Assembly (NCBI RefSeq): GCF_009026145.1
Contig: NZ_WBUE01000005.1
Coordinates: 1 to 64,000, forward strand
Source: Hyphomicrobium sp.
GTDB taxonomy: Bacteria; Pseudomonadota; Alphaproteobacteria; Rhizobiales; Hyphomicrobiaceae
Length of the DNA: 64,000 nucleotides
Direction: 5' to 3'
Below are positions 1 to 64,000 of this stretch, in pieces; within the stretch, counting starts at the first letter, position 1, and every line of letters begins with the position of its first letter. The notes below the pieces were generated by a model, which was not told where the DNA came from, searched no databases, and saw only the letters and a list, made by a program, of their open reading frames with translations. A program made the position numbers and the translations under genes.

Positions 1-1
1 C

Positions 2-2380
2 ACCCCAACCCCGCCACCGGCCGAGCCGCCGCCGCTCGATACGCCTGCGACCTACCAGCCCGGTGAAGGCGGCATCGACAGCGGCACGGTGCAGATGTCG
101 CCGGTCGAGGGCAGCGCCGTTTCGATCGGCAAATTCCCCGGTGCCGTCGGTCGCGGCAATGCCGAGGACATCAATCGCACCGGCTACACCTACGCGCCGG
201 AAGTTTTGCAGCAGACGGTTCCGGGCGTCATCATCGAGGACGCGCAGGGCAACGTGTTCCAGCGCAACTTGCAGTACCGCGGCTTTGAATCCTCGCCCGT
301 CAACGGCGTGCCGCAGGGCCTTGCAGTCTATCAGAACGGCGTGCGCATCAACGAGTCCTTCGGCGACATCGTCAACTACGACTTCCTGCCCGACAACGCC
401 ATCGACGGCATGACCATCATCGGCGCCAACCCGGTGTTCGGTCTCAACGCCATCGGCGGCGCGGTGACCATCTTCATGCGCGACGGCTTCAGCTACGAGG
501 GCGCCGAGCTCGACGTGCGCGGCGGCTCGTTCGGCCGCTACCAGGGCGCACTGACGGTCGGCCACAACAGCGGCTCGTGGGGCGGCTTTCTGGCGCTGGA
601 AGGCATCCACGACAACGGCTATCGCGACTTCTCGGCTTCGCGCATTCGCCGCATGTACACGGACCTGGGCGCCAAGGGCGACGGCTCGGAGTTCCACCTG
701 AACTTCACCGGCGCGGCAAACTTCGTCGGCGTGACCGCGGCGGCGCCCGTGCAGCTGCTGGCGCTCGACTGGAGCAACACGTTCACCTCGCCGCAGACGA
801 CCAAGAACCAGGTGGCGATGACCTCGCTCAACGGCAATATCGACGTATCGCCGACCTGGTCGCTGCAGGGTGTCGGCTACTACCGCTGGTTCAAGCAGTC
901 GCACGTCGACGGCAACATCTCGGAAGCAGAGGAGTGCACTGGCATTCCGGGCGTGCTCTGTCTCGAAGGTGAGGACGACGAGCTGCTCATCGGCTCCGGC
1001 CCCGGCGTCAATCCGAACGGCACCATCCCCGAGGACATCACCGACCCGATCGGCTCGCTCGACAACACCTCGCAGCTCGCCAACAGTTGGGGCATCGCCG
1101 GGCAGGCCGTGAGCAAGGCGCCGCTGTTCAATCTCGGCAACCAGTTCCTCATCGGCGCCAGCTACGACCACGGCAACGTCGGTTATGGCGCCTCCTCGAC
1201 GCTGGGCGGCTTTGCGCCGAAGTTCGTCGTCACCAGCCTCGGCATCGAGCTGCTCGGACCCGATGAGGTCTCGCCGCGCGACCTGACGACGATCAACGAC
1301 TACTACGGCATCTACTTCTCCAACACGCTCGACCTCACCACCGACCTCACGCTGACCGTCGGCGGCCGCTACAACTTCGCTCGCGTGCAGATCATCGACG
1401 AGACGGGCACGGCGCCACAGCTCAACGGCGACAACACGTTCCAGCGCTTCAATCCGATGGTGGGCAGCACCTACCTCATTCACCCGGGGCTGACGCTCTA
1501 TGCCAGCTATGCGGAGGCCAACCGCGCCCCGACGCCGGCCGAACTCGCCTGTGCCGACCCGAACTTCCCCTGTCTCCTCGAAAGCTTCCTGACCGCCGAC
1601 CCGCCGCTCGATCAGGTCGTGTCGCACACCTGGGAGCTCGGTTTGCGTGGCAAGATGATCGGCAACAGCAATCAGCGCCTCGAATGGAGCGCCGGCCTGT
1701 TCCACGCCCTCAACAGCGACGACATCATCACCATCGCCGACCAGATCTCGGGCCGCGGCTACTTCGATAACGTGGGCGACACGCTGCGGCAGGGCATCGA
1801 AATCGGCGCCCGCTACACCGACCCGCGCTGGTTGCTGTATGCCAACTACGCGCTCGTCGACGCGACATTCCAGTCGAGCTTCGTCATCGCCTCGCCCAAC
1901 AATCCTTCTCCGGCAGCCTTCAACTGCGAGGACGGACCGGGCACACCCGTCGATCCCGATGAGCCGCTGTGCGTGCAGGTCAACAGCGGCGACACCATTC
2001 CCGGCGTGCCGCTCAACCGCTTCAAGGCCGGCTTCGACTACCTGATCACGCCGCAGTGGAGATTCGGCGCCGACCTCGTCGCCGCCTCGAGCCAGATCTT
2101 CTTCGGCGATGAAGGCAACGACAACGCCCCGCTGGCCGGCTACGCCAAGGTCGACCTGCACACCTTCTACGACGTGACCGAGAACGTGCAGCTCTATGGC
2201 CTCGTCTATAACCTGTTCAACTCGGAGTACGGCCTGTTCGGCAACTTCTTCAATCTCGAGGCGGCCAACGAGGCCTCCGAGGCCAATCCGGCAACCGGCC
2301 CGGACTTCTTCACCAACGCGCGCACCATCACGCCGGCGCCACCGCTCACGGCCTACGCCGGCATGAAGATCCACTACTAG
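2..2380 (+). CDS. TonB-dependent receptor, 5'-truncated by window edge
   Basis: Outer-membrane TonB-dependent receptor, expected to import a ligand across the outer membrane using TonB energy. The reading frame is open from base 2, so the start lies outside the window; the ATG at 89 is internal. A plug domain is visible early (AEDINRTGYTY, then YRGFESSPVNG and GLNAIGGAVT, typical of plug strands), followed by a long barrel region rich in alternating aromatic residues and ending in an aromatic C-terminus (MKIHY), as outer-membrane barrels do. The barrel holds three closely spaced Cys pairs (ECTGIPGVLC, CADPNFPC, CEDGPG...LC), probably disulphide-bonded outer loops. The Pro-rich stretch before the plug (PTPPPAEPPP) may be a linker from a signal or TonB-box region. 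The substrate cannot be read from the sequence. No transport partner lies nearby. Confidence 0.9.
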   Translation, partial: TPTPPPAEPPPLDTPATYQPGEGGIDSGTVQMSPVEGSAVSIGKFPGAVGRGNAEDINRTGYTYAPEVLQQTVPGVIIEDAQGNVFQRNLQYRGFESSPVNGVPQGLAVYQNGVRINESFGDIVNYDFLPDNAIDGMTIIGANPVFGLNAIGGAVTIFMRDGFSYEGAELDVRGGSFGRYQGALTVGHNSGSWGGFLALEGIHDNGYRDFSASRIRRMYTDLGAKGDGSEFHLNFTGAANFVGVTAAAPVQLLALDWSNTFTSPQTTKNQVAMTSLNGNIDVSPTWSLQGVGYYRWFKQSHVDGNISEAEECTGIPGVLCLEGEDDELLIGSGPGVNPNGTIPEDITDPIGSLDNTSQLANSWGIAGQAVSKAPLFNLGNQFLIGASYDHGNVGYGASSTLGGFAPKFVVTSLGIELLGPDEVSPRDLTTINDYYGIYFSNTLDLTTDLTLTVGGRYNFARVQIIDETGTAPQLNGDNTFQRFNPMVGSTYLIHPGLTLYASYAEANRAPTPAELACADPNFPCLLESFLTADPPLDQVVSHTWELGLRGKMIGNSNQRLEWSAGLFHALNSDDIITIADQISGRGYFDNVGDTLRQGIEIGARYTDPRWLLYANYALVDATFQSSFVIASPNNPSPAAFNCEDGPGTPVDPDEPLCVQVNSGDTIPGVPLNRFKAGFDYLITPQWRFGADLVAASSQIFFGDEGNDNAPLAGYAKVDLHTFYDVTENVQLYGLVYNLFNSEYGLFGNFFNLEAANEASEANPATGPDFFTNARTITPAPPLTAYAGMKIHY

Positions 2381-2388
2381 CGTTCACA

Positions 2389-2530
2389 TCTGTCATCCCG
2401 GAAGCCGTGAACATAGTGAGCGGCTTTCCGGGACCCAGCGTAAGGGTCGTCGAAGACTCTAACGATGGGAGCATTCGCTGGCTCCCGGGTCTCGCTGCAG
2501 CTTGCGCCTCCGCTCGCCCGGGATGGCAGA
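2389..2530. repeat. MITE/REP-like composite palindrome
   Basis: About 140 bp bounded by a 13-bp inverted repeat with one mismatch (TCTGTCATCCCGG and CCGGGATGGCAGA). An inner hairpin pairs CCGGAAGCCG with CGGCTTTCCGG, and a second inner GC-rich half follows. It sits directly after the receptor stop codon and could also act as a transcription terminator. The look is that of short non-autonomous palindromic repeats common between genes in Hyphomicrobiales. No other clear copy was found in this window. Confidence 0.65.
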
Positions 2531-2556
2531 CCCAGCTATCAGACGTGCCTTGCGGC

Positions 2557-2928
2557 CTACATCTGCGTGACGTAGGCGCGCTCCTCGATCACATCGAACT
2601 CGCAAACCGGAGAGGGTGCCCCGCCACCAAGCGTCAGCACGACGTGCGGGTGCCTGAAGCGGGCCGGCCAGCGCTCGCTGCTGAGCTGCCAGATCTGCAC
2701 GTCGACGTTGGAGCGTCCGATGGCGAGATCGACGGAAGCGGGCCGCGTCCATAGCGGAGATGCGCCGCCGGTCGGCGTCAAGGCCTGCGCGCTCTGGCAG
2801 GCGGCGATGGCGCGCTCGCGGTAGGCGCGGATCAGCGCCTCCTGGGCGCCGTCGCGGTAGAGGCGCTCCTGGGCCCAGATCTTCGCGCCCGCCAGCACGG
2901 CGAGCGTGATAACGAGGGCTCTCAGCAT
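2557..2928 (-). CDS. small secreted or membrane-anchored hypothetical protein
   Basis: A 123-residue protein that I do not recognise. The ATG at 2928 opens a protein with a hydrophobic N-terminal stretch (ALVITLAVLAGA) fitting a signal peptide or anchor, followed by a soluble region with conserved-looking hydrophobic strands (VDVQIWQL, HVVLTLGGG) and two cysteines. The ORF track extends this frame to 557 residues through the antisense of hprA; that upstream part is Arg/Leu/Asp-biased shadow sequence and is rejected. The gene is convergent with the receptor across the palindromic repeat and divergent from hprA. Confidence 0.6.
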   Translation of the reverse strand: MLRALVITLAVLAGAKIWAQERLYRDGAQEALIRAYRERAIAACQSAQALTPTGGASPLWTRPASVDLAIGRSNVDVQIWQLSSERWPARFRHPHVVLTLGGGAPSPVCEFDVIEERAYVTQM

Positions 2929-3129
2929 GGCGGACGCGCTCCACCGAGGATAAGACGACCCACCGGTGGCATGCCGCGGCGCACCAAGCAGGGTAGGTCC
3001 GAGTTTCCCCGGGGTTGGTGAATAAAGAGTTGCCGAGCGTATCGCCGCGCTTGTCAGGGCGCCGTCATTGCGGCATGGATCGCGGCCAGTTCGCCGCAAG
3101 TTCGCATACCCGGGGGGAAGGACCGACCT

Positions 3130-4095
3130 ATGAAGAAGAAAATACTCATCACCTGGCCACTGCCGGAGGCCGTCATGGCTCGCGCCCGGGCCACCTACGA
3201 CGTGATCGCGCACGGGGACAACCCCAAGATCACCGTCGACGAGATGCTGGAGACTGCCAAGTCGGTCGACGCCATCCTGCTGACACTCAACGAGAAGTGT
3301 CCGAAGGCGGTCATTGAGAAGATCCCCGAGAACATCAAGTGCATCTCGACCTTCTCCATCGGCTTCGACCACATCGATCTCGAGGCCTGCAAGGCGCGTG
3401 GCATCAAGGTGGGCAACGCGCCGCACGGCGTCACCGTCGCCACCGCCGAGATCGCCATGCTCTTGCTGCTCGGCTCGGCGCGCCGCGCCTCCGAAGGCGA
3501 GCGCATGATTCGCACCCGCTCCTGGCCCGGCTGGCAGCCGCTGCAGCTCGTCGGTCAGCGGCTCGACGGCAAGAAGCTCGGCATCTACGGCTTCGGCAAG
3601 ATCGGCCAGGCGTTGGCGCAGCGCGCCCGCGGCTTCGACATGGAAATCCATTACTACGATATCTACCGGGCCAAGCCCGAGGTCGAGGCGAAGTACAACG
3701 CCACCTACCACGACAGCCTCGATAGCCTGCTCAAGATTTCGCAGTTCTTCTCCATCAACGCGCCCTCTACACCGGAGACGCGCTACTTCTTCAACAAGGA
3801 CGTGATCGAGAAGCTCCCCCACGGGGCCATCGTGGTGAACACGGCGCGTGGCGATCTGGTCAAGGACGAGGACATGATCGCTGGCCTGAAGTCGGGGCGT
3901 CTCGGCTATGCCGGTCTCGACGTGTTCGCCGGCGAGCCAAAGATCAACGAGGGCTATTACGATCTGCCCAACACGTTCCTCTTCCCGCACCTTGGGAGCG
4001 CGGCGATCGAAGCGCGCAACCAGATGGGCTATGAGGCGCTCGACAACATCGACGCCTTCTTCGCCGGCAAGGAGATGCCGTTCAAGCTCGCGTAA
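3130..4095 (+). CDS. hprA: D-glycerate dehydrogenase / hydroxypyruvate reductase
   Basis: NAD(P)H-dependent reduction of hydroxypyruvate to D-glycerate, the step after serine-glyoxylate transamination in the serine cycle. The 321-residue protein resembles, from memory and nearly throughout, the D-glycerate dehydrogenase of Hyphomicrobium methylovorum (start KKILITWPLPEA, ending in a short ALA-type tail). The nucleotide-binding loop GFGKIGQA lies near residue 154. The catalytic Arg of the VVNTARGDLV segment, the following Asp/Glu region and the His of FLFPHLGSAA form the usual D-2-hydroxyacid dehydrogenase active site. A GGGGGAAGGACC ribosome-binding region precedes the ATG. sgaA lies 2 kb downstream, beyond a DUF4389 gene and an amidase on the other strand. 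Confidence 0.93.
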   Translation: MKKKILITWPLPEAVMARARATYDVIAHGDNPKITVDEMLETAKSVDAILLTLNEKCPKAVIEKIPENIKCISTFSIGFDHIDLEACKARGIKVGNAPHGVTVATAEIAMLLLLGSARRASEGERMIRTRSWPGWQPLQLVGQRLDGKKLGIYGFGKIGQALAQRARGFDMEIHYYDIYRAKPEVEAKYNATYHDSLDSLLKISQFFSINAPSTPETRYFFNKDVIEKLPHGAIVVNTARGDLVKDEDMIAGLKSGRLGYAGLDVFAGEPKINEGYYDLPNTFLFPHLGSAAIEARNQMGYEALDNIDAFFAGKEMPFKLA

Positions 4096-4212
4096 GCTGC
4101 GGGGTCGGCAGAAGCAAAAAGGTAAGACGAGAGGGGGAAGCTCGGGGGATGGTGTGAGGCGGCGCCAGGCTCCGCTTGGGGAAGCGGGGCGGCGCAATGA
4201 GGAGCACTGCCA

Positions 4213-4512
4213 ATGGAACCTACCGAGCAAGCCACGACCGAGCAGCGCAAGTCCACCTTCGGTGATACCGCCGTGTGGATGCGCGGACTGTTCATGCTTC
4301 TACTGCTGCTGGCCTTCGGCGTCGGCCAGGGCCTGCTGTGGCTCTTGGCGATCGTGCAGTTCTTGTGGCTCATCTTTGCCGGGGAGCCGAATGCCTTTCT
4401 TGCGCGGTTCGGCCAGTCCTTGTCTCTGTGGCTTGCCGAGACGGGACGCTATGTCTCCTGCGCCAGCGACGTGAAGCCGTTCCCGTGGGCACCCTGGCCG
4501 TCGGCGCAGTAA
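4213..4512 (+). CDS. DUF4389 family small membrane protein
   Basis: A 99-residue protein with two hydrophobic segments (about residues 23-40 and 42-57) and the C-terminal pattern of DUF4389 proteins (FLWLIFAGEPN, then a PFPW motif). The family occurs widely in proteobacteria without assigned function. An ATGAGGAGCACTGCCA sequence upstream of the ATG contains a good Shine-Dalgarno match. It follows hprA on the same strand with a gap of about 115 bases, and it converges with the amidase only 3 bases away. Confidence 0.75.
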   Translation: MEPTEQATTEQRKSTFGDTAVWMRGLFMLLLLLAFGVGQGLLWLLAIVQFLWLIFAGEPNAFLARFGQSLSLWLAETGRYVSCASDVKPFPWAPWPSAQ

Positions 4513-4515
4513 GCA

Positions 4516-5853
4516 TCAGTCGGCGACCTCGGTCACAAGCCAGCGCGCGGTGCGCAGCAGGCGCGCATCGTCGTGCCGCGGGCCGACGAGCTGCACACCG
4601 ACCGGCAGGCCTTTGGCTTGCAGTAGCGGCAGCGACACGGCCGGCATGCCGAGGTAGGTCCACAGGCCGTTCATGATCGGACTACCTGTCGTGCCGAGAC
4701 CCTCCGGCGCCGGCCCTAGCGCGGCGGGGGTGAGAATGGCGCTGAACGTCTTCAGCGTCGCCGTGATGGCGCGGTAGGCAGGCTCGCGGCCGGTGATGGC
4801 CCGCAGGTACAGCTGCGCGTCGATGTCACGACCCGCTTCGAGGCGCTGCGTCAAGCCGGGCGAGATCAGCTGCGGCGCTTCATCCATCAGCGGGCCGTAG
4901 TAGTGCGCGTTCTCGGCCAGCTGCACGATCCGCTGCCACTCGATGACGTCGGCGAGCAGCGGGATGTCGAACTCGACGACGCGCTCGCCGAGCCGCGCGG
5001 CAAGCGCGGCAAATGCGGTTTGCATCTCAGGGTCGGTATCCACCCAGGGCGGCGGTTTGACAAACGCCAGACGCGGCGGGATCGGTGGACGCGCCCGCGC
5101 CGTGCCGAGCAGCCCCGGCCGTCCACGACGGATGCTCGTCGCGTCGTCGGGATCGAAGGCAGTCATGCAGTCGGTGAGGAGGGCGAGATCCTCCACCGAG
5201 CGCCCGTAGACGCCGACGGTGTCGAGGGTATGCGACTGCATCAGGACGCCGCCGCGCGGGACGAGGCCGAGCGTCGGCTTGAAACCGTAGACGCCGCAGA
5301 ACGAGGCGGGGCGGATGATGGAGCCGGCGGTCTGACTGCCGAGTGCCGCGGGCACCATGCCGTCGGCGACGGCCGCCGCCGATCCGGCCGACGATCCGCC
5401 GGGCGTGTGGGCGAGGTTGTGGGGATTATGCGTGCGCGCCGGCGTCAGCAGGGCCAGCTCCGTCGTCACCGTCTTCCCCATGATCACCGCACCGGCACTG
5501 CGTAGGGCGGCGACGCAGGTGGCGTCGCGCTCGGGCCGGCGCCCGGCGAAGACGGGTGAGCCATTCTCAGTCGGCAGATCGCAGGTATCGATGATGTCCT
5601 TGATGCCGATCGGCACGCCGTGCAATGCACCCGCGGCGGGGCGCGCGCGCAGCGCGGCGTCCGCCTCGCGCGCCTGCGCCAGCGCCAGGTCGGGATCGAG
5701 GTGCTCCCAGGCCTGCACCTCGTCCTCCCGCGCGCCGATGCGCGCCAGGCAGGCGCGGACGAGCTCCTCCGAAGAAAGCACACCGTCGCGGATGGCTTCG
5801 GCCGCGGTGGTCGCCGTGAGCGCGGTGGGGTCTGCTATGCGGGGTCGACTCAT
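4516..5853 (-). CDS. amidase (amidase-signature family)
   Basis: Amide-hydrolysing enzyme of the amidase-signature family with a Ser-cisSer-Lys triad. The catalytic Lys is in GIKDIIDT (near residue 80), and the Gly/Ser-rich block GGSSAGSAAAVADG carries the cis-Ser. The nucleophilic Ser is in QTAGSIIRPASFCGVYGFKPT. The ATG at 5853 (MSRPRIADP) is chosen over the longer track ORF, whose extra 24 residues look non-coding; it gives 445 residues, usual for the family. The substrate cannot be inferred. It is divergent from sgaA across a 276-base gap in which I see no gene. Confidence 0.88.
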   Translation of the reverse strand: MSRPRIADPTALTATTAAEAIRDGVLSSEELVRACLARIGAREDEVQAWEHLDPDLALAQAREADAALRARPAAGALHGVPIGIKDIIDTCDLPTENGSPVFAGRRPERDATCVAALRSAGAVIMGKTVTTELALLTPARTHNPHNLAHTPGGSSAGSAAAVADGMVPAALGSQTAGSIIRPASFCGVYGFKPTLGLVPRGGVLMQSHTLDTVGVYGRSVEDLALLTDCMTAFDPDDATSIRRGRPGLLGTARARPPIPPRLAFVKPPPWVDTDPEMQTAFAALAARLGERVVEFDIPLLADVIEWQRIVQLAENAHYYGPLMDEAPQLISPGLTQRLEAGRDIDAQLYLRAITGREPAYRAITATLKTFSAILTPAALGPAPEGLGTTGSPIMNGLWTYLGMPAVSLPLLQAKGLPVGVQLVGPRHDDARLLRTARWLVTEVAD

Positions 5854-6129
5854 ACTTTCGGCGAAGCTCCGGCGGGCAGGCTGTGTCTCGAGGGTGGCAT
5901 CAGCGCAGCCGCCACAAGGCTGCAAACACTTGGTTTCCTCATCCCTTAACGGGCCCGAGCCTCCTGCTCAATCTCAGCGCAGATGGCTTGACGGACCTTC
6001 GTCTTCCTACCTATAGCTGCTCCCTTCGCCGACAAAAGAATACCCCCTGGGGTGCCTCATGCTCGGTTTCGACCGGGGCGCCATAGGGATTGCTGCGAGA
6101 TGCGAAGAGCATTGCCGAGGGGAACGCCA

Positions 6130-7323
6130 ATGGCCAATCAGACCGGCCGCCATTTCCTGCAGATTCCTGGACCGACGCCGGTGCCGGAGCGGATTCTCAA
6201 TGCCATGTCGCGGCAGATGCTCGACCATCGCGGCCCGGCGTTCGGCGAGTTCGGCCTCAAGCTCCTCGCCGACATCAAGTCGATCTTCAAGACGTCGAAC
6301 CCGGTGATCATTTACCCTTCCTCCGGTACCGGTGCCTGGGAGGCGGGCTTCGTCAACACGCTGTCGCCGGGCGACCATGTTCTCGTCATCGAGACCGGTC
6401 AGTTCGCTGTCCTGTGGCGCAACATGGCGGAGCGACTGGGCTTGAAGCCCGAGGTGCTGCATACCGATTGGCACAGCGGTGGCGATGCCGATGCGCTCGA
6501 GGCGCGCCTGAAAAAGGACAAGGCGCACGACATCAAGGCCGTGTGCGTCGTGCACAACGAGACCTCGACCGGCGCTCGGACGTGGATCGATGACATCCGC
6601 AAGGCGATGGACGGCGCCCGTCATCCGGCGCTGCTGATGGTCGATGCGGTCTCCTCGCTGGCGGCCATGGATTTCCGCCACGACGAGTGGGGCGTCGACG
6701 TCGCCGTATCCGGCTCGCAAAAGGGTCTGATGCTGCCGCCGGGGCTGTCGTTCACCGCCGTCAGCCAGAAGGCGCTCGCCGCCTCGAAACAGGCGAAGCT
6801 GCCGCGCTCCTACTGGAATTGGGACGATATGCTCGCCATCAACGCCGCCGGCACGTTTCCCTATACGCCGGCCATCGGCCAGCTTTACGGGCTCGCCGAG
6901 GCGATCGCCATGCTGCACGAGGAGGGCCTCGACAACGTCTTTGCGCGCCATGAGCGCCTGGCCGAGGCCACGCGCAGGGCGGTGCGCGGCTGGGGGCTCG
7001 AGACGTGGTGCCGCGATCCCAGAGCGCATTCGCCGGCCGTCACGGCCGTCGCCATGCCCGATGGCCACAACGCCGATGCCTTCCGCAAGCTGGTGCTTGA
7101 GAACTTCAACATGTCGCTCGGCACCGGCCTCAACAAGCTGGCCGGCAAGGCATTCCGCATCGGCCACCTCGGCCATACCAACGAGCTGACCATACTCGGC
7201 GCGCTCGCCGGCGTGGAAATGGGGCTGGAGCTTGCCGACGTGCCGCATCAGAAGGGCGGCGTCGCCTCGGCCATGGCGTATCTTGCCGAGACGGTGCGGC
7301 CCGCGACCGCCAAGGCGGCCTGA
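6130..7323 (+). CDS. sgaA: serine--glyoxylate aminotransferase
   Basis: PLP enzyme (class V aminotransferase) that transaminates serine with glyoxylate to hydroxypyruvate and glycine, a central serine-cycle step whose product feeds the enzyme encoded by hprA nearby. The start MANQTGRHFLQIPGPTPVPERI is typical of the family, and SGSQKGLMLPPG contains the Schiff-base lysine. The ATG at 6130 is preceded by GAGGGGAACGCCA and replaces the longer track start. The resulting 397 residues match the family length. The long antisense ORF on the minus strand is a shadow. sgaA is not in an operon with the following minus-strand gene, which converges on it. Confidence 0.93.
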   Translation: MANQTGRHFLQIPGPTPVPERILNAMSRQMLDHRGPAFGEFGLKLLADIKSIFKTSNPVIIYPSSGTGAWEAGFVNTLSPGDHVLVIETGQFAVLWRNMAERLGLKPEVLHTDWHSGGDADALEARLKKDKAHDIKAVCVVHNETSTGARTWIDDIRKAMDGARHPALLMVDAVSSLAAMDFRHDEWGVDVAVSGSQKGLMLPPGLSFTAVSQKALAASKQAKLPRSYWNWDDMLAINAAGTFPYTPAIGQLYGLAEAIAMLHEEGLDNVFARHERLAEATRRAVRGWGLETWCRDPRAHSPAVTAVAMPDGHNADAFRKLVLENFNMSLGTGLNKLAGKAFRIGHLGHTNELTILGALAGVEMGLELADVPHQKGGVASAMAYLAETVRPATAKAA

Positions 7324-7343
7324 TCGCGAGCCCTTGAGCTCGC

Positions 7344-7652
7344 CTACTGCGCGGCAGCGCGGATGGCGGTGGCCTTGATGCCGGTCCTCGGCACGATCGA
7401 CGGACCGGAATAGCCGGCCGCGGCCAGCTCGACCTTACATTTCTGGCCGAGCTTCATGTACTTGGCGACCACGCAGCTCTTGACCTTGGCATAGGTCGGC
7501 GACGGGCCGATGCACCCCAGGCGGCGCACGTCGCTCTCGCACGCGGCGCGCAAGGCAGGTGTGACTTCCGGTGGAAGCTTCAGCTCTTCCGCGAATGCGG
7601 CCGAGCTTGCCGCCAACGCCGCACACGCGACCAGAACGCGTGATCTGCGCAT
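7344..7652 (-). CDS. small secreted Cys-rich protein (GLG1-like repeat)
   Basis: A 102-residue precursor with a clear signal peptide (MRRSRVLVACAALAASSAAFA, cleavage near AFA-EE). The mature part has four cysteines in the spacing C-x8-C ... C-x12-C, as in periplasmic Cys-rich repeat (GLG1-like) proteins of rhizobia. Function is unknown. It is convergent with sgaA, with 20 bases between stop codons. Confidence 0.72.
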   Translation of the reverse strand: MRRSRVLVACAALAASSAAFAEELKLPPEVTPALRAACESDVRRLGCIGPSPTYAKVKSCVVAKYMKLGQKCKVELAAAGYSGPSIVPRTGIKATAIRAAAQ

Positions 7653-7823
7653 ATTTGACTACCCCTCGAGTGAGTGACCCATGGCCACCATCACACACAT
7701 CGAGGCAGCAGAATGTTGACCGATGGCGCACATGCGACAGCGGACCACACGAACAAGTCGCATATCAAGTCGCATATATCGGATTGTTGCGCCGGCGGCT
7801 GGCCGGCAGGTGGCTGTGCCGGC

Positions 7824-8384
7824 TCAACTTTCTCGCTTCGCCCGGTTCGCGACGCGGGCGCGATCGAGCGCCTCGGCAACGCGCACGCTGTCGACCTCAT
7901 CCTTGTGGATGACGTCGCTGGCACCGGCAGCGATCAGGCGCGTGCGATGTGCCGGCGTCACGGTGCCGCTGACGACGATGATCGATCCGTCGAATCCGGC
8001 GTGACGCAGCTTGGGAATGGTCAGCAACGCTTCCGCCGGTGGATTGCGCATATCACCAAGAAAGGCGAGTGCCGGCATCTTTTGGCAAAGGTTGTCGAGC
8101 GCATCCGCCAGCGAGCATGCCCACCGTATCGGCACCTGATAGCCGAATAGAACATGCAGCGTAGCGGTGAGGCGTTCGGCATCGACGGCCCTATCGTCGA
8201 TGATCAGAACTTCGCTCGGCAGCTCCTGCCGGGCGCGCGACGTGGCGAGATTGCTGCGCTTGGTCAGATGCCCGCAGCCAGTCGTCCGGCCGGCTGGCTC
8301 ATCCTGAGGTTGCCGCGCGGATTGAGGCTCGAGACCAGTCGGTGCGGCGTTTTGCGCGCTTTGCGTGTACCTATGTGGAATCAT
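7824..8384 (-). CDS. stand-alone response-regulator receiver domain protein
   Basis: A CheY-like receiver domain fills roughly the last 125 residues. The acidic pair is in VLIIDD, the phospho-acceptor Asp is probably in AFLGDMR, the Thr/Ser position is in VVSGT, and the conserved Lys is in DVIHKDE. There is no output domain, so it should act by protein contact. The first 60 or so residues are Gln/Arg/Pro-rich and low in structure. The track begins at a TTG; the ATG at 8384 (MIPHRYT) is preferred, though the true start could lie closer to the receiver domain. No histidine kinase is adjacent. Confidence 0.72.
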   Translation of the reverse strand: MIPHRYTQSAQNAAPTGLEPQSARQPQDEPAGRTTGCGHLTKRSNLATSRARQELPSEVLIIDDRAVDAERLTATLHVLFGYQVPIRWACSLADALDNLCQKMPALAFLGDMRNPPAEALLTIPKLRHAGFDGSIIVVSGTVTPAHRTRLIAAGASDVIHKDEVDSVRVAEALDRARVANRAKRES

Positions 8385-8501
8385 CAACCCAGCGTAGACA
8401 GGTGGTGCGCCGTCCGCCAACTGCCAAATGGTAGCAGTTGGGGCCGCCGCCGCCAGAGGCAGTGCGGCTACGGGCAGGGTCGTGTTTCGGCGCAGCTTCT
8501 C

Positions 8502-9554
8502 TTACGCGAGCGCAGCGTCACCGCCGACCGCCGCACGCCGAAACGCCGCGAAGCTGTCGCTGATGCGGCGTGTTTGCGGGTCAGAGCCGGCAGTATGTGC
8601 GACCACCGCATCGGCGACGCGCCGGATGGCATGCGCCAGCTCGCCGGCGAGCGGCCAAGTCCGCTCGGCAGGCGCCTCGGGGTGCAGGAGTAGGCGGTGG
8701 GCGTCCTCCTCGGCCAGCGACAGCTGGAACTCGCCGGCTGCAGCGGCAGTGAACATGGCCTGCTCGTCGACGCCAAGGCTGTTCCACAGCGAGCGGCGGA
8801 TGCCGAGGAACAGCGCCGTGCCATGCCGATTGATGCTGGCCCCGGCCGAATACGGTGCGACGCTCGGCAGGCCTAGCGCATAGCTGACAATGGCGCCGCC
8901 GCATTCGGCCGCGAGCACCTCGCCGCGCTGCATCGCGTCGGCAAGCTGCCCCGGCGGCAATGACACCGGATCGAGGCCCAGGCCGCGGGCGACGTCGCGC
9001 GCAAGGCCATGCACCTGGGCCTTGCGTCCGGCGAGGGCGCTCATCGTCTCGATGCGCTCGGCAGCCAGCAGGTAGCTGTGCGCGCCGGTGTGCGCGGCGA
9101 GCAGGGGCTTTATCCCGATATCGCCGCCAAGATCGTCCCACAGCGCCTGACCGCCGCCGACCGAAATCCAGGTCTGTAGGTGCTGCGGGCTGACTCCACG
9201 ATCGCCCGGCAGCCCTGCGAAGTACGCGAGGCCGCGCGGCGCCTGCGCGAGGTTATGGGCGCCGCCGAAATAGAGATCGGCGGCTCCTTCGCGCACGCCG
9301 GCGAGACCGTCGGCAACTCCAAATTCCAAGACGATGCGGTAGCGCCCGTCGCTCATCGCGGCGATGTTCTGCCCGAGGCGTCGCGCCCAGTCGGCAGGAC
9401 CGGCGCAGCCCTCCTGCCACGGCATGGCGAGGTGCAATTCCCGCAAACCTTTGATAGCGGCGGGGGCCGCGAGCGAATTCGTGGCCGTGGCTGTCGCAGC
9501 GGTGGCCGCGGCTGCGGCCGCGCCCGTCGACTTCAGGAAATCGCGCCGGTCCAT
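8502..9554 (-). CDS. TRAP-type (DctP-like) substrate-binding protein, Tat-exported
   Basis: Periplasmic solute-binding protein of the TRAP DctP type. It starts MDRRDFLKSTG, a twin-arginine export motif followed by an Ala-rich hydrophobic stretch. After that come a short strand (LHLAMPWQEG), a GVADGLAGVREGAADLYFGG segment like the lobe-forming part of DctP proteins, and a helical C-terminus. At 350 residues it has family length. No TRAP membrane subunits (DctQ/DctM) are near, so it either works with a distant permease or is a stand-alone sensor or binding protein. The ligand is unknown. Assignment to DctP rather than another binding-protein family is moderate. Confidence 0.65.
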   Translation of the reverse strand: MDRRDFLKSTGAAAAAATAATATATNSLAAPAAIKGLRELHLAMPWQEGCAGPADWARRLGQNIAAMSDGRYRIVLEFGVADGLAGVREGAADLYFGGAHNLAQAPRGLAYFAGLPGDRGVSPQHLQTWISVGGGQALWDDLGGDIGIKPLLAAHTGAHSYLLAAERIETMSALAGRKAQVHGLARDVARGLGLDPVSLPPGQLADAMQRGEVLAAECGGAIVSYALGLPSVAPYSAGASINRHGTALFLGIRRSLWNSLGVDEQAMFTAAAAGEFQLSLAEEDAHRLLLHPEAPAERTWPLAGELAHAIRRVADAVVAHTAGSDPQTRRISDSFAAFRRAAVGGDAALA

Positions 9555-9675
9555 CGAGCCCGTCCCCTCTCGCCAAGCGTCGCGCGCATCAAAGCCGATC
9601 AGTGCCGAATTGACAACGGGGGCAGCCCTCTGGCCGCGCTAAGCGCGCGTTACAGACGGTTGAGCACCAGCAGGT

Positions 9676-10374
9676 TCAAGACTTTGCGCACTCGATGGCG
9701 ACGGTCTTGCTGGAGCCGAGGCTGACCGTTCCGGCGCTGCTCATGGTGCCCGATGCGCCTGGCTGCTGCGCGTCCTGTCCGAGTGCGCTGGAGAAGGCAT
9801 CGTTAAGCGCCTGCGTGTCGCTGTCGTCGGGCGGCTCGTGGATCGCCGGCTTGCAGCTGGCCGGCGCGTTGGCGCCGAGCTTGATGGCATCCGCCTCGGC
9901 GAAATCAAAGGCGATGAAGTAGCTCGAGTCGAAGACCGCGAAATTGAAGCCCGGGGCGTCAGCAGGGACGGGCGCCTCGAGCGGCAGCGTGAAGTGCAGC
10001 GTGAGAATGCCCTTGTCGCTGTAGTCGAGCCAGTAGTCGACCGGTGGCTTGAACTTCAGCGTCTTGTCGCCGAGCTTGGCGAAGGTGAAGTACTCGAACT
10101 CCTTGAGCCCGTCGATATTGACCTGCGCCAGCTCTTTCAGCTCCTCGCGGTCGTATTTGCCGTCGCCGTTCTTGTCGAGGCCCTCGATGGCTGTCTGCGT
10201 ATAGATCTCGTCGAATGTCCACGCCTGCTGTAGCCCCGTGATGGTGCCGTTGTCGTAGAGCACCGTCTCCTTCATCGTCACCCACACGTGCGGGTGGGCG
10301 CCGGCGCTCGAGGCGGAAAGGCTCAGCCCGGCAGCGATGGCCGCCACAGCTAGGATGAATTTCGCGGGACGCAA
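9676..10374 (-). CDS. DUF1007 periplasmic protein with EF-hand-like loop
   Basis: Secreted protein of the DUF1007 family, linked in other genomes to metal (Zn/Ni/Co) uptake genes. The signal peptide ends near SSAGA-HPHVWV, and the mature N-terminus HPHVWV is the family hallmark and a probable metal site. A DKNGDGKYDREEL segment fits a Ca-binding EF-hand loop, also usual in the family. The start is TTG at 10374 with AGGAGAG seven bases upstream. It is divergent from the ZnuA-like gene, and the 156-base intergenic space probably holds promoters for both. I could not find a convincing Zur box there. The C-terminal 45 residues are Ser/Gly/Gln-rich. Confidence 0.82.
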   Translation of the reverse strand: MRPAKFILAVAAIAAGLSLSASSAGAHPHVWVTMKETVLYDNGTITGLQQAWTFDEIYTQTAIEGLDKNGDGKYDREELKELAQVNIDGLKEFEYFTFAKLGDKTLKFKPPVDYWLDYSDKGILTLHFTLPLEAPVPADAPGFNFAVFDSSYFIAFDFAEADAIKLGANAPASCKPAIHEPPDDSDTQALNDAFSSALGQDAQQPGASGTMSSAGTVSLGSSKTVAIECAKS

Positions 10375-10530
10375 GTCGCTTCTCTCCTAGGTCGATGCAG
10401 TAATCACAGTGAGCCCGAACCGGTGACTGCGAAAAGTGGATGGAGCAGGAACGTGGCGGTTGCGTGGTTGGCGAGGCTGCACTAGCGTAGCCGGATATTA
10501 TCACATCCAGCAATCGAATGGATCTATAGC

Positions 10531-11523
10531 ATGGCGGGCGGCCTTTGGACGCTGGGACAGACTTTGCGCGATGCTTGTGCCGGCGCCATGCGGGCGGTTG
10601 GCCTTATGCGCCTGCTTGGCCTGGCCATTACTCCGGTGACGGCGCACGCCGAGGTTGCGGATGTCGTCGTCACCATCAAGCCCATTCATTCCCTCGTCGC
10701 GCGCGTCATGGAAGGCGTCGGAGCCCCGACGTTGCTGGTCGAGGGCGCCGCCTCGCCGCACAGCTTTTCGCTCAAGCCGTCGCAGGTGCGTGCAATCAAT
10801 GCTGCTGCCGTATTCATCCGCGTGTCGGAGCGTCTGGAGCCGTTCACTGCCAAGATCGTCCGCTCGCTGCCCGCAGGCGTTGAGCTCGTGACGCTCGTCG
10901 ACATTCCTGGCCTTCATCTCCTGAGCCAGCGCAAAAACGGAACCTTCGAGGCTCACCGCCACGACCATGCCGCGGCGGACCACGCGGACAAGGACGATGC
11001 CGTCGATGACAGTCATATCTGGCTCGATCCCGACAACGCCAAGGTCATTGGCAACTATGTCGCCGGCGTACTTGGCGCGCGTTATCCGCAGCACGCCGCG
11101 CAGTTCCGGACCAATGCCGAGCGGCTGAGCGCTGAAATCGGTGCGCTGACGAGCGAGCTCGAGGCGACGACCGGGCCGCTGCGCAACAAGCCGTTCGTCG
11201 TCTTTCATGACGCCTATCGGTATTTCGATGCTCGCTTCGACCTCGATGCCGTCGGCTCGATTACGGTTAGCCCCGACGTGCAGCCGAGCGCCAAGCGCTT
11301 GACCGAGCTGCGCCAGAAGATCCGCTCGCTCGAAGCTGTGTGCGTCTTCGCCGAGCCGCTGTTTCAGCCGCGCCTCGTCGCCGCCGTCATCGAGGATACC
11401 GATGCCCGTGCGGGCACGCTTGATCCGGAGGGCACGGGCCTGGAGCCGGGTCCGCAGCTCTACTTCGTGCTGATGCGCAATCTCGCTGCTAGTCTGAAGT
11501 CGTGCCTCGCCCCGGCATCGTGA
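10531..11523 (+). CDS. ZnuA-like zinc ABC transporter substrate-binding protein
   Basis: Cluster A-I metal-binding protein that would deliver Zn2+ (or Mn2+) to an ABC permease. The signal peptide ends near TAHA-EVAD. Expected ligands are the His of SPHSFSLKP, the His of DSHIWLDPDN and the His of VVFHDAY, plus an acidic residue near the C-terminus (TLDPEGTG). An acidic/His-rich loop (HRHDHAAADHADKDD) like that of ZnuA lies at about residues 148-165. The true start could be the ATG at 10588 or 10609, which give a more compact signal peptide. znuB and znuC are absent from the window. The paired DUF1007 gene supports a metal role. Confidence 0.85.
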   Translation: MAGGLWTLGQTLRDACAGAMRAVGLMRLLGLAITPVTAHAEVADVVVTIKPIHSLVARVMEGVGAPTLLVEGAASPHSFSLKPSQVRAINAAAVFIRVSERLEPFTAKIVRSLPAGVELVTLVDIPGLHLLSQRKNGTFEAHRHDHAAADHADKDDAVDDSHIWLDPDNAKVIGNYVAGVLGARYPQHAAQFRTNAERLSAEIGALTSELEATTGPLRNKPFVVFHDAYRYFDARFDLDAVGSITVSPDVQPSAKRLTELRQKIRSLEAVCVFAEPLFQPRLVAAVIEDTDARAGTLDPEGTGLEPGPQLYFVLMRNLAASLKSCLAPAS

Positions 11524-11536
11524 GGCCGAAAAGCGA

Positions 11537-11560
11537 AAGGGCAGCGCGAACGCTGCCCTT
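11537..11560. terminator. bidirectional stem-loop terminator
   Basis: Perfect 10-bp inverted repeat AAGGGCAGCG-CGAA-CGCTGCCCTT with a 4-base loop. It lies between the convergent stop codons of the ZnuA-like gene and the L,D-transpeptidase gene. A-rich sequence lies just left of the stem (a U tract for minus-strand transcripts), while the right flank has only a short T run. Confidence 0.7.
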
Positions 11561-11589
11561 CAGCGTTGAAATATCGCGCCCGGCCTGGC

Positions 11590-12600
11590 TTAGAGCGAAG
11601 CGCTCTTGCCCGGCTCGTCCGAATGGACGGACGTAGCCTTTTTGGCATCCTCGGCGGCCTTCTTGGCAGCCTCGGCAGCGGCGCGGGCAGCCTCAGCAGC
11701 CTTGGCGGCGGCTGCCGCCGCCCTTTCGGCGATGGCCGCCGCGTCGTCGTGCGGGGCGGCAGCGGCGGTCTCATGCTTCTTGTGCGCTTCGGTCTTCTTG
11801 GGGACCTTGCGCTCGAGCGGCTTCTCAGCCGCGGCGGCGAGCGTCGCGTCGTCGGCGTTGGGGTCGACGGCAGGCGCACCCATGTCGTTCGTTGCCGCTA
11901 CCGTCTCGACGGCAGCCGACGGCGTGCGCGGGCGGATGCTGCGCGGTGGGCTCTTGTAGGCGGGTGCCGAGGCCATCGGATTGAAGGGCGCCGGCTCGTC
12001 GCCGGAAGCGACCGCCTGACTGTTGAAGCGTTGCCAGGTCACGGTGACCTTGGTGCCGACGGGCACGCGCGGATAAAGGTCGAGCACGTCCTCGTTGAGC
12101 ATGCGGATGCAGCCCTTCGATACCGCCTGGCCGATGGTCCACGGCGCGTCGGTGCCGTGAATGCGATAGGTGCTGGAGCCGAGGTACATGGCGCGCACGC
12201 CGAGCGGGTTCATGCGATGTCCGCCCGGGACCCACAGCGGCAGCTTCGGGTTTTCGCGCAGCATCTCGGGGGTCGGGCGCCACGATGGGTTCACGCGCTT
12301 GTCGGTGACGCTGGTCGTGCCCTGCCAGCGGCTCTGCTCGCGCGGCACGGCAATGGGATAGCTGGTGGCCGTCCCGGCCTTGGTGATGAGGTACAGCCGG
12401 CGATCGCCGAAGCTGACGATGATCTGCCCGGGCGTGTATTTGGGGTCGAACGAAACAGTCTGCTTGCCGCCGCCCCACTCCTGGCTGCCGCCCCAGAGAA
12501 ATTCGAACAAACCCTGGGCGTGCGCCTGCGGCGCAGCGACGGGGGCGGTGGCGGCGAGGGCTGCCAGGGCAAGAGAACTCATCAGACTGCGGGAGGGCAT
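11590..12600 (-). CDS. L,D-transpeptidase (YkuD domain) with Ala/Lys-rich tail
   Basis: Periplasmic YkuD-type transpeptidase that forms 3-3 peptidoglycan cross-links or attaches proteins to peptidoglycan. A signal peptide ends near AHA-QGLFEF. The catalytic motif HGTDAP...SKGCIRM, with the nucleophilic Cys, lies at about residues 145-170. Residues 215-336 form a low-complexity Ala/Lys/Glu-rich tail predicted to be helical, like TolA-type linkers, which is unusual after this domain. Reading the tail from the DNA shows no frameshift. It is convergent with the ZnuA-like gene and divergent from the imu operon. Confidence 0.88.
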   Translation of the reverse strand: MPSRSLMSSLALAALAATAPVAAPQAHAQGLFEFLWGGSQEWGGGKQTVSFDPKYTPGQIIVSFGDRRLYLITKAGTATSYPIAVPREQSRWQGTTSVTDKRVNPSWRPTPEMLRENPKLPLWVPGGHRMNPLGVRAMYLGSSTYRIHGTDAPWTIGQAVSKGCIRMLNEDVLDLYPRVPVGTKVTVTWQRFNSQAVASGDEPAPFNPMASAPAYKSPPRSIRPRTPSAAVETVAATNDMGAPAVDPNADDATLAAAAEKPLERKVPKKTEAHKKHETAAAAPHDDAAAIAERAAAAAAKAAEAARAAAEAAKKAAEDAKKATSVHSDEPGKSASL

Positions 12601-12927
12601 TGCTGAATGGCTCCGGAAGGTTCAGCTCGGTTGGAGGGAGCTTGAGGCGATATGGTGAATGCAGCGTATATAACAGTCCCACTTTTTCGCGGCAGAGCAT
12701 GCAGGACACAGTTGTCCTCGGATCGCACCCTGGATGGCGGTTTGGGGATTTTTTGCCCGCGTTGTTTCCTTCATGCACGCTGAAGGGCCTGGATATGCGG
12801 CATTTGCCTGCTTGAAGGTGCGGCAGGCGAGTCGCGCGTCATGCTGATTCGGTGCTTGGCAAGAGCTGTGCTGTGGAAAAAACCGCACATCGAAGTGGCG
12901 CCTGCGCAACCATAATTTCCTCTTTTT

Positions 12928-12982
12928 GTTCCCTTTTTGATCTTGACCTAAATCGCTCTCGCGTCTAGAACAAAAAAAGAAC
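12928..12982 (+). promoter_or_regulatory. SOS promoter of the imu operon with LexA box
   Basis: A sigma-70-like promoter reads TTGACC (12943-12948), a 17-base spacer, then TAGAAC (12966-12971). Overlapping the -10 is GAAC-AAAAAAA-GAAC (12968-12982), an exact match to the alphaproteobacterial LexA operator (direct repeat GAAC-N7-GAAC, equal to GTTC-N7-GTTC on the other strand). A second, imperfect copy GTTC-CCTTTTT-GATC (12928-12942) ends just before the -35. LexA bound here would block RNA polymerase and release on DNA damage, as expected for imuA-imuB-dnaE2. Confidence 0.8.
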
Positions 12983-13163
12983 GCGACGGCATTCGAGCTG
13001 CCGTCGCCTCGGTTGGTGCGAGAGCGTTCCCGTGGACCAGGCGGCCCCATCCCCCACCCCACCGTCCGGCCGTCTGCAGCGGATCTCGCGGCCAGAGCCA
13101 AGCCCCAGTGCGTGTCCGCGTAACGGGTTGCGTAGCGTTGGGCTTAGGCGCTCTTGCCCGAAC

Positions 13164-13193
13164 CGGAACGGCGAGTCCCTCCTCGCCGTTCCG
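13164..13193 (+). repeat. perfect 12-bp hairpin in the imuA 5' region
   Basis: CGGAACGGCGAG and CTCGCCGTTCCG form a perfect inverted repeat around a 6-base loop. It lies between the LexA-box promoter and the preferred imuA start. No T tract follows, so it is not a standard terminator; it may be a REP-like unit or a leader structure. If translation starts at 13032 it lies inside the coding sequence instead. Confidence 0.6.
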
Positions 13194-13226
13194 GAGGACG
13201 GGGTCTTGGCGGGCAACCAGGCGGAT

Positions 13227-14066
13227 GTGCTCGCCGATCTGCGCACGCGCATTACGGCGCTGGAGCGTAGCCATTCTCTCATCGCTTCGCCCGAGTCTGC
13301 GGTGCAGCCCCAAGGCTCTCTCGCGGGTGTGTGGACGCTCGGCGCCGCCGAGCTCGACCACCGTCTTGGCGCTGGCCTAGATGCCGCCTCCCTGCACGAG
13401 GTGAAGGCCGAGCCGCACGCATCGGGCGTTGCGGCGGGCGCCGGTGCCGGCAATTGGGCGGCAGCGCTCGGCTTTGCCTTGCGCCTGGCCGTGCGCCGGC
13501 TGCACAGCATCGAGACTTCGCATGCGGGCCCTCCACGCATCCTGTGGTGCTGGCCGTCCGTGTTCGCGCGCGAACTCGGCGCGCTCTACGGGCATGGTCT
13601 TGCCACGCTCGGCCTCGAGCCATCGACGTGGCTGTTCGCCGAGACGGCGCGTGCCGGCGACGCGCTGTGGGCGATGGAGGAAGGCCTGCGCTCTGAGAGC
13701 CTGGCGCTCGTCATCGGCGTCTTGGGCGAGGTGGAGCTGACGCCGGCTCGCCGCTTGAGCCTTGCCGCGGCGGAGCATTCGACACCCTGTCTCATCGTCA
13801 CCGATCCACGTCTTTCCCCCGCCGGATCTACCGCCACACGCTGGCGCGTCGGAGCACGCAAGAGCGCCTCGCATCCTTTCGACGGGGCGGCGCCCGGTGC
13901 GTCCCGCTACGCGGTCGCGCTGGAACGCTGCCGGCATCGCCCGCTGACGCGTGAGCCGCTGCCTTACCTCTTGGAATGGTCGGATGAAACGCATCGTTTC
14001 CGTGTGGCTGCCGCTGTGGCCCATCGAGCGGATGCGCCGCGCGCAGCCGTCGCTGGTTCCCGATGA
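13227..14066 (+). CDS. imuA: ImuA, RecA-like mutasome accessory protein
   Basis: SOS-induced partner of ImuB and DnaE2 in translesion synthesis and damage-induced mutagenesis. The protein has the SulA/RecA-like ImuA layout: an N-terminal helix (LADLRTRITALE), then GVWTLGAAELDHRLG and a core with WCWPSVFARELGALYG, ending Arg-rich. The GTG at 13227 gives 279 residues beginning directly at the conserved helix. The track start, GTG 13032, adds 65 Pro/Arg-rich residues that also span a perfect DNA hairpin, so I regard that stretch as an untranslated leader. Both starts are possible. The 3' end overlaps imuB by 83 bases. Confidence 0.8.
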   Translation: MLADLRTRITALERSHSLIASPESAVQPQGSLAGVWTLGAAELDHRLGAGLDAASLHEVKAEPHASGVAAGAGAGNWAAALGFALRLAVRRLHSIETSHAGPPRILWCWPSVFARELGALYGHGLATLGLEPSTWLFAETARAGDALWAMEEGLRSESLALVIGVLGEVELTPARRLSLAAAEHSTPCLIVTDPRLSPAGSTATRWRVGARKSASHPFDGAAPGASRYAVALERCRHRPLTREPLPYLLEWSDETHRFRVAAAVAHRADAPRAAVAGSR

Positions 14067-15519
14067 TGCGCCGCTGGCGCTCGTCGAAACGGGCACGCAT
14101 GGCATCCGCATCACCGCCGTAAACCCCTATGCGGCGGGGAAAGGCGCGCGCATCGGTCAGGCCCTCGCCGATGCGCGCGCCGCCTTGCCGGGGCTCCTGA
14201 CGCAGCCGGCCGATAGGCGCCGCGACCGCGCCGCGCTGTTGCGCCTCGCCCGTTGGTGCGGACGCTACGGTCCCAATCGCAATATCGATGGCGACGACGG
14301 GTTGTGGATCGACATCACTGGCGTTGCGCACCTTTACGGCGGCGAAGCGAGATTGCTCGATGATCTCATCGCCAGGCTCTCACGCTTTCAGCTGACGGCA
14401 CGCGCCGGCCTCGCCGATACACTCGGTGCTGCGCACGCGCTCGCCCGCTATGCCCCCTCACCAGCGCTGGCGCGTGAAGGAAAGGCCGAAGCGCAGCTTG
14501 CCAAGCTGCCCGTCGAAGCCTTGCGGCTGGCGCCGGACACCGTGCTGCTCTTGAAGCGCCTCGGCCTCAACCGCATCGGTGATCTCTACCGTCTGCCGCG
14601 CGCGGCATTGCAGCGCCGCTTCCGCTCGGCCAAGGGCGTCGAAGCGGTGTTGACGCGCCTCGATCAGGCCCTGGGCGTACGGGCCGAGCCTTGCCAACCG
14701 CTCATCGAGCCGCCGGCCCTCTACGTGCAGCGCTGCTGGCCCGATCCGCTCATCTCGCCTGAGCGACTCGAAGCCGAGACAGCGCGGCTGGCGCAAGAGC
14801 TGTGCGCGCATCTTGCCGCGCGTGGGCTCGGCGCCCGTCGTCTTTGCCTGTCGCTCTACCGCGCCGACGGCAGCATCGCCGAAGCGCGCGTCGGCTTGAG
14901 CTCACCCTCGTGGGCGCCCGAGCATATGACGGTGCTCATCGGCGAGAAGCTCTCGGCGCTCGATGCCGGCTTCGGCGTCGATGTGATGGTGCTGGCGGCG
15001 GTGCAGGTGGAAAAGCCGTCCGGGCAGCAGGGTGCGCTCGCCCCGCGCTTGAAGGGCGGGGCACGTGCCGATGCGGCGCAGCTCGTCGACCGCCTGGCCA
15101 ACCGTCTCGGTGCGACGCGTATCACGCGGCTAGAGCCGCGCTCGAGCCACATCCCCGAGCGTGCCGAGGCGCATGTTGCGGCGCTCGCGCGCGCGCACGA
15201 GCACTCTTGGCCGCTGCCTTGCGGTCCGGCGCGCCCGCCGCTGCTGCTGGCGCACCCGGAGCCGATCGGCGTCGTCGCCGAGGTGCCGGAGGGGCCGCCG
15301 GCGCGCTTTACCTGGCGCCGGGTTGAGCACCGCATCGTGCGCGCGCAAGGCCCGCAGCGCGTCGCGCCCGAATGGTGGGACGAGATCGCGCAGAGCGGCA
15401 CGCGCGACTACTACCGCATCGAGGACGAGGGCGGCGCCGGCTACTGGGTGTTCCGCGAGGGGCTCTATGGGCGCGAGGAGGCGGCGCCGCGCTGGTTCCT
15501 GCACGGACTGTTCGGGTAA
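13984..15519 (+). CDS. imuB: ImuB, inactive Y-family polymerase-like protein
   Basis: Y-family DNA polymerase homologue that lacks catalytic activity and bridges ImuA, DnaE2 and the beta clamp. The N-terminus RIVSVWLPLWPIERMRR replaces the acidic catalytic strand of active Y-family enzymes, as is usual in ImuB. DGLWIDITGVAHLYGG and the helix-hairpin-helix-like region around LKRLGLNRIGDLYRLPR follow. ATG 13984 is chosen over the track start because the family begins at MKRI; it gives 511 residues. It overlaps imuA by 83 bases and is followed after 23 bases by the DUF1640 gene rather than by dnaE2. Confidence 0.9.
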   Translation: MKRIVSVWLPLWPIERMRRAQPSLVPDDAPLALVETGTHGIRITAVNPYAAGKGARIGQALADARAALPGLLTQPADRRRDRAALLRLARWCGRYGPNRNIDGDDGLWIDITGVAHLYGGEARLLDDLIARLSRFQLTARAGLADTLGAAHALARYAPSPALAREGKAEAQLAKLPVEALRLAPDTVLLLKRLGLNRIGDLYRLPRAALQRRFRSAKGVEAVLTRLDQALGVRAEPCQPLIEPPALYVQRCWPDPLISPERLEAETARLAQELCAHLAARGLGARRLCLSLYRADGSIAEARVGLSSPSWAPEHMTVLIGEKLSALDAGFGVDVMVLAAVQVEKPSGQQGALAPRLKGGARADAAQLVDRLANRLGATRITRLEPRSSHIPERAEAHVAALARAHEHSWPLPCGPARPPLLLAHPEPIGVVAEVPEGPPARFTWRRVEHRIVRAQGPQRVAPEWWDEIAQSGTRDYYRIEDEGGAGYWVFREGLYGREEAAPRWFLHGLFG

Positions 15520-15542
15520 GGAAGTGAGTACGGGGAGTGAGT

Positions 15543-16013
15543 ATGACGATGAGCTTTGATACTTTATCGTTTGCCAAGCGATTGACCGAGGCCGGCGAGA
15601 AGCCGGCAGTGGCCGAGGCACACGCCATGGCGCTCAAGGAATTCGTGATGGATACCATCGCTACCAAAGCAGATCTACGTGATCTCAGCCGCAGCCTCGG
15701 CGAGGAGATCCAGGATGTGCGCGATGATATCCAGGGGGTGCGTGGCGAAATCGCCGATGTCCGCTCCGAGATGCGGGGCGAGTTCGCAAAGGTGCGCACC
15801 GAGATCGACGGTTTGCGTGGCGAGCTTCATCAGGAGCTTGCTTCCTTCCGCAAGGAGGTGAATGAGCGCTTCGCCACCAAGGACGAGCTGCGTCACGAGA
15901 TCGGCCTGTTGCGCAAGGACATCGACGCCATGGGTCTGAAGCTCACGGTGCGCATGGGCGGCATGCTCGCCGTTGCCGTTGGCGCGGTGGCGACGCTCGG
16001 CAAGGTGGTCTGA
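15543..16013 (+). CDS. DUF1640-like coiled-coil membrane protein inserted in imu operon
   Basis: A 156-residue protein with a short N-terminal domain (FAKRLTEAGEKPAVAEAHA) and an extended coiled coil (about residues 40-125, with repeats such as DVRDDIQGVRGEIADVRSEM). A single C-terminal membrane helix (GMLAVAVGAVATLGKVV) ends it. This is the architecture of DUF1640/CCDC90-type proteins, whose bacterial role is unknown. GGGGAG five bases before the ATG at 15543 is a strong ribosome-binding site. It sits 23 bases after imuB and 5 bases before dnaE2 on the same strand, so it should be co-transcribed under LexA control. Confidence 0.8.
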   Translation: MTMSFDTLSFAKRLTEAGEKPAVAEAHAMALKEFVMDTIATKADLRDLSRSLGEEIQDVRDDIQGVRGEIADVRSEMRGEFAKVRTEIDGLRGELHQELASFRKEVNERFATKDELRHEIGLLRKDIDAMGLKLTVRMGGMLAVAVGAVATLGKVV

Positions 16014-16018
16014 TTGCC

Positions 16019-19000
16019 GTGAGCGCTTTTAAGAACAAAACGACAACACGTTACGCCGAGCTGCAGGTGACGACCAACTTCTCGTTCCTGCGCGGGGCTT
16101 CGCACGCCGAGGAGCTCGTCGCACAGGCGCATGCGCTAGGCTTGTCGGCGCTTGCCGTCACCGATCGCAACACGCTCGCCGGCGTCGTGCGTGCGCACCT
16201 CGCGGCGAAGGAGCTGGGTCTGAAGCTGATCGTCGGGGCGCGGCTCGACCTGCAGGATGCGCCGAGCCTCTTGTGTCTGCCGCGCGACCGGCAAGCCTAT
16301 GGGCGCCTGTCGCGGCTTTTGTCTTTAGGTCAGATGCGCGCCAAGAAGGGCGCGTGCACGCTCTTTCTCGATGACGTTGCGCGCCACGCCGAGGGTCAAA
16401 TTTTCCTCGCGCTTCCCCCTGACGACTGGGATTGGCGCATGCTCACGCCTGCCGCCGCAGAGGTGTCCTCTACTGCCGCCATCCTTCCTTTCCGCAATAC
16501 GAAAATTTCCTCCTCTTCCCGCGTGCGTCACGCTGAAAGCGTGCCTTCGGCACGACGAGAGGGCGGGGGTGAGGGGCCGAAGTTGGCGCCGAAGCAAGAG
16601 GTTGCCCCTCACCCTAACCCTCTCCCCATGCAAAAGGGCATGGGGAGAGGGGATGTGACCTTCGAAGCGGAGCTGCGGCGCGTGAAGCAGGTGCTGGGAG
16701 ATGGAGCGCAGCTCTATCTCGCGGCGAGCTACACCTATCGCGGCGACGACCGGGCGCGCATCGCCGCGCTGGGCGCGCTGGCAGAGCGTTGCGGCACTCC
16801 GCTCGTCGCCACGGGCGACGTGCTCTATCACGCCCCGCACCGGCGCCCGCTGCAGGACGTCCTTTCCTGCGTGCGCGAGAAGACGACCATCAGAGAAGCC
16901 GGCCTCGAGCTCGAGGCCAACGCCGAACGTCACCTCAAATGGCCGATGGAGATGACGCGCCTGTTCCGCGGCCACGAGGACGCCATCGCCCGCACGCTGC
17001 AGATCGCCGAGGCCTGCCGCTTCTCGCTCGACGAGCTCGTCTACGAATACCCCGACGAGCCGACGCCGTCCGGCAAGACCCCGCAACAACACCTCGAGCA
17101 GCTCTCCTGGGAAGGCGCGCGCTGGCGCTTCCCCGACGGCATCCCCGACAAGGTGCATGCCCTCATCGCGCGCGAGCTGCAACTGATCGATCAGCTCAAC
17201 TACGCGCCCTACTTCCTCACCGTGCACGACATCGTGCGCTTCGCGCGTTCGAAGGGCATCCTCTGCCAAGGGCGCGGCTCGGCCGCCAACTCCGCCGTCT
17301 GCTACTGCCTCGCCATCACAGCGGTAAACCCGACCGAGATCGACGTGCTGTTCGAGCGCTTCGTCTCCCCCGAGCGCCGTGAGCCGCCCGACATCGACGT
17401 CGACTTCGAGCACGAGCGGCGCGAGGAGGTGATCCAGTACATCTACGCGCGCTACGGTCGGAATCGCGCCGGGCTCGCCGCCACCGTCATCTCCTATCGC
17501 GCGCGCTCGGCGGTGCGCGACGTCGGCAAGGCGATGGGGCTGTCGGAGGATACGGTCGCGGCGCTCGCCGGCATGGTGTGGGGCACGACCAGCGGCGGAG
17601 AGCTGCCCGAGAAGCACGTGCGCGCCGCCGGTCTCGATCCCAAAGATCCGCTGCTGGCAACGGTGCTGGAGCTGGCGCACGAGCTGATGGGCTTTCCGCG
17701 CCACTTGTCGCAGCACGTCGGCGGCTTCGTTCTGACGCGCGGGCCGCTTATCGAGGTCGTCCCCGTCGGCAACGCGGCGATGGAGGACCGCACCTTCATC
17801 GAGTGGGACAAGGACGACATCGCCGCCCTCGGCCTGCTCAAGGTCGACGTCCTGGCGCTCGGCATGCTCACCTGCATCCGCCGCGCCTTCGACCTCATCG
17901 AGCGTCACGAGGGCAAGGCGATGACGCTCGCCTCGGTGCCGCGCGAGGATCCTGCCGTCTACGACATGCTGTGCAGGGCCGATTCCATTGGCGTATTCCA
18001 GGTGGAAAGCCGCGCGCAGATGAACATGCTGCCGCGCCTCAAGCCGCGCTGCTTCTACGATCTCGTCATCGAGGTGGCGATCGTGCGCCCGGGGCCCATC
18101 CAGGGCGACATGGTGCACCCCTACCTGCGCCGCCGCGACGGTGTGGAGCCGGAGCATTATCCCTCGCCATCCCCTGAGCACGGCCCCAGGGACGAATTAA
18201 AGAACATCCTCGGCAAGACCAAGGGCGTGCCGCTATTCCAGGAGCAGGCGATGCGCATCGCGCTTATCGCCGCCAAGTTCTCCGACGCGGAGGTGAACGA
18301 GTTGCGCAAGGCGATGGCGACCTTCCGCCGCCGCGGCACCATCGGGCTTTTAGAGGAGAAAATGGTCTCGCGCATGACGGCGCGCGGCTATGATGCGGCA
18401 TTCGCGCAGCGCTGCTTCAACCAGATCAAGGGCTTCGGCGAGTACGGCTTTCCCGAGAGCCACGCGGCGAGCTTCGCGCACCTCGTCTATGTGTCGTCGT
18501 GGATCAAGTGCCACCATCCGGCGGCGTTCGCGGCGGCGCTCTTGAACTCGCAGCCGATGGGCTTTTACGCGCCGGCGCAGATCGTGCGCGATGCGCGCGA
18601 GCATGCCGTCGAGGTGCGCGAGGCGGACGTCAATCTCTCCGACTGGGACTGCACCCTGGAGGCGGGAGGCGCCGACGGCCGGCCGGCGCTGCGGCTCGGC
18701 CTGCGTCAGATCGACGGCCTGCAGGAGGAGGAGATCAAGAAGCTCGTCGCCGTGCGCGGAGCTTCCCTCTCCCCATCGTTTCTTCAGCGATGGGGAGAGG
18801 GTCAGGGTGAGGGGCAGTCGCTGGCTCCGGCGCAAGTTGTTGCCCCTCACCCCGGCCCTCTCGTCGTGCCGAAGGCACGCTTTCAGCGTGACGCTAGCGG
18901 GGAGAGGGGGAAGTTCCGCGACGTGCACGATCTGTGGGCGCGGGGGCGGCTGCGCCTCGCCACGCTCGAGAAGCTCGCCGCGGCGGATGCCTTCCGCTCC

Positions 19001-19711
19001 GTCCAAGCGGAGCTTGGCTTCGCCAAGACGGGCCTCGACCGCCGCCAGGCGCTATGGGAGGTGAAGGCGCTCGCCGCCGCCGAGCCGCTGCCGCTGTTCT
19101 CCTGGAGCGAGACGCGCGAAGCCGCCGCCGAGCCGTTCGTGCAACTGCCCGAGATGCGGCTGTCCGAGCACGTGGTGAGCGACTATCAGACGCTGCGCCT
19201 ATCGCTCAAAGCGCATCCCATGAGCTTTCTGCGCGAGCGCTTCAAGGCGCGCCGCGTACTCGCCTGCGATGAGCTGCGCAGCATCAAGGACGGCGCCTGG
19301 GTCGCGGTCGCCGGCGTCGTCTTGGTGCGCCAGCGCCCCGGCTCGGCCAAGGGCGTCGTGTTCATGACCATCGAGGACGAGACCGGCATTGCCAACGCCG
19401 TCGTGTGGGCGAAGACGCTGGAACGCTTCCGCAAGGAGGTGATGGGCGCCCGCCTCATCGTCATCCACGGCCGCGTGCAGCGTCACGAGGACATCATCCA
19501 CGTCGTGGCGGCACGGCTGGAGGACCGCAGCGACTGGCTGCAGCTATTGTCGGCCGAGGGCGCTGCGATAAAGGCGCCGGTCGCCAACGCCGACCACGTG
19601 CGCCATCAGGACACCCGCGCGGCACCGCAGGGGCAGCACAGCGGGCACCCGCGCTGGGCCGGCCACCCGAGGAACGAGCGCATCATCCCCAAATCGCGCG
19701 ATTTTCATTGA
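16019..19711 (+). CDS. dnaE2: error-prone DNA polymerase DnaE2 (ImuC)
   Basis: Catalytic polymerase of the SOS mutasome, class C alpha subunit. An N-terminal PHP domain (YAELQVTTNFSFLRGASH) is followed by the polymerase core with GRGSAANSAVCYCL and PPDIDVDFEHERREEVI, which carries catalytic acidic residues, then a helix-hairpin-helix region and a C-terminal OB fold. The start is GTG 16019. At 1230 residues it is well over 100 longer than typical DnaE2. Most of the excess is explained by two translated copies of a palindromic repeat, near residues 164-211 in the PHP domain and 916-964 in the HhH region. The last 7 bases overlap the convergent cupin gene. Whether the enzyme is active with these insertions is not known. 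Confidence 0.93.
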   Translation: MSAFKNKTTTRYAELQVTTNFSFLRGASHAEELVAQAHALGLSALAVTDRNTLAGVVRAHLAAKELGLKLIVGARLDLQDAPSLLCLPRDRQAYGRLSRLLSLGQMRAKKGACTLFLDDVARHAEGQIFLALPPDDWDWRMLTPAAAEVSSTAAILPFRNTKISSSSRVRHAESVPSARREGGGEGPKLAPKQEVAPHPNPLPMQKGMGRGDVTFEAELRRVKQVLGDGAQLYLAASYTYRGDDRARIAALGALAERCGTPLVATGDVLYHAPHRRPLQDVLSCVREKTTIREAGLELEANAERHLKWPMEMTRLFRGHEDAIARTLQIAEACRFSLDELVYEYPDEPTPSGKTPQQHLEQLSWEGARWRFPDGIPDKVHALIARELQLIDQLNYAPYFLTVHDIVRFARSKGILCQGRGSAANSAVCYCLAITAVNPTEIDVLFERFVSPERREPPDIDVDFEHERREEVIQYIYARYGRNRAGLAATVISYRARSAVRDVGKAMGLSEDTVAALAGMVWGTTSGGELPEKHVRAAGLDPKDPLLATVLELAHELMGFPRHLSQHVGGFVLTRGPLIEVVPVGNAAMEDRTFIEWDKDDIAALGLLKVDVLALGMLTCIRRAFDLIERHEGKAMTLASVPREDPAVYDMLCRADSIGVFQVESRAQMNMLPRLKPRCFYDLVIEVAIVRPGPIQGDMVHPYLRRRDGVEPEHYPSPSPEHGPRDELKNILGKTKGVPLFQEQAMRIALIAAKFSDAEVNELRKAMATFRRRGTIGLLEEKMVSRMTARGYDAAFAQRCFNQIKGFGEYGFPESHAASFAHLVYVSSWIKCHHPAAFAAALLNSQPMGFYAPAQIVRDAREHAVEVREADVNLSDWDCTLEAGGADGRPALRLGLRQIDGLQEEEIKKLVAVRGASLSPSFLQRWGEGQGEGQSLAPAQVVAPHPGPLVVPKARFQRDASGERGKFRDVHDLWARGRLRLATLEKLAAADAFRSVQAELGFAKTGLDRRQALWEVKALAAAEPLPLFSWSETREAAAEPFVQLPEMRLSEHVVSDYQTLRLSLKAHPMSFLRERFKARRVLACDELRSIKDGAWVAVAGVVLVRQRPGSAKGVVFMTIEDETGIANAVVWAKTLERFRKEVMGARLIVIHGRVQRHEDIIHVVAARLEDRSDWLQLLSAEGAAIKAPVANADHVRHQDTRAAPQGQHSGHPRWAGHPRNERIIPKSRDFH
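16509..16652 (-). repeat. palindromic repeat element, copy 1, inside dnaE2
   Basis: About 144 bp made of nested inverted repeats: CCCTCTCCCCATG...CATGGGGAGAGGG at one end, CACGCTGAAAGCGTGCC with TTCGGCAC at the other, and GGTGAGGGG facing CCCCTCACC in the middle. It is read in frame with dnaE2 and gives a Pro/Gly/Arg-rich peptide containing APHPNPLP. It is the inverted counterpart of the copy at 18765-18910. Confidence 0.85.
18765..18910 (+). repeat. palindromic repeat element, copy 2, inside dnaE2
   Basis: About 146 bp with the same modules as copy 1 in the opposite orientation: CCCTCTCCCCATCG with CGATGGGGAGAGGG, then GGGTGAGGGGC and GCCCCTCACCC, then GTCGTGCCGAAGGCACGCTTTC followed by AGCGTGACGC. 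It is in frame with dnaE2, encoding a Gly/Pro/Arg-rich insert with VAPHPGPL. It falls between the VAVRGA helix and the FRDVHDLW segment of the helix-hairpin-helix region. Confidence 0.85.
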
Positions 19712-20157
19712 GGCATATAGCCCGGCAGCATCACCGTGTTGGGCACACCGTCGGCACCCATGAACACCGCCAGGATGCGTGCTGGTATTTTGCCCGTGTT
19801 GCGTCCGTTGTGCGGCCAATCGATCGCCTCGATCAGCGCGTCGCCCTGGCGATAGACGCGCGTGCCCTTGGCGCCGTAATCGACGCTGACCTCGCCTTCG
19901 AGGATATAGCCGAACATCGGCACGTCGTGCTGGTGCCAGCCGGTCTCCTCGCCGGGCAGCATGGTGACGATGGCCGAGACGATTCTCGCAGGCGCCTGCG
20001 TGGGATAGGCGATCGGCTGGGTAAGGATCGTCTCCCCAGTGCTGAGCAGCGAGGTAACGGTCTCGCGCGTCATGCCGCGGTCGGCGATGGCGATAATAAG
20101 CGCCGCGCCCAGGAGAACCGTCGCCAGCTGCCAGACGAGTGATCGCGCCTTCGACAT
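19705..20157 (-). CDS. membrane-anchored cupin-domain protein
   Basis: A 150-residue protein with an N-terminal hydrophobic segment (WQLATVLLGAALIIAIA; signal or anchor) and one cupin barrel. The cupin motif 1 region is GWHQHDVPMFGYILEGEVSV and motif 2 lies around GDALIEAIDWPHNGRN, giving a probable His/His/Glu metal site. The role is unknown; family members act as small binding proteins or simple enzymes in the periplasm. ATG 20157 has GGAAAGG eight bases upstream and replaces the longer track start. Its stop overlaps the end of dnaE2 by 7 bases. Confidence 0.8.
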   Translation of the reverse strand: MSKARSLVWQLATVLLGAALIIAIADRGMTRETVTSLLSTGETILTQPIAYPTQAPARIVSAIVTMLPGEETGWHQHDVPMFGYILEGEVSVDYGAKGTRVYRQGDALIEAIDWPHNGRNTGKIPARILAVFMGADGVPNTVMLPGYMPQ

Positions 20158-20237
20158 ACGATGACCTTTCCAACGCCCATTGTGCTCGGCGGCATGATGG
20201 CGGAAGTTGATGAACAACTCTCGCCTCGCCGGTGGCC

Positions 20238-21998
20238 ATGCTCCCTCGCCAGATCCTACGCTTCGCCGCGCCTGCCCTGGCTATCGTCATGGCCGCGTCC
20301 GCCCAGACGCAGCTCGTCGATCCGCGCAGTGCGCCCGAGGCTGCGACGGGGACCGAAAACCACCAGCTGGCGACCGCCAAGCGGCACATGGTCTCCGCCG
20401 CCAACGCCATCGCCGCCGATGCCGGCCGCGACATGCTGCGCGCCGGCGGCTCGGCCATCGATGCCGCCATCGCCACACAGCTCGTCTTGAACCTCGTCGA
20501 GCCGCAGTCGAGCGGCATCGGCGGCGGGGCGTTCATCCTCCACTGGGATAATGCCAAGGCGGAGCTGAAGGCATACGACGGGCGCGAGACGGCGCCGGCA
20601 TCGGCGCGTCCCGACCGCTTTCTTGTCGACGGCAAGCCGATGCCGTTCGACGAAGCCGTGCTGTCGGGCCTCAGCATCGGCGTGCCCGGACTGGTGCGCC
20701 TATTGGAGGACGTCCACAAGCAGCATGGCAAGCTGCCATGGGCGAAGCTGTTCGAGCCGGCGATCCGCATTGCCGAGCAGGGCTTCGAGATTTCGCCGCG
20801 CCTGCATTTCCTTTTGCGCCTCGAGGGCGCCGACAGCTTCGTGCCGGCGGCGCGGCGCTACTTCTTCACCGAAGGCGGAAGCGCGCTGCCAATCGGGCAC
20901 CGGCTGAAGAATCCGGCCTTTGCGGCGACGCTGCGCGCCATCGCGGCGGGCGGTTCGGCCGCCTTCTACGAGGGCCCGATCGCGCAGGCGATCGTGGACG
21001 CAGTGGCGTCAGCGCCGACCGCTCCAGGCGGCATGACGCTCGACGACCTCAAGGGCTACAAGGTGAAGGAGCGTGCACCGCTTTGCGTGACCTACCGCGG
21101 GCACGAGGTGTGCGGCATGGGCGCGCCGTCCTCGGGGGGCACCACCGTGGCGCAGACCCTGAAGCTGATCGAGACCTTCGACCTCGGTAGCAGTCCGGAT
21201 GCGGCGCTCAATGCGCACGCCGTGCATCGCATCGCGGAGGCGCAGAAGCTCGCCTATGCCGACCGCAACCGCTTCCTCGGCGATCCCGACTTCGTCGCCA
21301 TTCCAGAGGGGCTGCTCGATGAGACCTACCTCGCGCAACGTCGCGCGCTCATCGATCCGCAGCGCGCTGTCGACAAACCGCAGGCCGGCGCGCCACCTGC
21401 ACCCAAGCGCCAGTCGTTCGGCGTCGATGCAACCATCGAGCGGGCGGGCACCAGCCATATTTCGATCATCGATGGCGACGGCAACGCCGTGGCCATGACA
21501 ACGACCATCGAGGGCGCATTCGGCTCGCACAACTGGGCGGCGGGCTTCCTACTCAACAACGAGCTGACGGACTTCTCCTTCGTGCCGGTCGACGCCGCCG
21601 GGCTCCCGGTCGCCAATGCCGTCGGAGCGGGTAAGCGCCCGCGCTCGTCCATGGCGCCGACCATCGTCTTCGATGCACGGCGGCACGTCGAAGCCGTGCT
21701 CGGCTCGCCGGGTGGCAGCCGCATCATCCTCTATGTCCTCAAGACGCTGATCGCGTTGCTCGACTGGCGCATGGACGCCCAGCAGGCGGCGGACCTCACC
21801 AACTTCGGCAGCCAGGGGAGCGGTCTCGAGATCGAACTCGACTGGCCGGCGGTGCCGCTGGCGCTCACCTTGCGACCGCTGGGGCACCGAATCGCACCTT
21901 CGCTGATGAATTCCGGGATCCACATCGTCATGCGGCGAGGGGGTGGGCTCGAAGGCGCCGCTGACGCGCGTCGGGAAGGGGCCGCACTAGGGGATTGA
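20238..21998 (+). CDS. ggt: gamma-glutamyltransferase
   Basis: Periplasmic Ntn-hydrolase that cleaves gamma-glutamyl bonds of glutathione and transfers or hydrolyses the glutamyl group. The precursor self-cleaves before the catalytic Thr, here in AGTSHISIIDGDGNAVAM (about residue 408). The large-subunit signatures SGIGGGAFILHW and the small-subunit VGAGKRPRSSMAP are present. A signal peptide ends near ASA-QTQLVD. The ATG at 20238 follows an in-frame GTG at 20232 used by the track. It ends 54 bases before the preferred thiO start. Confidence 0.92.
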   Translation: MLPRQILRFAAPALAIVMAASAQTQLVDPRSAPEAATGTENHQLATAKRHMVSAANAIAADAGRDMLRAGGSAIDAAIATQLVLNLVEPQSSGIGGGAFILHWDNAKAELKAYDGRETAPASARPDRFLVDGKPMPFDEAVLSGLSIGVPGLVRLLEDVHKQHGKLPWAKLFEPAIRIAEQGFEISPRLHFLLRLEGADSFVPAARRYFFTEGGSALPIGHRLKNPAFAATLRAIAAGGSAAFYEGPIAQAIVDAVASAPTAPGGMTLDDLKGYKVKERAPLCVTYRGHEVCGMGAPSSGGTTVAQTLKLIETFDLGSSPDAALNAHAVHRIAEAQKLAYADRNRFLGDPDFVAIPEGLLDETYLAQRRALIDPQRAVDKPQAGAPPAPKRQSFGVDATIERAGTSHISIIDGDGNAVAMTTTIEGAFGSHNWAAGFLLNNELTDFSFVPVDAAGLPVANAVGAGKRPRSSMAPTIVFDARRHVEAVLGSPGGSRIILYVLKTLIALLDWRMDAQQAADLTNFGSQGSGLEIELDWPAVPLALTLRPLGHRIAPSLMNSGIHIVMRRGGGLEGAADARREGAALGD

Positions 21999-22052
21999 GC
22001 GCGGCGCCGCGGCATGCGAACGGTAGGCGCCCCGCAACCCAACAATGAAGCA

Positions 22053-23054
22053 ATGCCCGCGAGCTCCCGCTCCATCACGGTGCTCGGCGCCGGAATCCTC
22101 GGTCTCTGGCAGGCGCTGACGCTTGCCCGCGCCGGGCATCGCGTGCGCCTCCTCGAGGCCAGCGCCGAGCCGTTCGCGGATGCGGCGAGCCTCTATGCCG
22201 GCGTCATGCTGGCGCCCGAGCGCGAGGCCGAGACGGCGCCCATGATGCTGCGTCAGCTCGGCCGTGAAGGGGTGGCGCTGTGGCGCAACCTTTGTCCGGC
22301 CTTGAAGACGAATGGCAGCCTCGTCGTTGCCGCCGCCCGCGACCGCGGCGAGCTCGATCGCTTTGCCCGGCGCACGCAGGGACATCGTCTCCTCGATGCC
22401 GCCGAGATCGATGTGCTGGAGCCCGACCTCAAAGATCGCTTCACCGCCGCGCTGTTCTTTCCCGAAGAGGCGCACATGCCGGCGCCGGCCGCGCTGGCGT
22501 TCTTGCTGGCGGAAGTGCAACGGGCCGGCGTCGACATCGTGTTCGGGGTCGCATCGCCGGGTGAGGAGGAGACGGTCATCGACTGCCGCGGGCTGGCGGC
22601 GCGCGATGCGCTACCCGAGCTGCGCGGCGTGCGCGGCGAGCGGGCGCTGATCCGCACGCGCGAGGTCGCTCTGCGGCGCCCCGTGCAGCTGCTGCATCCG
22701 CGGCTGCCGCTCTATATCGTGCCGTGGGAGGACGGCCTCTACATGATCGGGGCGACGGTGATCGAGAGCGAGGATGCAGGTCCCGTGAGCGTGCGCTCGG
22801 CGTTGGAGCTGCTGGGCGGTGCGTATGCCGTGCATCCCGCGTTCGCCGAGGCGGAGATCGTCGATCTCGGCGCTGGCGTGCGTCCTGCCTTCCCCGACAA
22901 CATGCCACGCGCCATCGTGCGCGAGGGCGGAAAGCGTATATTCGTCAACGGTGCCTACCGGCACGGCTTTCTGTTGGGGCCGGTGCTCGCGCGCGCCGTT
23001 GCCGACTACCTAGAGAGTGGTGCAACGTCGGAACTGATACGCGCAGAGAATTGA
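22053..23054 (+). CDS. thiO: FAD-dependent glycine oxidase ThiO
   Basis: Oxidises glycine to the imine used by ThiG in thiazole synthesis for thiamine. A Rossmann FAD motif sits at the N-terminus (ITVLGAGILGLWQALTLARAGHRV, quoted in part). The C-terminal ThiO/DAO signature around VNGAYRHGFLLGPVLARAVADYL is clear. ATG 22053 starts 7 residues before the FAD strand; the track start at 22014 adds 13 residues. The gene is shorter than many ThiO proteins, at 333 residues. It is separated from thiSGE by two minus-strand genes, unlike the usual contiguous thiOSGE order. Confidence 0.85.
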   Translation: MPASSRSITVLGAGILGLWQALTLARAGHRVRLLEASAEPFADAASLYAGVMLAPEREAETAPMMLRQLGREGVALWRNLCPALKTNGSLVVAAARDRGELDRFARRTQGHRLLDAAEIDVLEPDLKDRFTAALFFPEEAHMPAPAALAFLLAEVQRAGVDIVFGVASPGEEETVIDCRGLAARDALPELRGVRGERALIRTREVALRRPVQLLHPRLPLYIVPWEDGLYMIGATVIESEDAGPVSVRSALELLGGAYAVHPAFAEAEIVDLGAGVRPAFPDNMPRAIVREGGKRIFVNGAYRHGFLLGPVLARAVADYLESGATSELIRAEN

Positions 23055-23059
23055 TGAGC

Positions 23060-24238
23060 TTAGCCGGCACGGGCGAGGAGCCCTGCTGCGCGCCCCTGCG
23101 CGACGGCGCGAACCTGGGCTCCGATCTCCGGGTTGCGGTCGATGAAGCGATGGAAATCGTCGCAGTCGAGCACCAGGAGATCGGTCGACTTGACGGCCGT
23201 CACGGTTGCTGTGCGGCGCTCGCGCGTCAAAAGCGCCATCTCACCGCAAAAGTCGCCCTCTCCAAGCCGCACCTTGCCCGTCGGAGCGTCGACCTCGAGC
23301 TCTCCACTGGCGATCAGATACATAGCGTCCCCCGGCTCGCCCTTGCGGATGATGACGGTACCGGCGGGGACCGTGCGCGCCTTCAAGATGGCGACGAGAT
23401 CGGAGATCGAGGCCGCATCGAGGTGGGCGAACAGCGGCACGTGGGCGACCATGGCGAAGGTCACGACGAAATCCCTGCGGCGGATCTCCTCGTAGAAGCC
23501 GCGCCCGATGATGGCGACGGGCAGCGCGAAGCAGAAGATGCCAAGCATCACAGTGATCGCCGCGATCATGCGGCCGAGCGCCGTCACTGGAGTGAGCTCG
23601 CCGCCACCGATCTTGGCGAGCATGGCCGCCGACCACCACATGGCTTTCGGCATATCGCCAAGCCGCTCGGGCTGCATTTCCCCTTCCACCGCGTGCATGG
23701 CGGCAGCCGCTGCCAGCATCACGCCGCCCAAGATGATGACGCAGGCGAGCAGTGCGCGCCGTTCCGCCGCGAGCACGCGCCCGATGGTCGCCAGCGCCGG
23801 CGAATAGCGGGCAAGCTTCAAGAAGCGTACCAGCCGGGTCAGGCGCAGGGCCGGAACGCCGGGGAAGAGAAGCTCGAGCAGCAGCGGCACGAAGGCCAGC
23901 GCGTCGATGACCATCATCGGCGTCGCGGCAAAGCGGGCCCGGGCCCGCCAAGCACCGAGCTTGTGCAGCAGCGGATGCTCCGGCGCCACCCACAGGCGCG
24001 CTGCATACTCGACGGCGAATACGAGCACGCACAGCCTGTCGAAGAGCTGCAAGTTCTCTCCGTAGGCGGTTTCTATATCGGGAAGCGTCTGCGCGAGCGT
24101 TGCCGCGACGTCGGCGAGAATGACGAGCACTAGGATCCAGTCGAGGACCCGCGAGGCGAAATCCCGGCGACGTCCATGTTCCAGGATGTCGAACGCTCGC
24201 TCGCGCGCAGTCGGATGCCTGGGTTCCGCGTCGCTCAA
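23060..24238 (-). CDS. six-TM cyclic-nucleotide-binding channel with altered pore
   Basis: Homologue of the bacterial cyclic-nucleotide-gated K+ channel MlotiK1. Six membrane segments lie at about residues 30-240, with Arg residues in S4 (RLTRLVRFLKLARYSP). A cAMP/cGMP-binding domain follows at about 265-380, with the phosphate-binding cassette GDFCGEMALLTRERRTATV. The selectivity filter is not canonical: where K+ channels carry T-x-GYGD, this protein reads AKIGGGELTPVT. S6 (VAIIGRGFYEEIRRRDF) otherwise matches MlotiK1 well. It may be a non-selective or non-conducting nucleotide sensor. It lies convergent with thiO, 5 bases apart. Confidence 0.85.
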   Translation of the reverse strand: MSDAEPRHPTARERAFDILEHGRRRDFASRVLDWILVLVILADVAATLAQTLPDIETAYGENLQLFDRLCVLVFAVEYAARLWVAPEHPLLHKLGAWRARARFAATPMMVIDALAFVPLLLELLFPGVPALRLTRLVRFLKLARYSPALATIGRVLAAERRALLACVIILGGVMLAAAAAMHAVEGEMQPERLGDMPKAMWWSAAMLAKIGGGELTPVTALGRMIAAITVMLGIFCFALPVAIIGRGFYEEIRRRDFVVTFAMVAHVPLFAHLDAASISDLVAILKARTVPAGTVIIRKGEPGDAMYLIASGELEVDAPTGKVRLGEGDFCGEMALLTRERRTATVTAVKSTDLLVLDCDDFHRFIDRNPEIGAQVRAVAQGRAAGLLARAG

Positions 24239-24378
24239 CCAGCACCTCTTTCAAGGCCGCTTCGGGCATTGCGGCTCGAAAGCCGCCGTGCATGCCCGTT
24301 GCGCCAGTCTAGCCCAGGAGCATCGGCTTGGGAGCGGACGTTCGAATGGTGGTTACGCGGACACGTCTCGCGGGCTCG

Positions 24379-25143
24379 TCAGGTGACGACGGTCGCCTTG
24401 GGGCCCATCATCGCCTGGATCTGCCGCAGCGAGCGCGAAGCGCGCCACACGTTCTCGATGCGGAACACCTCGTTGCCGCCGCCGAAGATGGCGATCTTGC
24501 CTTCGATGTCGCTGGTGCCGAGGCCGACGATGCCGAGGCCGAGGATCTTGTGGTCGAGGATGTCGTCGCTGAAGCGGGTCAGGCGCACGTGCATCACCGA
24601 ATAGCTTTCCGGAGCGCGCCCCAGGATGCTGGCGAAGCGCTGCACACGCTCGATCTGCGCGCCGCGGAAGCGCCAGTAGCTCAGGCGGTCGAAGCCGAAG
24701 ACGATCACCACCCAGACGACGAACAGAGCCGCGGAGACCATCATGTAGAAGGCGAGGTTCATGTGCACGAGAATTGCGGGCGGTGTCTTGAACAGACCCT
24801 CGATGCTCATGATGAACTGCGTTCCGACGGCCGCGCCGATGAGCAGCAGGATGAGGAGAATGGAGCCGATGCCGCGTGCCTTGACGGTGGTGGCGAGCGC
24901 GACGAACAGCAACAGCATGGTGAAGGAGATGCCGACCCAGGCGCTAGGGTGAATGAGCAGCGGCTTGCCGCCGCCGATGGTGAAGGTCTCGCCCTGCGCG
25001 TAGGTGAGGAGGGCGCAGAAGAAGCCGTAGGCCCACACGACCCACCAGTAGAGAATGGGAGAGTGTGGATAGATGCGCACTTCCGTCGGAGCGCCAGCCG
25101 CAGGTGCGGCCTGCGGAGCCGTCTCAAGCCCAGTCGACGCCAT
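24379..25143 (-). CDS. hypothetical multi-pass membrane protein
   Basis: A 254-residue protein of no recognised family. The N-terminus is Ala/Pro-rich. Four hydrophobic segments follow (around YWWVVWAYGFFCALLTYA, ISFTMLLLFVALATTV, SILLILLLIGAAVG and MMVSAALFVVWVVIVF). A cytosolic C-terminal domain of about 90 residues (ILDHKILGLGIVGLGTSDIEGKI, quoted in part, and IENVWRASRSLRQI) resembles membrane-associated PH-like folds in its strand pattern, but this is weak. It is upstream of the channel gene on the same strand with a 140-base gap. Confidence 0.7.
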   Translation of the reverse strand: MASTGLETAPQAAPAAGAPTEVRIYPHSPILYWWVVWAYGFFCALLTYAQGETFTIGGGKPLLIHPSAWVGISFTMLLLFVALATTVKARGIGSILLILLLIGAAVGTQFIMSIEGLFKTPPAILVHMNLAFYMMVSAALFVVWVVIVFGFDRLSYWRFRGAQIERVQRFASILGRAPESYSVMHVRLTRFSDDILDHKILGLGIVGLGTSDIEGKIAIFGGGNEVFRIENVWRASRSLRQIQAMMGPKATVVT

Positions 25144-25359
25144 GCTATCCCCCCGAGCCCTGGTGCTGGGACGTTAGCGAGCCTGGCGGCTATAAATTCA
25201 ACTAATAAACTCGCTTCGTCCCTATATGCAGCTATTCATGGCACTGGGCGTGGAGTACGTCAACGCGAGTAACGGCCGAGCGCGCTTGAGATTTCGGGCC
25301 TGAAGCTGTTGAATTGCGGGCAGATGCACGGCGAGGACGACGATGCGGGGAGCCGCGAA

Positions 25360-25581
25360 GTGAGCGTTGAGACGCGCTGCAAGGTGGACATCCTGGTGAA
25401 CGGCGAGACGCTGGCGACGTCGGCGGCGACGCTGCACGAGCTCGTTGCCGAGCGCGGGCTTGCCGGCGCGCGCATTGCCACGGCGCGCAACGGCACCTTT
25501 GTCCCCGAGCGTGCACGCGCGATGACCGCACTGCAGGCCGGCGACCGCATCGAAATCGTCTCTCCCCGTCATGGCGGCTGA
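25360..25581 (+). CDS. thiS: sulfur carrier protein ThiS
   Basis: Ubiquitin-like sulfur carrier; its C-terminal Gly is adenylated and thiocarboxylated, then donates sulfur to ThiG. The sequence ILVNGETL, a helical middle, and the terminal SPRHGG fit the family. GTG 25360, with GGGGAG seven bases upstream, gives 73 residues, close to the usual 65-70; the track start at 25309 would add an acidic leader. It lies 9 bases before thiG. The upstream 215 bases show no TPP riboswitch. Confidence 0.85.
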   Translation: MSVETRCKVDILVNGETLATSAATLHELVAERGLAGARIATARNGTFVPERARAMTALQAGDRIEIVSPRHGG

Positions 25582-25590
25582 GCTGCATCA

Positions 25591-26415
25591 ATGAACGCTC
25601 CCGAGCTGCCAGCCAAGGCAAAGAGCGCGCTGACGCTATACGGCGTGGAGCTGCCTTCGCGCATGCTCATCGGCACTGCGCAGTATCCCTCCCCGCACGT
25701 GCTGGCGAGCGCGGTGGAGGCGTCCGGCGCCGGTATCGTCACCGTGTCGCTGCGGCGCGAGCAGGCGCGCGGGCGCACGGGCGAGCGGTTTCTGGAGCTG
25801 ATCGAGGCGCTGGGCGTGCGGGTGTTGCCCAACACGGCGGGCTGCCACACGGTCAAGGAAGCAGTGACCACCGCGCACATGGCGCGCGAGGTTTTCGACA
25901 CCGACTGGGTGAAACTCGAGGTCATCGCCAATGACGACACGCTGCAGCCGGAGTTATTCGGGCTCGCCGAGGCAGCGGCGGCGCTCAACGCCGATGGCTT
26001 CAAGGTGCTGCCCTATACGACCGAGGATTTGTCGGTCGCCGAGCGGCTGCTCGGCGCCGGCTGTCAGGTGCTGATGCCCTGGGGGGCACCGATCGGCACC
26101 GGGCGCGGTCTTGCCAACCCTTACGCGCTGCAGAGCCTGCGCGCCTACTTCCCGGGCGTGCCGCTGATCGTCGACGCCGGCATCGGCGCGCCCTCGCACG
26201 CCGCGCAGGCGATGGAGATGGGCTTCGACGGCGTGCTGCTCAACACGGCGGTGGCCAAGGCCGGCGACCCGGTACGCATGGCGCAAGCGTTCGCGCGTGC
26301 CATCGACGCCGGCCGTACGGCCTATGAAGCCGGCTTGATGGGCGTGCGGGACATGGCCCAACCGTCGACACCAGTGGCCGGCACGCCGTTCTTTGAGCTG
26401 AAACGCGACCGATGA
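25591..26415 (+). CDS. thiG: thiazole synthase ThiG
   Basis: TIM-barrel enzyme that condenses deoxyxylulose-5-phosphate, dehydroglycine and ThiS thiocarboxylate to thiazole phosphate. The Schiff-base lysine lies in [13 protein letters not shown], and the family segments [21 protein letters not shown] and [14 protein letters not shown] are intact. At 274 residues it has normal length. It overlaps thiE by 4 bases (ATGA), indicating translational coupling. Confidence 0.94.
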
Positions 26416-27059
26416 GTGGCACACGCTGCGGCGGGCTCGACGTTTTCTATCCCATTGTACCGGATACAAGTTGGGTCGGCCGTTTGGCGCCGCTCGGCGT
26501 GCGCACCCTGCAATTACGCATCAAGGCCGCAACGGCTGCCGAGGTGCGCCGGCAGATCGCTGAAAGCCTGACGGTTACGCGGCGCTACGGTTGCCAGCTG
26601 ATCATCAACGACTTCTGGCGCGAGGCGATCGAGGCCGGTGCCGACTACGTCCACCTCGGGCAGGAGGACCTTGCCGGCGCCGATGTTGCCGCCATCAAGT
26701 CGGCAGGAATGCGCCTCGGCATCTCGACGCACAGCGAGGACGAGCTCTCGACAGCTCTCGCCGCCGGCCCCGATTACGTGGCGCTGGGACCGATCTACGA
26801 AACCAAGCTCAAGGCGATGAAATGGGCGCCGCAAGGGCTGACGCGCATCAACGCCTGGAAGGCGCGCATCGGATTGCTGCCGCTTGTCGCCATCGGCGGC
26901 ATTACGCCGGAGCGCGCTGACGGCGTTGTCGCAGCCGGCGCCGATAGCGTCGCCGTGATCACCGACTTTATGACGGCGCAACATCCTGAGCGGCGCGTCG
27001 AAACATGGCTCGACTGGGCAAAGGCGCATCGCCCATCGGAGCCGAGATATGTTCGCTGA
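26412..27059 (+). CDS. thiE: thiamine-phosphate synthase ThiE
   Basis: Joins the thiazole and pyrimidine phosphates to thiamine monophosphate. The TIM-barrel signatures [34 protein letters not shown] (quoted in part), [21 protein letters not shown] and AIGGIT are present. The third gene of the thiSGE operon, its ATG overlaps the thiG stop. Length (215 residues) is normal. thiC and thiD are not in the window. Confidence 0.92.
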
Positions 27060-27146
27060 CACGCTTGCACTCGCGCGTCATGTAGCATCAAATGTCGTGC
27101 ATCGTGTGCGGCATCGGTCCGGCGTACTGCCGATCGCGGACATTGC

Positions 27147-28145
27147 ATGGCTTTTCGCTTCAAGCTCGGTGAGCCCTTCGATGAGGGTTGCAGGCGTATC
27201 GCCGTCGAGCAGATCGAGCGTGCGCAGATTTTGCTGCAGGGCAAGGGCGATCAGGCCATCGCCGTGCATGAGACTCGCAAGTCGCTGAAGCGCCTGCGGG
27301 CGCTGTTGCGTCTCATTCGCCCGGCCATGGGCGAGCAGGCCTTCAAGGCCGAGAACGGGCAGCTGCGCGACGTCGGCCTCAGTCTTTCTGGTGCCCGCGA
27401 CCGGCACGTTCTGCTCGAGACCGTGAACAAGCTGGATGCCCTGGCCCGCTTCGGGCGCAAGGGGCTCGCGGAGAGCTTGCGTCAAGCCATAGTTGCGGCC
27501 AACGGCCAAGGCGCACCGCTCACCATGAAACAGGCGCATGCTCGGCTGGCGGACGCCAAGAGGCGCCTTTCCAGGTTGCACGTCGCCGGTAGCGGCTTCG
27601 ACGTTGTCGGCCCCGGATTGGAGCGGTCGTATCGGCGGGCGCGGCGCGCCTTCACGGCCGCCTACCGCGATCAGACGGATGAAGCGTTCCATGAGTGGCG
27701 CAAGGGGGCGCAGGCGCACTGGCGGCAAATGGCGCTCTTGTCGCGCGCCTGGCCTGACTATCTCGGCGCGCGCGCGCTCGAGGCCCGCAACCTGTCACAG
27801 CTCCTGGGCGATGACCATGACCTCGCCATGCTCGTCGCCTTCGTCCATTCCGAAGCTGCCGCCTCTCTTCGCGGCGAGCAGGCAGCGCTAATCGAACGCG
27901 CCGCGAGGCAGCGCCAAGCGGAGCTGCGCGACACCGCCAAGCCACGTGGGGAGCGGCTGTTCGCAGCCAGCCCCAGGAGATTGCGCCGCAGCATCGGGAT
28001 CTATTGGGATGCGGCCGTGGCGCTGAAGGAGCACGAGCTGGACAAGGAGGGGGCAGGCGCCAAGGTCGCGCCCGCCCAGCCGACCCGACGGGTGCGCCGG
28101 CAGAGCGCACCCCGCCAGCGGCCGCCTGCCGCCGCGAAGGTTTGA
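27147..28145 (+). CDS. CHAD domain protein
   Basis: Helical CHAD-domain protein (conserved histidine alpha-helical domain), a family that binds inorganic polyphosphate. The signature HETRKSLKRLRALLRLIRP is at about residues 41-59, and a second basic helix pair with HEWRKGAQAHWRQM marks the repeated half. There is no CYTH domain, so this is a stand-alone CHAD protein. The C-terminus is Lys/Arg/Pro-rich. It follows thiE by 87 bases and could be in the same transcript. Confidence 0.88.
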   Translation: MAFRFKLGEPFDEGCRRIAVEQIERAQILLQGKGDQAIAVHETRKSLKRLRALLRLIRPAMGEQAFKAENGQLRDVGLSLSGARDRHVLLETVNKLDALARFGRKGLAESLRQAIVAANGQGAPLTMKQAHARLADAKRRLSRLHVAGSGFDVVGPGLERSYRRARRAFTAAYRDQTDEAFHEWRKGAQAHWRQMALLSRAWPDYLGARALEARNLSQLLGDDHDLAMLVAFVHSEAAASLRGEQAALIERAARQRQAELRDTAKPRGERLFAASPRRLRRSIGIYWDAAVALKEHELDKEGAGAKVAPAQPTRRVRRQSAPRQRPPAAAKV

Positions 28146-28217
28146 GACTTCGCCTCGGCCGACCATATTGGCTATGGTGCGCGCCGCTACCCGCCGCAAT
28201 CCGAGGTTTGCCCGACC

Positions 28218-29279
28218 GTGAACGAGATCAAGACGCCCACCGCGTTCGAGCGCGATGTGACGCATCGGCCGGCCAGCCACCCCGCCGCGCGTTGCGGGCG
28301 CATCGGCGTTCTGCTGCTCAACCTGGGCACGCCCGACGGCACCGACTACTGGTCGATGCGCCGCTACCTCAAGGAGTTCCTGTCGGATGAACGGGTCATC
28401 GAGCTGCCGCGCTGGAAGTGGTGGCCGATCCTCAACCTTATCATCCTTACCGTGCGCCCGGGCCGCAAGGGCAAGGACTACGCGACGATCTGGAACAACG
28501 AGCGCAATGAAGGCCCGCTGAAGACGATCACCCGCGCGCAGGCGCAGAAGCTCGCCGCCGCGCTGGGGATGCCGGAGCGCATCGAGGTCGACTTCGCCAT
28601 GCGCTATGCCAATCCGACCACCGAAAGCCGTATCCGCGCGCTGATGGACAAGGGCTGCGATCGCATCCTGCTCGTGCCGCTCTACCCGCAGTATGCAGCG
28701 GCAACCACGGCGACGGCCGCCGATCAGGCCTTCCGCGCGCTGATGCGCATGCGCTGGCAGCCGGCGGTACGCGTTGCCCCGAGCTATCACGACGATCCCG
28801 TGTACATCGACGCGCTGGCGACGGCGATGCGCCGCGATCTCGCCGCGCTCGACTTCACGCCCCAGGTCATCATCGCCACCTTCCACGGCATGCCGCAGGC
28901 CTATCTCGAAGCGGGCGATCCCTACCATTGCCAGTGCCAGAAGACGTCGCGGCTGTTGCGGGCGGCGCTCGGCTGGCAGGAGGATAAGTGGCTGACGACG
29001 TTCCAGTCGCGCTTCGGCAACGATCCCTGGCTCCAGCCCTACACCGACGAGACGGTGAAGCGGCTTGCCGCCGAGGGCGTGAAGCGCCTGGCGCTGGTAG
29101 CGCCGGGGTTCTCGGCCGATTGCCTGGAGACGCTCGAGGAGCTCAACGGCGAGAACCGCCACTACTTCGAGGCGGGGGGCGGGGAAAAGTTCGCCTATCT
29201 GCCGGCGCTGAACGACAGCGATGACGGCATTCGCGTCATTGAGGCCATGGTGCGGCGCGAGCTGCAGGGCTGGCTGTAG
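28218..29279 (+). CDS. hemH: ferrochelatase
   Basis: Inserts Fe2+ into protoporphyrin IX, the last step of heme synthesis. The family core includes GVLLLNLGTPDG, PLYPQYAAATTA, the catalytic His of ATFHGMPQAYLEAGDPY, and the acidic site in APGFSADCLETLEEL. The start is GTG 28218, giving a 40-residue Lys/Arg-containing leader before the core; a later start is possible but no better site is seen. Length 353 is normal. Confidence 0.93.
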   Translation: MNEIKTPTAFERDVTHRPASHPAARCGRIGVLLLNLGTPDGTDYWSMRRYLKEFLSDERVIELPRWKWWPILNLIILTVRPGRKGKDYATIWNNERNEGPLKTITRAQAQKLAAALGMPERIEVDFAMRYANPTTESRIRALMDKGCDRILLVPLYPQYAAATTATAADQAFRALMRMRWQPAVRVAPSYHDDPVYIDALATAMRRDLAALDFTPQVIIATFHGMPQAYLEAGDPYHCQCQKTSRLLRAALGWQEDKWLTTFQSRFGNDPWLQPYTDETVKRLAAEGVKRLALVAPGFSADCLETLEELNGENRHYFEAGGGEKFAYLPALNDSDDGIRVIEAMVRRELQGWL

Positions 29280-29282
29280 CGC

Positions 29283-29316
29283 CAGTTCGTGCACGTTCAT
29301 GCACCAGTTCATGCAC
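29283..29316 (+). repeat. three near-identical tandem 10-12-mers after hemH
   Basis: CAGTTCGTGCAC, GTTCATGCAC and CAGTTCATGCAC lie head to tail just after the hemH stop. The unit GTTCRTGCAC is itself partly palindromic (GTGCAC). It could be a protein-binding array for the downstream SPFH operon promoter or simple slippage; nothing decides between them. Confidence 0.45.
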
Positions 29317-29428
29317 CGCCTGCGCGCTGTTCCATAAGTAACTGCCGCCGAACTATTTTTTAACCTTATGTTTTCCTCCGAGCGCTACCTTGCGCACCAG
29401 CCCTCCTATGCCTTTTCCCGGGGATCCA

Positions 29429-30418
29429 ATGGAACCTGACGTCTTCAGCCCGTTTTCGGGCGGCTTCGAAATCTTCGGCGTGCTGCTCGTCATCCTGGCG
29501 ATCGTCACCCTGTGGTCGACGGTCAAGATCGTCCCGCAGGGCACCAACTACACGGTCGAGAACTTCGGCCGCTACACCCGCACCTTGCAGCCCGGCCTGC
29601 ACATCCTGATCCCGGTCATGGAGCGCGTCGGGCACCGCATGAACATGAAGGAGCAGGTGCTCGACATTCCGAGCCAGGACGTCATCACCCGCGACAACGC
29701 CATGGTGCGGGTCAACGGTGTCACCTTCTTCCAGATCCTCAACGCGGCACGCGCCGCCTACGAGGTGGACGCGCTCGAGCCCTCGATCGTCAACCTGACC
29801 ATGACCAATATCCGCACCGTCATGGGCTCCATGGACCTCGACGAGCTCCTGTCGAATCGCGACCAGATCAATGCGCGGCTGCTACAAGTCGTCGACCAGG
29901 CAACGGAAGCCTGGGGCATCAAGGTCACCCGCATCGAGATCAAGGACATCGACCCGCCGCGCGACCTCGTCGACAGCATGGCGCGGCAGATGAAAGCCGA
30001 GCGCGACAAGCGGGCTCAGATCCTCGAATCGGAAGGTCTGCGGCAGGCGGCCATTCTGCGCGCCGAAGGCGAGAAGCAGGCCGTCATGCTCGAGGCCGAG
30101 GGCCGGAAAGAAGCTGCCTTCCGCGACGCCGAGGCGCGCGAGCGTGCCGCGCAGGCGGAAGCGACGGCTACGCAACTCGTGTCCGACGCCATCGCCAAGG
30201 GCAACGTGCAGGCGATCAACTACTTCGTTGCCAACAACTATGTGAGCGCGCTGGAATCGCTGGCCAAAGCGCCGAACCAGAAGGTTATCTTGATGCCGCT
30301 CGAGGCGTCCTCGGTGATCGGCTCGCTCGCTGGCCTGGCGCAGATTACGGGTGAAGCTTTCGGCGGCGGTGCTCCAACGCAACCGGCGCCGTCGCGTGGC
30401 AGTGTCCCGCGCGCATAG
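29429..30418 (+). CDS. SPFH/band-7 (QmcA, stomatin-like) membrane protein
   Basis: Membrane scaffold protein with an N-terminal hydrophobic helix (FEIFGVLLVILAIVTLW) and an SPFH domain (VPQGTNYTVENFGRYTRTLQPGLHILIP, quoted in part). A long Ala/Glu/Arg coiled coil follows (about residues 190-260, for example ILRAEGEKQAVMLEAEGRKE), then a Gly/Pro-rich tail. Such proteins oligomerise into cages in membrane microdomains and usually work with an NfeD partner, which follows here. The track start is a TTG; ATG 29429 (MEPDVFSPF) with GGGGAT upstream is preferred. Confidence 0.9.
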   Translation: MEPDVFSPFSGGFEIFGVLLVILAIVTLWSTVKIVPQGTNYTVENFGRYTRTLQPGLHILIPVMERVGHRMNMKEQVLDIPSQDVITRDNAMVRVNGVTFFQILNAARAAYEVDALEPSIVNLTMTNIRTVMGSMDLDELLSNRDQINARLLQVVDQATEAWGIKVTRIEIKDIDPPRDLVDSMARQMKAERDKRAQILESEGLRQAAILRAEGEKQAVMLEAEGRKEAAFRDAEARERAAQAEATATQLVSDAIAKGNVQAINYFVANNYVSALESLAKAPNQKVILMPLEASSVIGSLAGLAQITGEAFGGGAPTQPAPSRGSVPRA

Positions 30419-30477
30419 CGATGGCGATCAGACGCCAACCCTTGCTATGCTGCGGTGTCGCGTTGGAGGTGTGAGCC

Positions 30478-30933
30478 ATGGGTTTGTCCGAATTCTTCTG
30501 GAACCTTGGCGCGTGGAACTGGTTCATCGTCGCCGTGGCGCTGTTCGCGCTCGAATCGGTCGTTCCTGGCGTGCACTTCGTCTGGTTCGGCGTCGCGGCG
30601 GTGATCGTCGGAGGCCTCGGCCTCACACTGGACATCGCATGGGAGTGGCAGCTGATCACATTCGCCATCATTTCTTGCATCACCGTGTTCTTCGCGCGTC
30701 GCTACGCGGCGCCCGACATAACCGCCAGCGACCAGCCCGATCTCAACGTACGCGCTGAACAGTACGTGGGGCGTGTGGTGACGGTCGAGGAGGCGATCTC
30801 CGGCGGCCGTGGCAAGGTGCGCGTCGGCGATACGGTGTGGAATGCGCAGGGGTCCGATGCGCCGCACGGCGCGCGCGTCAGGATCACCGGGACGAACGGC
30901 ACCTGTCTGCTTGTCGAGCATGCCTTCAACTGA
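30478..30933 (+). CDS. NfeD family membrane protein, first copy
   Basis: Short-form NfeD, with two to three N-terminal membrane segments (WFIVAVALFALESVVPG, FVWFGVAAVIVGGLGLTL) and a C-terminal OB-fold (YVGRVVTVEEAISGGRGKVRVGDTVW, quoted in part). It partners with the SPFH protein encoded 59 bases upstream. There is no ClpP-like protease domain. GGAGGTGTGAGCC gives a strong ribosome-binding site. Confidence 0.9.
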   Translation: MGLSEFFWNLGAWNWFIVAVALFALESVVPGVHFVWFGVAAVIVGGLGLTLDIAWEWQLITFAIISCITVFFARRYAAPDITASDQPDLNVRAEQYVGRVVTVEEAISGGRGKVRVGDTVWNAQGSDAPHGARVRITGTNGTCLLVEHAFN

Positions 30934-31339
30934 GCAAGACCGGCGTCCGAGCGCCCTCATCTGGCTGCTTGCCGTGGTGAGCCTCGTGCTGCCCATTACC
31001 GGCGTTGGCGCGGCGCTCTACGGGATTTTCAAGATTGTCAATGACGCCGCGATCGGCTGGGCCTGGCTCGCGGCCGGCGTCCTGCTGCTCATCGGCGACC
31101 TCGTCATCGACCAGAAGTGGTCGCGCTCCATCACCTCGAGCGAGCCGGATCTCAACCGCCGCGGCGAGCAGCTCGTCGGACAGGTGGTGACCGTCGTTGA
31201 GGCAATCCCGCCTGACGGTCGCGGCAGCGTACGCGCGGCTGACACCGTCTGGCCCGCCGAAGGTGCCACGGCTGCTGCGGGCGCGCGCGTGCGCGTCTCC
31301 GGCTGCAAAGGCACCGTGCTGACCGTCGAAGCGGTCTAA
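30920..31339 (+). CDS. NfeD-like membrane protein, second copy
   Basis: A second, diverged NfeD-like protein. Two membrane helices (IWLLAVVSLVLPITGVGAALYG in part and WAWLAAGVLLLIGDLVI) are followed by an OB-fold whose sequence parallels the first copy: SEPDLNRRGEQLVGQVVTVVEAI against QPDLNVRAEQYVGRVVTVEEAI. ATG 30920 lies inside the 3' end of the first copy (14-base overlap) and replaces the longer track start. It is probably a tandem duplication with remodelling of the membrane half. Confidence 0.85.
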   Translation: MPSTEQDRRPSALIWLLAVVSLVLPITGVGAALYGIFKIVNDAAIGWAWLAAGVLLLIGDLVIDQKWSRSITSSEPDLNRRGEQLVGQVVTVVEAIPPDGRGSVRAADTVWPAEGATAAAGARVRVSGCKGTVLTVEAV

Positions 31340-31385
31340 ATTCGGCTGAATTGGCTCCCAGCGGCGCATTTGTTAAGATGGCAGC

Positions 31386-31625
31386 ATGAACGAACGTGTC
31401 AAACGGCTGACTGAGGAGATTCGCAAGCTCCCCCCAGAGGAGCAGGCGGAACTTATCGACGAACTCGTCGTCCTCACCTATCGCGAGCCTGATCCCGAGG
31501 TCGATGCCGCTTGGGCGGAGGAGGCCGAGTGCCGTCTGGCCGCGATCCGTAGCGGGCAGGCGCAGACCATTCCGCTGGAAGAGGTCATGGAAAGGCTTCG
31601 CAAGCGGTTCGGCCGCGTGGAATGA
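31386..31625 (+). CDS. antitoxin-like addiction-module component
   Basis: A 79-residue acidic, helical protein of the addiction-module component type (KRLTEEIRKLPPEEQAELIDELV then ...WAEEAECRLAAIRSGQ, both quoted in part). Such antitoxins pair with RelE/ParE-like toxins; the typical E-x-x-R-R-L-like pattern is replaced here by EECRLAAI. Its last 4 bases overlap the toxin start (ATGA), the usual coupled order. Confidence 0.82.
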   Translation: MNERVKRLTEEIRKLPPEEQAELIDELVVLTYREPDPEVDAAWAEEAECRLAAIRSGQAQTIPLEEVMERLRKRFGRVE

Positions 31626-31924
31626 ATGTCGACTTCTACCCAGCAGCTGCTGCTGAGTTGGAACTGGCCGCTCAATGGTACGAAGAGCGGAGCATCGGGC
31701 TAAGGCAGGAGTTTCTCACCGAGTTCCGCCCAGGGGTTCGGCAGATCATGGAACATCCGCACGCTTGGCAGCACCTTGGGTGCGGCGTGAGGCGCTACCG
31801 GTTGGGGCGGTTCCCCTACGGCATCGTTTACGTGACTGAGGATGATCAAATCGTGGTCCTCGCCGTCGGGCATTTGCGTCGCAAGCCAGGATACTGGAAG
31901 CCCCGGCTGAAAAACAAACGCTAG
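31622..31924 (+). CDS. RelE/ParE superfamily toxin
   Basis: A 100-residue toxin of the RelE/ParE fold. The N-terminal strand-helix DFYPAAAAELELAAQWYEE and the core around HAWQHLGCGVRRYRLGRFPYGIVYVTEDDQIVVLAVGHLRRKPGYW (quoted in part; RRYRLGRFPYGIVY and VLAVGHLRRKPGYW) match ParE-like proteins, which target gyrase, rather than mRNA-cleaving RelE. It is coupled to the upstream antitoxin and ends 7 bases before the convergent isomerase gene. Confidence 0.87.
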   Translation: MNVDFYPAAAAELELAAQWYEERSIGLRQEFLTEFRPGVRQIMEHPHAWQHLGCGVRRYRLGRFPYGIVYVTEDDQIVVLAVGHLRRKPGYWKPRLKNKR

Positions 31925-31931
31925 GCCGCAA

Positions 31932-32957
31932 TCAGGCGATGCCGGCGCGCAAGAGATCGTGCACGTGCACGATGCCGACCGGCTTGCCGCGCTCGACGAC
32001 GAACAGCGCCGTGATGCGCGAGGCGTTGATCAGCTCCAGCGCCGCCGAGGCAAGCATACCCGGCTTCACCGTCTTGGGCGCGCGGGTCATGATGTCGACG
32101 GCGCGGCGCCGAATGAGGTTCTCGCCCATGTGACGGCGCAGGTCGCCGTCGGTCACGATGCCGACGAGCTTGCCCTTGGCGTCGATAATGCCGAGGCAGC
32201 CGAGGCTCTTCTGCGTCATGACGACGAGGGCCGCGCTCATCGGCTCGGTATCGCGCGCCAGCGGAACGCGATCGCCCGTGTGCATGACGTCGGATACGTA
32301 TTTCAGGCTGGCGCCGAGCGAGCCGCCGGGGTGGAACGCCTTGAACTCCTGCGGCGTGAAGCCTTTGGCCTCGAGCAGCGCCATGGCCAGGCAATCCCCG
32401 AGCGCAAGCTGCATGGTGGTCGAGGTGGTCGGCGCCAGGCCGTGCGGACAGGCCTCCTTGCAGCGCGGCAGCTCCAGCACGATGTCCGAGTGCTGACCGA
32501 GCGCCGAGTCGGCGCGCGAGGTGATGGCAATCAGCGGCACGTTGTAGCGCCGCGAATAGGTGATCAGCGGCTTCAGCTCCACCGTTTCACCCGACCACGA
32601 CAGGGCGAGGAGCAAGTCGTCGGGTGTGATCATGCCGAGGTCGCCGTGCGAAGCCTCGGTCGGATGCACGAAGAACGCCGGCCGCCCGGTCGAGGCGAAG
32701 GTCGCAGCGATTTTCTGCCCGACGTGGCCGCTCTTGCCGATGCCGGTGACGACAACGCGCCCACGCGCCGCGCGCAGAATGCGCAGCGCATCGCCGAAGG
32801 CGCGGCTCATCGGACCGGTCAAAGCCTCGCGCAGGCGGCTGAGACCTTCGCATTCGAGGTCGAGCGTCCGCAGTGCGGATGCAACCGGCAGGCGGCTCAG
32901 CTTCTTGCCGTCCTCAACCGCAGCGAATTTGCGCAAGGGCCCCTCGGCCGCCGTCAT
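31932..32957 (-). CDS. kdsD: arabinose-5-phosphate isomerase (KdsD/KpsF type)
   Basis: Converts ribulose-5-phosphate to arabinose-5-phosphate for Kdo, the inner LPS sugar. A SIS domain (about 45-185) contains GIGKSGHVGQKIAATFASTG, the histidine of PTEASHGDLGMI, and LSWSGETVELK. Two CBS domains follow (about 210-335). At 341 residues it has standard length. Other kds genes are not in the window, so KpsF or GutQ-like use in capsule or other pathways cannot be excluded. Confidence 0.9.
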   Translation of the reverse strand: MTAAEGPLRKFAAVEDGKKLSRLPVASALRTLDLECEGLSRLREALTGPMSRAFGDALRILRAARGRVVVTGIGKSGHVGQKIAATFASTGRPAFFVHPTEASHGDLGMITPDDLLLALSWSGETVELKPLITYSRRYNVPLIAITSRADSALGQHSDIVLELPRCKEACPHGLAPTTSTTMQLALGDCLAMALLEAKGFTPQEFKAFHPGGSLGASLKYVSDVMHTGDRVPLARDTEPMSAALVVMTQKSLGCLGIIDAKGKLVGIVTDGDLRRHMGENLIRRRAVDIMTRAPKTVKPGMLASAALELINASRITALFVVERGKPVGIVHVHDLLRAGIA

Positions 32958-33141
32958 GGCTTCAACACCCCCGATGCCTCCAGCGACGCGTAAGTCTTAA
33001 TAGCTTCTTACAATTTTCCCGCACTGTCCAGCGCGTGCGGACCGCCGTTCACCGCCGCAGCGGGCAAACTAAACAGACCGTTAACCGACGCTCTCTAGCG
33101 TTTTACCGGGCACGTACGGCGTTCGCGTGACGAGTGGTCTC

Positions 33142-34902
33142 ATGGGAGCGCCTTTGGCTGGCGAACGCAAGATCGTCGGGTTGGTACTGGGCTTCGCCGC
33201 GTTCGCCGGCGTTACGGTCGTGCTCGCCCCGATCCCCGCCGCCGCGCAAATCCTCGATCCGCCGGCGCGTGGCATCGAGCCGCGCCGGCCCGTGCAGCTG
33301 CGCCCCACCCTCCCCGACGATGCGGTCCTCGAGGAGGAACGGCGCCGGGCCTTCGACGATGGCCGCTTCGGGCCCAACGAGACGGCGCCGGTGCCGCCGG
33401 TTGCCCCGCGCCAGGACGGGGACGAGCAGGCAGGGGAGGCTGGCCCTGGAGCCGGGGGCGACGACGAGGCCGCGGTCGAGGACGATGGCCTTGCCGGGGA
33501 CCAGGCGGCACGCCTACGCCGCCTCGCCGTACCGCAGGACGGCGACCCCATCACGGTGGTCGAGCCGCCGGCCCCGCAGGACGGCCTGATCGATCTCAGC
33601 GAGCCTACGGCGCCCATCGAGGGCGAGGAGGACATCACCCAGGTCGACATGCGATCGCCCGAGGACGTACGCGCGTTCGCCGCCGAGCCGGCAGGCTACG
33701 ACCCGCTGCTGCTGCAGGCCGAAGAAACCAACCCGGTATTCAGCGAGAGCAGGTTTCAGGGCTTTGTGCTCGACCCGTTTCCGCCCATCGGCACGAAGAT
33801 CGGCAGCTTCCTGTTATTTACAACCGTCGAGGCCAACTACGACTACAACAGCAACCTTTTCGCCTCGCCCGTGGCCTTCGGTGACAGCTCGCTCGAGGTG
33901 CGGCCAGCGGCGCGTCTGGCGTCGAACTGGAGCCGGCACGCCCTTGAGGCGCGCGCCAGCGGCGATCTCAGCTTCCACGACCGTTTCCCGTCGGAAGACG
34001 ATCGCGCCTACCTCGTGGAAGGCTTGGGACGCCTCGACGTGACCAGCCGCACCAACCTTCAGGGCTTGATCGCCCACGAGGAGGCGCAGGAAAGCCGCTC
34101 GGCGATCAACGCGAATACCGCCGGCTCGCGCCCGAACATCAATGTCGAGCGCTACCGCGCCGCCTTCAATCACCGTTTCAACCGGCTCTCGGTGCAGATG
34201 CGCGGTGGCATCATCGACACCGCCTACGGCGACGACATCATCGACGGGCAGGTGCAAAGCAACGCCGACCGCAACTACACGCTCTATGAGCAGGCAGTGC
34301 GCCCGAAGTGGGAGTTCTCGCCGTATCTGTTCCTGTTCTCGGATATCGCCATCAACCAGCGCGACTACGACGTGGCGGCATTCTCCGACGGCATCCTGCG
34401 CAGCTCCACCGGCCAGCGATACCGCGTCGGTGTGTCGTTCGGCGATGTCAGCGAAATCCTGCGCGGCAACATCAGCCTCGGCTACGGGCGGCAGACGCCC
34501 AACAGCCAAGAGCTCGAGGTCATCGATGGGCTGCTCATCGATGCCGATCTCGCCTGGCAGGTGACGCCGCTCACCGTGCTGCAGTTCACCGCGTCGAGCG
34601 AGGTGGCGGAGACGACGACGGCCGGCTCGGGCGGCGTCATGGAGCGCAACTACGGGCTCGAGGCACGCCACAGCTTCACGAAATACCTCGTCGGTCTGGC
34701 CGGCCTTGGCTACCTGACCCGCGACTTCGTCGGCGCCGGCATCACCGAGGAGCAGCTCACGGCGGCCGTCGGTAGCGAGTACTACCTCAACCGCTGGGCA
34801 GTGCTGTTCGCGCGCTATGAACACACCGACTTCCAAAGCTCGCAGCCCGCTAGCAGCTATACCGTCGAGGAGGTGCAGGCCGGCGTGCGCCTGCGTCACT
34901 AG
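33142..34902 (+). CDS. BBP2-type outer-membrane beta-barrel protein
   Basis: Secreted outer-membrane protein. A signal peptide ends near AAA-QILDPP. Residues about 45-190 are an acidic Pro/Glu-rich, probably disordered, periplasmic region. From TTVEANYDYNSNLFASP onward a beta-barrel of about 380 residues follows the putative beta-barrel porin 2 pattern (RPAARLASNWSRHALEARASGDLSF, quoted in part). It ends VQAGVRLRH. ATG 33142 is used; the track starts at the in-frame GTG 33127. Its function is unknown. Homologues often lie by polysaccharide genes, and galU and galE are the next genes here. Confidence 0.8.
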   Translation: MGAPLAGERKIVGLVLGFAAFAGVTVVLAPIPAAAQILDPPARGIEPRRPVQLRPTLPDDAVLEEERRRAFDDGRFGPNETAPVPPVAPRQDGDEQAGEAGPGAGGDDEAAVEDDGLAGDQAARLRRLAVPQDGDPITVVEPPAPQDGLIDLSEPTAPIEGEEDITQVDMRSPEDVRAFAAEPAGYDPLLLQAEETNPVFSESRFQGFVLDPFPPIGTKIGSFLLFTTVEANYDYNSNLFASPVAFGDSSLEVRPAARLASNWSRHALEARASGDLSFHDRFPSEDDRAYLVEGLGRLDVTSRTNLQGLIAHEEAQESRSAINANTAGSRPNINVERYRAAFNHRFNRLSVQMRGGIIDTAYGDDIIDGQVQSNADRNYTLYEQAVRPKWEFSPYLFLFSDIAINQRDYDVAAFSDGILRSSTGQRYRVGVSFGDVSEILRGNISLGYGRQTPNSQELEVIDGLLIDADLAWQVTPLTVLQFTASSEVAETTTAGSGGVMERNYGLEARHSFTKYLVGLAGLGYLTRDFVGAGITEEQLTAAVGSEYYLNRWAVLFARYEHTDFQSSQPASSYTVEEVQAGVRLRH

Positions 34903-34919
34903 CTGAAAAGCCGATCGGC

Positions 34920-35801
34920 CTAGACGAGCTTGGCGATGCCGGCCTTGAGCGCCGGGGCGAGATCGGGCCGGTCGAGGCCATACGCGACGTTGGCGAGCAG
35001 GAAGCCGATCTTGGTGCCGGTGTCGTAGATGGTGCCGTCGAAGCGGACGGCATGATAGGGCTGGCCCGCATTCAGCATGGCGAGCATGGCGTCGGTGAGC
35101 TGGATCTCGCCGCCGGCGCCGCGCTCCTGCGTGGCGAGGATATCGAAAATCTGCGGCTGCAGAATGTAGCGCCCGGTGATGTGCAGGTTCGACGGCGCCG
35201 TGCCCTGCTTCGGCTTCTCCACCATCTGCGTGACGCGCGAGACCTTGGCCGCCTTATCCTCGACGCCGACGATGCCATAAAGATGCGTCTCGCTTTCCGG
35301 CACCGGCGAGACCGCGATGTGATTGCCCCCATGCGTGTTGTAGGCCGCAATCATCTCGGCGAGACACGGCTTGCCGCCGTAATGCAGCATGTCGGGTAGC
35401 AGCAGCGCGAACGGCTCGTCGCCGACGATGTCGCGTGCGCACCACACGGCGTGCCCGAGCCCGAGTGGCGCCTGCTGGCGCGTGAAACTGGTGCGTCCGG
35501 CCTCGGGCAGAGCTTGCGCCAGCTCGGCCAGCTCCTTGCTCTTGCCGCGCTCGGCAAGCGTCGCCTCGAGCTCGGGCTGGCGATCGAAGTGGTCCTCGAT
35601 GGAACCCTTGTTGCGGCCGGTCACGAATACGAAGTGCTCAATTCCTGCGGAACGCGCCTCGTCGACCACGTGCTGAATGACCGGACGGTCGACGACCGTC
35701 AGCATCTCCTTGGGGATCGCCTTGGTGGCGGGCAGGAAGCGCGTGCCAAGCCCCGCCACGGGAAACACGGCCTTGCGGATACGCTGCGGGGAGGCGGGCA
35801 T
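34920..35801 (-). CDS. galU: UTP--glucose-1-phosphate uridylyltransferase
   Basis: Makes UDP-glucose for exopolysaccharide, LPS and osmolyte synthesis. The nucleotidyltransferase signature VAGLGTRFLPATKAIPKEML is at the N-terminus, with LGLGHAVWCA, VEKPK and YDTGTKIGFLLAN further on. GGAGTTCCCC precedes the ATG. It is 293 residues, the usual length, and is convergent with the barrel protein, 17 bases apart. It is divergent from galE, whose substrate is its product. Confidence 0.95.
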   Translation of the reverse strand: MPASPQRIRKAVFPVAGLGTRFLPATKAIPKEMLTVVDRPVIQHVVDEARSAGIEHFVFVTGRNKGSIEDHFDRQPELEATLAERGKSKELAELAQALPEAGRTSFTRQQAPLGLGHAVWCARDIVGDEPFALLLPDMLHYGGKPCLAEMIAAYNTHGGNHIAVSPVPESETHLYGIVGVEDKAAKVSRVTQMVEKPKQGTAPSNLHITGRYILQPQIFDILATQERGAGGEIQLTDAMLAMLNAGQPYHAVRFDGTIYDTGTKIGFLLANVAYGLDRPDLAPALKAGIAKLV

Positions 35802-35965
35802 GGGGAACTCCGAGCCTTGCTAGTTGTGGGATGGGGCAACTGGTGCGGATCTTGAATGGCGGGCGGCAAACCTGTGTGTGCGATTGAATCAATGCATAGT
35901 TAACGCCCCGCAATGGTAAGGTGCGCCCTCGAACGGCCGCAGCATCCGGAAGGCACGAAGCAACG

Positions 35966-36958
35966 ATGAGCATCCTCGTCACCGGCGGAGCCGGGTACAT
36001 CGGAAGCCATATGGTTCTCGAGCTCCTCGATAGTGGGGAAAGCGTCGTCGTTCTCGATAATCTGTCGACCGGGTTCCGTTGGGCGGTGCCGCCCAACGCC
36101 ACGCTCGTCGTCGGCGACATCGGCGACCAGGAACTCGTCCGCAGCATCGTGCGCAAGCACGGTGTGAAGTCGATTATCCACTTCGCCGGCTCGATCGTCG
36201 TGCCGGAATCTGTCGTCGACCCGCTCGGCTACTATCATAACAATACCGTCAAGTCGCGCGCCCTCATGGAGGTCGCGGTGGAGATGGGGATCGAGAACTT
36301 CATCTTTTCCTCGACGGCGGCAGTGTACGGCATGCCGAAGGAGATTCCCGTGCGCGAGGATGCCGCGCTGGCGCCCATGTCGCCGTATGGCTCGTCCAAG
36401 CTGATGACCGAGATCATGCTCGCCGACACCGCGCGCGCGCATAATTTCCGTTATGTGGCGTTGCGTTATTTCAACGTTGCCGGCGCCGATCCGAAGGGCC
36501 GCTCGGGCCAGTCGACGCCGCACGCGACGCACCTCATCAAGGTTGCCTGCGAGACCGCGCTCGGAAAGCGGCCCTACATGGAGGTATTCGGCACCGATTA
36601 TCCGACGCCGGACGGCACGTGCATCCGCGACTACATCCATGTGACGGATCTGGTGCGCGCGCACATGGCGGCGCTGCGCCACCTGCGCGACGGCGGCGAC
36701 TCCGACGTGTTCAATTGCGGCTATTCCAAAGGCTTCTCGGTGCTGCAGGTGATCGAGGCTGTGAAGCGCACGTCGGGCGCCGATTTCGAAGTACGCATGT
36801 CGCCTCGGCGCGCCGGCGATCCGGCTGCCATTGTGGCCGCCTCCGACAAGATCCGCGTGCGCCTCGGGTGGCGTCCCGAGTTCGATTGCCTCGAGACCAT
36901 CACCGTGCAGGCGCTGGCTTGGGAAGCGCATTTGCAGCAGTTCAAGCACGCGAGTTAG
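35966..36958 (+). CDS. galE: UDP-glucose 4-epimerase
   Basis: NAD-dependent short-chain dehydrogenase that interconverts UDP-glucose and UDP-galactose. The N-terminal VTGGAGYIGSHMVLELL binds NAD, FSSTAAVYG carries the catalytic Ser/Thr region, and SPYGSSKLMTE the Tyr-x3-Lys. The UDP-sugar loop includes RYFNVAGADPKGRSGQ. ATG 35966 starts directly at the Rossmann strand; the track start adds 15 unconserved residues. It is divergent from galU across 164 bases. Confidence 0.94.
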   Translation: MSILVTGGAGYIGSHMVLELLDSGESVVVLDNLSTGFRWAVPPNATLVVGDIGDQELVRSIVRKHGVKSIIHFAGSIVVPESVVDPLGYYHNNTVKSRALMEVAVEMGIENFIFSSTAAVYGMPKEIPVREDAALAPMSPYGSSKLMTEIMLADTARAHNFRYVALRYFNVAGADPKGRSGQSTPHATHLIKVACETALGKRPYMEVFGTDYPTPDGTCIRDYIHVTDLVRAHMAALRHLRDGGDSDVFNCGYSKGFSVLQVIEAVKRTSGADFEVRMSPRRAGDPAAIVAASDKIRVRLGWRPEFDCLETITVQALAWEAHLQQFKHAS

Positions 36959-37053
36959 CCCGCGCTTGGTGCTGGGCCGCAAATTTGCCGGGAAAATTGC
37001 GTTGACGAAGGTCGGTGGGCGCCGGCCGCGCGAGGCGTTGTGAGGAGGATCGA

Positions 37054-38334
37054 GTGAGGATTGCCAGCATCGCAATTCAAGCCGCGCATCTAGGTCGGCG
37101 CGCGGTCGCCGCTGCCGGCGCGGCGCTGACCTTGCTCGCCGTCATGGCCGCTCCCGCGCTGGCCGCCGATCCGTTTGCCGACTTCCTCGAAAGCCTGTGG
37201 CCGGAGGCGCAGGCCGAGGGCGTCTCGGGTGCCACGTTCGACGCCGCCTTCCGCGGCCTGAAGCCGGACTACTCGCTGCCCGATCTCATCATCGCCGGTC
37301 GCAAGCGCGACGACAGCGCCGGCCAGGCCGAGTTCACCAAGTCGGCGTTCGAATATCTCAATCCAAAATATCTCGCTTCGCTGGCCGTGCAGGGACGCAA
37401 GTTCCTCAAGGAGCATGAGAGGGACATCCTCAACATCGAGAAGAATACCGGCGTCGACCGCTACATCATGGTCGCCATCTGGGGCCGCGAGACTGCGTAC
37501 GGCACCCATAAGCTGCCGCACGACGCCATCCGCGTATTGGCCACGCAGGCCTTCACCGGCCGACGCAAGGATGAGTTTCGCCTCGAGATCATCGCCGCGC
37601 TGAAGATGCTGCAGGCCGGCGTGCCGCGCTCGAAGATGCGTGCTTCCTGGGCCGGCGCGGTGGGGCTGACGCAGTTCATGCCGACCGAATATTTCAAGCA
37701 CCTTGAGGACGGCGACGGCGACGGCAAGGCCGATATTTTCGATAGCGTACCGGATGCGCTCGCTTCCGCCGCCCGCCAGCTCGCCAACAAGGGCTGGGTG
37801 CGCGGGTTGCGCTGGGGCTACGAGGTTCACATGCCCGCGCGCGGCGACTGCTCACTCGAGGGACCGCCTGGCGAGCGCACGATCGGCGAATGGATGCAAC
37901 TCGGCTTCCAGCGCACCGGCGCCAAACCCTTCCGCCCCGAGGAAGAAGGCATCCGCGCCTACCTGATGATGCCCTCGGGCGCCTATGGGCCCGGCTTCCT
38001 TGCCACCGAGAATTTCAAGGTCATCCGCCTCTACAACACGTCCGACCTTTATGCGCTGTTCGTCGGCGATCTTTCCGACCGGATCGCGGGCGCCGGCGGA
38101 TTCCACGTTCCCGCTGCGCAGGTCGCCCAGCCGCGGACGGCGCAGGTGAAGGAAGTCCAGGAGCGTCTGTCGCGGCTCGGCTATCCCATGGACAAGATCG
38201 ACGGCAAGATCGGCTCCAACACCCGCCGGCAGGTCGGCACCTACCAGAAGACGAGCGGCCTCAAGATCGATTGCTGGCCCACCGAGGCGGTGCTCTCCCA
38301 CCTGCGTTCCAACGCCGCGCGCGCCCCGCAGTAG
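37054..38334 (+). CDS. MltB-type lytic murein transglycosylase with peptidoglycan-binding domain
   Basis: Periplasmic enzyme that cleaves the MurNAc-GlcNAc bond with 1,6-anhydro product. A signal peptide ends near ALA-ADPFAD. The catalytic Glu is in AIWGRETAYGTHKLPHD (about residue 148), and VGLTQFMPTEYFKH is the conserved Gln/Tyr segment. A DGDGDGKADIF loop may bind Ca. A PG_binding_1 domain closes the protein (about 365-420, VKEVQERLSRLGYPMDKIDGKIG in part). GTG 37054 has GAGGAGG five bases upstream and is preferred over the track start. Confidence 0.92.
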   Translation: MRIASIAIQAAHLGRRAVAAAGAALTLLAVMAAPALAADPFADFLESLWPEAQAEGVSGATFDAAFRGLKPDYSLPDLIIAGRKRDDSAGQAEFTKSAFEYLNPKYLASLAVQGRKFLKEHERDILNIEKNTGVDRYIMVAIWGRETAYGTHKLPHDAIRVLATQAFTGRRKDEFRLEIIAALKMLQAGVPRSKMRASWAGAVGLTQFMPTEYFKHLEDGDGDGKADIFDSVPDALASAARQLANKGWVRGLRWGYEVHMPARGDCSLEGPPGERTIGEWMQLGFQRTGAKPFRPEEEGIRAYLMMPSGAYGPGFLATENFKVIRLYNTSDLYALFVGDLSDRIAGAGGFHVPAAQVAQPRTAQVKEVQERLSRLGYPMDKIDGKIGSNTRRQVGTYQKTSGLKIDCWPTEAVLSHLRSNAARAPQ

Positions 38335-38432
38335 GCGCGCCAATCGCCAGTAGAAAATTCCGCTCCGCGTGCTATGCCCTGCGCGCCGGCAGTCCCCCTT
38401 CATGCCGGCTGTCCGGTCGCGGAGGAGGCACC

Positions 38433-39368
38433 ATGGATCGCTGGGTCGAGGAGACGTTTCACCCCCATTGGCGCGTGCGCCTGGCCGCAGACGAGGTGCT
38501 GCACGAGGTGAAGACGGAGCACCAGCACCTGGTGATCTTCAAGAACCGGACGTGGGGCACGGTGCTGATGCTCGATGGCGTCTGCCAGCTCACGACGTCG
38601 GACGAGTTCATCTATCACGAGATGATGGCGCACGTGCCGCTGATGGCGCTCGACAAGCCCAAGCGCGTGCTGGTGATTGGCGGCGGCGACGGCGGCGTCA
38701 TGCGCGAGGTGTTGAAGCATCCCACCATCGAGAAGGCGATGCTGTGCGAGATCGACCGCGAGGTGATCGATACGGCGCTGAAGTATTATCCCGAGATTCC
38801 CGGCAGCACGTTCGACGACGAGCGCACCGTCGTCGTTATTGCCGACGGGCGCAAGTTCGTCGCCGAAACGGATGAGCGCTTCGATGCCATCATCGTCGAT
38901 TCATCCGAGCCGATCGGCCCCTCGGCGGTGCTGCACACGCCGGAATTCTTCGCCGCGTGCAAGCATGCGCTGAAGGAAGGCGGCATCCTCGTCACGCAGA
39001 ACGGCCTGCCGTTCCTGTTCCCCGACCATCTGCGCGACACGACGCGCGCCTTCGCGTCCCTGTTCGAAAACGTGGCGCCCTACTTCTGCACCCAGCCCTG
39101 CTATTTCGGAGGGCCGTTTGCGCTCAACTGGGCCTCCGATGAGGACGAGCACCTCGACATCGGCGAGAAGAAGCTGGCCAAGCGCCAGGAGAGGCGCGGC
39201 ATCACGACTAAGTACTGGACGCCGGCGGTCCACGACGCCGCGTTCGCGCTGCCGCGTTACGCCGAGACCGTCGTCGAGCAGGCGATCATCGATGGGTGCA
39301 CCGATCGCGCTGCGGCCAAGAACAACGGGCGCGGCAAGAACAACAAGAACAAGAAGACGCGGCAATAG
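38433..39368 (+). CDS. speE: spermidine synthase (polyamine aminopropyltransferase)
   Basis: Transfers aminopropyl from decarboxylated S-adenosylmethionine to putrescine. The family motifs LDGVCQLTTSDEFIYHEMMAHVP (quoted in part), VIGGGDGGVMREVLKHP, CEIDREVID and the catalytic Asp of IIVDSSEPIGPS are intact. GGAGGAGG six bases before ATG 38433 fixes the start, against a much longer track ORF. The last 20 residues are Asn/Lys-rich (KNNGRGKNNKNKKTRQ), an unusual basic tail that could bind nucleic acid. speD is not seen nearby. Confidence 0.93.
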   Translation: MDRWVEETFHPHWRVRLAADEVLHEVKTEHQHLVIFKNRTWGTVLMLDGVCQLTTSDEFIYHEMMAHVPLMALDKPKRVLVIGGGDGGVMREVLKHPTIEKAMLCEIDREVIDTALKYYPEIPGSTFDDERTVVVIADGRKFVAETDERFDAIIVDSSEPIGPSAVLHTPEFFAACKHALKEGGILVTQNGLPFLFPDHLRDTTRAFASLFENVAPYFCTQPCYFGGPFALNWASDEDEHLDIGEKKLAKRQERRGITTKYWTPAVHDAAFALPRYAETVVEQAIIDGCTDRAAAKNNGRGKNNKNKKTRQ

Positions 39369-39374
39369 GCGGTG

Positions 39375-40565
39375 TCAGGTGGGCTCGGCCAGGTGCGTCC
39401 CGAGCAGGCTGTCGTAAACCTGCAGCGTCTGCTGCTTCATCTGCTTGAGCGAGAACGCCTTGAGTACGTGCCCGCGTGCGCGGGTCCCCATGCGGGCGTG
39501 CTCGTCGGGCGCCATAGCCAGCGCCTCGGCGATGGCATCGGCGAGGCGCTGGGGATCCTCGGGCGGCACCAGCCAGCCGGTCGCACGGTCCGCGGAAACG
39601 CCGGGACGGCCGAGCACGGTCTCTGGCGGGGCGCCGATGTCGGTGGCGATGACCGGCGTCGCCATGACTTGCGCCTCGGTGGCAGCCCGGCCGAAGGCTT
39701 CCGGCTCGATCGAGGCGACGACAGCCACGTGCGAGGCACGGAAGGCTGCTGCCATGTCGTCCTCGTGCCCGACGATGCGCACGTGCTCATCCAGCCCGGC
39801 CGAGCGAATCTGTTGTGCCAATCCTGCTTTGTAGGCGCTGCGCCGCTGCGCATCGCCAGCGAGGATGAACACCGTGTCGTCGAGAACGTCCCGCTGCGCC
39901 AGCAGCGCCGCCGCCGCGATGACGACCTTCTGGCCTTTCCACGGTGTCAGTCGCGCGGCGTGCAGCACCACGCGCCTATTTGGCTCTATCCCCCAGCGGC
40001 GGCGCACGGCAGCGACGCGCTCGGGCGCTACGTTGGCGGGATCGAACAGCCTTCCATCGACGCCGCGATAGATGACGTGCAGCTTGGCGCGGGGCGTTCC
40101 GTAGCGCATCCGAATGAGGTCGGAGGTGTAATGCGAGTTGGCGATGACCGCATCGCCGCGCGCCATGACGCTGTTGTAGAGTCGCTTGAGGTCGGATTTC
40201 TCCGAATAGGCGCCATGGTAGGTGGTGACGAACGGCACGCCGGTGCGGCGCGCGGCGATGAGCGCGCTCCAAGCCGGGGCGCGGCTGCGCGCGTGAATGA
40301 GATCGACGCCAGTGCGGCGCACGACGTTGGCGATGCGATGGGCGTTCCACAAAAGGCGAAACGGACTCTTTGCCGCGGCCGGAAAGAACTGCACCTCGGC
40401 GCCGGTATCGCGCAGGCGCTGCACGAGGCGACCACCCTCGGTCAAAACGATGCAGTGGCCGCCGGCCGTGTGCACCGCATCGGCAATCTCGATGGTGGAA
40501 AGCTCCGCTCCGCCGGTATCGAGCTCGGGGATGATCTGCAGTATGGTCGGGCGCTTCTCGGCCAC
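39375..40565 (-). CDS. GT4-family glycosyltransferase
   Basis: Retaining GT-B glycosyltransferase, probably in LPS or exopolysaccharide assembly. The N-terminus QIIPELDTGGAELSTIEIA is the acceptor-domain motif of GT4 enzymes. ARLTPWKGQKVVIAA starts the donor domain, and EPEAFGRAATEAQVMATPVIA holds the E-x7-E motif. The start is GTG 40565 with GGAGG eight bases upstream. It is convergent with speE, 6 bases apart, and only 34 bases separate its start from the divergent hydrolase gene. Confidence 0.9.
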   Translation of the reverse strand: MAEKRPTILQIIPELDTGGAELSTIEIADAVHTAGGHCIVLTEGGRLVQRLRDTGAEVQFFPAAAKSPFRLLWNAHRIANVVRRTGVDLIHARSRAPAWSALIAARRTGVPFVTTYHGAYSEKSDLKRLYNSVMARGDAVIANSHYTSDLIRMRYGTPRAKLHVIYRGVDGRLFDPANVAPERVAAVRRRWGIEPNRRVVLHAARLTPWKGQKVVIAAAALLAQRDVLDDTVFILAGDAQRRSAYKAGLAQQIRSAGLDEHVRIVGHEDDMAAAFRASHVAVVASIEPEAFGRAATEAQVMATPVIATDIGAPPETVLGRPGVSADRATGWLVPPEDPQRLADAIAEALAMAPDEHARMGTRARGHVLKAFSLKQMKQQTLQVYDSLLGTHLAEPT

Positions 40566-40599
40566 AAGCTATCCTCCGGCGGCGAAAAGGTTGTTTAGA

Positions 40600-41409
40600 T
40601 TGAGTGAGAGCGAACCGCAATTCCTCGACTTGGGTCCAGGCGAAACGGCCCCGCCGCGGCGCATTGCCTATCGGGTCGACCCGCCGCCGCCCGGCAGTGT
40701 CGGCCTATTCTGGCTATCGGGCTACAAATCGGACATGGCGAGCACCAAGGCGACCGAGCTCGCCGGCTTTGCCTGCGCCAACGGCTACGGCTGTACCCGC
40801 TTCGACTATTCCGGCCACGGCGTATCGAGCGGCAAGTTCGAGGATGGCACCATCGGTGCGTGGCTGGAGGAGGCGGAGGCGGTGTTCCGTCGCCTCACCG
40901 AGGGGGGGCAGATCGTCGTCGGCTCCAGCATGGGCGGCTATATCGCGCTGCTGCTCCTGCGCCGACTGATGCAGGTGGCACCAAACGACGCCGCCCGCAT
41001 CCTTGGGCTCATCCTCATCGCGCCAGCCTGGGACATGACCGAGGAGCTGATGTGGAAGCAGTTCAACCTCAGCGCGCGGCGTGAGCTCGAGGACACCGGT
41101 GTCTTTCGTCAGCCGTCCGAATACGGCGAGCCCTATGCCATCACGCGCGCCCTCATCGAGGAGGGTCGCAGTCATCTCATGGCCAAGAAACCGTTCGACC
41201 CCGGGCGACCGGTCATCATCCTTCAGGGGCGACTCGATACCTCCGTGCCCATCGGGCACGCGCGCGCCTTGCTGCAGCTGCTGCAAGGTGGCTGGGCAGA
41301 GTTTATCGAGGTTCCGGACGGCGAACACCGTCTTTCGCGCCCCCAGGACTTGTCGTTGCTTTTCACAAAAATCGACGAGCTGGCGGCCCGTTATGCGCCG
41401 GGCAATTGA
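40600..41409 (+). CDS. alpha/beta-hydrolase fold protein
   Basis: A serine hydrolase of about 269 residues. The nucleophile elbow is GSSMGGYIALLL (about residue 110), an oxyanion region is in FWLSGYKSDM, the acid is probably in LQGRLDTSVP, and the catalytic His is in PDGEHRLSRPQDL. This layout resembles the ABHD10-like thioesterase/esterase group. The start is taken as TTG 40600, with AAAAGG eight bases upstream; the track start lies far inside the antisense of the GT4 gene. The substrate is unknown. Confidence 0.85.
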   Translation: MSESEPQFLDLGPGETAPPRRIAYRVDPPPPGSVGLFWLSGYKSDMASTKATELAGFACANGYGCTRFDYSGHGVSSGKFEDGTIGAWLEEAEAVFRRLTEGGQIVVGSSMGGYIALLLLRRLMQVAPNDAARILGLILIAPAWDMTEELMWKQFNLSARRELEDTGVFRQPSEYGEPYAITRALIEEGRSHLMAKKPFDPGRPVIILQGRLDTSVPIGHARALLQLLQGGWAEFIEVPDGEHRLSRPQDLSLLFTKIDELAARYAPGN

Positions 41410-41475
41410 GGCATCGACAGCCGCCTCGGTCCGTGGAAAGCTGTCACTCGCGTTTGTAGAATAGCGAGCTCCGCC

Positions 41476-41760
41476 ATGAAGCAAGCGGGACTTCTTGTCC
41501 TTGGCGTCGCGTTCTCGGTACCCCTATTTCCATTGGCCGCTGCAGCGGGCGCAGCCTCCGATGACGGGACCAGCATAGAGGTGGAGGGGCCGGCCGCCCT
41601 GCCCGTCGAGAAGGAGATGGGCTATCGCCCGCGCTGGGCAGATCCCAATGCCAAGCCATCCGAGCCTGGTATCGAGAACGACCCGACGCCGTTTGACCCC
41701 ACCGACGTCGATGCCAACTCGGACACGCTCAACAACAACCTGAACAACATGGACCAGTAA
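41476..41760 (+). CDS. small secreted acidic protein, unknown
   Basis: A 94-residue precursor with a signal peptide (KQAGLLVLGVAFSVPLFPLA, cleaved around AAA). The mature part is acidic and ends in an Asn/Asp-rich stretch (DTLNNNLNNMDQ). There is no recognisable domain. The same strand as the hydrolase and HPF-like genes; gaps of 66 and 206 bases suggest separate transcripts. Confidence 0.65.
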   Translation: MKQAGLLVLGVAFSVPLFPLAAAAGAASDDGTSIEVEGPAALPVEKEMGYRPRWADPNAKPSEPGIENDPTPFDPTDVDANSDTLNNNLNNMDQ

Positions 41761-41966
41761 CCCCGCGCGGTGCGGCGTCCGTCGCACTGCGTGAACCTCT
41801 GGAGGTGTGATGCGTTGCCAACCTAGCGATCGTCTCAAATCACAAGTTCCGCCACATTTGCAGCAGCTTGCGCGGCGTCAATGAACACGCGTACGCCATA
41901 GGGCGACCATGCGCGGACGCTTTCATCTACCAACTGCCACGTGACGACACGAAACCGGAGAGAACG

Positions 41967-42548
41967 ATGGAAAGACCCCTGCAGATCGCATTCAAGAACG
42001 TGGAAAGCTCGGCTTCCTTGGAAACGTTGGTCCGCGACCGGGTGGAACGGCTGCAGCGCTTCCATCCGAACATCACGGGCGCGCGCGTCGTCGTCGAGGT
42101 CCCGCATCGCAGCCCCGAAGGCGCCAAGCCACCTCTTGGGATTGCGGTGGAGATCGACGTCCCTGGACGCAGCCCGGTAATCGCCAAGGGCCAGCAGGAG
42201 CGACGCGAGCTGAAGGGCGACAGCTCGGCGATCGTTAACCGCGTTTTCGAGGCGGTCGAACGCCAGCTCGAGCAGATCACCGCCATCCGCAAGGGCGAGG
42301 TGAAGCAGCACGGTTCGGCCGGTGACACCGGCGTGGTGGTACGCCTGTTCCGCGAGCAGAACTACGGCTTCATCGAGGTCAAGGACTCCCCGGACCTCTA
42401 CTTCTCGAGCGACGTCGTAGGCAACGGGTCGTTCGAGAGCATCAAGGTTGGCTCGATCGTGCACGTAACGCGAGCCACGACCGAGGGTCCGATGGGACCG
42501 CAGGCGAGCTCGGTCAAGCTGATGGGCGCCGGTCGTAGCCCTTCATGA
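41967..42548 (+). CDS. HPF/RaiA ribosome-hibernation domain fused to cold-shock domain
   Basis: Two-domain protein of 193 residues. Residues 1-105 resemble the HPF/RaiA (sigma-54 modulation) fold (LQIAFKNVESSASLETLVRDRVERLQRF, quoted in part), which docks in the ribosomal decoding region during stasis. Residues 118-190 form a cold-shock OB fold, with TGVVVRLFREQNYGFIEV and DLYFSSDVV replacing RNP1 and RNP2. ATG 41967 has CGGAGA upstream and replaces the track start. The usual hpf position between rpoN and ptsN is empty in this genome segment. Confidence 0.85.
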   Translation: MERPLQIAFKNVESSASLETLVRDRVERLQRFHPNITGARVVVEVPHRSPEGAKPPLGIAVEIDVPGRSPVIAKGQQERRELKGDSSAIVNRVFEAVERQLEQITAIRKGEVKQHGSAGDTGVVVRLFREQNYGFIEVKDSPDLYFSSDVVGNGSFESIKVGSIVHVTRATTEGPMGPQASSVKLMGAGRSPS

Positions 42549-42617
42549 TGTTGCCAACATGCATCCGTCGTCTTTGCCCGGCATGCTAGGGAGGAGCAAG
42601 GAAAGGGGAGGGACCGG

Positions 42618-44000
42618 ATGCTGCATACCACGCCCCGCCGACGGCTGGAGGACGACCTCGCGGCCGTCGAGGAGATTGTGGCGCGGCCGGCTACGACCGC
42701 TAAGGAGCTGGCCACCAATCTCAGTGCGCTCTACGAGGCGACGTTCAATGTCAGCCTCGATCGCTACGATATGCAGAGCCTGCTGCGCTCGGCGCCTGAG
42801 ATCGCCCGCTCGATTTTCGCGCTGCGGCTGCGCTTGCGCGATCAAATCTCCGACTGGCACGCGCGCGGATTCCTGACGCTCGCCGGGCAGCGCGCCGTGC
42901 GCAACGCGCTGCGCATCGCCCGCTACGCAACCGACATGCTGGGCGAGCTCAACATTCGCTACGCGCAGCTCGGCCCGGAGGAGAAGACGCTGCGCGGGTT
43001 CAGCGGGCGCGACATCAATACGTTCGTCAACCCGGCCTTCGATACCGGCAGCGACCTCGACTTCCGCTCCGGCGATCTCCTCTTGATGCGCGGCATGCAT
43101 CACAACAGCGCGGCCATCGCGCGCATCGGCGACGTCGACAGCCAGTTCAGCCATCTCGCCATCGTGCACACCGACGAGAACGGCAAACATTGGGTGGTGG
43201 AGGCGCTGATCGAGGAAGGCTCGGTCATCAATCCGCTCGCCGCGACGCTCGAGCACGGCCTCGGACGCTGCGTTCTGTTCCGCCACCGCGACAAGCAGCT
43301 CGCCGCACGTGCCGCCGCCCTCATCCACGACGTGGTCAGCCGCTCGCATGAGAAGCCCGGTAGCCACATCTGGTACGACTTCACCATGGAGCTCGGCGGC
43401 GACAAGGAGTTGTTCTGCTCCAAGCTGGTGCGCAAGGCCTACGGGCTGGCCAGCAACCAACAGTTTCTCCTGCCGACGTTCACCACTCGCTTCGACATGA
43501 AGAACCGCGACTTCGTGGATCGCATCGGCGTTACGGCGCGAGAGACGTTCGCGCCGGCCGATATCGAGCTCGAGCCGACGTTCGACCTCGTCGCCGAGTG
43601 GCAGGACTACCGCGTGACCTCGCGCCTGCGCCTGCAGGACTTACTGATGGATCGGCTGTTCCTGTGGATGGAGCAGTACCATTACCATTTTCGCGAGGAC
43701 CTGCCGATCAAGCTGATCGGATTCTTCGGCCGGCTATCTGGGCAACTGTCGACGCGCGCCAAGAACCTCATTGCCGATGTGGTGCCGAAGGTGCCGCCCA
43801 ACATGCGGCGCTCGACCATCCAGGCGGTCGCCATGTTGCACAAGACGGCCGAGCCGCTGCTCGCCGAGCTGCAGGCGCTGGAGCGTCGCAGCATCGACCG
43901 GACCGGGCGCCCGCTGCACGCGCGCGAGGTCAACGATTTCCTCGAGGCCAAGCGGCAGGCCGCGAACGGCGAGATCGGCTACCTCGTCGGCAAGGCGTGA
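42618..44000 (+). CDS. YiiX/YebB-like NlpC/P60-family cysteine peptidase
   Basis: Cytosolic protein of 460 residues with a circularly permuted NlpC/P60 (papain-like) domain of the YiiX type at about 150-300. FRSGDLLLMRG opens the domain, the catalytic His is in SQFSHLAIVH, an acidic residue is in HWVVEALIEEG, and the Cys is in DKELFCSKLVRKAYG. N- and C-terminal helical regions flank it, and no signal peptide is seen. These enzymes are proposed to act on lipids or peptidoglycan-like amides. The 3' end overlaps the convergent coiled-coil gene by 22 bases. Confidence 0.83.
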   Translation: MLHTTPRRRLEDDLAAVEEIVARPATTAKELATNLSALYEATFNVSLDRYDMQSLLRSAPEIARSIFALRLRLRDQISDWHARGFLTLAGQRAVRNALRIARYATDMLGELNIRYAQLGPEEKTLRGFSGRDINTFVNPAFDTGSDLDFRSGDLLLMRGMHHNSAAIARIGDVDSQFSHLAIVHTDENGKHWVVEALIEEGSVINPLAATLEHGLGRCVLFRHRDKQLAARAAALIHDVVSRSHEKPGSHIWYDFTMELGGDKELFCSKLVRKAYGLASNQQFLLPTFTTRFDMKNRDFVDRIGVTARETFAPADIELEPTFDLVAEWQDYRVTSRLRLQDLLMDRLFLWMEQYHYHFREDLPIKLIGFFGRLSGQLSTRAKNLIADVVPKVPPNMRRSTIQAVAMLHKTAEPLLAELQALERRSIDRTGRPLHAREVNDFLEAKRQAANGEIGYLVGKA

Positions 44001-45499
44001 ACGGACGGGTCCCAGCCGCCGTAGGAAGCGGAGCGGGCCGCGGGCAGGCCGTCATCGAGCGCGCGCTCGAGCACCCGCGCGCCGGCCGCGTCGGCTACCG
44101 CCTCCGGCACGATCCACGCACGGTATCGCGTCGATACGACGGGCGCCGAGCAGGAGAGCTCACCGGCACTCACGTCGCATGAGCGGTCCGGCTCGATGGT
44201 GCGGACCTCGCGCCGATCATGGCGCAAGAATCCCATGTCGACCGGCTGCATCGTCGTCATCGGCGAGGGCAGCGTGATGCCGCGGAACACGCATGTCGTC
44301 TGGTGGCGGCAGACGCCGGCGTTACGACCCAGCGTATTGCCGGGGCCGAGCGCCTGCGCGCGCCGCATAATGGTGGCCGGCGATGTGGGCCCATTGCTGA
44401 CGTAGCAACTTTGGCCGACGCACAGCACTGGATTGGCGGTCAGGCGCTTACCGGCAAAACCGTGTCGGCGCGGCTGCATGATGACGAGCACCGTGACGCG
44501 CTGCGGATAGGTCGCCGGCGCCGTGACCGGCTCGTCGATGAAGGGCGACGGCAGCGCCTGCTCGGCCATGGGACCGCCGAGGCTGTTGCGCGTCTCCTTG
44601 CTGCGCTCGCGCGCCTCGCGGGCAAGCCTGAACCTCTCGGCGATGCGCCGGGCTTCCTCCTCGCGCTGCCTCTCGAGCGCGGCACGCTGCTGGGCCAACC
44701 GCGCTTCTTCCATCCGCTGCTGCTCGGCGAGCCGCGCCTCCTCGGCCCGGCGTTTGGCCTCGGCCTCCTCGGCCTGTCGCTTGAGCTCGGCAACGCGCGC
44801 CTCCTCGGCCTTGCGCTTGGCTTCGGCTTCCTCCGCCTGGCGTTTCACCTCGGCGATGCGGGCTTCTTCCGCCTTGCGCCTTTCCTCGGCGACGCGCGCC
44901 TCTTCGGCCCGGCGCCGGGCCTCGACGCGGCGCGCTTCCTCGGCCTTGCGCTCTGCCTCCGCCTTCTCGGCGGCGATACGGCGCTCATCGGCGAGGCGCT
45001 TCTCCTCGGCCAGCCGCTGCTCCTCGACCTCGCGGGTGAGACGCGCTGCTTCGGCGCGACGCTGCTCCTCGGCCTGGCGTTCCATCTCGGCGCGCTGCTT
45101 CTGCGCCTCTTCGGCGAGGCGCTGCGCCTCGGCGCGCGCGGCGCGCCGCTCGTCCTCGATGCGCTGCTGCTGTTCGCGAGCCAACTGCTCGCGCCGGCGT
45201 GCTTCCGCTTCTTCCTGAGCACTGCGCAACATCTCTGCCTCGTCGGCGGCGCGCTGCTCGGCGGCTTTGCGCTTTGCCGCTTCGGCTCGCTTCTTGGCCT
45301 CGGCCTCGGCCTTGACGCGTGCCTCGGCCTTCTTGGCCTCCGCGGCGCGCTCGCCTTCCTCGGCGGCGCGGGAGAATTTCTCCGCCAGCGCGTGCGCTGC
45401 GTCCTCGTTGGCGGCGGCCGTCTGGAGGCTATACATCCAGCCCATCAACGCCACGGCGCACACTGCGCCGCGACTGAGGCCACTCGCTGCTGACCGCAT
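43979..45499 (-). CDS. secreted long coiled-coil protein with C-terminal Cys domain
   Basis: A 506-residue precursor that I do not recognise as a family. A signal peptide is followed from about residue 32 by some 285 residues of Ala/Glu/Arg/Lys coiled coil with internal repeats (EEARVAELKRQAEEAEAKRR is nearly repeated). The last 170 residues form a different domain with three cysteine pairs (CVGQSC, CRHQTTC, CDVSAGELSC) and PQRVTVLVIMQP. The architecture recalls a periplasm-spanning rod with a small disulphide-bonded head. ATG 45499 follows GAGGATGTC. The long plus-strand ORF across it is a coil-composition shadow. Confidence 0.82.
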   Translation of the reverse strand: MRSAASGLSRGAVCAVALMGWMYSLQTAAANEDAAHALAEKFSRAAEEGERAAEAKKAEARVKAEAEAKKRAEAAKRKAAEQRAADEAEMLRSAQEEAEARRREQLAREQQQRIEDERRAARAEAQRLAEEAQKQRAEMERQAEEQRRAEAARLTREVEEQRLAEEKRLADERRIAAEKAEAERKAEEARRVEARRRAEEARVAEERRKAEEARIAEVKRQAEEAEAKRKAEEARVAELKRQAEEAEAKRRAEEARLAEQQRMEEARLAQQRAALERQREEEARRIAERFRLAREARERSKETRNSLGGPMAEQALPSPFIDEPVTAPATYPQRVTVLVIMQPRRHGFAGKRLTANPVLCVGQSCYVSNGPTSPATIMRRAQALGPGNTLGRNAGVCRHQTTCVFRGITLPSPMTTMQPVDMGFLRHDRREVRTIEPDRSCDVSAGELSCSAPVVSTRYRAWIVPEAVADAAGARVLERALDDGLPAARSASYGGWDPSVHALPTR

Positions 45500-45637
45500 G
45501 ACATCCTCGCCACAATAATGGGGAGCGGGGGCTCCCGGCGGCCGCGGCAAAAGCACGACCGGATTTCGCCTATAAAGCGAGGGCCGCTTGAACGGCGGCT
45601 GAACGGCGGTGGTGAGGTGCCACCGGCTGTGGATCGT

Positions 45638-46513
45638 TCAGTCCTGCGACGCGTGCGCCAAGATGGCGCGCAGACCTTCCCGGTAGGTTGGGAATTTCAG
45701 AGCGACACCAAGCTCTTGCCGCAGGCGCGCATTGCTGATGCGCTTGTTGGCGGCATAGAAGCTCGCCGCCATGGGGGTCAGCTCCGCGTCCTCGAACGGG
45801 ACCGCCGGCGGCGGCGGCATGTGCAACAGCTGGGCGGCATAGACGATGACGTCCTGCGGCGGCGCCGGCTCGTCGTCGGCGACGTTGTAGATCTGCTCGC
45901 CGCCTCGCCCGGCAATGCCGGCGCATACGGCTTGCGCGATGTCGTCGACGTGGATGCGGTTGAACACGTGGCCCGGCTTGACGATGCGGTGCGCCGTTCC
46001 TTCACGCAGGCGGTCGATGGCACTGCGGCCGGGGCCGTAGATGCCGGCGAGGCGGAAGACCTGCGCGCGCACGCCGCGTCGCTCCGCCAGCGCCAGCCAT
46101 GCCTGCTCGGCCGCGATGCGGCGCTGGCCGCGCACCGACGTGGCGTCGGCCGGCGCCGTCTCGTCGATCCAGGCACCCTGGCTGTCGCCGTAGACCCCGA
46201 CGGTTGACAGGTAGCCGATCCAACTCAGCGCCTTTGACCGCTCTAGATCATCCGCGTAGTGGCGCAGCACCGGATCGCCGCCGGCGTCCGGTGGTATGGA
46301 GACTAGGACGTGCGTTGCGCGGGCGAGCGCGCGCTGGACTTCCGGACATGGCTGCGTGCCATCGAAGACGATTGCGTCATAGCTTTGTGCGGCGATCGCA
46401 TCGGCGCCCTCGCGGGTGCGTGCCGTACCGGCCACGCTCCAGCCCTCATCCGCGAGCCCACGCGCGATGAACGATGCGCTGTAGCCGAGACCGAAGCAGA
46501 AGAGGCGGTTCAT
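45638..46513 (-). CDS. NAD(P)-binding SDR-type oxidoreductase (YeeZ-like)
   Basis: An extended short-chain dehydrogenase-like protein of 291 residues. It begins FCFGLGYSASFIARGLADEG, a Rossmann glycine motif, and includes YLSTVGVYGDSQGAWIDE and FRLAGIYGPGRSAIDRLREG, as in E. coli YeeZ and related epimerase-like proteins. The catalytic Tyr-x3-Lys appears degenerate, so activity is uncertain. The ATG at 46513 overlaps the queG stop by 4 bases and replaces the track start. Confidence 0.85.
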   Translation of the reverse strand: MNRLFCFGLGYSASFIARGLADEGWSVAGTARTREGADAIAAQSYDAIVFDGTQPCPEVQRALARATHVLVSIPPDAGGDPVLRHYADDLERSKALSWIGYLSTVGVYGDSQGAWIDETAPADATSVRGQRRIAAEQAWLALAERRGVRAQVFRLAGIYGPGRSAIDRLREGTAHRIVKPGHVFNRIHVDDIAQAVCAGIAGRGGEQIYNVADDEPAPPQDVIVYAAQLLHMPPPPAVPFEDAELTPMAASFYAANKRISNARLRQELGVALKFPTYREGLRAILAHASQD

Positions 46514-47634
46514 GGTGCGGCAGGCGCCTGCCATTCGGCGCGTACGGCGCTGTCGCCTTCGCGCGCTAGATGCCGGTGGCGCACGCCCTCGCCGATGCCG
46601 TCGTCGGTAAGCTGTCGCATCGCCCATACGGCCATGGCGCGTACGAGCGGGGAATGATCACCAAGCAACGCCTCGATGCGCGGCAACAAGCCGGTGTCGC
46701 CGGAGTTGCCGGCGGCGATGAGCACGTTGCGCAGGAAGCGATCGCGGCCCGTGCGCTTCACCGGCGTGCCGGCGAAGCGCACGCGGAAGGCGGCATCATC
46801 GAGCTGCAGCAACTCGGCGAGCGGCGGGTTGTCGGTCTCGGCGCGGGCGTGGAAGCGTGCTTCGCGTGCCGTGACGGCGAACTTGTTCCACGGGCACACG
46901 GCGAGGCAGTCGTCGCAGCCGAACACGCGGTTGCCCATGGCGCGGCGGAACTCGACCGGGATGTGCCCTTTGTGCTCGATCGACAGGTAGGCAAGGCAGC
47001 GGCGAGCGTCGAGCTGGTAGGGGGCCGGGAAGGCCGCCGTCGGGCATACGTCGAGGCAGCGTCGGCAGCTGCCACAGTGATCCTCATCCGGCGGATCGGG
47101 GGGCAGCTCGGCGGTGGTGAAGATGGCGCCGAGAAACAGCCAGGAGCCATACTCGCGCGACACGAGCATGGTGTTCTTGCCCTGCCAGCCGAGCCCCGCG
47201 GCGGCGGCGAGCGGCTTCTCCATCACCGGCGCGGTGTCGACGAAGACTTTGACATCGGCGCCGCCCGTTGCGGCCAGATGCGATGCAATCCGCTTGAGCT
47301 TGCCCTTCAGGATGTCGTGGTAGTCCTTCCCCTGCGCATAGACGGAGATGGCGCCGCGCGAAGCATGCTCGAGGGCGTCGAGCGGGTCCGCCTGCGGCGC
47401 GTAGCTCATGCCGAGCATGACGATCGAGCGCACCTCCGGCCACAGCCGCGACGGGCTCTGGCGCCGCTCGGCATTGGTCGCCATCCACGCCATGTCGCCG
47501 TGCCGGCCGGCTTGCAGGAACGTAGCGAGGCGCTCGCCTGCGGCGCTCGCCGCGTTGGGCGTCGTCACCCGCACGGCATCGAAGCCGAGTGCGGCAGCCT
47601 CGCGCAGCAGCGTGTCCTTGAGCGCCGTCGTCAC
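46510..47634 (-). CDS. queG: epoxyqueuosine reductase
   Basis: Iron-sulfur, cobalamin-dependent enzyme for the last step of queuosine tRNA modification. It carries two [4Fe-4S] motifs (CGSCRRCLDVCP and CDDCLAVCPWNKF), a cobalamin-binding N-terminal domain with DTAPVMEKPLAAAAGLGWQGKNT (quoted in part), and HEAT-like repeats at the end. GTG 47634 gives 374 residues and replaces the longer track start. It lies 10 bases after the GST gene and overlaps the SDR gene, so GST-queG-SDR form one operon. Confidence 0.94.
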   Translation of the reverse strand: MTTALKDTLLREAAALGFDAVRVTTPNAASAAGERLATFLQAGRHGDMAWMATNAERRQSPSRLWPEVRSIVMLGMSYAPQADPLDALEHASRGAISVYAQGKDYHDILKGKLKRIASHLAATGGADVKVFVDTAPVMEKPLAAAAGLGWQGKNTMLVSREYGSWLFLGAIFTTAELPPDPPDEDHCGSCRRCLDVCPTAAFPAPYQLDARRCLAYLSIEHKGHIPVEFRRAMGNRVFGCDDCLAVCPWNKFAVTAREARFHARAETDNPPLAELLQLDDAAFRVRFAGTPVKRTGRDRFLRNVLIAAGNSGDTGLLPRIEALLGDHSPLVRAMAVWAMRQLTDDGIGEGVRHRHLAREGDSAVRAEWQAPAAP

Positions 47635-47644
47635 GGTAGAGCCG

Positions 47645-48346
47645 TCAGAAATCGAGGTCGGCGTAGTGCGCGGCGGGGAGCGCACCGGGCACGCGGTCGG
47701 CCAATATCGTACGGAATGCTCGCCGCGACTTGAGGCGCGCATACCAGACCTTGGCGACGGCAAACTCCTCCCATGGCACTTCGCCCAGATAATCGACCGA
47801 CGACAGGTGCGCGGCGGCGGCGAGATCGGCGAACGACAGATCCTCGCCCGCCAGCCAGCGCCGATGGTCGGCCAGATAGCTTATATAGCTCATATGGTAG
47901 CGCAGGTTGGCGCGGATGGCGCGCAGGAAGTCGACGTCCGGCGTGCCCGGCGCTCCTGGCCGCAGGCGGGCGTAAACCCTTTCCTGCAGTAGCTCGTGCG
48001 TCACCTCGCGGTTGAACTTGCCGTTGAACCAGTCGACCAGTCGCCGGACCTCGGCCCGCTGAGGGCGATGCCCGGGAAACAGTGGGAAGACCTCGGCTTC
48101 GCCTTCGTCGGTCTCCTGCGGCGTTTCCTCGGCCAGGTATTCGGAAACGGCATAGACGCCGCACAGCGCCGGGCCGCCCTCGATCTGCAGCACCGGAAGC
48201 TCGCCGGCAGGGTTGAGGGCGAGAAACTCCGGGCGCCATTCCCACGGCCGCTCTTCGACGAGCTCGACCTCGATGTCGAGCTCGGCCAGCGCCAGACGAA
48301 TGGCGCGCGAGAAGGGACAGAGGCGGAAGTGCGTCAGTGTGTGCAT
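47645..48346 (-). CDS. glutathione S-transferase family protein
   Basis: A 233-residue protein with an N-terminal thioredoxin fold ([20 protein letters not shown], with a Cys-Pro-Phe-Ser active-site segment, as in beta/omega-like GSTs) and a helical C-terminal domain ([18 protein letters not shown]). The loop [15 protein letters not shown] contains the cis-Pro. It is first in an operon with queG, and the substrate is unknown. ATG 48346 replaces the longer track start. Confidence 0.9.
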
Positions 48347-48519
48347 TGCTCGGTGTGGCGTCGTTGTCTTTGATTGCGGCCTGCGGTCCCGCTGGTAAGG
48401 CCCCGCGGCGCATAAGACAATCGCCTCGTGTGGCGCGGAAGTGGCACCGCGTCCACGCAAATCCTGCTAATCCTCGCCGCCGCACAGAAAAATTCAGCGC
48501 ACACGGTACGGGGCCATCA

Positions 48520-49344
48520 ATGCCGATCTGGGAAGTGATCCTGCTTGGCCTCATCGAGGGCGTGACGGAGTTTCTTCCCGTATCATCGACCGGCCATCTC
48601 CTGCTCACCGAGCACTTCCTCGGCATTTGCACGCCGGGCAAGACGTTCGAGGTGCTGATCCAGCTCGGCGCCATCCTCGCCATCCTCAGCGTCTACGCGG
48701 TCAAGCTGACGCGCATCGCCGTGGCGATGCCGTACGATCCACGCGCCAGACGCTTCGTATTGAGCGTGCTGCTCGCCTTCCTTCCGGCGGCGGTCATCGG
48801 CGTGCTGGGACACAGCTTCATCAAGGGTGTGCTGTTCGAGACGCCGATGCTGATCGCCATCATGCTGATCGTCGGCGGTGTCGTGCTCTTGCTGGTCGAC
48901 CGTATGCAGCTTGCCGTGCACTACACGAACGCCATGGACTTTCCGCCCTCGCTCGCCTTCAAGATCGGCGTGCTTCAGTGCTTTGCCATGATCCCGGGCG
49001 TATCGCGCTCCGGCGCCACCATCGTCGGCGCCATGCTGCTGGGGACCGACAAGCGCTCGGCGGCGGAATTCTCCTTCTTCCTTGCCATGCCGACCATGGC
49101 GGGCGCCTTCGCCTACGACCTCTACAAGAACTGGTCGATCCTGCACGCGGGCGACATCGCCAACATCGCGCTGGGCTTCGCCACCGCCTTCATCGCCGCG
49201 GTGTTCGTGGTGCGCTACTTGCTCGACTACGTGAGCCGCCACGGCTTCGCGCTGTTCGGCTGGTGGCGCATCATCATCGGCGGCCTGGCGCTGGGGGCCA
49301 TGCTCGTGCTCGGGCAAACGACGGGCTGCCCAGCGGCCCCCTGA
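48520..49344 (+). CDS. uppP: undecaprenyl-diphosphatase UppP
   Basis: Integral membrane phosphatase (BacA family) that recycles undecaprenyl diphosphate for peptidoglycan and polysaccharide export. It carries the two family motifs, [19 protein letters not shown] near the N-terminus and [16 protein letters not shown] in the second half, plus about seven hydrophobic segments. ATG 48520 ([10 protein letters not shown]) is chosen over a longer track start. Length 274 is normal. Confidence 0.94.
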
Positions 49345-49353
49345 TTCTGCGTG

Positions 49354-49818
49354 CTAAGCGGCGTGCGAAGGCACCGGTCGCGTCAGCGCGAGCCGCAGCG
49401 CGGCTACGTCGGGCGCGTTGCGCAGCGCATCCATCACCGACGGCTCGCGCACCACGCGTGAGATGCTGGCCAGCGCCTTCAGGTGATCGCCGCTGGCGTG
49501 CTCGGGGGCGAGTAGCAGGAAGAGCAGATCGACCGGCTCGTTGTCGTTCGACTCATAATCGATGGGCTCGTCGAGGCGCGCGAACAGGCACAGGATATTG
49601 CGCATGCCGGCGAGCTTCACATGCGGAATCGCGATGCCGCGCCCGAGGCCGGTCGAGCCGAGGCGCTCGCGCTGCAGCAGCGTATTGAAAATCTCGCGCT
49701 GATCGAGACCCGTCCTCGACGCGGCGATCGTCGCCAGTTCCTGCAGGGCGTGCTTCTTGCTCGTCGCCTTGAGGGAAGCAATGATGCCATCGGAAGCCAG
49801 CAGGTCACAGAGATCCAT
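49354..49818 (-). CDS. ptsN: PTS IIA-like nitrogen-regulatory protein
   Basis: EIIA-Ntr, the phosphoryl acceptor of the nitrogen PTS that modulates K+ transport and stress regulation. The phosphorylated His is in GIAIPHVKLAG (about residue 66), with the family segments ERLGSTGLGRG and DLLFLLLAPEHASGDHLKALA (quoted in part). ATG 49818 gives 154 residues; the track start adds a non-conserved 37. It follows rpoN on the same strand, but 487 bases away and without the usual hpf between. Confidence 0.93.
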   Translation of the reverse strand: MDLCDLLASDGIIASLKATSKKHALQELATIAASRTGLDQREIFNTLLQRERLGSTGLGRGIAIPHVKLAGMRNILCLFARLDEPIDYESNDNEPVDLLFLLLAPEHASGDHLKALASISRVVREPSVMDALRNAPDVAALRLALTRPVPSHAA

Positions 49819-50305
49819 CGTCAAATCCCGTTCCAGCCTGTTGCGGAGCGCCGGCGCTGCCTCCCCCGTGGGCTGCAGATAACGGCCGGCGACTCTTACA
49901 ATTCTACCTTTACGCTCGTGCCCCCGCACGTACCCTCTGCTGCCGGCCGCCGCGCTGTCCCCTCGCTAGATGCAGCGACCCCGTTGAGAAACCAAAAAGA
50001 TGGCGCTCGCAAGGTCAGCTGCACAGGAATATAGCAGTCGGCTTCCCTCAAACGTTCGGCTAAGCCCTCGGTTCACAGGTGTTTTCCTGGCCCGCGGGCG
50101 CCAGCCTTATGCTCTTTCCCGAAAATGTGCTCCAGCTCGAAGCCTGCCCAAGATGCGGCCCCGGGGATTGCGGTGCAAGAACGGGGCCATGCCCTATGTG
50201 CGCTGTGAAGAATAGCGGACTGGCTGCCTTTCCTAGGCGCGGCCGGCACCGCGGACCGAGGCTATAGAGCAGTCCCGCGAGCCATACAAGTCTGTCGGCC
50301 AAGGC
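49819..50305. other. gene-free stretch between rpoN and ptsN
   Basis: I see no supportable gene in these 487 bases. Short plus-strand ORFs exist, one with CPRCGPGDC and CPMC, but it lacks an upstream ribosome-binding site and its composition is not convincing. In most related genomes hpf sits here. It presumably holds a ptsN promoter on the minus strand. The reason for the large gap is unclear. Confidence 0.5.
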
Positions 50306-51841
50306 TCAGGTCGGCCCGACCCGCTCGATCAGCCGCTTGTCCCGCCGACGCTGCACCGAAGAGGGGATGCGCATCGCCTCACGGTACTTGGCAACGGTGC
50401 GGCGCGCGATGTCGATGCCGTCGCTCTTCAGCTTCTCGACGATCTTGTCATCGGACAGGACACTCGCCGGCGTCTCCCCGTCGATCATCTGCTTGATGCG
50501 ATGGCGCACCGCCTCGGAGGAGTGCGACTCGCCCTCGTCGTCGGCGGAGGCGATGGCCGAGGTGAAGAAATACTTCATCTCGAAGATGCCGCGCGGCGTC
50601 GCCATGTACTTGTTGGAGGTGACGCGCGACACGGTCGACTCGTGCATCGAGATGGCGTCGGCAACGGTTCGCAGATTGAGCGGTCGCAGGTATTGCACGC
50701 CGTGCGTGAAGAAGCCATCCTGCTGGCGTACGATCTCCTCGGCCACGCGCAGGATGGTGCGGGCCCGCTGGTCGAGGCTCTTCACCAGCCAGTTGGCGGT
50801 CTGCAGGCACTCGAGGAGATAGTTGCGGTCGGCTGCCGAGCCGGTCGCCTGCGAGACGGTGGCAAGGTAGGTACGGTTGACCAGCACGCGGGGCAGCGTC
50901 TCGCTGTTGAGCTCGATGATCCAGGTACCGTCGGGCGCGGCGCGCACCAGAACGTCGGGGACGACGGGCTGCAACTGCACGGATCCGAACTTCAGGCCTG
51001 GTTTCGGATTGAGCTTCTTGATCTCGGCGACGATCTCCAGGAGCTCGTCCATCTCGACGCCGACAGCCTTGCGCAGCGCCGGAAAGTTATGCCCGGCGAG
51101 CAGGTGCAGGTTTTCCAGGAAGCGACTGACGATCGGATCGTAGCGGTTCTGCTCTTTCAGCTGCAGCGCCAGGCATTCGGCCAGCGAGCGCGCGAAGACG
51201 CCCGGCGGGTCGAGCGTCTGCAGGCTCGCCAGCACCTTCTCGACGAGCGACTGCGGCGCCCCGAGCTTTTCGGCGATGACGTCGAGATCGGCCGGCAGGT
51301 AGCCCGCCTCGTCGACCATATCGACGAGATACTGGCCGATCAGCCGTTCGGCCGGCTCCTTGAGGACCAGCGGGACCTGCGCGCTCAGGTGCTCGCGTAG
51401 CGACACGTCGTTGGCCAGAAACGCTTCGATGTTGACGTCGTCGGTCGTGCCCGCTCCGCGTTGCCGCAGCGATGCCCAGCCCGATCCGGCATCGGCGCCG
51501 TGCATCTGGTCCGATGGCGCGCTGTCGGGATAGACGTTCTCGTACTCGGTATCGAATGTTCCCTCGGGATCGGCCACAGGCTTGTCGAGGTCGACCCAGT
51601 CGCCATCGCCCGCGGGAGCCGCCTCCTCCGCCTTGCCGAACTCCGCCTGGTCGTTCTCGGACCGCACCGGCGCTTCGCTGCCGTCGTCGGCCTCGAGCAG
51701 TGGATTGCGCTCGAGCTCGCTCTCGACGTACTGCGCCAGCTCGATATTCGACAGCTGAAGCAGACGAATAGCCTGCTGCAGTTGGGGGGTCATCACCAAC
51801 TGCTGGCCTTGTCTCAGCTCCAGCTTTGTCGAAAGCGCCAT
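50306..51841 (-). CDS. rpoN: RNA polymerase sigma-54 factor
   Basis: Sigma-54, which directs RNA polymerase to -24/-12 promoters with enhancer-binding ATPases. Region I is Gln/Leu-rich (LELRQGQQLVMTPQLQQAIRLLQ, quoted in part), an acidic region II follows at about 50-110, and region III holds the core-binding domain, the helix-turn-helix around STVSRVTSNKYMATPRG, and the RpoN box ARRTVAKYREAM near the end. At 511 residues it has normal length. lptB lies 35 bases upstream and the pair is probably co-transcribed. Confidence 0.96.
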   Translation of the reverse strand: MALSTKLELRQGQQLVMTPQLQQAIRLLQLSNIELAQYVESELERNPLLEADDGSEAPVRSENDQAEFGKAEEAAPAGDGDWVDLDKPVADPEGTFDTEYENVYPDSAPSDQMHGADAGSGWASLRQRGAGTTDDVNIEAFLANDVSLREHLSAQVPLVLKEPAERLIGQYLVDMVDEAGYLPADLDVIAEKLGAPQSLVEKVLASLQTLDPPGVFARSLAECLALQLKEQNRYDPIVSRFLENLHLLAGHNFPALRKAVGVEMDELLEIVAEIKKLNPKPGLKFGSVQLQPVVPDVLVRAAPDGTWIIELNSETLPRVLVNRTYLATVSQATGSAADRNYLLECLQTANWLVKSLDQRARTILRVAEEIVRQQDGFFTHGVQYLRPLNLRTVADAISMHESTVSRVTSNKYMATPRGIFEMKYFFTSAIASADDEGESHSSEAVRHRIKQMIDGETPASVLSDDKIVEKLKSDGIDIARRTVAKYREAMRIPSSVQRRRDKRLIERVGPT

Positions 51842-51876
51842 GCGCTCGTCCAGGTGTCTCGGCTACCGCTGACTAA

Positions 51877-52731
51877 TCAGCGCGCATTAACGAACATGTC
51901 TCCGAGGTACACTCGCCGCACGTCGTCATTGGCTATGATTTCCTCAGGCTTACCTTGTGTCAGAACTTGACCGTCGTAGATGATGTAGGCCCGATCTATC
52001 AGGCTAAGCGTTTCGCGGACGTTATGATCCGTGATGAGTACGCCGATGCCGCGATCGGTCAAGTGCCGCACCAACTCCTGAATGTCGCTGACGGCGATCG
52101 GATCGATGCCGGCGAACGGCTCGTCAAGCAGCATGAACGAAGGCCCAGAAGCCAGGGCACGGGCGATCTCGCAGCGACGGCGCTCGCCGCCGGAAAGCGC
52201 GATCGACGGGGACTTGCGCAGATGCGTGATGCGGAATTCCTCGAGTAAGCTGTCGAGCTTCTCGCGCCGCTTCTTGGCCGAGGGCTCGACGATCTCCAGC
52301 ACGGCCATGATGTTCTTCTCGACCGTCAGACCGCGGAAGATGGACGCTTCCTGCGGCAGGTAGCCGATGCCGAGCCGAGCGCGCCGGTACATGGGCAGCC
52401 GCGTCACCTCCATGCCGTCGATGGTGATGTTGCCTTTGTCGGCGGGGACCAGCCCGGTGATCATGTAGAACACGGTCGTCTTGCCGGCGCCGTTGGGGCC
52501 CAAGAGCCCGACCGATTCACCGCGTCCCACGGCGAGGCTGACGCCGCGCACGACCAGTCGCTTCTTGTAGCTCTTCTGAATGTGGTGGACGGTGAGCCAC
52601 CCCTCGCCGCCGAGCTGCTCCGATGCGCCGTTGAGGACAGGCTGCTCGCCGTAGGCATAGCCCTCGCCGCCCCACTCACCGTAGGGCTCGGGCTGCGCGC
52701 GCTTGGAGCCGAAGGACAGGATTTTCAGCAC
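51877..52731 (-). CDS. lptB: LPS export ABC transporter ATPase LptB
   Basis: ATPase of the LptB2FG complex that extracts LPS from the inner membrane. It carries Walker A GPNGAGKTT, signature ALSGGERRRCEIARAL, Walker B FMLLDEPFAGIDPI and the switch His of LITDHNVRET. The N-terminus has about 45 residues before the ATPase core. The track uses a TTG at 52803; GTG 52731 (VLKILSFG) with GAGG upstream is preferred but not certain. It follows the lptC-lptA fusion and precedes rpoN. Confidence 0.93.
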   Translation of the reverse strand: MLKILSFGSKRAQPEPYGEWGGEGYAYGEQPVLNGASEQLGGEGWLTVHHIQKSYKKRLVVRGVSLAVGRGESVGLLGPNGAGKTTVFYMITGLVPADKGNITIDGMEVTRLPMYRRARLGIGYLPQEASIFRGLTVEKNIMAVLEIVEPSAKKRREKLDSLLEEFRITHLRKSPSIALSGGERRRCEIARALASGPSFMLLDEPFAGIDPIAVSDIQELVRHLTDRGIGVLITDHNVRETLSLIDRAYIIYDGQVLTQGKPEEIIANDDVRRVYLGDMFVNAR

Positions 52732-52827
52732 AGTGTCGCGAACCTCGAAAAGGGCGCTGCCGACGGCCCGCAAGCATGGTGCGCCGATCGGAAGCCCTGT
52801 CAATCGGCGTAATGGCCGCGATCAGCC

Positions 52828-54807
52828 TCAGCGGGAGGGGTTCGCGGGCGCCCAGCCCCCGTCCGAACCGGCCCCATCGCTAGCACCGGCAGAAGGCTTC
52901 TTTTCGGCCGCTTTCTTGTCGCGAGGGTAAAAAATTGCGCTGGGGCGGCCTGCTGTACCGGGCCGCATGGTAAAGCCACCGCCATTCTTGGCATCCGGGG
53001 CGGCCGTGGCCGCCCACGCTCCGCTCCCGTCGCTATCGATGACGCTTTCGCCGGTCAGCATGTCGATCGTCAGCTTGGTTCCGCGCACCACGTTCTTTCC
53101 CTGGGTCAGGATCACGTCGCCCCCGAGCAGCACCTGATTCTTCTTGACGTCGTAATCGGCCCAGTCGCCGGTGGCGTTCTGCCCGTTCTTGGAGGAGGTG
53201 ACGATCACCTTGCCGCGCGCCTCGATGCGGGTGACTTGCGCCGGGGTCTTCTTGTCGGCGGGATTGCCCTGCTCGGCGAGCCCCGCCGCACCCGTGTAGT
53301 AGGCGCGCAGCTCCGAGGTGCGCACGATGAAGTCGCCCTGCACGGCGCGCACGTCGCTGCGGAAAACGGCCTGCTTGCTGCGATCGTCGACGTCGAGGTG
53401 CCCCGCCTCGACGTCGATAGGCGCCGTCGGATCCGTTTTGAACATGGTTGCGGCGCCGGCTGCTGCACCGGTCGCCGCATCGGCGAGCTGCTTCACTTTC
53501 TCCGTGGCGGTTTGCGGCGCGCCCGCTTCTCCGCGATAGAAGCGCGTGAAGATGCGGCCCGGATCATCGCCTGGGGCGGCGGGGGAGGACAGCTGCGTGC
53601 GGCCCGTGGCGCGCTCGACGTAGAGACGCTCGCCTTTCAGCTCATTGCGCCCCTGGGTGGCGACAACGCTGCCAGTCAACAGAATGGTGTCGGCGCGCTG
53701 ATCGACGGTCACCTTGTCGGCGCTGGCGTGGCGCTCCGGTCCCGATGTCATCTCGACATTTCCGCTGACCACGGCAACCTGGTTGACGGCGTCGTAGTCG
53801 AGGCCGGAACCGGTGACGCGGTCCTGCGGCGCGCGCGTCATGACGACGGGGGATTTCGACACGATGCGTTGTATCTTGGCGCCGGCGCCCGGTGTCGCCG
53901 CCGCGCCGGTGGCACCCGTTTCGCCGCCCTCATAGCGCACCTCGAGGGCGGCGGTCTCCAGGGCGGCGTCGGCCTGCTGCGCCTTGACGTTGCCGGTGAA
54001 TGTCGCCGTCTTGCCCGTATCGTCGATGTCGAGCCGGTTGGCGGTGATATCGATGGGACCTTCGCCGCCGCCGATCAGCGGCGCCGCCGGCTTGGTGGCA
54101 CCGGTCGTCGGTGTCCCTGCCGCCTCGCCCTTTTCCGGGACGAGGTGCGCCTTCACGTCGTCGATGAAGGCGATTTCGCGGCTCTTGTTGAGCAGGCGCA
54201 TCTCGTTGGATCGGATCGTGCCCGAAGGCATGTCGACGACGACCGGCTCCTTGGAGAAGATGACGTTGTCGTTGGTGAGGATGGTGGCCCGCGACAGCTT
54301 CGCCTTCAGCCCGCTGTCGGCGACGATGTCGATGCCGCCTGACAGATCGAGCTGATTGGTCTTGGTGTTGAACTCCCCGTGCGCCGCGGTGAGATGCGTC
54401 TTCGACTTGTTGGCGTCCGTCATGTCGCCGGTAATGCCGTTGAGGCGCACGAACTGCGTATTGACGAGATCCTGCACGGCGGTTTTCGCACGCACGACGT
54501 ACTTTCCGCCGTCCTTGTTGAACCCCTCGTAGCTGGGGTTATCCATGGTGAGGTTATCGGGGATGATGCGCGGCACTTCGAGGTGCGGCAGACCGGCGAC
54601 CCAGCCCGTGGTATCGAGGATCATCACGAAGTAGAGGACGACGATGCCGACCCCGGCACCGGGGAGCGACCAGCGCAGGGCGCGCACGAGGCGCGTATGA
54701 CGCCGCGCACGGGCAAAATTGCGCGCCCTGTCGGCGGCGGTCGTGCCGGCGAAGGGATCGCTGCCCGTCCATGTCTCGCCGGAGGCGAAATGGGTCGTCG
54801 TTGCCAT
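52828..54807 (-). CDS. fused LptC-LptA LPS-bridge protein with two OstA-like segments
   Basis: A 659-residue protein joining the parts of the periplasmic LPS bridge. Residues 1-65 are cytosol plus one membrane helix (GAGVGIVVLYFVMIL), and residues about 70-220 form an LptC domain (YVVRAKTAVQDLVNTQF). Two LptA/OstA-like beta-jellyroll segments follow, at about 245-425 (ITANRLDIDDTGKTATFTGNV in part) and 475-625 (VEAGHLDVDDRSKQAVFRSDV in part), separated by a low-complexity linker. The C-terminus is Lys/Ser/Gly-rich. lptB is immediately downstream. Usually LptC and LptA are separate proteins. Confidence 0.88.
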   Translation of the reverse strand: MATTTHFASGETWTGSDPFAGTTAADRARNFARARRHTRLVRALRWSLPGAGVGIVVLYFVMILDTTGWVAGLPHLEVPRIIPDNLTMDNPSYEGFNKDGGKYVVRAKTAVQDLVNTQFVRLNGITGDMTDANKSKTHLTAAHGEFNTKTNQLDLSGGIDIVADSGLKAKLSRATILTNDNVIFSKEPVVVDMPSGTIRSNEMRLLNKSREIAFIDDVKAHLVPEKGEAAGTPTTGATKPAAPLIGGGEGPIDITANRLDIDDTGKTATFTGNVKAQQADAALETAALEVRYEGGETGATGAAATPGAGAKIQRIVSKSPVVMTRAPQDRVTGSGLDYDAVNQVAVVSGNVEMTSGPERHASADKVTVDQRADTILLTGSVVATQGRNELKGERLYVERATGRTQLSSPAAPGDDPGRIFTRFYRGEAGAPQTATEKVKQLADAATGAAAGAATMFKTDPTAPIDVEAGHLDVDDRSKQAVFRSDVRAVQGDFIVRTSELRAYYTGAAGLAEQGNPADKKTPAQVTRIEARGKVIVTSSKNGQNATGDWADYDVKKNQVLLGGDVILTQGKNVVRGTKLTIDMLTGESVIDSDGSGAWAATAAPDAKNGGGFTMRPGTAGRPSAIFYPRDKKAAEKKPSAGASDGAGSDGGWAPANPSR

Positions 54808-54949
54808 GCGCTCGATCGAAGCTGCCCGGACCGTAAATCGCCGTCAAATGGGGTTATATTGGGACTTGTGGGCAAGCAAAGCCGTGGCGTCACCCGATTG
54901 GCGCATGGGTTTAGGTTGAACGGCGGTTGGCAAAGCCCGCCGCTAACCC

Positions 54950-55570
54950 TCAATGGGAAAAAATGTCGTCCTCGCCGAAGCCGGCGAGGTCGAGCTTGGC
55001 GCGCGTTGTAAGGAAGCCGAACGCGGCTTCGGCGAAGGCCTGCCGGCCGTCACGGGCCAGCATGGCGTCGAGCTTGGCCTTCACCGCGTGCAAGTGCAGT
55101 ACGTCGGAGGCGGCGTAGGCGAGCTGCTGCTGGGTGAGCTCGCGCGAGGCCCAATCGGAGCTCTGCTGCTGCTTCGACAGTTCGACCCCGACCAGCTCGC
55201 CGACGAGATCCTTGAGGCCGTGGCGGTCGGTATAGGTGCGCACCAGCTTGGAGGCGATTTTCGTGCAGTAGATCGGCGTCGTGACGACGCCGAGATACTT
55301 CTCCAGCACGGCGACGTCGAAACGTGCGTAGTGAAAGATCTTCAGCACGGAAGTATCGGCGAGCAATGCCTTGAGGTGCGGGGCCGAATAGTCGCTGCCG
55401 TCGAACTGCACGAGGTGGGCGCTGCCGTCGCCGGCGGAAAGCTGCACGAGGCACAGGCGGTCGCGATTGACGTTGAGACCCAGCGTCTCGGTGTCGACGG
55501 CGACACTTGGGCCGAACGTAAGTCCGGCCGGCAGGTCGTTCTTGTGCAGCGTGATGGAGGACTTGGCCAT
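54950..55570 (-). CDS. RNase D-like 3'-5' exonuclease
   Basis: DEDD-family exonuclease of 206 residues: motif I VAVDTETLGLN, motif II HYARFDVAVL, and motif III YAASDVLHLH. It lacks the HRDC domains of full-length RNase D, as is usual for the short alphaproteobacterial enzyme encoded beside the lpt genes. It should trim structured RNA 3' ends. It is the first gene of the lpt-rpoN block on this strand, 142 bases before the lptC-lptA fusion. Confidence 0.9.
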   Translation of the reverse strand: MAKSSITLHKNDLPAGLTFGPSVAVDTETLGLNVNRDRLCLVQLSAGDGSAHLVQFDGSDYSAPHLKALLADTSVLKIFHYARFDVAVLEKYLGVVTTPIYCTKIASKLVRTYTDRHGLKDLVGELVGVELSKQQQSSDWASRELTQQQLAYAASDVLHLHAVKAKLDAMLARDGRQAFAEAAFGFLTTRAKLDLAGFGEDDIFSH

Positions 55571-55831
55571 CGTTGTAGGGCCCTTGCATTGCTGGGCTGC
55601 GATGGGGCAGCCGGCCAGTATACGCCCGAAGGCATTAACTGCAGTTCACCTATCGAATTCCGGGGCGCCAGGGCAAGGGCGGTGTCGGAAGCATGCACAT
55701 GCACCAACGCGCCGATTGAGACGCTTGCGGGTGTAGGCTAAGCGCGGCAATAACCAATCGGCCGGGCGATTCTAGCTCCGGCCTGCCTTCCCTTGCTAGC
55801 AATCGAGGCGAACTGTCAGGGAACTCCGGCC

Positions 55832-56260
55832 GTGGCCAGCACCAAGAGCATCAGGACGATCGCGATCGTTGCAGCGCTGTTATTCGGGCGGATCGATGCG
55901 GCAGGCGCGCAAGAGCTCGATGCATTGTTCCTGGGGGGGTACTGGTGCAACACCCAGACCGACGCCAAGTCGGAAAACATTCCGCGCAACCGCAACTTCC
56001 TGCTTAGCCGACGGATCGATGGCACGCCCGAGGATTCATTCACCGAGCGCCTAATCGACATCGTCGGCGATGTGCGCGGACAGCGGATCATCCTCGCGCA
56101 GATCCTGAAAAACAAAGACGGCACGGACTGCAAGACCAACTGCTTGACGGCGCAGCGCGTCGTGCACAAGGACATGCTCGAGGTCGGGGATTGGAACTCC
56201 AGCACGGCGGTGTTCAAATCGAACTCGCCGCGGGAGTACGTTCATCGCTGCGATAAGTGA
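55832..56260 (+). CDS. secreted protein of unknown function
   Basis: A 142-residue precursor starting at GTG 55832, with a signal peptide (TIAIVAALLFGRIDAAGA) and a mature domain with three spaced cysteines (GGYWCNTQ, DCKTNC). The remaining strands (ERLIDIVGDVRGQRIILAQIL) suggest a small beta-rich fold. I recognise no family. The GC-biased codon use matches the core genome, so it is probably the last core gene before the island. Confidence 0.72.
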   Translation: MASTKSIRTIAIVAALLFGRIDAAGAQELDALFLGGYWCNTQTDAKSENIPRNRNFLLSRRIDGTPEDSFTERLIDIVGDVRGQRIILAQILKNKDGTDCKTNCLTAQRVVHKDMLEVGDWNSSTAVFKSNSPREYVHRCDK

Positions 56261-56297
56261 GACTTATCCGGGGCGGGCTGCCACGCCGCCACAACGA

Positions 56298-56315
56298 TGG
56301 TGCCCAGGAGAGGAC
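56298..56315 (-). other. tRNA-Leu 3'-end fragment, probable attachment site
   Basis: The minus strand reads GTCCTCTCCTGGGCACCA. This looks like the last part of an alphaproteobacterial tRNA-Leu: half of the T-arm, the acceptor strand CTGGGC and an encoded CCA. No tRNA body is attached to it. Displaced tRNA 3' ends of this length mark the far end of integrated islands. The match is from memory of tRNA sequences, not from a search. Confidence 0.55.
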
Positions 56316-56449
56316 AGCCGAATCGTCGAGCTAGCGATTGATCTCTAAAGGGATTTCGGGCCGCTTCGCTGATCATGTGTACCGGTCCTGTGGCCCGGTG
56401 GCAAGCGCGCAAGCCGCACGGGGCGGCCAAGACCTCGGTACCCCAAGGG

Positions 56450-56943
56450 TCAGCGGCCCCGAACAAGTAGCTTGTCGATTTCCTCTATCTGCACGTTCAA
56501 CTTCTCTATTCCGTCAAGCAGAGCTTTGACCGCATCAAGGTCGGGCCGCTGGCCCCTCTGTCCGTAGCGGTTGACCTCATCTTGAATGTCTTTGCGCAGC
56601 GAAATCTTCCCCATGCGTATGAAGTCGAGCGTGCGCGCATCCTCGATCGGTATAGTCGGGTCATCAATGTGTGGAAGTCCAGTTCCCGAAGCGCATCCCT
56701 CACATCCCACTCCCTGTCATTAAAGCTGGATAGCGCCTCTTGGATGCGCTCGCGAGATGGCTCACCTCCCGCTGCGATCTCGTTGAGCAGTGACTTGATG
56801 CCGTTTGGTTGGAAGTAGATCAGACGAAGAACGCCGATTATTCGTCCCGCGTCGTACGGGTTTCGGTTGGCGCGAAGTGCGTCCTTAATGGCAATCAGAA
56901 GTCCAACCAATGCAGCAGCACTCTGTATCGCATCTGAAAACAT
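56450..56943 (-). pseudogene. frameshifted hypothetical gene
   Basis: Two overlapping minus frames together read as one helical protein of about 163 residues. The first frame starts at ATG 56943 (MFSDAIQSAA, with AAGGGA upstream) and reads sensibly to RELDFH. The second frame continues from about 56668 with IDDPTIPIEDARTLDF and ends DKLLVRGR at 56450. The join is in CACACATTGATG; removing one CA restores DFHIDD. It has an N-terminal hydrophobic helix and no known family. It is either a real pseudogene or a sequencing error in a dinucleotide run. Confidence 0.7.
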
Positions 56944-57104
56944 AAATTGTTCCCTTAGTTGCGTGACGAAGGACCAGGCGGCCGTCACCAGTCCTCCCAC
57001 CCCTGCATAGCGACCGGAACCCTCAACGCGTGTTAAATGTCCCACGCCCGCCGCGAATCGGCCTAGCCCCTGAAGGCCGTAGCAACCGCTTGAGGGGTTC
57101 GAAG

Positions 57105-57797
57105 ATGAAATTTATCGCATCTGGTCGCGTCCACCCCGAGCGAGCTGACATTCGCTTCGACAAAGTGGGCGGATCGTTCGGCGATGGCGGCTTGTTGTCA
57201 ATTGGATGTGAGTCCTCCCAACTTTCTGTTGTGCTGGACTTGCCTGACATGGGGAGCGAAGGCGCCCGCCTTGTCGCTCAGCATTATGCAACGATGTTTG
57301 TAAGCGCGCTCGGGTTCTCGAATGGCTGCGGCTACAGCGCTGAGATTGTTCAGCTCTTCGATGAGCACGGAACGGCGTACGTATTCGGTGTGCAACCGAC
57401 AGACGACGAACGGAACGGTCTTGGCTTCGGGGCCCAGACAGAAGTTTTTACCCGCGCGGTTCTACTCGCCGCTGACAACATCTTCTTTCGCCTAGCGCTT
57501 AGAGATTACTCGCGCGCGCTCGCGGAAGCGGAAGATTGCGCAAGCTACTGTTACAGGGCGGTCGAGGCGATAAAGTCGGCATTCGGGAGTTGGGAAGAGA
57601 TGCACACGGCCCTGCATACGGATCGCAAAGCCATTGATGAGCGCATCACAACGTATGCAGCTCCGGTCCGCCACGGAAATTGGGCAAGTACAAAGCCCGC
57701 AGAGGGACGAGTGCGGTGGGAAATGCTCAGCCTCACGCGGGGCATTCTTTCTGCCTTCTTAGAGTACGCCAAACCGAGTGTTGCGAGCGTCCGATAA
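57105..57797 (+). CDS. hypothetical protein, possibly HEPN-like C-terminus
   Basis: A 230-residue protein of unrecognised family. ATG 57105 has TGAGGGG nine bases upstream and replaces the longer track start. The N-terminal half is beta-rich (LSIGCESSQLSVVLDLPDMG). The C-terminal half is helical (AEDCASYCYRAVEAIKSAF, then RWEMLSLTRGILSAFLEYA) and contains RHGNW, a layout that recalls HEPN-type domains, which are often RNases in defence or toxin systems. That resemblance is weak. It is divergent from the frameshifted gene. Confidence 0.65.
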   Translation: MKFIASGRVHPERADIRFDKVGGSFGDGGLLSIGCESSQLSVVLDLPDMGSEGARLVAQHYATMFVSALGFSNGCGYSAEIVQLFDEHGTAYVFGVQPTDDERNGLGFGAQTEVFTRAVLLAADNIFFRLALRDYSRALAEAEDCASYCYRAVEAIKSAFGSWEEMHTALHTDRKAIDERITTYAAPVRHGNWASTKPAEGRVRWEMLSLTRGILSAFLEYAKPSVASVR

Positions 57798-58040
57798 AGC
57801 CCGCCCGGGGACAAACGTCGCCCGGAGGCCCGGAGGTATGGCAGGGTGGAGCTCGAAGCGATGGCTAGAGAGCTGGCGAAGTTTCCGCAGTTTCAAGTCC
57901 GCGTCCCGGTCCAGGCATAAACGGGCACATGCTGATCCTGAGTGCTCATGACTGTCTGTTGGAAGAGATGTGTTGCAGCACGGGGTGCTCCGCTTCTAAG
58001 AGGTGTCGCACTCCCAACTCCTGCACCCTGAGGCCGTCAA

Positions 58041-58607
58041 ATGTCCCCAGACTGGCTAACTGCAATCTCTACAGGAGTGATTGCTGCGTTCACCATTGTC
58101 TTGGCCGTAGCAACGATCTCCCAGGGATGGCTTACCCGCGCGTCACTTCGATTAACCCGACAGCAGTTCATCGCAACGCACCGCCCCCGCGTCATCGTGA
58201 GGTTCGTCCAGGGGCCGTTTCTGGAAGATAAGCATCAGCACGCGTTCATCACGTTTGCTAACGTCGGCTCCAGCCCGGCGACAATAGTAGAACTCGGTGC
58301 TGATCTAGCACGCCGCCGACCAAACGGTGATTGGCTGCCCGGCATTTCCGCTGCCCCGAAACCCATCGAGCCTATAGTGCTGAAGAGCGGCGAGCGTTAT
58401 GTCCACGCGGTGCGAGCACAGCTTCCATACGGTGAGGCTGAGATGTTCGCAGATGCCGCCGAAGACATTGAAACATGCGTCGTGGGGGCGATACGGTACA
58501 GGGATGACAACCACATAGTGCGCGAGACCGGATTCTGCCGTGTTCGCACCACAACCACCAAGCGGTTCACAGTGTCCAGCGATGCGGAGCAAGAGTACCA
58601 AGACTAG
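58041..58607 (+). CDS. hypothetical membrane-anchored protein
   Basis: A 188-residue protein with one N-terminal membrane helix (WLTAISTGVIAAFTIVLAVATI) and a soluble domain that begins QFIATHRPRVIVRFVQGPF and contains FANVGSSPATIVELGADL. This arrangement occurs in many uncharacterised single-pass proteins on mobile elements, with an immunoglobulin-like fold as one possibility. No catalytic motif is seen. The 243 bases upstream hold no gene. Confidence 0.65.
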   Translation: MSPDWLTAISTGVIAAFTIVLAVATISQGWLTRASLRLTRQQFIATHRPRVIVRFVQGPFLEDKHQHAFITFANVGSSPATIVELGADLARRRPNGDWLPGISAAPKPIEPIVLKSGERYVHAVRAQLPYGEAEMFADAAEDIETCVVGAIRYRDDNHIVRETGFCRVRTTTTKRFTVSSDAEQEYQD

Positions 58608-58650
58608 ACGCCCGCAGTTTCACCCACGTGACCGCCGATAGAGTCGTCAC

Positions 58651-59064
58651 ATGACGATCTATCAAACGGACGCGGATTTGTTCGAACTACCCTCCGTCGA
58701 CGATGAACCGACGTGGTTGGCACGAGTGGCGGTCGCGGAAGCCGATTGCGACGACGTTCCCCTAACGGAGGACGCAAAAAGGGTGATCGTCAGGCACAAT
58801 CCAGCGGCGCTCGATGGGCCAATCGCCCGCCAGCTCTTCATCCAGCCTAGCGGCGGCAAGGTAGCGGGTTCGGGCGAAAAACCGCTCCGTGATCCGATGG
58901 GCATCGGCCGAGAGGCGCGCTGCCTCGGTCCCAGTCAACGGCGCTACAGAAGCATTGCCGAGGTCTGCGACTACCCTGGTTTGCAAATCGAAGAGCCATT
59001 GTTCAGGAGACGTATCAGACGCACGTCTGAGAAGCGCAAGCTCCGCGAGGATGTGCCCGAGTAG
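58651..59064 (+). CDS. doubtful short ORF overlapping the opposite-strand gene
   Basis: The first 50 residues (TDADLFELPSVDDEPTWLARV) read like a real acidic small protein, but the remainder is the antisense of the gene at 58762-59106 and looks non-coding. It is either a short gene whose stop was lost or a shadow. I keep it only as a low-confidence entry because its 5' end is not explained by any other gene. Confidence 0.25.
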   Translation: MTIYQTDADLFELPSVDDEPTWLARVAVAEADCDDVPLTEDAKRVIVRHNPAALDGPIARQLFIQPSGGKVAGSGEKPLRDPMGIGREARCLGPSQRRYRSIAEVCDYPGLQIEEPLFRRRIRRTSEKRKLREDVPE

Positions 59065-59106
59065 CACCTTCATCGCTAAGCTCTCTGCGGGGGACGCTGG
59101 TTCCAT
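58762..59106 (-). CDS. small hypothetical helical protein
   Basis: A 114-residue helical protein starting at ATG 59106 (MEPASPAES) and including LGHILAELALLRRASDTSPE and RITERFFARTRYLAAARLDEE. I do not recognise it. It lies 14 bases downstream of the gene at 59121-59348 on the same strand, so the two probably form an operon. The track extends it upstream through low-quality sequence that I reject. Confidence 0.55.
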   Translation of the reverse strand: MEPASPAESLAMKVLLGHILAELALLRRASDTSPEQWLFDLQTRVVADLGNASVAPLTGTEAARLSADAHRITERFFARTRYLAAARLDEELAGDWPIERRWIVPDDHPFCVLR

Positions 59107-59120
59107 GGATCGGCTCCATT

Positions 59121-59348
59121 CTAAGCTGCATCGCCCTTCGGGCTTGTCTGTTTTGCGAGCGCCACGCGAAGCTCCCCCACTTCCTGAAGGAAGTCGGACA
59201 CTGCCATCATGGGATGAGAAGGAAGCTCGTTCTTCGGCAGGATCTTTTGGGCGCTCGCTATCACCTCGGCCCACATCTGGTGGACGATGGCGGTCTGCTG
59301 GTGAATGCACTGGAGCTGCGCCTGCAATATGCGAATGTCGTCGGACAT
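59121..59348 (-). CDS. small hypothetical helical protein
   Basis: A 75-residue protein from ATG 59348 (MSDDIRILQAQLQCIHQQTA), with amphipathic helices throughout and a basic/Ser C-terminus. No family was recognised. Its length and context next to another small helical ORF recall phage or mobile-element accessory proteins. The track start at 59426 adds an Arg/Pro-rich leader that is unlikely to be coding. Confidence 0.55.
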   Translation of the reverse strand: MSDDIRILQAQLQCIHQQTAIVHQMWAEVIASAQKILPKNELPSHPMMAVSDFLQEVGELRVALAKQTSPKGDAA

Positions 59349-59575
59349 GGATGCTCCATCTGGCCTGTTGGCTAGCCACCAACGTGGTCGTGATTCGGCG
59401 GGCCGAGAAGGGCGCAATAATGACAATCCTCAGTAAGCGCGCCAACCTCACTCTGTGCTGACAAAACAAGATAGATGGCTGAGAGACGGACATGCGGACA
59501 CGCGCGGCCTCCCCATGAAAGACGAAAGGCGGCCACAAGGACCGCCCTCTGTATCTCGTCTCTTGTCGAGTTGCG

Positions 59576-60292
59576 TTACCTCACCTCGGTCTTGGCCTTA
59601 GGTGCTGGCCCCTCGACCATCCTCTTGATTGCCATTGCCGTGAACGGCTTTCCCCCCTTGGTAACGGTGCCCTCGGCGGCGAGCTTGGCGGCAATAGAGC
59701 GATAGCTCATCCGCTCGCCCGTCTTTGGGCTTGCGCGCCTCAAGGCCTTCGCGGCGGTGACGGCTAGCGGATAGGTCTCGTGGGCCGGCTTACGGCCTTC
59801 AACGCGTTCACCGCGAGCCCGCTTCCGATCGCGCGCACCCTTTAGCTTGGCCACGAGGGCCGCCTTCTCGAATTGGGCGACCGCGCCCAGGATCTGACGC
59901 ACCATCACAGCCGTTGGCGTGTCGTGGACGAAGGCGTCTGGGCTGTCCGCTGCGACAAGTTCAATGCCAAGCTTGCGCAACATCGCGTGGCCGGTCTCCT
60001 GCACCATGAGGTCGCGAGCGAAGCGATTGGCGGTCTCGACGATGATGACACGGACGCCATTAGAGGCGATCCGCTTGAGCATGGCGGCGAAGCCTTCACG
60101 GTCGTTGATGTCATCCGCGCCGCTGACCGCCGCGTCATAGAACCACTCTTCGATCGAATATCCCGCGGCCTTGGCGAAGCTCTCGATGGCCTGCCGCTGC
60201 CGCCGCTCGCTGTCCCGACCTAGCCCCGCGTTGGTCGCTGAACTGGTCCGCATGTACGCCAGTGCCTTGGTCTTCTCCCCGTGCTTTGCCAT
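59576..60292 (-). CDS. serine recombinase (resolvase/invertase family)
   Basis: Site-specific recombinase with the N-terminal catalytic domain of small serine recombinases. The nucleophilic Ser is in ALAYMRTSSATNAG, with conserved segments YDAAVSGADDINDREGF and ETANRFARDLMVQETG (which carries catalytic Arg residues), then helix E. The C-terminal region (RMSYRSIAAKLAAEGTVTKGG) is a helix-turn-helix DNA-binding domain. At 238 residues it is near resolvase length (about 185-240) and too short for a large serine integrase. It may resolve dimers or invert a local segment; no flanking crossover site was identified. Confidence 0.88.
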   Translation of the reverse strand: MAKHGEKTKALAYMRTSSATNAGLGRDSERRQRQAIESFAKAAGYSIEEWFYDAAVSGADDINDREGFAAMLKRIASNGVRVIIVETANRFARDLMVQETGHAMLRKLGIELVAADSPDAFVHDTPTAVMVRQILGAVAQFEKAALVAKLKGARDRKRARGERVEGRKPAHETYPLAVTAAKALRRASPKTGERMSYRSIAAKLAAEGTVTKGGKPFTAMAIKRMVEGPAPKAKTEVR

Positions 60293-60468
60293 GTGTTTAC
60301 GGCCCCCGCAGCAGAATAACGTATCCTATTCCTGAGAAAAAGATACACTGGATCGCCCGGCTTTGCAAGTGCGGCATCGCTTTCGGCAGTGGAGAGGGGC
60401 CTTACCGGGCGCACGCCATGCCGAATGCCGGATAGACTCGCCGGCATTCATCGAAGCGAGGTTTGAGA

Positions 60469-60933
60469 ATGGACGCATTAGATCGGGAACTGGCGGATGC
60501 GTATTTCCGCGCCGCCGAACGGGAATTTAGGGGCACCCAATCGACCCTGGACGAGATCGGAAGGGTTCTCTCTCGTCTCCCGTACTCCAGCGCCGATGTG
60601 AGGACGGCCAGAGAGATCGTTGAGCATTGGCGGCGGCAAGGACGTAACGTCGCCATGGGGCCGCTCGATGCGCACCATGCCTCCGCCGATAGAGGCACAC
60701 GCATGGCGCAGATGACAGGGCTTGTTTCGAGTGGCTTCCTGCCCGTGTGTTCAGGCGATCTCGGGGTGGAGTTGCTGATCGTGAAATCGGCCGCAGGGCG
60801 AGGGATCTTCGGCCGCAACAAGGTGCGCTACGCCTGCTACTATTCCAATGGCGACGGGATGTATTCGCCAGTCGGTACGACGACAGCCCTAACACTCGCT
60901 TGTGCGAAGCTGGGCGCCCTTTACCGCGTCTAG
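60469..60933 (+). CDS. hypothetical protein
   Basis: A 154-residue protein of unknown family. ATG 60469 has GAGG eight bases upstream; the track uses a TTG two codons earlier. The N-terminus is helical (DRELADAYFRAAEREFRGTQ), and the C-terminus has RYACYYSNGDGMYSPVG, which looks like a small beta sheet. No catalytic motif is visible. It is divergent from the recombinase gene. Confidence 0.6.
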   Translation: MDALDRELADAYFRAAEREFRGTQSTLDEIGRVLSRLPYSSADVRTAREIVEHWRRQGRNVAMGPLDAHHASADRGTRMAQMTGLVSSGFLPVCSGDLGVELLIVKSAAGRGIFGRNKVRYACYYSNGDGMYSPVGTTTALTLACAKLGALYRV

Positions 60934-61177
60934 GAAAGCCATTCGCGTCTCCCCCTAGCGTCCCGCCCTCTGCCGCCAACGGGTTATCCGCAGCGGCCGA
61001 CGCGGGGCCGCGAACGGGCACGGGGGGTTCGCGCGCGCGAGCTGCTTCATTAAAGGCGCTCGGACTTGTGACCCCAACTATCCGAACGCCCTTGTCATAG
61101 ACCTGCCGAGCGGCTTTACTCCGCTATCTGCATATTGAACCCGTTGGGTCCGACAGTGTTGCGTTCGGGGGGAGCCA

Positions 61178-62008
61178 ATGGACTTGGTCAAAGAATATTT
61201 GCTGTGGGTTCGAGTGTGGCCGTGGGCCGAGATTCGTTCCCTCTTCGAACTTCTCCTCTACTTCCTCGCGATAGTTGCCGTCCTCGGCTGCCTGATGCGG
61301 CTCGGTATGATCCGAAAGATTATTCGCGAGTTCCAAGATGCGAGAAGCCCGATATGGGATATGCGGGGCGTCGTCCGAGACCTTCGCGAGCTTGAACCTG
61401 TGATGCGGGCTCTCTCCGAGCGGGTTTCACTGATGGACGAGAAAGTTGAGGCGGTAAGGATGCAGGCCGCCGAGTTACAGGTCGAGTCCATAAGCACGAG
61501 GACCGACGGTCTGGACGGGGTGGCCGCCTTGGGCTTGACCCCGGAGATCGCACAAGGCTTCGTACCGCCTCGCCCGGCCGATGAAGACCCCAACTGGCTT
61601 GCCCTGCGCGACCTCTGGCGGCGCAACACCCAACGGCTCGAATACGTCATTGAGCACCGGATCACGGATGGCCGGACTAGGATCGCCTATGATCGCCTGC
61701 CGCGTACAAATTACGAGCGGATAATCAATAAGCTCCAGGGGCAAAAATTTGTCTCCGCTGCCTCAGCCGATGCGTCGCGCTTCCTGAACGACACTTTCAA
61801 CAAGTACAGGCCCCGAAATCGGAAAGTGCCTGATGAGGTGATTGGCGGTCTGAGAACCCTCGACCAGCAACTCGATGCCGAGCTTGTGCCATTTGCGAAG
61901 CTGGAAGAAGCGGACGTTGAGGATCGCCCTCCCGAGATTGCAGTGCCGGCACAGCCGAACCAAGCGAATGGCAGTGGAGAAAAGCTCATTGTGACCCCGC
62001 AGGTGTAA
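61178..62008 (+). CDS. hypothetical single-pass membrane protein with coiled coil
   Basis: A 276-residue protein. One membrane helix (LFELLLYFLAIVAVLGCLM, about 22-41) is followed by a coiled coil (about 55-105, with MRALSERVSLMDEKVEAVRM) and a cytosolic helical domain (WLALRDLWRRNTQRLEYVIE, then RTNYERIINKLQGQ). The family is unknown. The preceding base context GGGGGGAGCCA gives a strong ribosome-binding site. It is the first of three same-strand genes that run to the window edge. Confidence 0.7.
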   Translation: MDLVKEYLLWVRVWPWAEIRSLFELLLYFLAIVAVLGCLMRLGMIRKIIREFQDARSPIWDMRGVVRDLRELEPVMRALSERVSLMDEKVEAVRMQAAELQVESISTRTDGLDGVAALGLTPEIAQGFVPPRPADEDPNWLALRDLWRRNTQRLEYVIEHRITDGRTRIAYDRLPRTNYERIINKLQGQKFVSAASADASRFLNDTFNKYRPRNRKVPDEVIGGLRTLDQQLDAELVPFAKLEEADVEDRPPEIAVPAQPNQANGSGEKLIVTPQV

Positions 62009-62075
62009 GGGCTGGGCCTTTTGCCGACTCAGCAAATCAGATAGGCGCTCTTCTTATTCGGATAGGAGGCGCGCG

Positions 62076-62279
62076 ATGGCCGCACGGACTATCTCTGATC
62101 ATGCCCAAATTACTGCCGTCTGCGTGAACTTCGCCCTCGAATCAGTGGCAGCCGACATTCGTGAGGAACTGTCGCGCGCAACCGCGGATAGCGCGGAAGT
62201 TCTCCGGCGAGTGCTGTCTCGGGTTGAGCAGCGGAAGCTATGCGGCGCCGGTCTCGAAGCGCCGACCACCGCCCAATAA
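62076..62279 (+). CDS. small hypothetical protein
   Basis: A 67-residue mainly helical protein (VNFALESVAADIREELSRAT) with GGAGGCGCGCG upstream of its ATG. No family was recognised. It lies 67 bases after the membrane-protein gene and 300 bases before the large edge ORF, on the same strand. Confidence 0.55.
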   Translation: MAARTISDHAQITAVCVNFALESVAADIREELSRATADSAEVLRRVLSRVEQRKLCGAGLEAPTTAQ

Positions 62280-62579
62280 TCTTTACGAGCGCCTCGGTCG
62301 CTCCGCCTCCCAGCGATGCGACTCGTGATGCGTTGGTTGTCGAAGGTGGAGGCGTTGCCGGATGAGACTGTGACCGGCCCAAGGCCGAGCGGCTTGCAGC
62401 TCATCACGTCAACGTTGCCGGGTATGGTCGAAAGCATTTTCCCCTGGTCCACAGAGGAGTCCTGCCAATATCGTCCGCTGTCGAAGATCGAAGCTGGGCG
62501 CCGTCCTCGTCGAAGGCGGTCAGGACCGACCTTGCACTGAGAACCTCTCAAGCACTTTCTCAATGTGATACCCAGGCTC
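62280..62579. other. gene-free or degraded stretch before the edge ORF
   Basis: Overlapping short ORFs exist on both strands, but none has a good start or clear protein-like composition. One plus ORF (62316-62540) contains LQLITSTLPGMVESIFPW and could be a remnant. The region probably carries the promoter of the ORF at 62580. Confidence 0.4.
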
Positions 62580-64000
62580 ATGAGTCCGCTCATTCGTTAT
62601 CATCCGCAATATTTCGGCCTGTTTTACGCTTCGGGCTCTAGCTCCCGGCAGCCAATTGCGTTGGCGATCGAGAGAAGCGAGCGCACCGCTACCCTCTACG
62701 AAGCCACCAACGCCCTCCTGGTTGTGCTTACAGGCGACACGCATACGGAAAGCGTGACGCGGCTGCTGGATGACCTTCACTTCCTCACGCCCGGTGTATC
62801 CCTGATCGCACCTTCAGTTGCCAAGCTTCCAACGCCGCCGCGCTCGAACATCTTTCTTGACCGCATGGACGTCTCGGCATTGTCGCCGGGGCTGCTACAA
62901 GCAGTCCTGGATCAGAATGATGTATTTGCGCTGCTGGACCTCAACAGGAACTTCCTGTGGACCCTGTCGGCCAGCCCCACGGGCTTATTCCACGATCCTG
63001 CGGTCGGTGGAGCCGGCAACGCGGTCGCAAGGCTCGCCTGCACGGCATCATACGACGCGGCGCCGCCGCCGCAGCGGGTATCGCAGCCATACGACCCGAT
63101 CGCAAGCCGGGTATCGGAGCTGTCCAATCAGACGGCGCCAGCGGTGGATCGAATCCTGATCGACCTTGCTTCTAAGTGGGAAGCAGTGCTCAACGAGCCT
63201 CCGCCGCAGGAGATTGCGGAAGCGCGGGTTGAACTAGCCGATAATGTCCAACGGATAAGGGAAATTACGGAGGAGGGTCTGTCGCAGGACGTTCTCCTGG
63301 CGGCATTGGCTCACGGTGAGACTGTCAGCACGCAATATGCCGAGCAAAGTGCCCAATTGCTGGTTGCGCTTGACGACTACGATCCCAGACGGGGGGATTA
63401 CCGCGATCACGGATCATCGCTCATACTTAAGTGCATCAAGGCCTTCGTGGGCGAAATGGCCGGAAGAATCGGCTTATCCAACCCGCGGCTGTTCCCGTTC
63501 TTTGAAAATGGATACGCGATGTATTTGGGAGCATTTGGATGGCTCCGTCGCGATCAAACGGCCAAAGGCAGGCTGATTCCGTTGAGTATCTCTCGTGTTC
63601 ACCGGATGCGACTTGGCGCCGCGCCTGTCACCGCACATCTGGTGAGCCATATCAAGAATCTCGAGATGACAGAGAAAGAGTTGATGGTTCTGATCGAGAC
63701 GCCAGACACCGACTTCTTCAGGAACGCGATCAAGCGCATTGACCCTCAATGGGAAAGGCCCGACTTTGACAGTCTCGCGATGCGTAAATCGCTAGGGGTC
63801 TTTTGCCGGGCATTGTCGGTTATCCGCTCTGATCTGCTTTCGTGCGCGATTGCGGGTCCGGCTTACCTCTACGCCCTCGCGCGCTTTATGTCCCCGGGTG
63901 GATACGACGATGTGTCTGGCGGGTCCCGCGAAGGATGGCGGCGCGGGTATCCACCACTCAGCGAGCGAATGCTGTTGTCACTTAGCTTCTTGAAGTGGCG
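62580..64000 (+). CDS. large hypothetical protein, truncated by window edge
   Basis: An uninterrupted frame from ATG 62580 to the last base (473 codons seen) that the ORF track omits because no stop is reached. The start is MSPLIRYHPQYFGLFYASGS; a GTG at 62565 is possible. Segments such as RATLYEATNALL-like (RTATLYEATNALLVVLTGDT), LVSHIKNLEMTEKELMVLIE and FMSPGGYDDVSG read as a folded soluble protein with mixed helices and strands. I recognise no domain. It may be a structural or effector component of the island. Confidence 0.75.
   Translation, partial: MSPLIRYHPQYFGLFYASGSSSRQPIALAIERSERTATLYEATNALLVVLTGDTHTESVTRLLDDLHFLTPGVSLIAPSVAKLPTPPRSNIFLDRMDVSALSPGLLQAVLDQNDVFALLDLNRNFLWTLSASPTGLFHDPAVGGAGNAVARLACTASYDAAPPPQRVSQPYDPIASRVSELSNQTAPAVDRILIDLASKWEAVLNEPPPQEIAEARVELADNVQRIREITEEGLSQDVLLAALAHGETVSTQYAEQSAQLLVALDDYDPRRGDYRDHGSSLILKCIKAFVGEMAGRIGLSNPRLFPFFENGYAMYLGAFGWLRRDQTAKGRLIPLSISRVHRMRLGAAPVTAHLVSHIKNLEMTEKELMVLIETPDTDFFRNAIKRIDPQWERPDFDSLAMRKSLGVFCRALSVIRSDLLSCAIAGPAYLYALARFMSPGGYDDVSGGSREGWRRGYPPLSERMLLSLSFLKW

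Follow-up and report, generated by a model that had tools for sequence, protein, structure and literature searches.

Few motifs in biology are as conserved as the selectivity filter of K+ channels, and K+ selectivity requires the hydroxyls of the filter threonines together with the tyrosine that braces the filter. MlotiK1 (MloK1, mll3241), a prokaryotic cyclic-nucleotide-modulated K+ channel, has TTGYGD at this position, following a pore helix with a tryptophan pair (WW), and combines six transmembrane segments with a C-terminal cyclic-nucleotide-binding domain (CNBD) that contains a phosphate cassette. SthK and other bacterial CNBD channels with a GYG filter have the same domain order. Across the CNBD- and Kv-like channels of one survey, which covers mostly eukaryotes, significant departures from the K+ filter were confined to individual channels, with the metazoan CNG channels as the only clade in the set that had departed from TVGYG; the plant CNGC are mentioned there as well (PMC7576140). 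Our literature search found no prokaryotic CNBD channel described as having a basic filter, although the main survey of this group fell outside its scope and absence is thus not proven. As a functional precedent for a pore-loop tip with a basic ring, the Q/R-edited GluA2 homomers come nearest; these P-loop channels are inverted in orientation, differ in gating domains and topology, and are not close homologues. Ca2+ permeability is lost once the Q/R site carries arginine (PMC2974739), and GluA2(R) homomers have a modelled open conductance of 3.9 pS with gamma-2, a P_Cl/P_Cs of 0.14 without auxiliary subunits and negligible Cl- permeability with gamma-2 (PMC6754398).

The stretch of 64,000 nucleotides from Hyphomicrobium sp. 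analysed here (the window) encodes a 392-residue protein with a TTG start and no internal stop codon (Table 1), so that the clean reading frame described in the initial annotation is borne out. PF00520, PF07885 and PF00027 all score above cut-off in this protein (Ion_trans, PF00520, 1e-22; cNMP_binding, PF00027, 3.5e-21), and the layout is that of MlotiK1, with six transmembrane segments bearing Ion_trans followed by the CNBD. The closest PDB match is MlotiK1, with two top entries at 1.3e-57 and 1.9e-57, the latter covering pore and CNBD across residues 93-383, in agreement with the tree described below; Foldseek with an AlphaFold monomer likewise finds MloK1 as the nearest structure. The match to SthK and the other GYG channels is weaker overall, although similarity in the CNBD is evident. 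By descent, then, the predicted protein is a member of the MlotiK1 family, as had been proposed, and every feature of that group sought in its sequence is present apart from the filter. The T-V-G-Y-G signature of K+ channels is absent, and on its sequence the protein does not qualify as a K+ channel.

Table 1. Positions in the window of the channel gene, its functional elements and neighbouring genes.
Feature	Position	Strand	Basis or remark
Cyclic-nucleotide-gated-channel-like protein with KIGGGE filter	23060..24238	(-)	ORF, Pfam, MlotiK1 match, 17 orthologues
Filter K209-I-G-G-G-E214, in place of T-x-G-Y-G-D	23597..23614	(-)	Gapless MlotiK1 alignment; 17 vs 70 homologues; codon 209 at 23614-23612, codon 214 at 23599-23597
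Pore helix, residues 198-207	23618..23647	(-)	Site tables
S6 and start of C-linker, residues 217-255	23474..23590	(-)	24/39 positions invariant in clade
Arg246, lower S6, putative second basic ring	23501..23503	(-)	R in 17/17 of clade; T/S/A/N in 70/70 others
S4 voltage sensor, R132-x2-R135-x2-R138-x2-K141-x2-R144	23807..23845	(-)	R135, R138, K141 and R144 invariant
Cyclic-nucleotide-binding domain	23123..23383	(-)	Pfam PF00027
Membrane protein, 254 aa	24379-25143	(-)	Directly upstream of channel, same strand
gamma-Glutamyltranspeptidase	20232-21998		Listed with thiamine cluster
thiO	22014-23054		Thiamine cluster
thiS	25309-25581		Thiamine cluster
thiG	25591-26415		Thiamine cluster
thiE	26412-27059		Thiamine cluster

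The phmmer alignment with MlotiK1 is gapless over the pore helix, the filter and S6, extending past them on both sides, and places AMLAKIGGGELTP of the window protein over VTLSTTGYGDTIP of MlotiK1, which puts KIGGGE exactly at the coordinates first reported for it. The WW pair of the pore helix is retained, A204 stands in place of I/V, and where TxxT-x-G-Y-G-D would be expected the protein reads MLAKIGGGE. By the standard MlotiK1-KcsA alignment, counted by hand, we take Lys209 to occupy the position of KcsA Thr75, the innermost filter site, with which the GluA2 Q/R site presumably also aligns; Ile210, Gly211, Gly212, Gly213 and Glu214 would then correspond to Val76, Gly77, Tyr78, Gly79 and Asp80, and Met206 to Thr72, the first threonine of TxxTVGYG. 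The lysine noted earlier at the inner edge of the filter is thus K209, and it is invariant in 17/17 orthologues. A glycine would replace the tyrosine that holds a K+ filter in shape. With the filter threonine and tyrosine both gone, K+ selectivity has almost certainly been lost in the proteins of this clade, as was anticipated; the argument rests on the mechanism of the family. The AlphaFold monomer, built from a five-row alignment (the window protein and L037-L040), has a mean pLDDT of 62, and since residues 195-214 fall below 50, filter geometry is not decidable from this model.

Among 103 genomes of the same alphaproteobacterial family (Hyphomicrobium-like) we found 17 distinct full or nearly full-length orthologues, counting the window protein, in six genera, a number that depends on the genomes searched and the best matches examined. 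Their identity to the window protein is 64-81%, the next homologues standing at 36-49%; an eighteenth, from a seventh genus (G008), is cut by a contig end directly after KIG. The filter is KIGGGE in 12 of the 17, KIGGPG in three, KIGGSE in one and KIGGGD in one (consensus A-K-I-G-G-[GSP]-[EDG]), and the key sites lack T and Y in all of them. The 70 homologues outside the clade have TVGYGD (65), TTGYGD (2), TIGYGD (2) or TVVYGD (1). One alternative raised at the outset, that the aligned filter of homologues lies elsewhere in the protein, is accordingly excluded: K-I-G-G is found at the same place in all 17, and T-x-[GV]-Y-G-D in the 70 others. As to the suggestion that GGGE-filter proteins might form a conserved subfamily, the 17 do share K-I-G-G, but the full GGGE does not hold, the last two positions varying among GE, SE, GD and PG. 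The outer acidic residue, E/D in 14/17 and Gly in 3/17, is dispensable for the clade, judging by these variants, and the conserved signature is K-I-G-G together with the distant Arg246, which we take to lie at the position of KcsA Thr112, near the gate. MlotiK1 differs here as well, having Thr in its lower S6. Arg246 is part of the same change as the filter replacement.

In a maximum-likelihood tree of 50 proteins the 17 orthologues form one clade (100/100) on a stem of 0.75, and their sister group consists of canonical channels from another family of the order (99/96). Because the clade is nested among canonical channels, the simplest account is a single change of an ancestral GYG filter along a long branch. 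In wider samples, drawn from the order (398 genomes), the class (385) and the phylum (399), none of the best matches outside the family belonged to the clade or exceeded 55% pore identity, and those whose filters were read have Y-G-D; as best matches only were considered, independent inventions of the same filter elsewhere would escape this search. A plasmid collection gave distant, shorter matches only. One apparent second pore match in the window's own genome (C35) proved to be a spurious frame with stops before a CNBD. We thus have a bacterial clade in which a single replacement by a basic filter appears to have occurred and been maintained ever since, alongside intact sensors. Like this clade, the metazoan CNG channels (TIGE filter) and the plant CNGC are CNBD channels that departed from TVGYG as whole clades; unlike it, they are eukaryotic, have an acidic ring where a basic one is expected here, and keep the threonine of the inner site.

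Outside the pore, the predicted sensory apparatus is complete. S4 has a basic residue at every third position, with acidic partners in S2 (FAVEYAAR) and an Asp in S3 (ID), as read from the window protein; this regular R/K pattern belongs to the window protein and not to MlotiK1. The CNBD contains the phosphate cassette GEMALLTRERRTATV, whose E333 and R342 are invariant in 17/17 members, and so the predicted cAMP-binding residues are intact in the clade, as are the S4 charges. Class III cyclase domains occur in 9/9 genomes tested, with four in the window's genome, and cAMP or cGMP should therefore be available. This regular S4 sensor, the loss of threonine at Met206, Arg246 and a genome lacking a canonical partner channel had not figured in the initial annotation.

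Taken together, the protein probably functions as a channel or as a sensor, and its pore is quite different. Roughly even chances, in our estimate, go to a homotetrameric, low-conductance pore that is gated by cAMP and voltage and is not selective for K+. In such a homotetramer, four Lys209 and four Arg246 side chains would line the conduction path, and binding of cAMP at the C-terminal domain together with movement of S4 would still open the S6 gate. The pore would be expected to repel divalent cations, fail to discriminate between K+ and Na+ and conduct poorly, and it might pass some anions, behaviour that we liken to that of the arginine-edited GluA2 homomers. An argument against conduction is that a path lined by eight basic side chains may simply be blocked.

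Selection on the pore bears on this question. Whole-gene dN/dS is 0.06-0.28 in within-genus pairs (0.06-0.12 without one very close pair) and pore dN/dS is 0.017-0.143 (0.017-0.113 without that pair), values that are rough since dS is near saturation for most pairs. Mean column entropy within the clade rises from 0.30 in S6 through 0.53 (filter) and 0.85 (CNBD) to 1.00 in S1-S3. Residues that are fixed in the clade and absent or nearly so in canonical channels comprise A204, K209, G212, V230, M231, R246 and Y249 in the pore and A113, F261 and A262 outside it; such sites make up 7/29 of the eligible positions in pore helix, filter and S6 vs 3/78 elsewhere (Fisher p = 0.004). This concentration in the pore fits a rebuilt pore, not decay, and the strongest purifying selection, on the pore and S6, favours a working pore. 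An S6 that does no more than relay movement would, however, call for conserved pore residues too.

The main rival to a conducting pore, somewhat less probable in our estimate yet a serious contender, is a sensor that does not conduct, in which Lys and Arg rings would seal the pore while S4, S6 and the C-linker shift in response to voltage and cAMP, the signal passing to another protein or the whole serving as a cAMP-responsive scaffold. The fixed filter chemistry makes K+ conduction implausible while the sensors are fully retained, and in one genus (g6) a patatin-like phospholipase with a cAMP domain, encoded by the next gene on the same strand, is a conceivable partner. On the other hand, it is the pore helix, filter and S6 that are most constrained; K-I-G-G and Arg246 would have no need to stay invariant if the pore were sealed; and no neighbour is conserved across genera.

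An anion channel gated by cAMP and voltage, which arose from a K+ channel and favours Cl- or another anion through its basic rings, seems unlikely to us. Two invariant basic rings would lie on the path, the outer acidic ring is lost in the three members with KIGGPG, and GluA2(R) does leak Cl- (PMC6754398). Nevertheless, GluA2(R) stays mainly cationic, with negligible Cl- flux in the presence of gamma-2 (PMC6754398), and a backbone that follows the K+-channel path would still point its filter carbonyls at the axis. If true, this reading would mean that selectivity was reversed on the scaffold of a K+ channel by means of a lysine ring in the filter and an arginine ring near the gate. The clade offers a test of whether the scaffold can turn towards anions or into a pure sensor.

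It is very improbable that the protein is a regulatory subunit co-assembling with canonical GYG subunits. A canonical MlotiK1-type paralogue is indeed present in three genomes (G008, G017 and G031), but most clade genomes lack a full-length canonical CNBD channel, and in two of them, that of the window (G000; 4.3 Mb, 100% complete by estimate) and G032, the protein described here is the sole Ion_trans and the sole Ion_trans_2 protein found. A GYG partner of this superfamily is therefore excluded in those two, whose gene content contradicts co-assembly as a general explanation. In some genomes of the clade, then, a basic-filter channel occurs without any other channel of its family, and the clade would provide a natural homomeric test of what becomes of a P-loop pore after loss of Thr75 and Tyr78. 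A sequencing error, pseudogene or decaying relic, which the deviation of the filter at nearly every position might suggest and which resequencing was to address, has a negligible chance of being correct and is ruled out by the same filter in independent assemblies (the one-contig genome G430 among them), frames free of internal stops in all 17 orthologues, a dN/dS of ~0.1, and synonymous variation only in the K-I-G-G codons (AAG/AAA, ATC/ATA and all four GGN at both glycines).

Two single sequences stand out at or near the filter. A canonical homologue (L022 1501-2646) has TVVYGD, with Val for the first Gly of the signature, and one clade member (L099 3691-4884) carries a one-residue insertion directly after the filter (GGGDLAPPLTTLGR).

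In the window, the channel gene has thiO on one side and thiS-thiG-thiE on the other and is read from the opposite strand, and the thiamine cluster (20232-27059) is broken there by two opposite-strand genes, those of the channel and of the membrane protein next to it. Proximity to thiO is common to two other genomes, both of the window's genus. The membrane protein has no Pfam or NCBIfam match, and in the two nearest relatives no counterpart of it adjoins the channel; we found no neighbour of the channel gene that is conserved across genera. The phospholipase of genus g6 is encoded next to the channel in three genomes (L108 3589-5508, L109 2692-4494 and L106 4384-6173); in addition to its own cyclic-nucleotide-binding domain it has an NTE P-loop-like domain, and channel and phospholipase are a possible cAMP-responsive pair.
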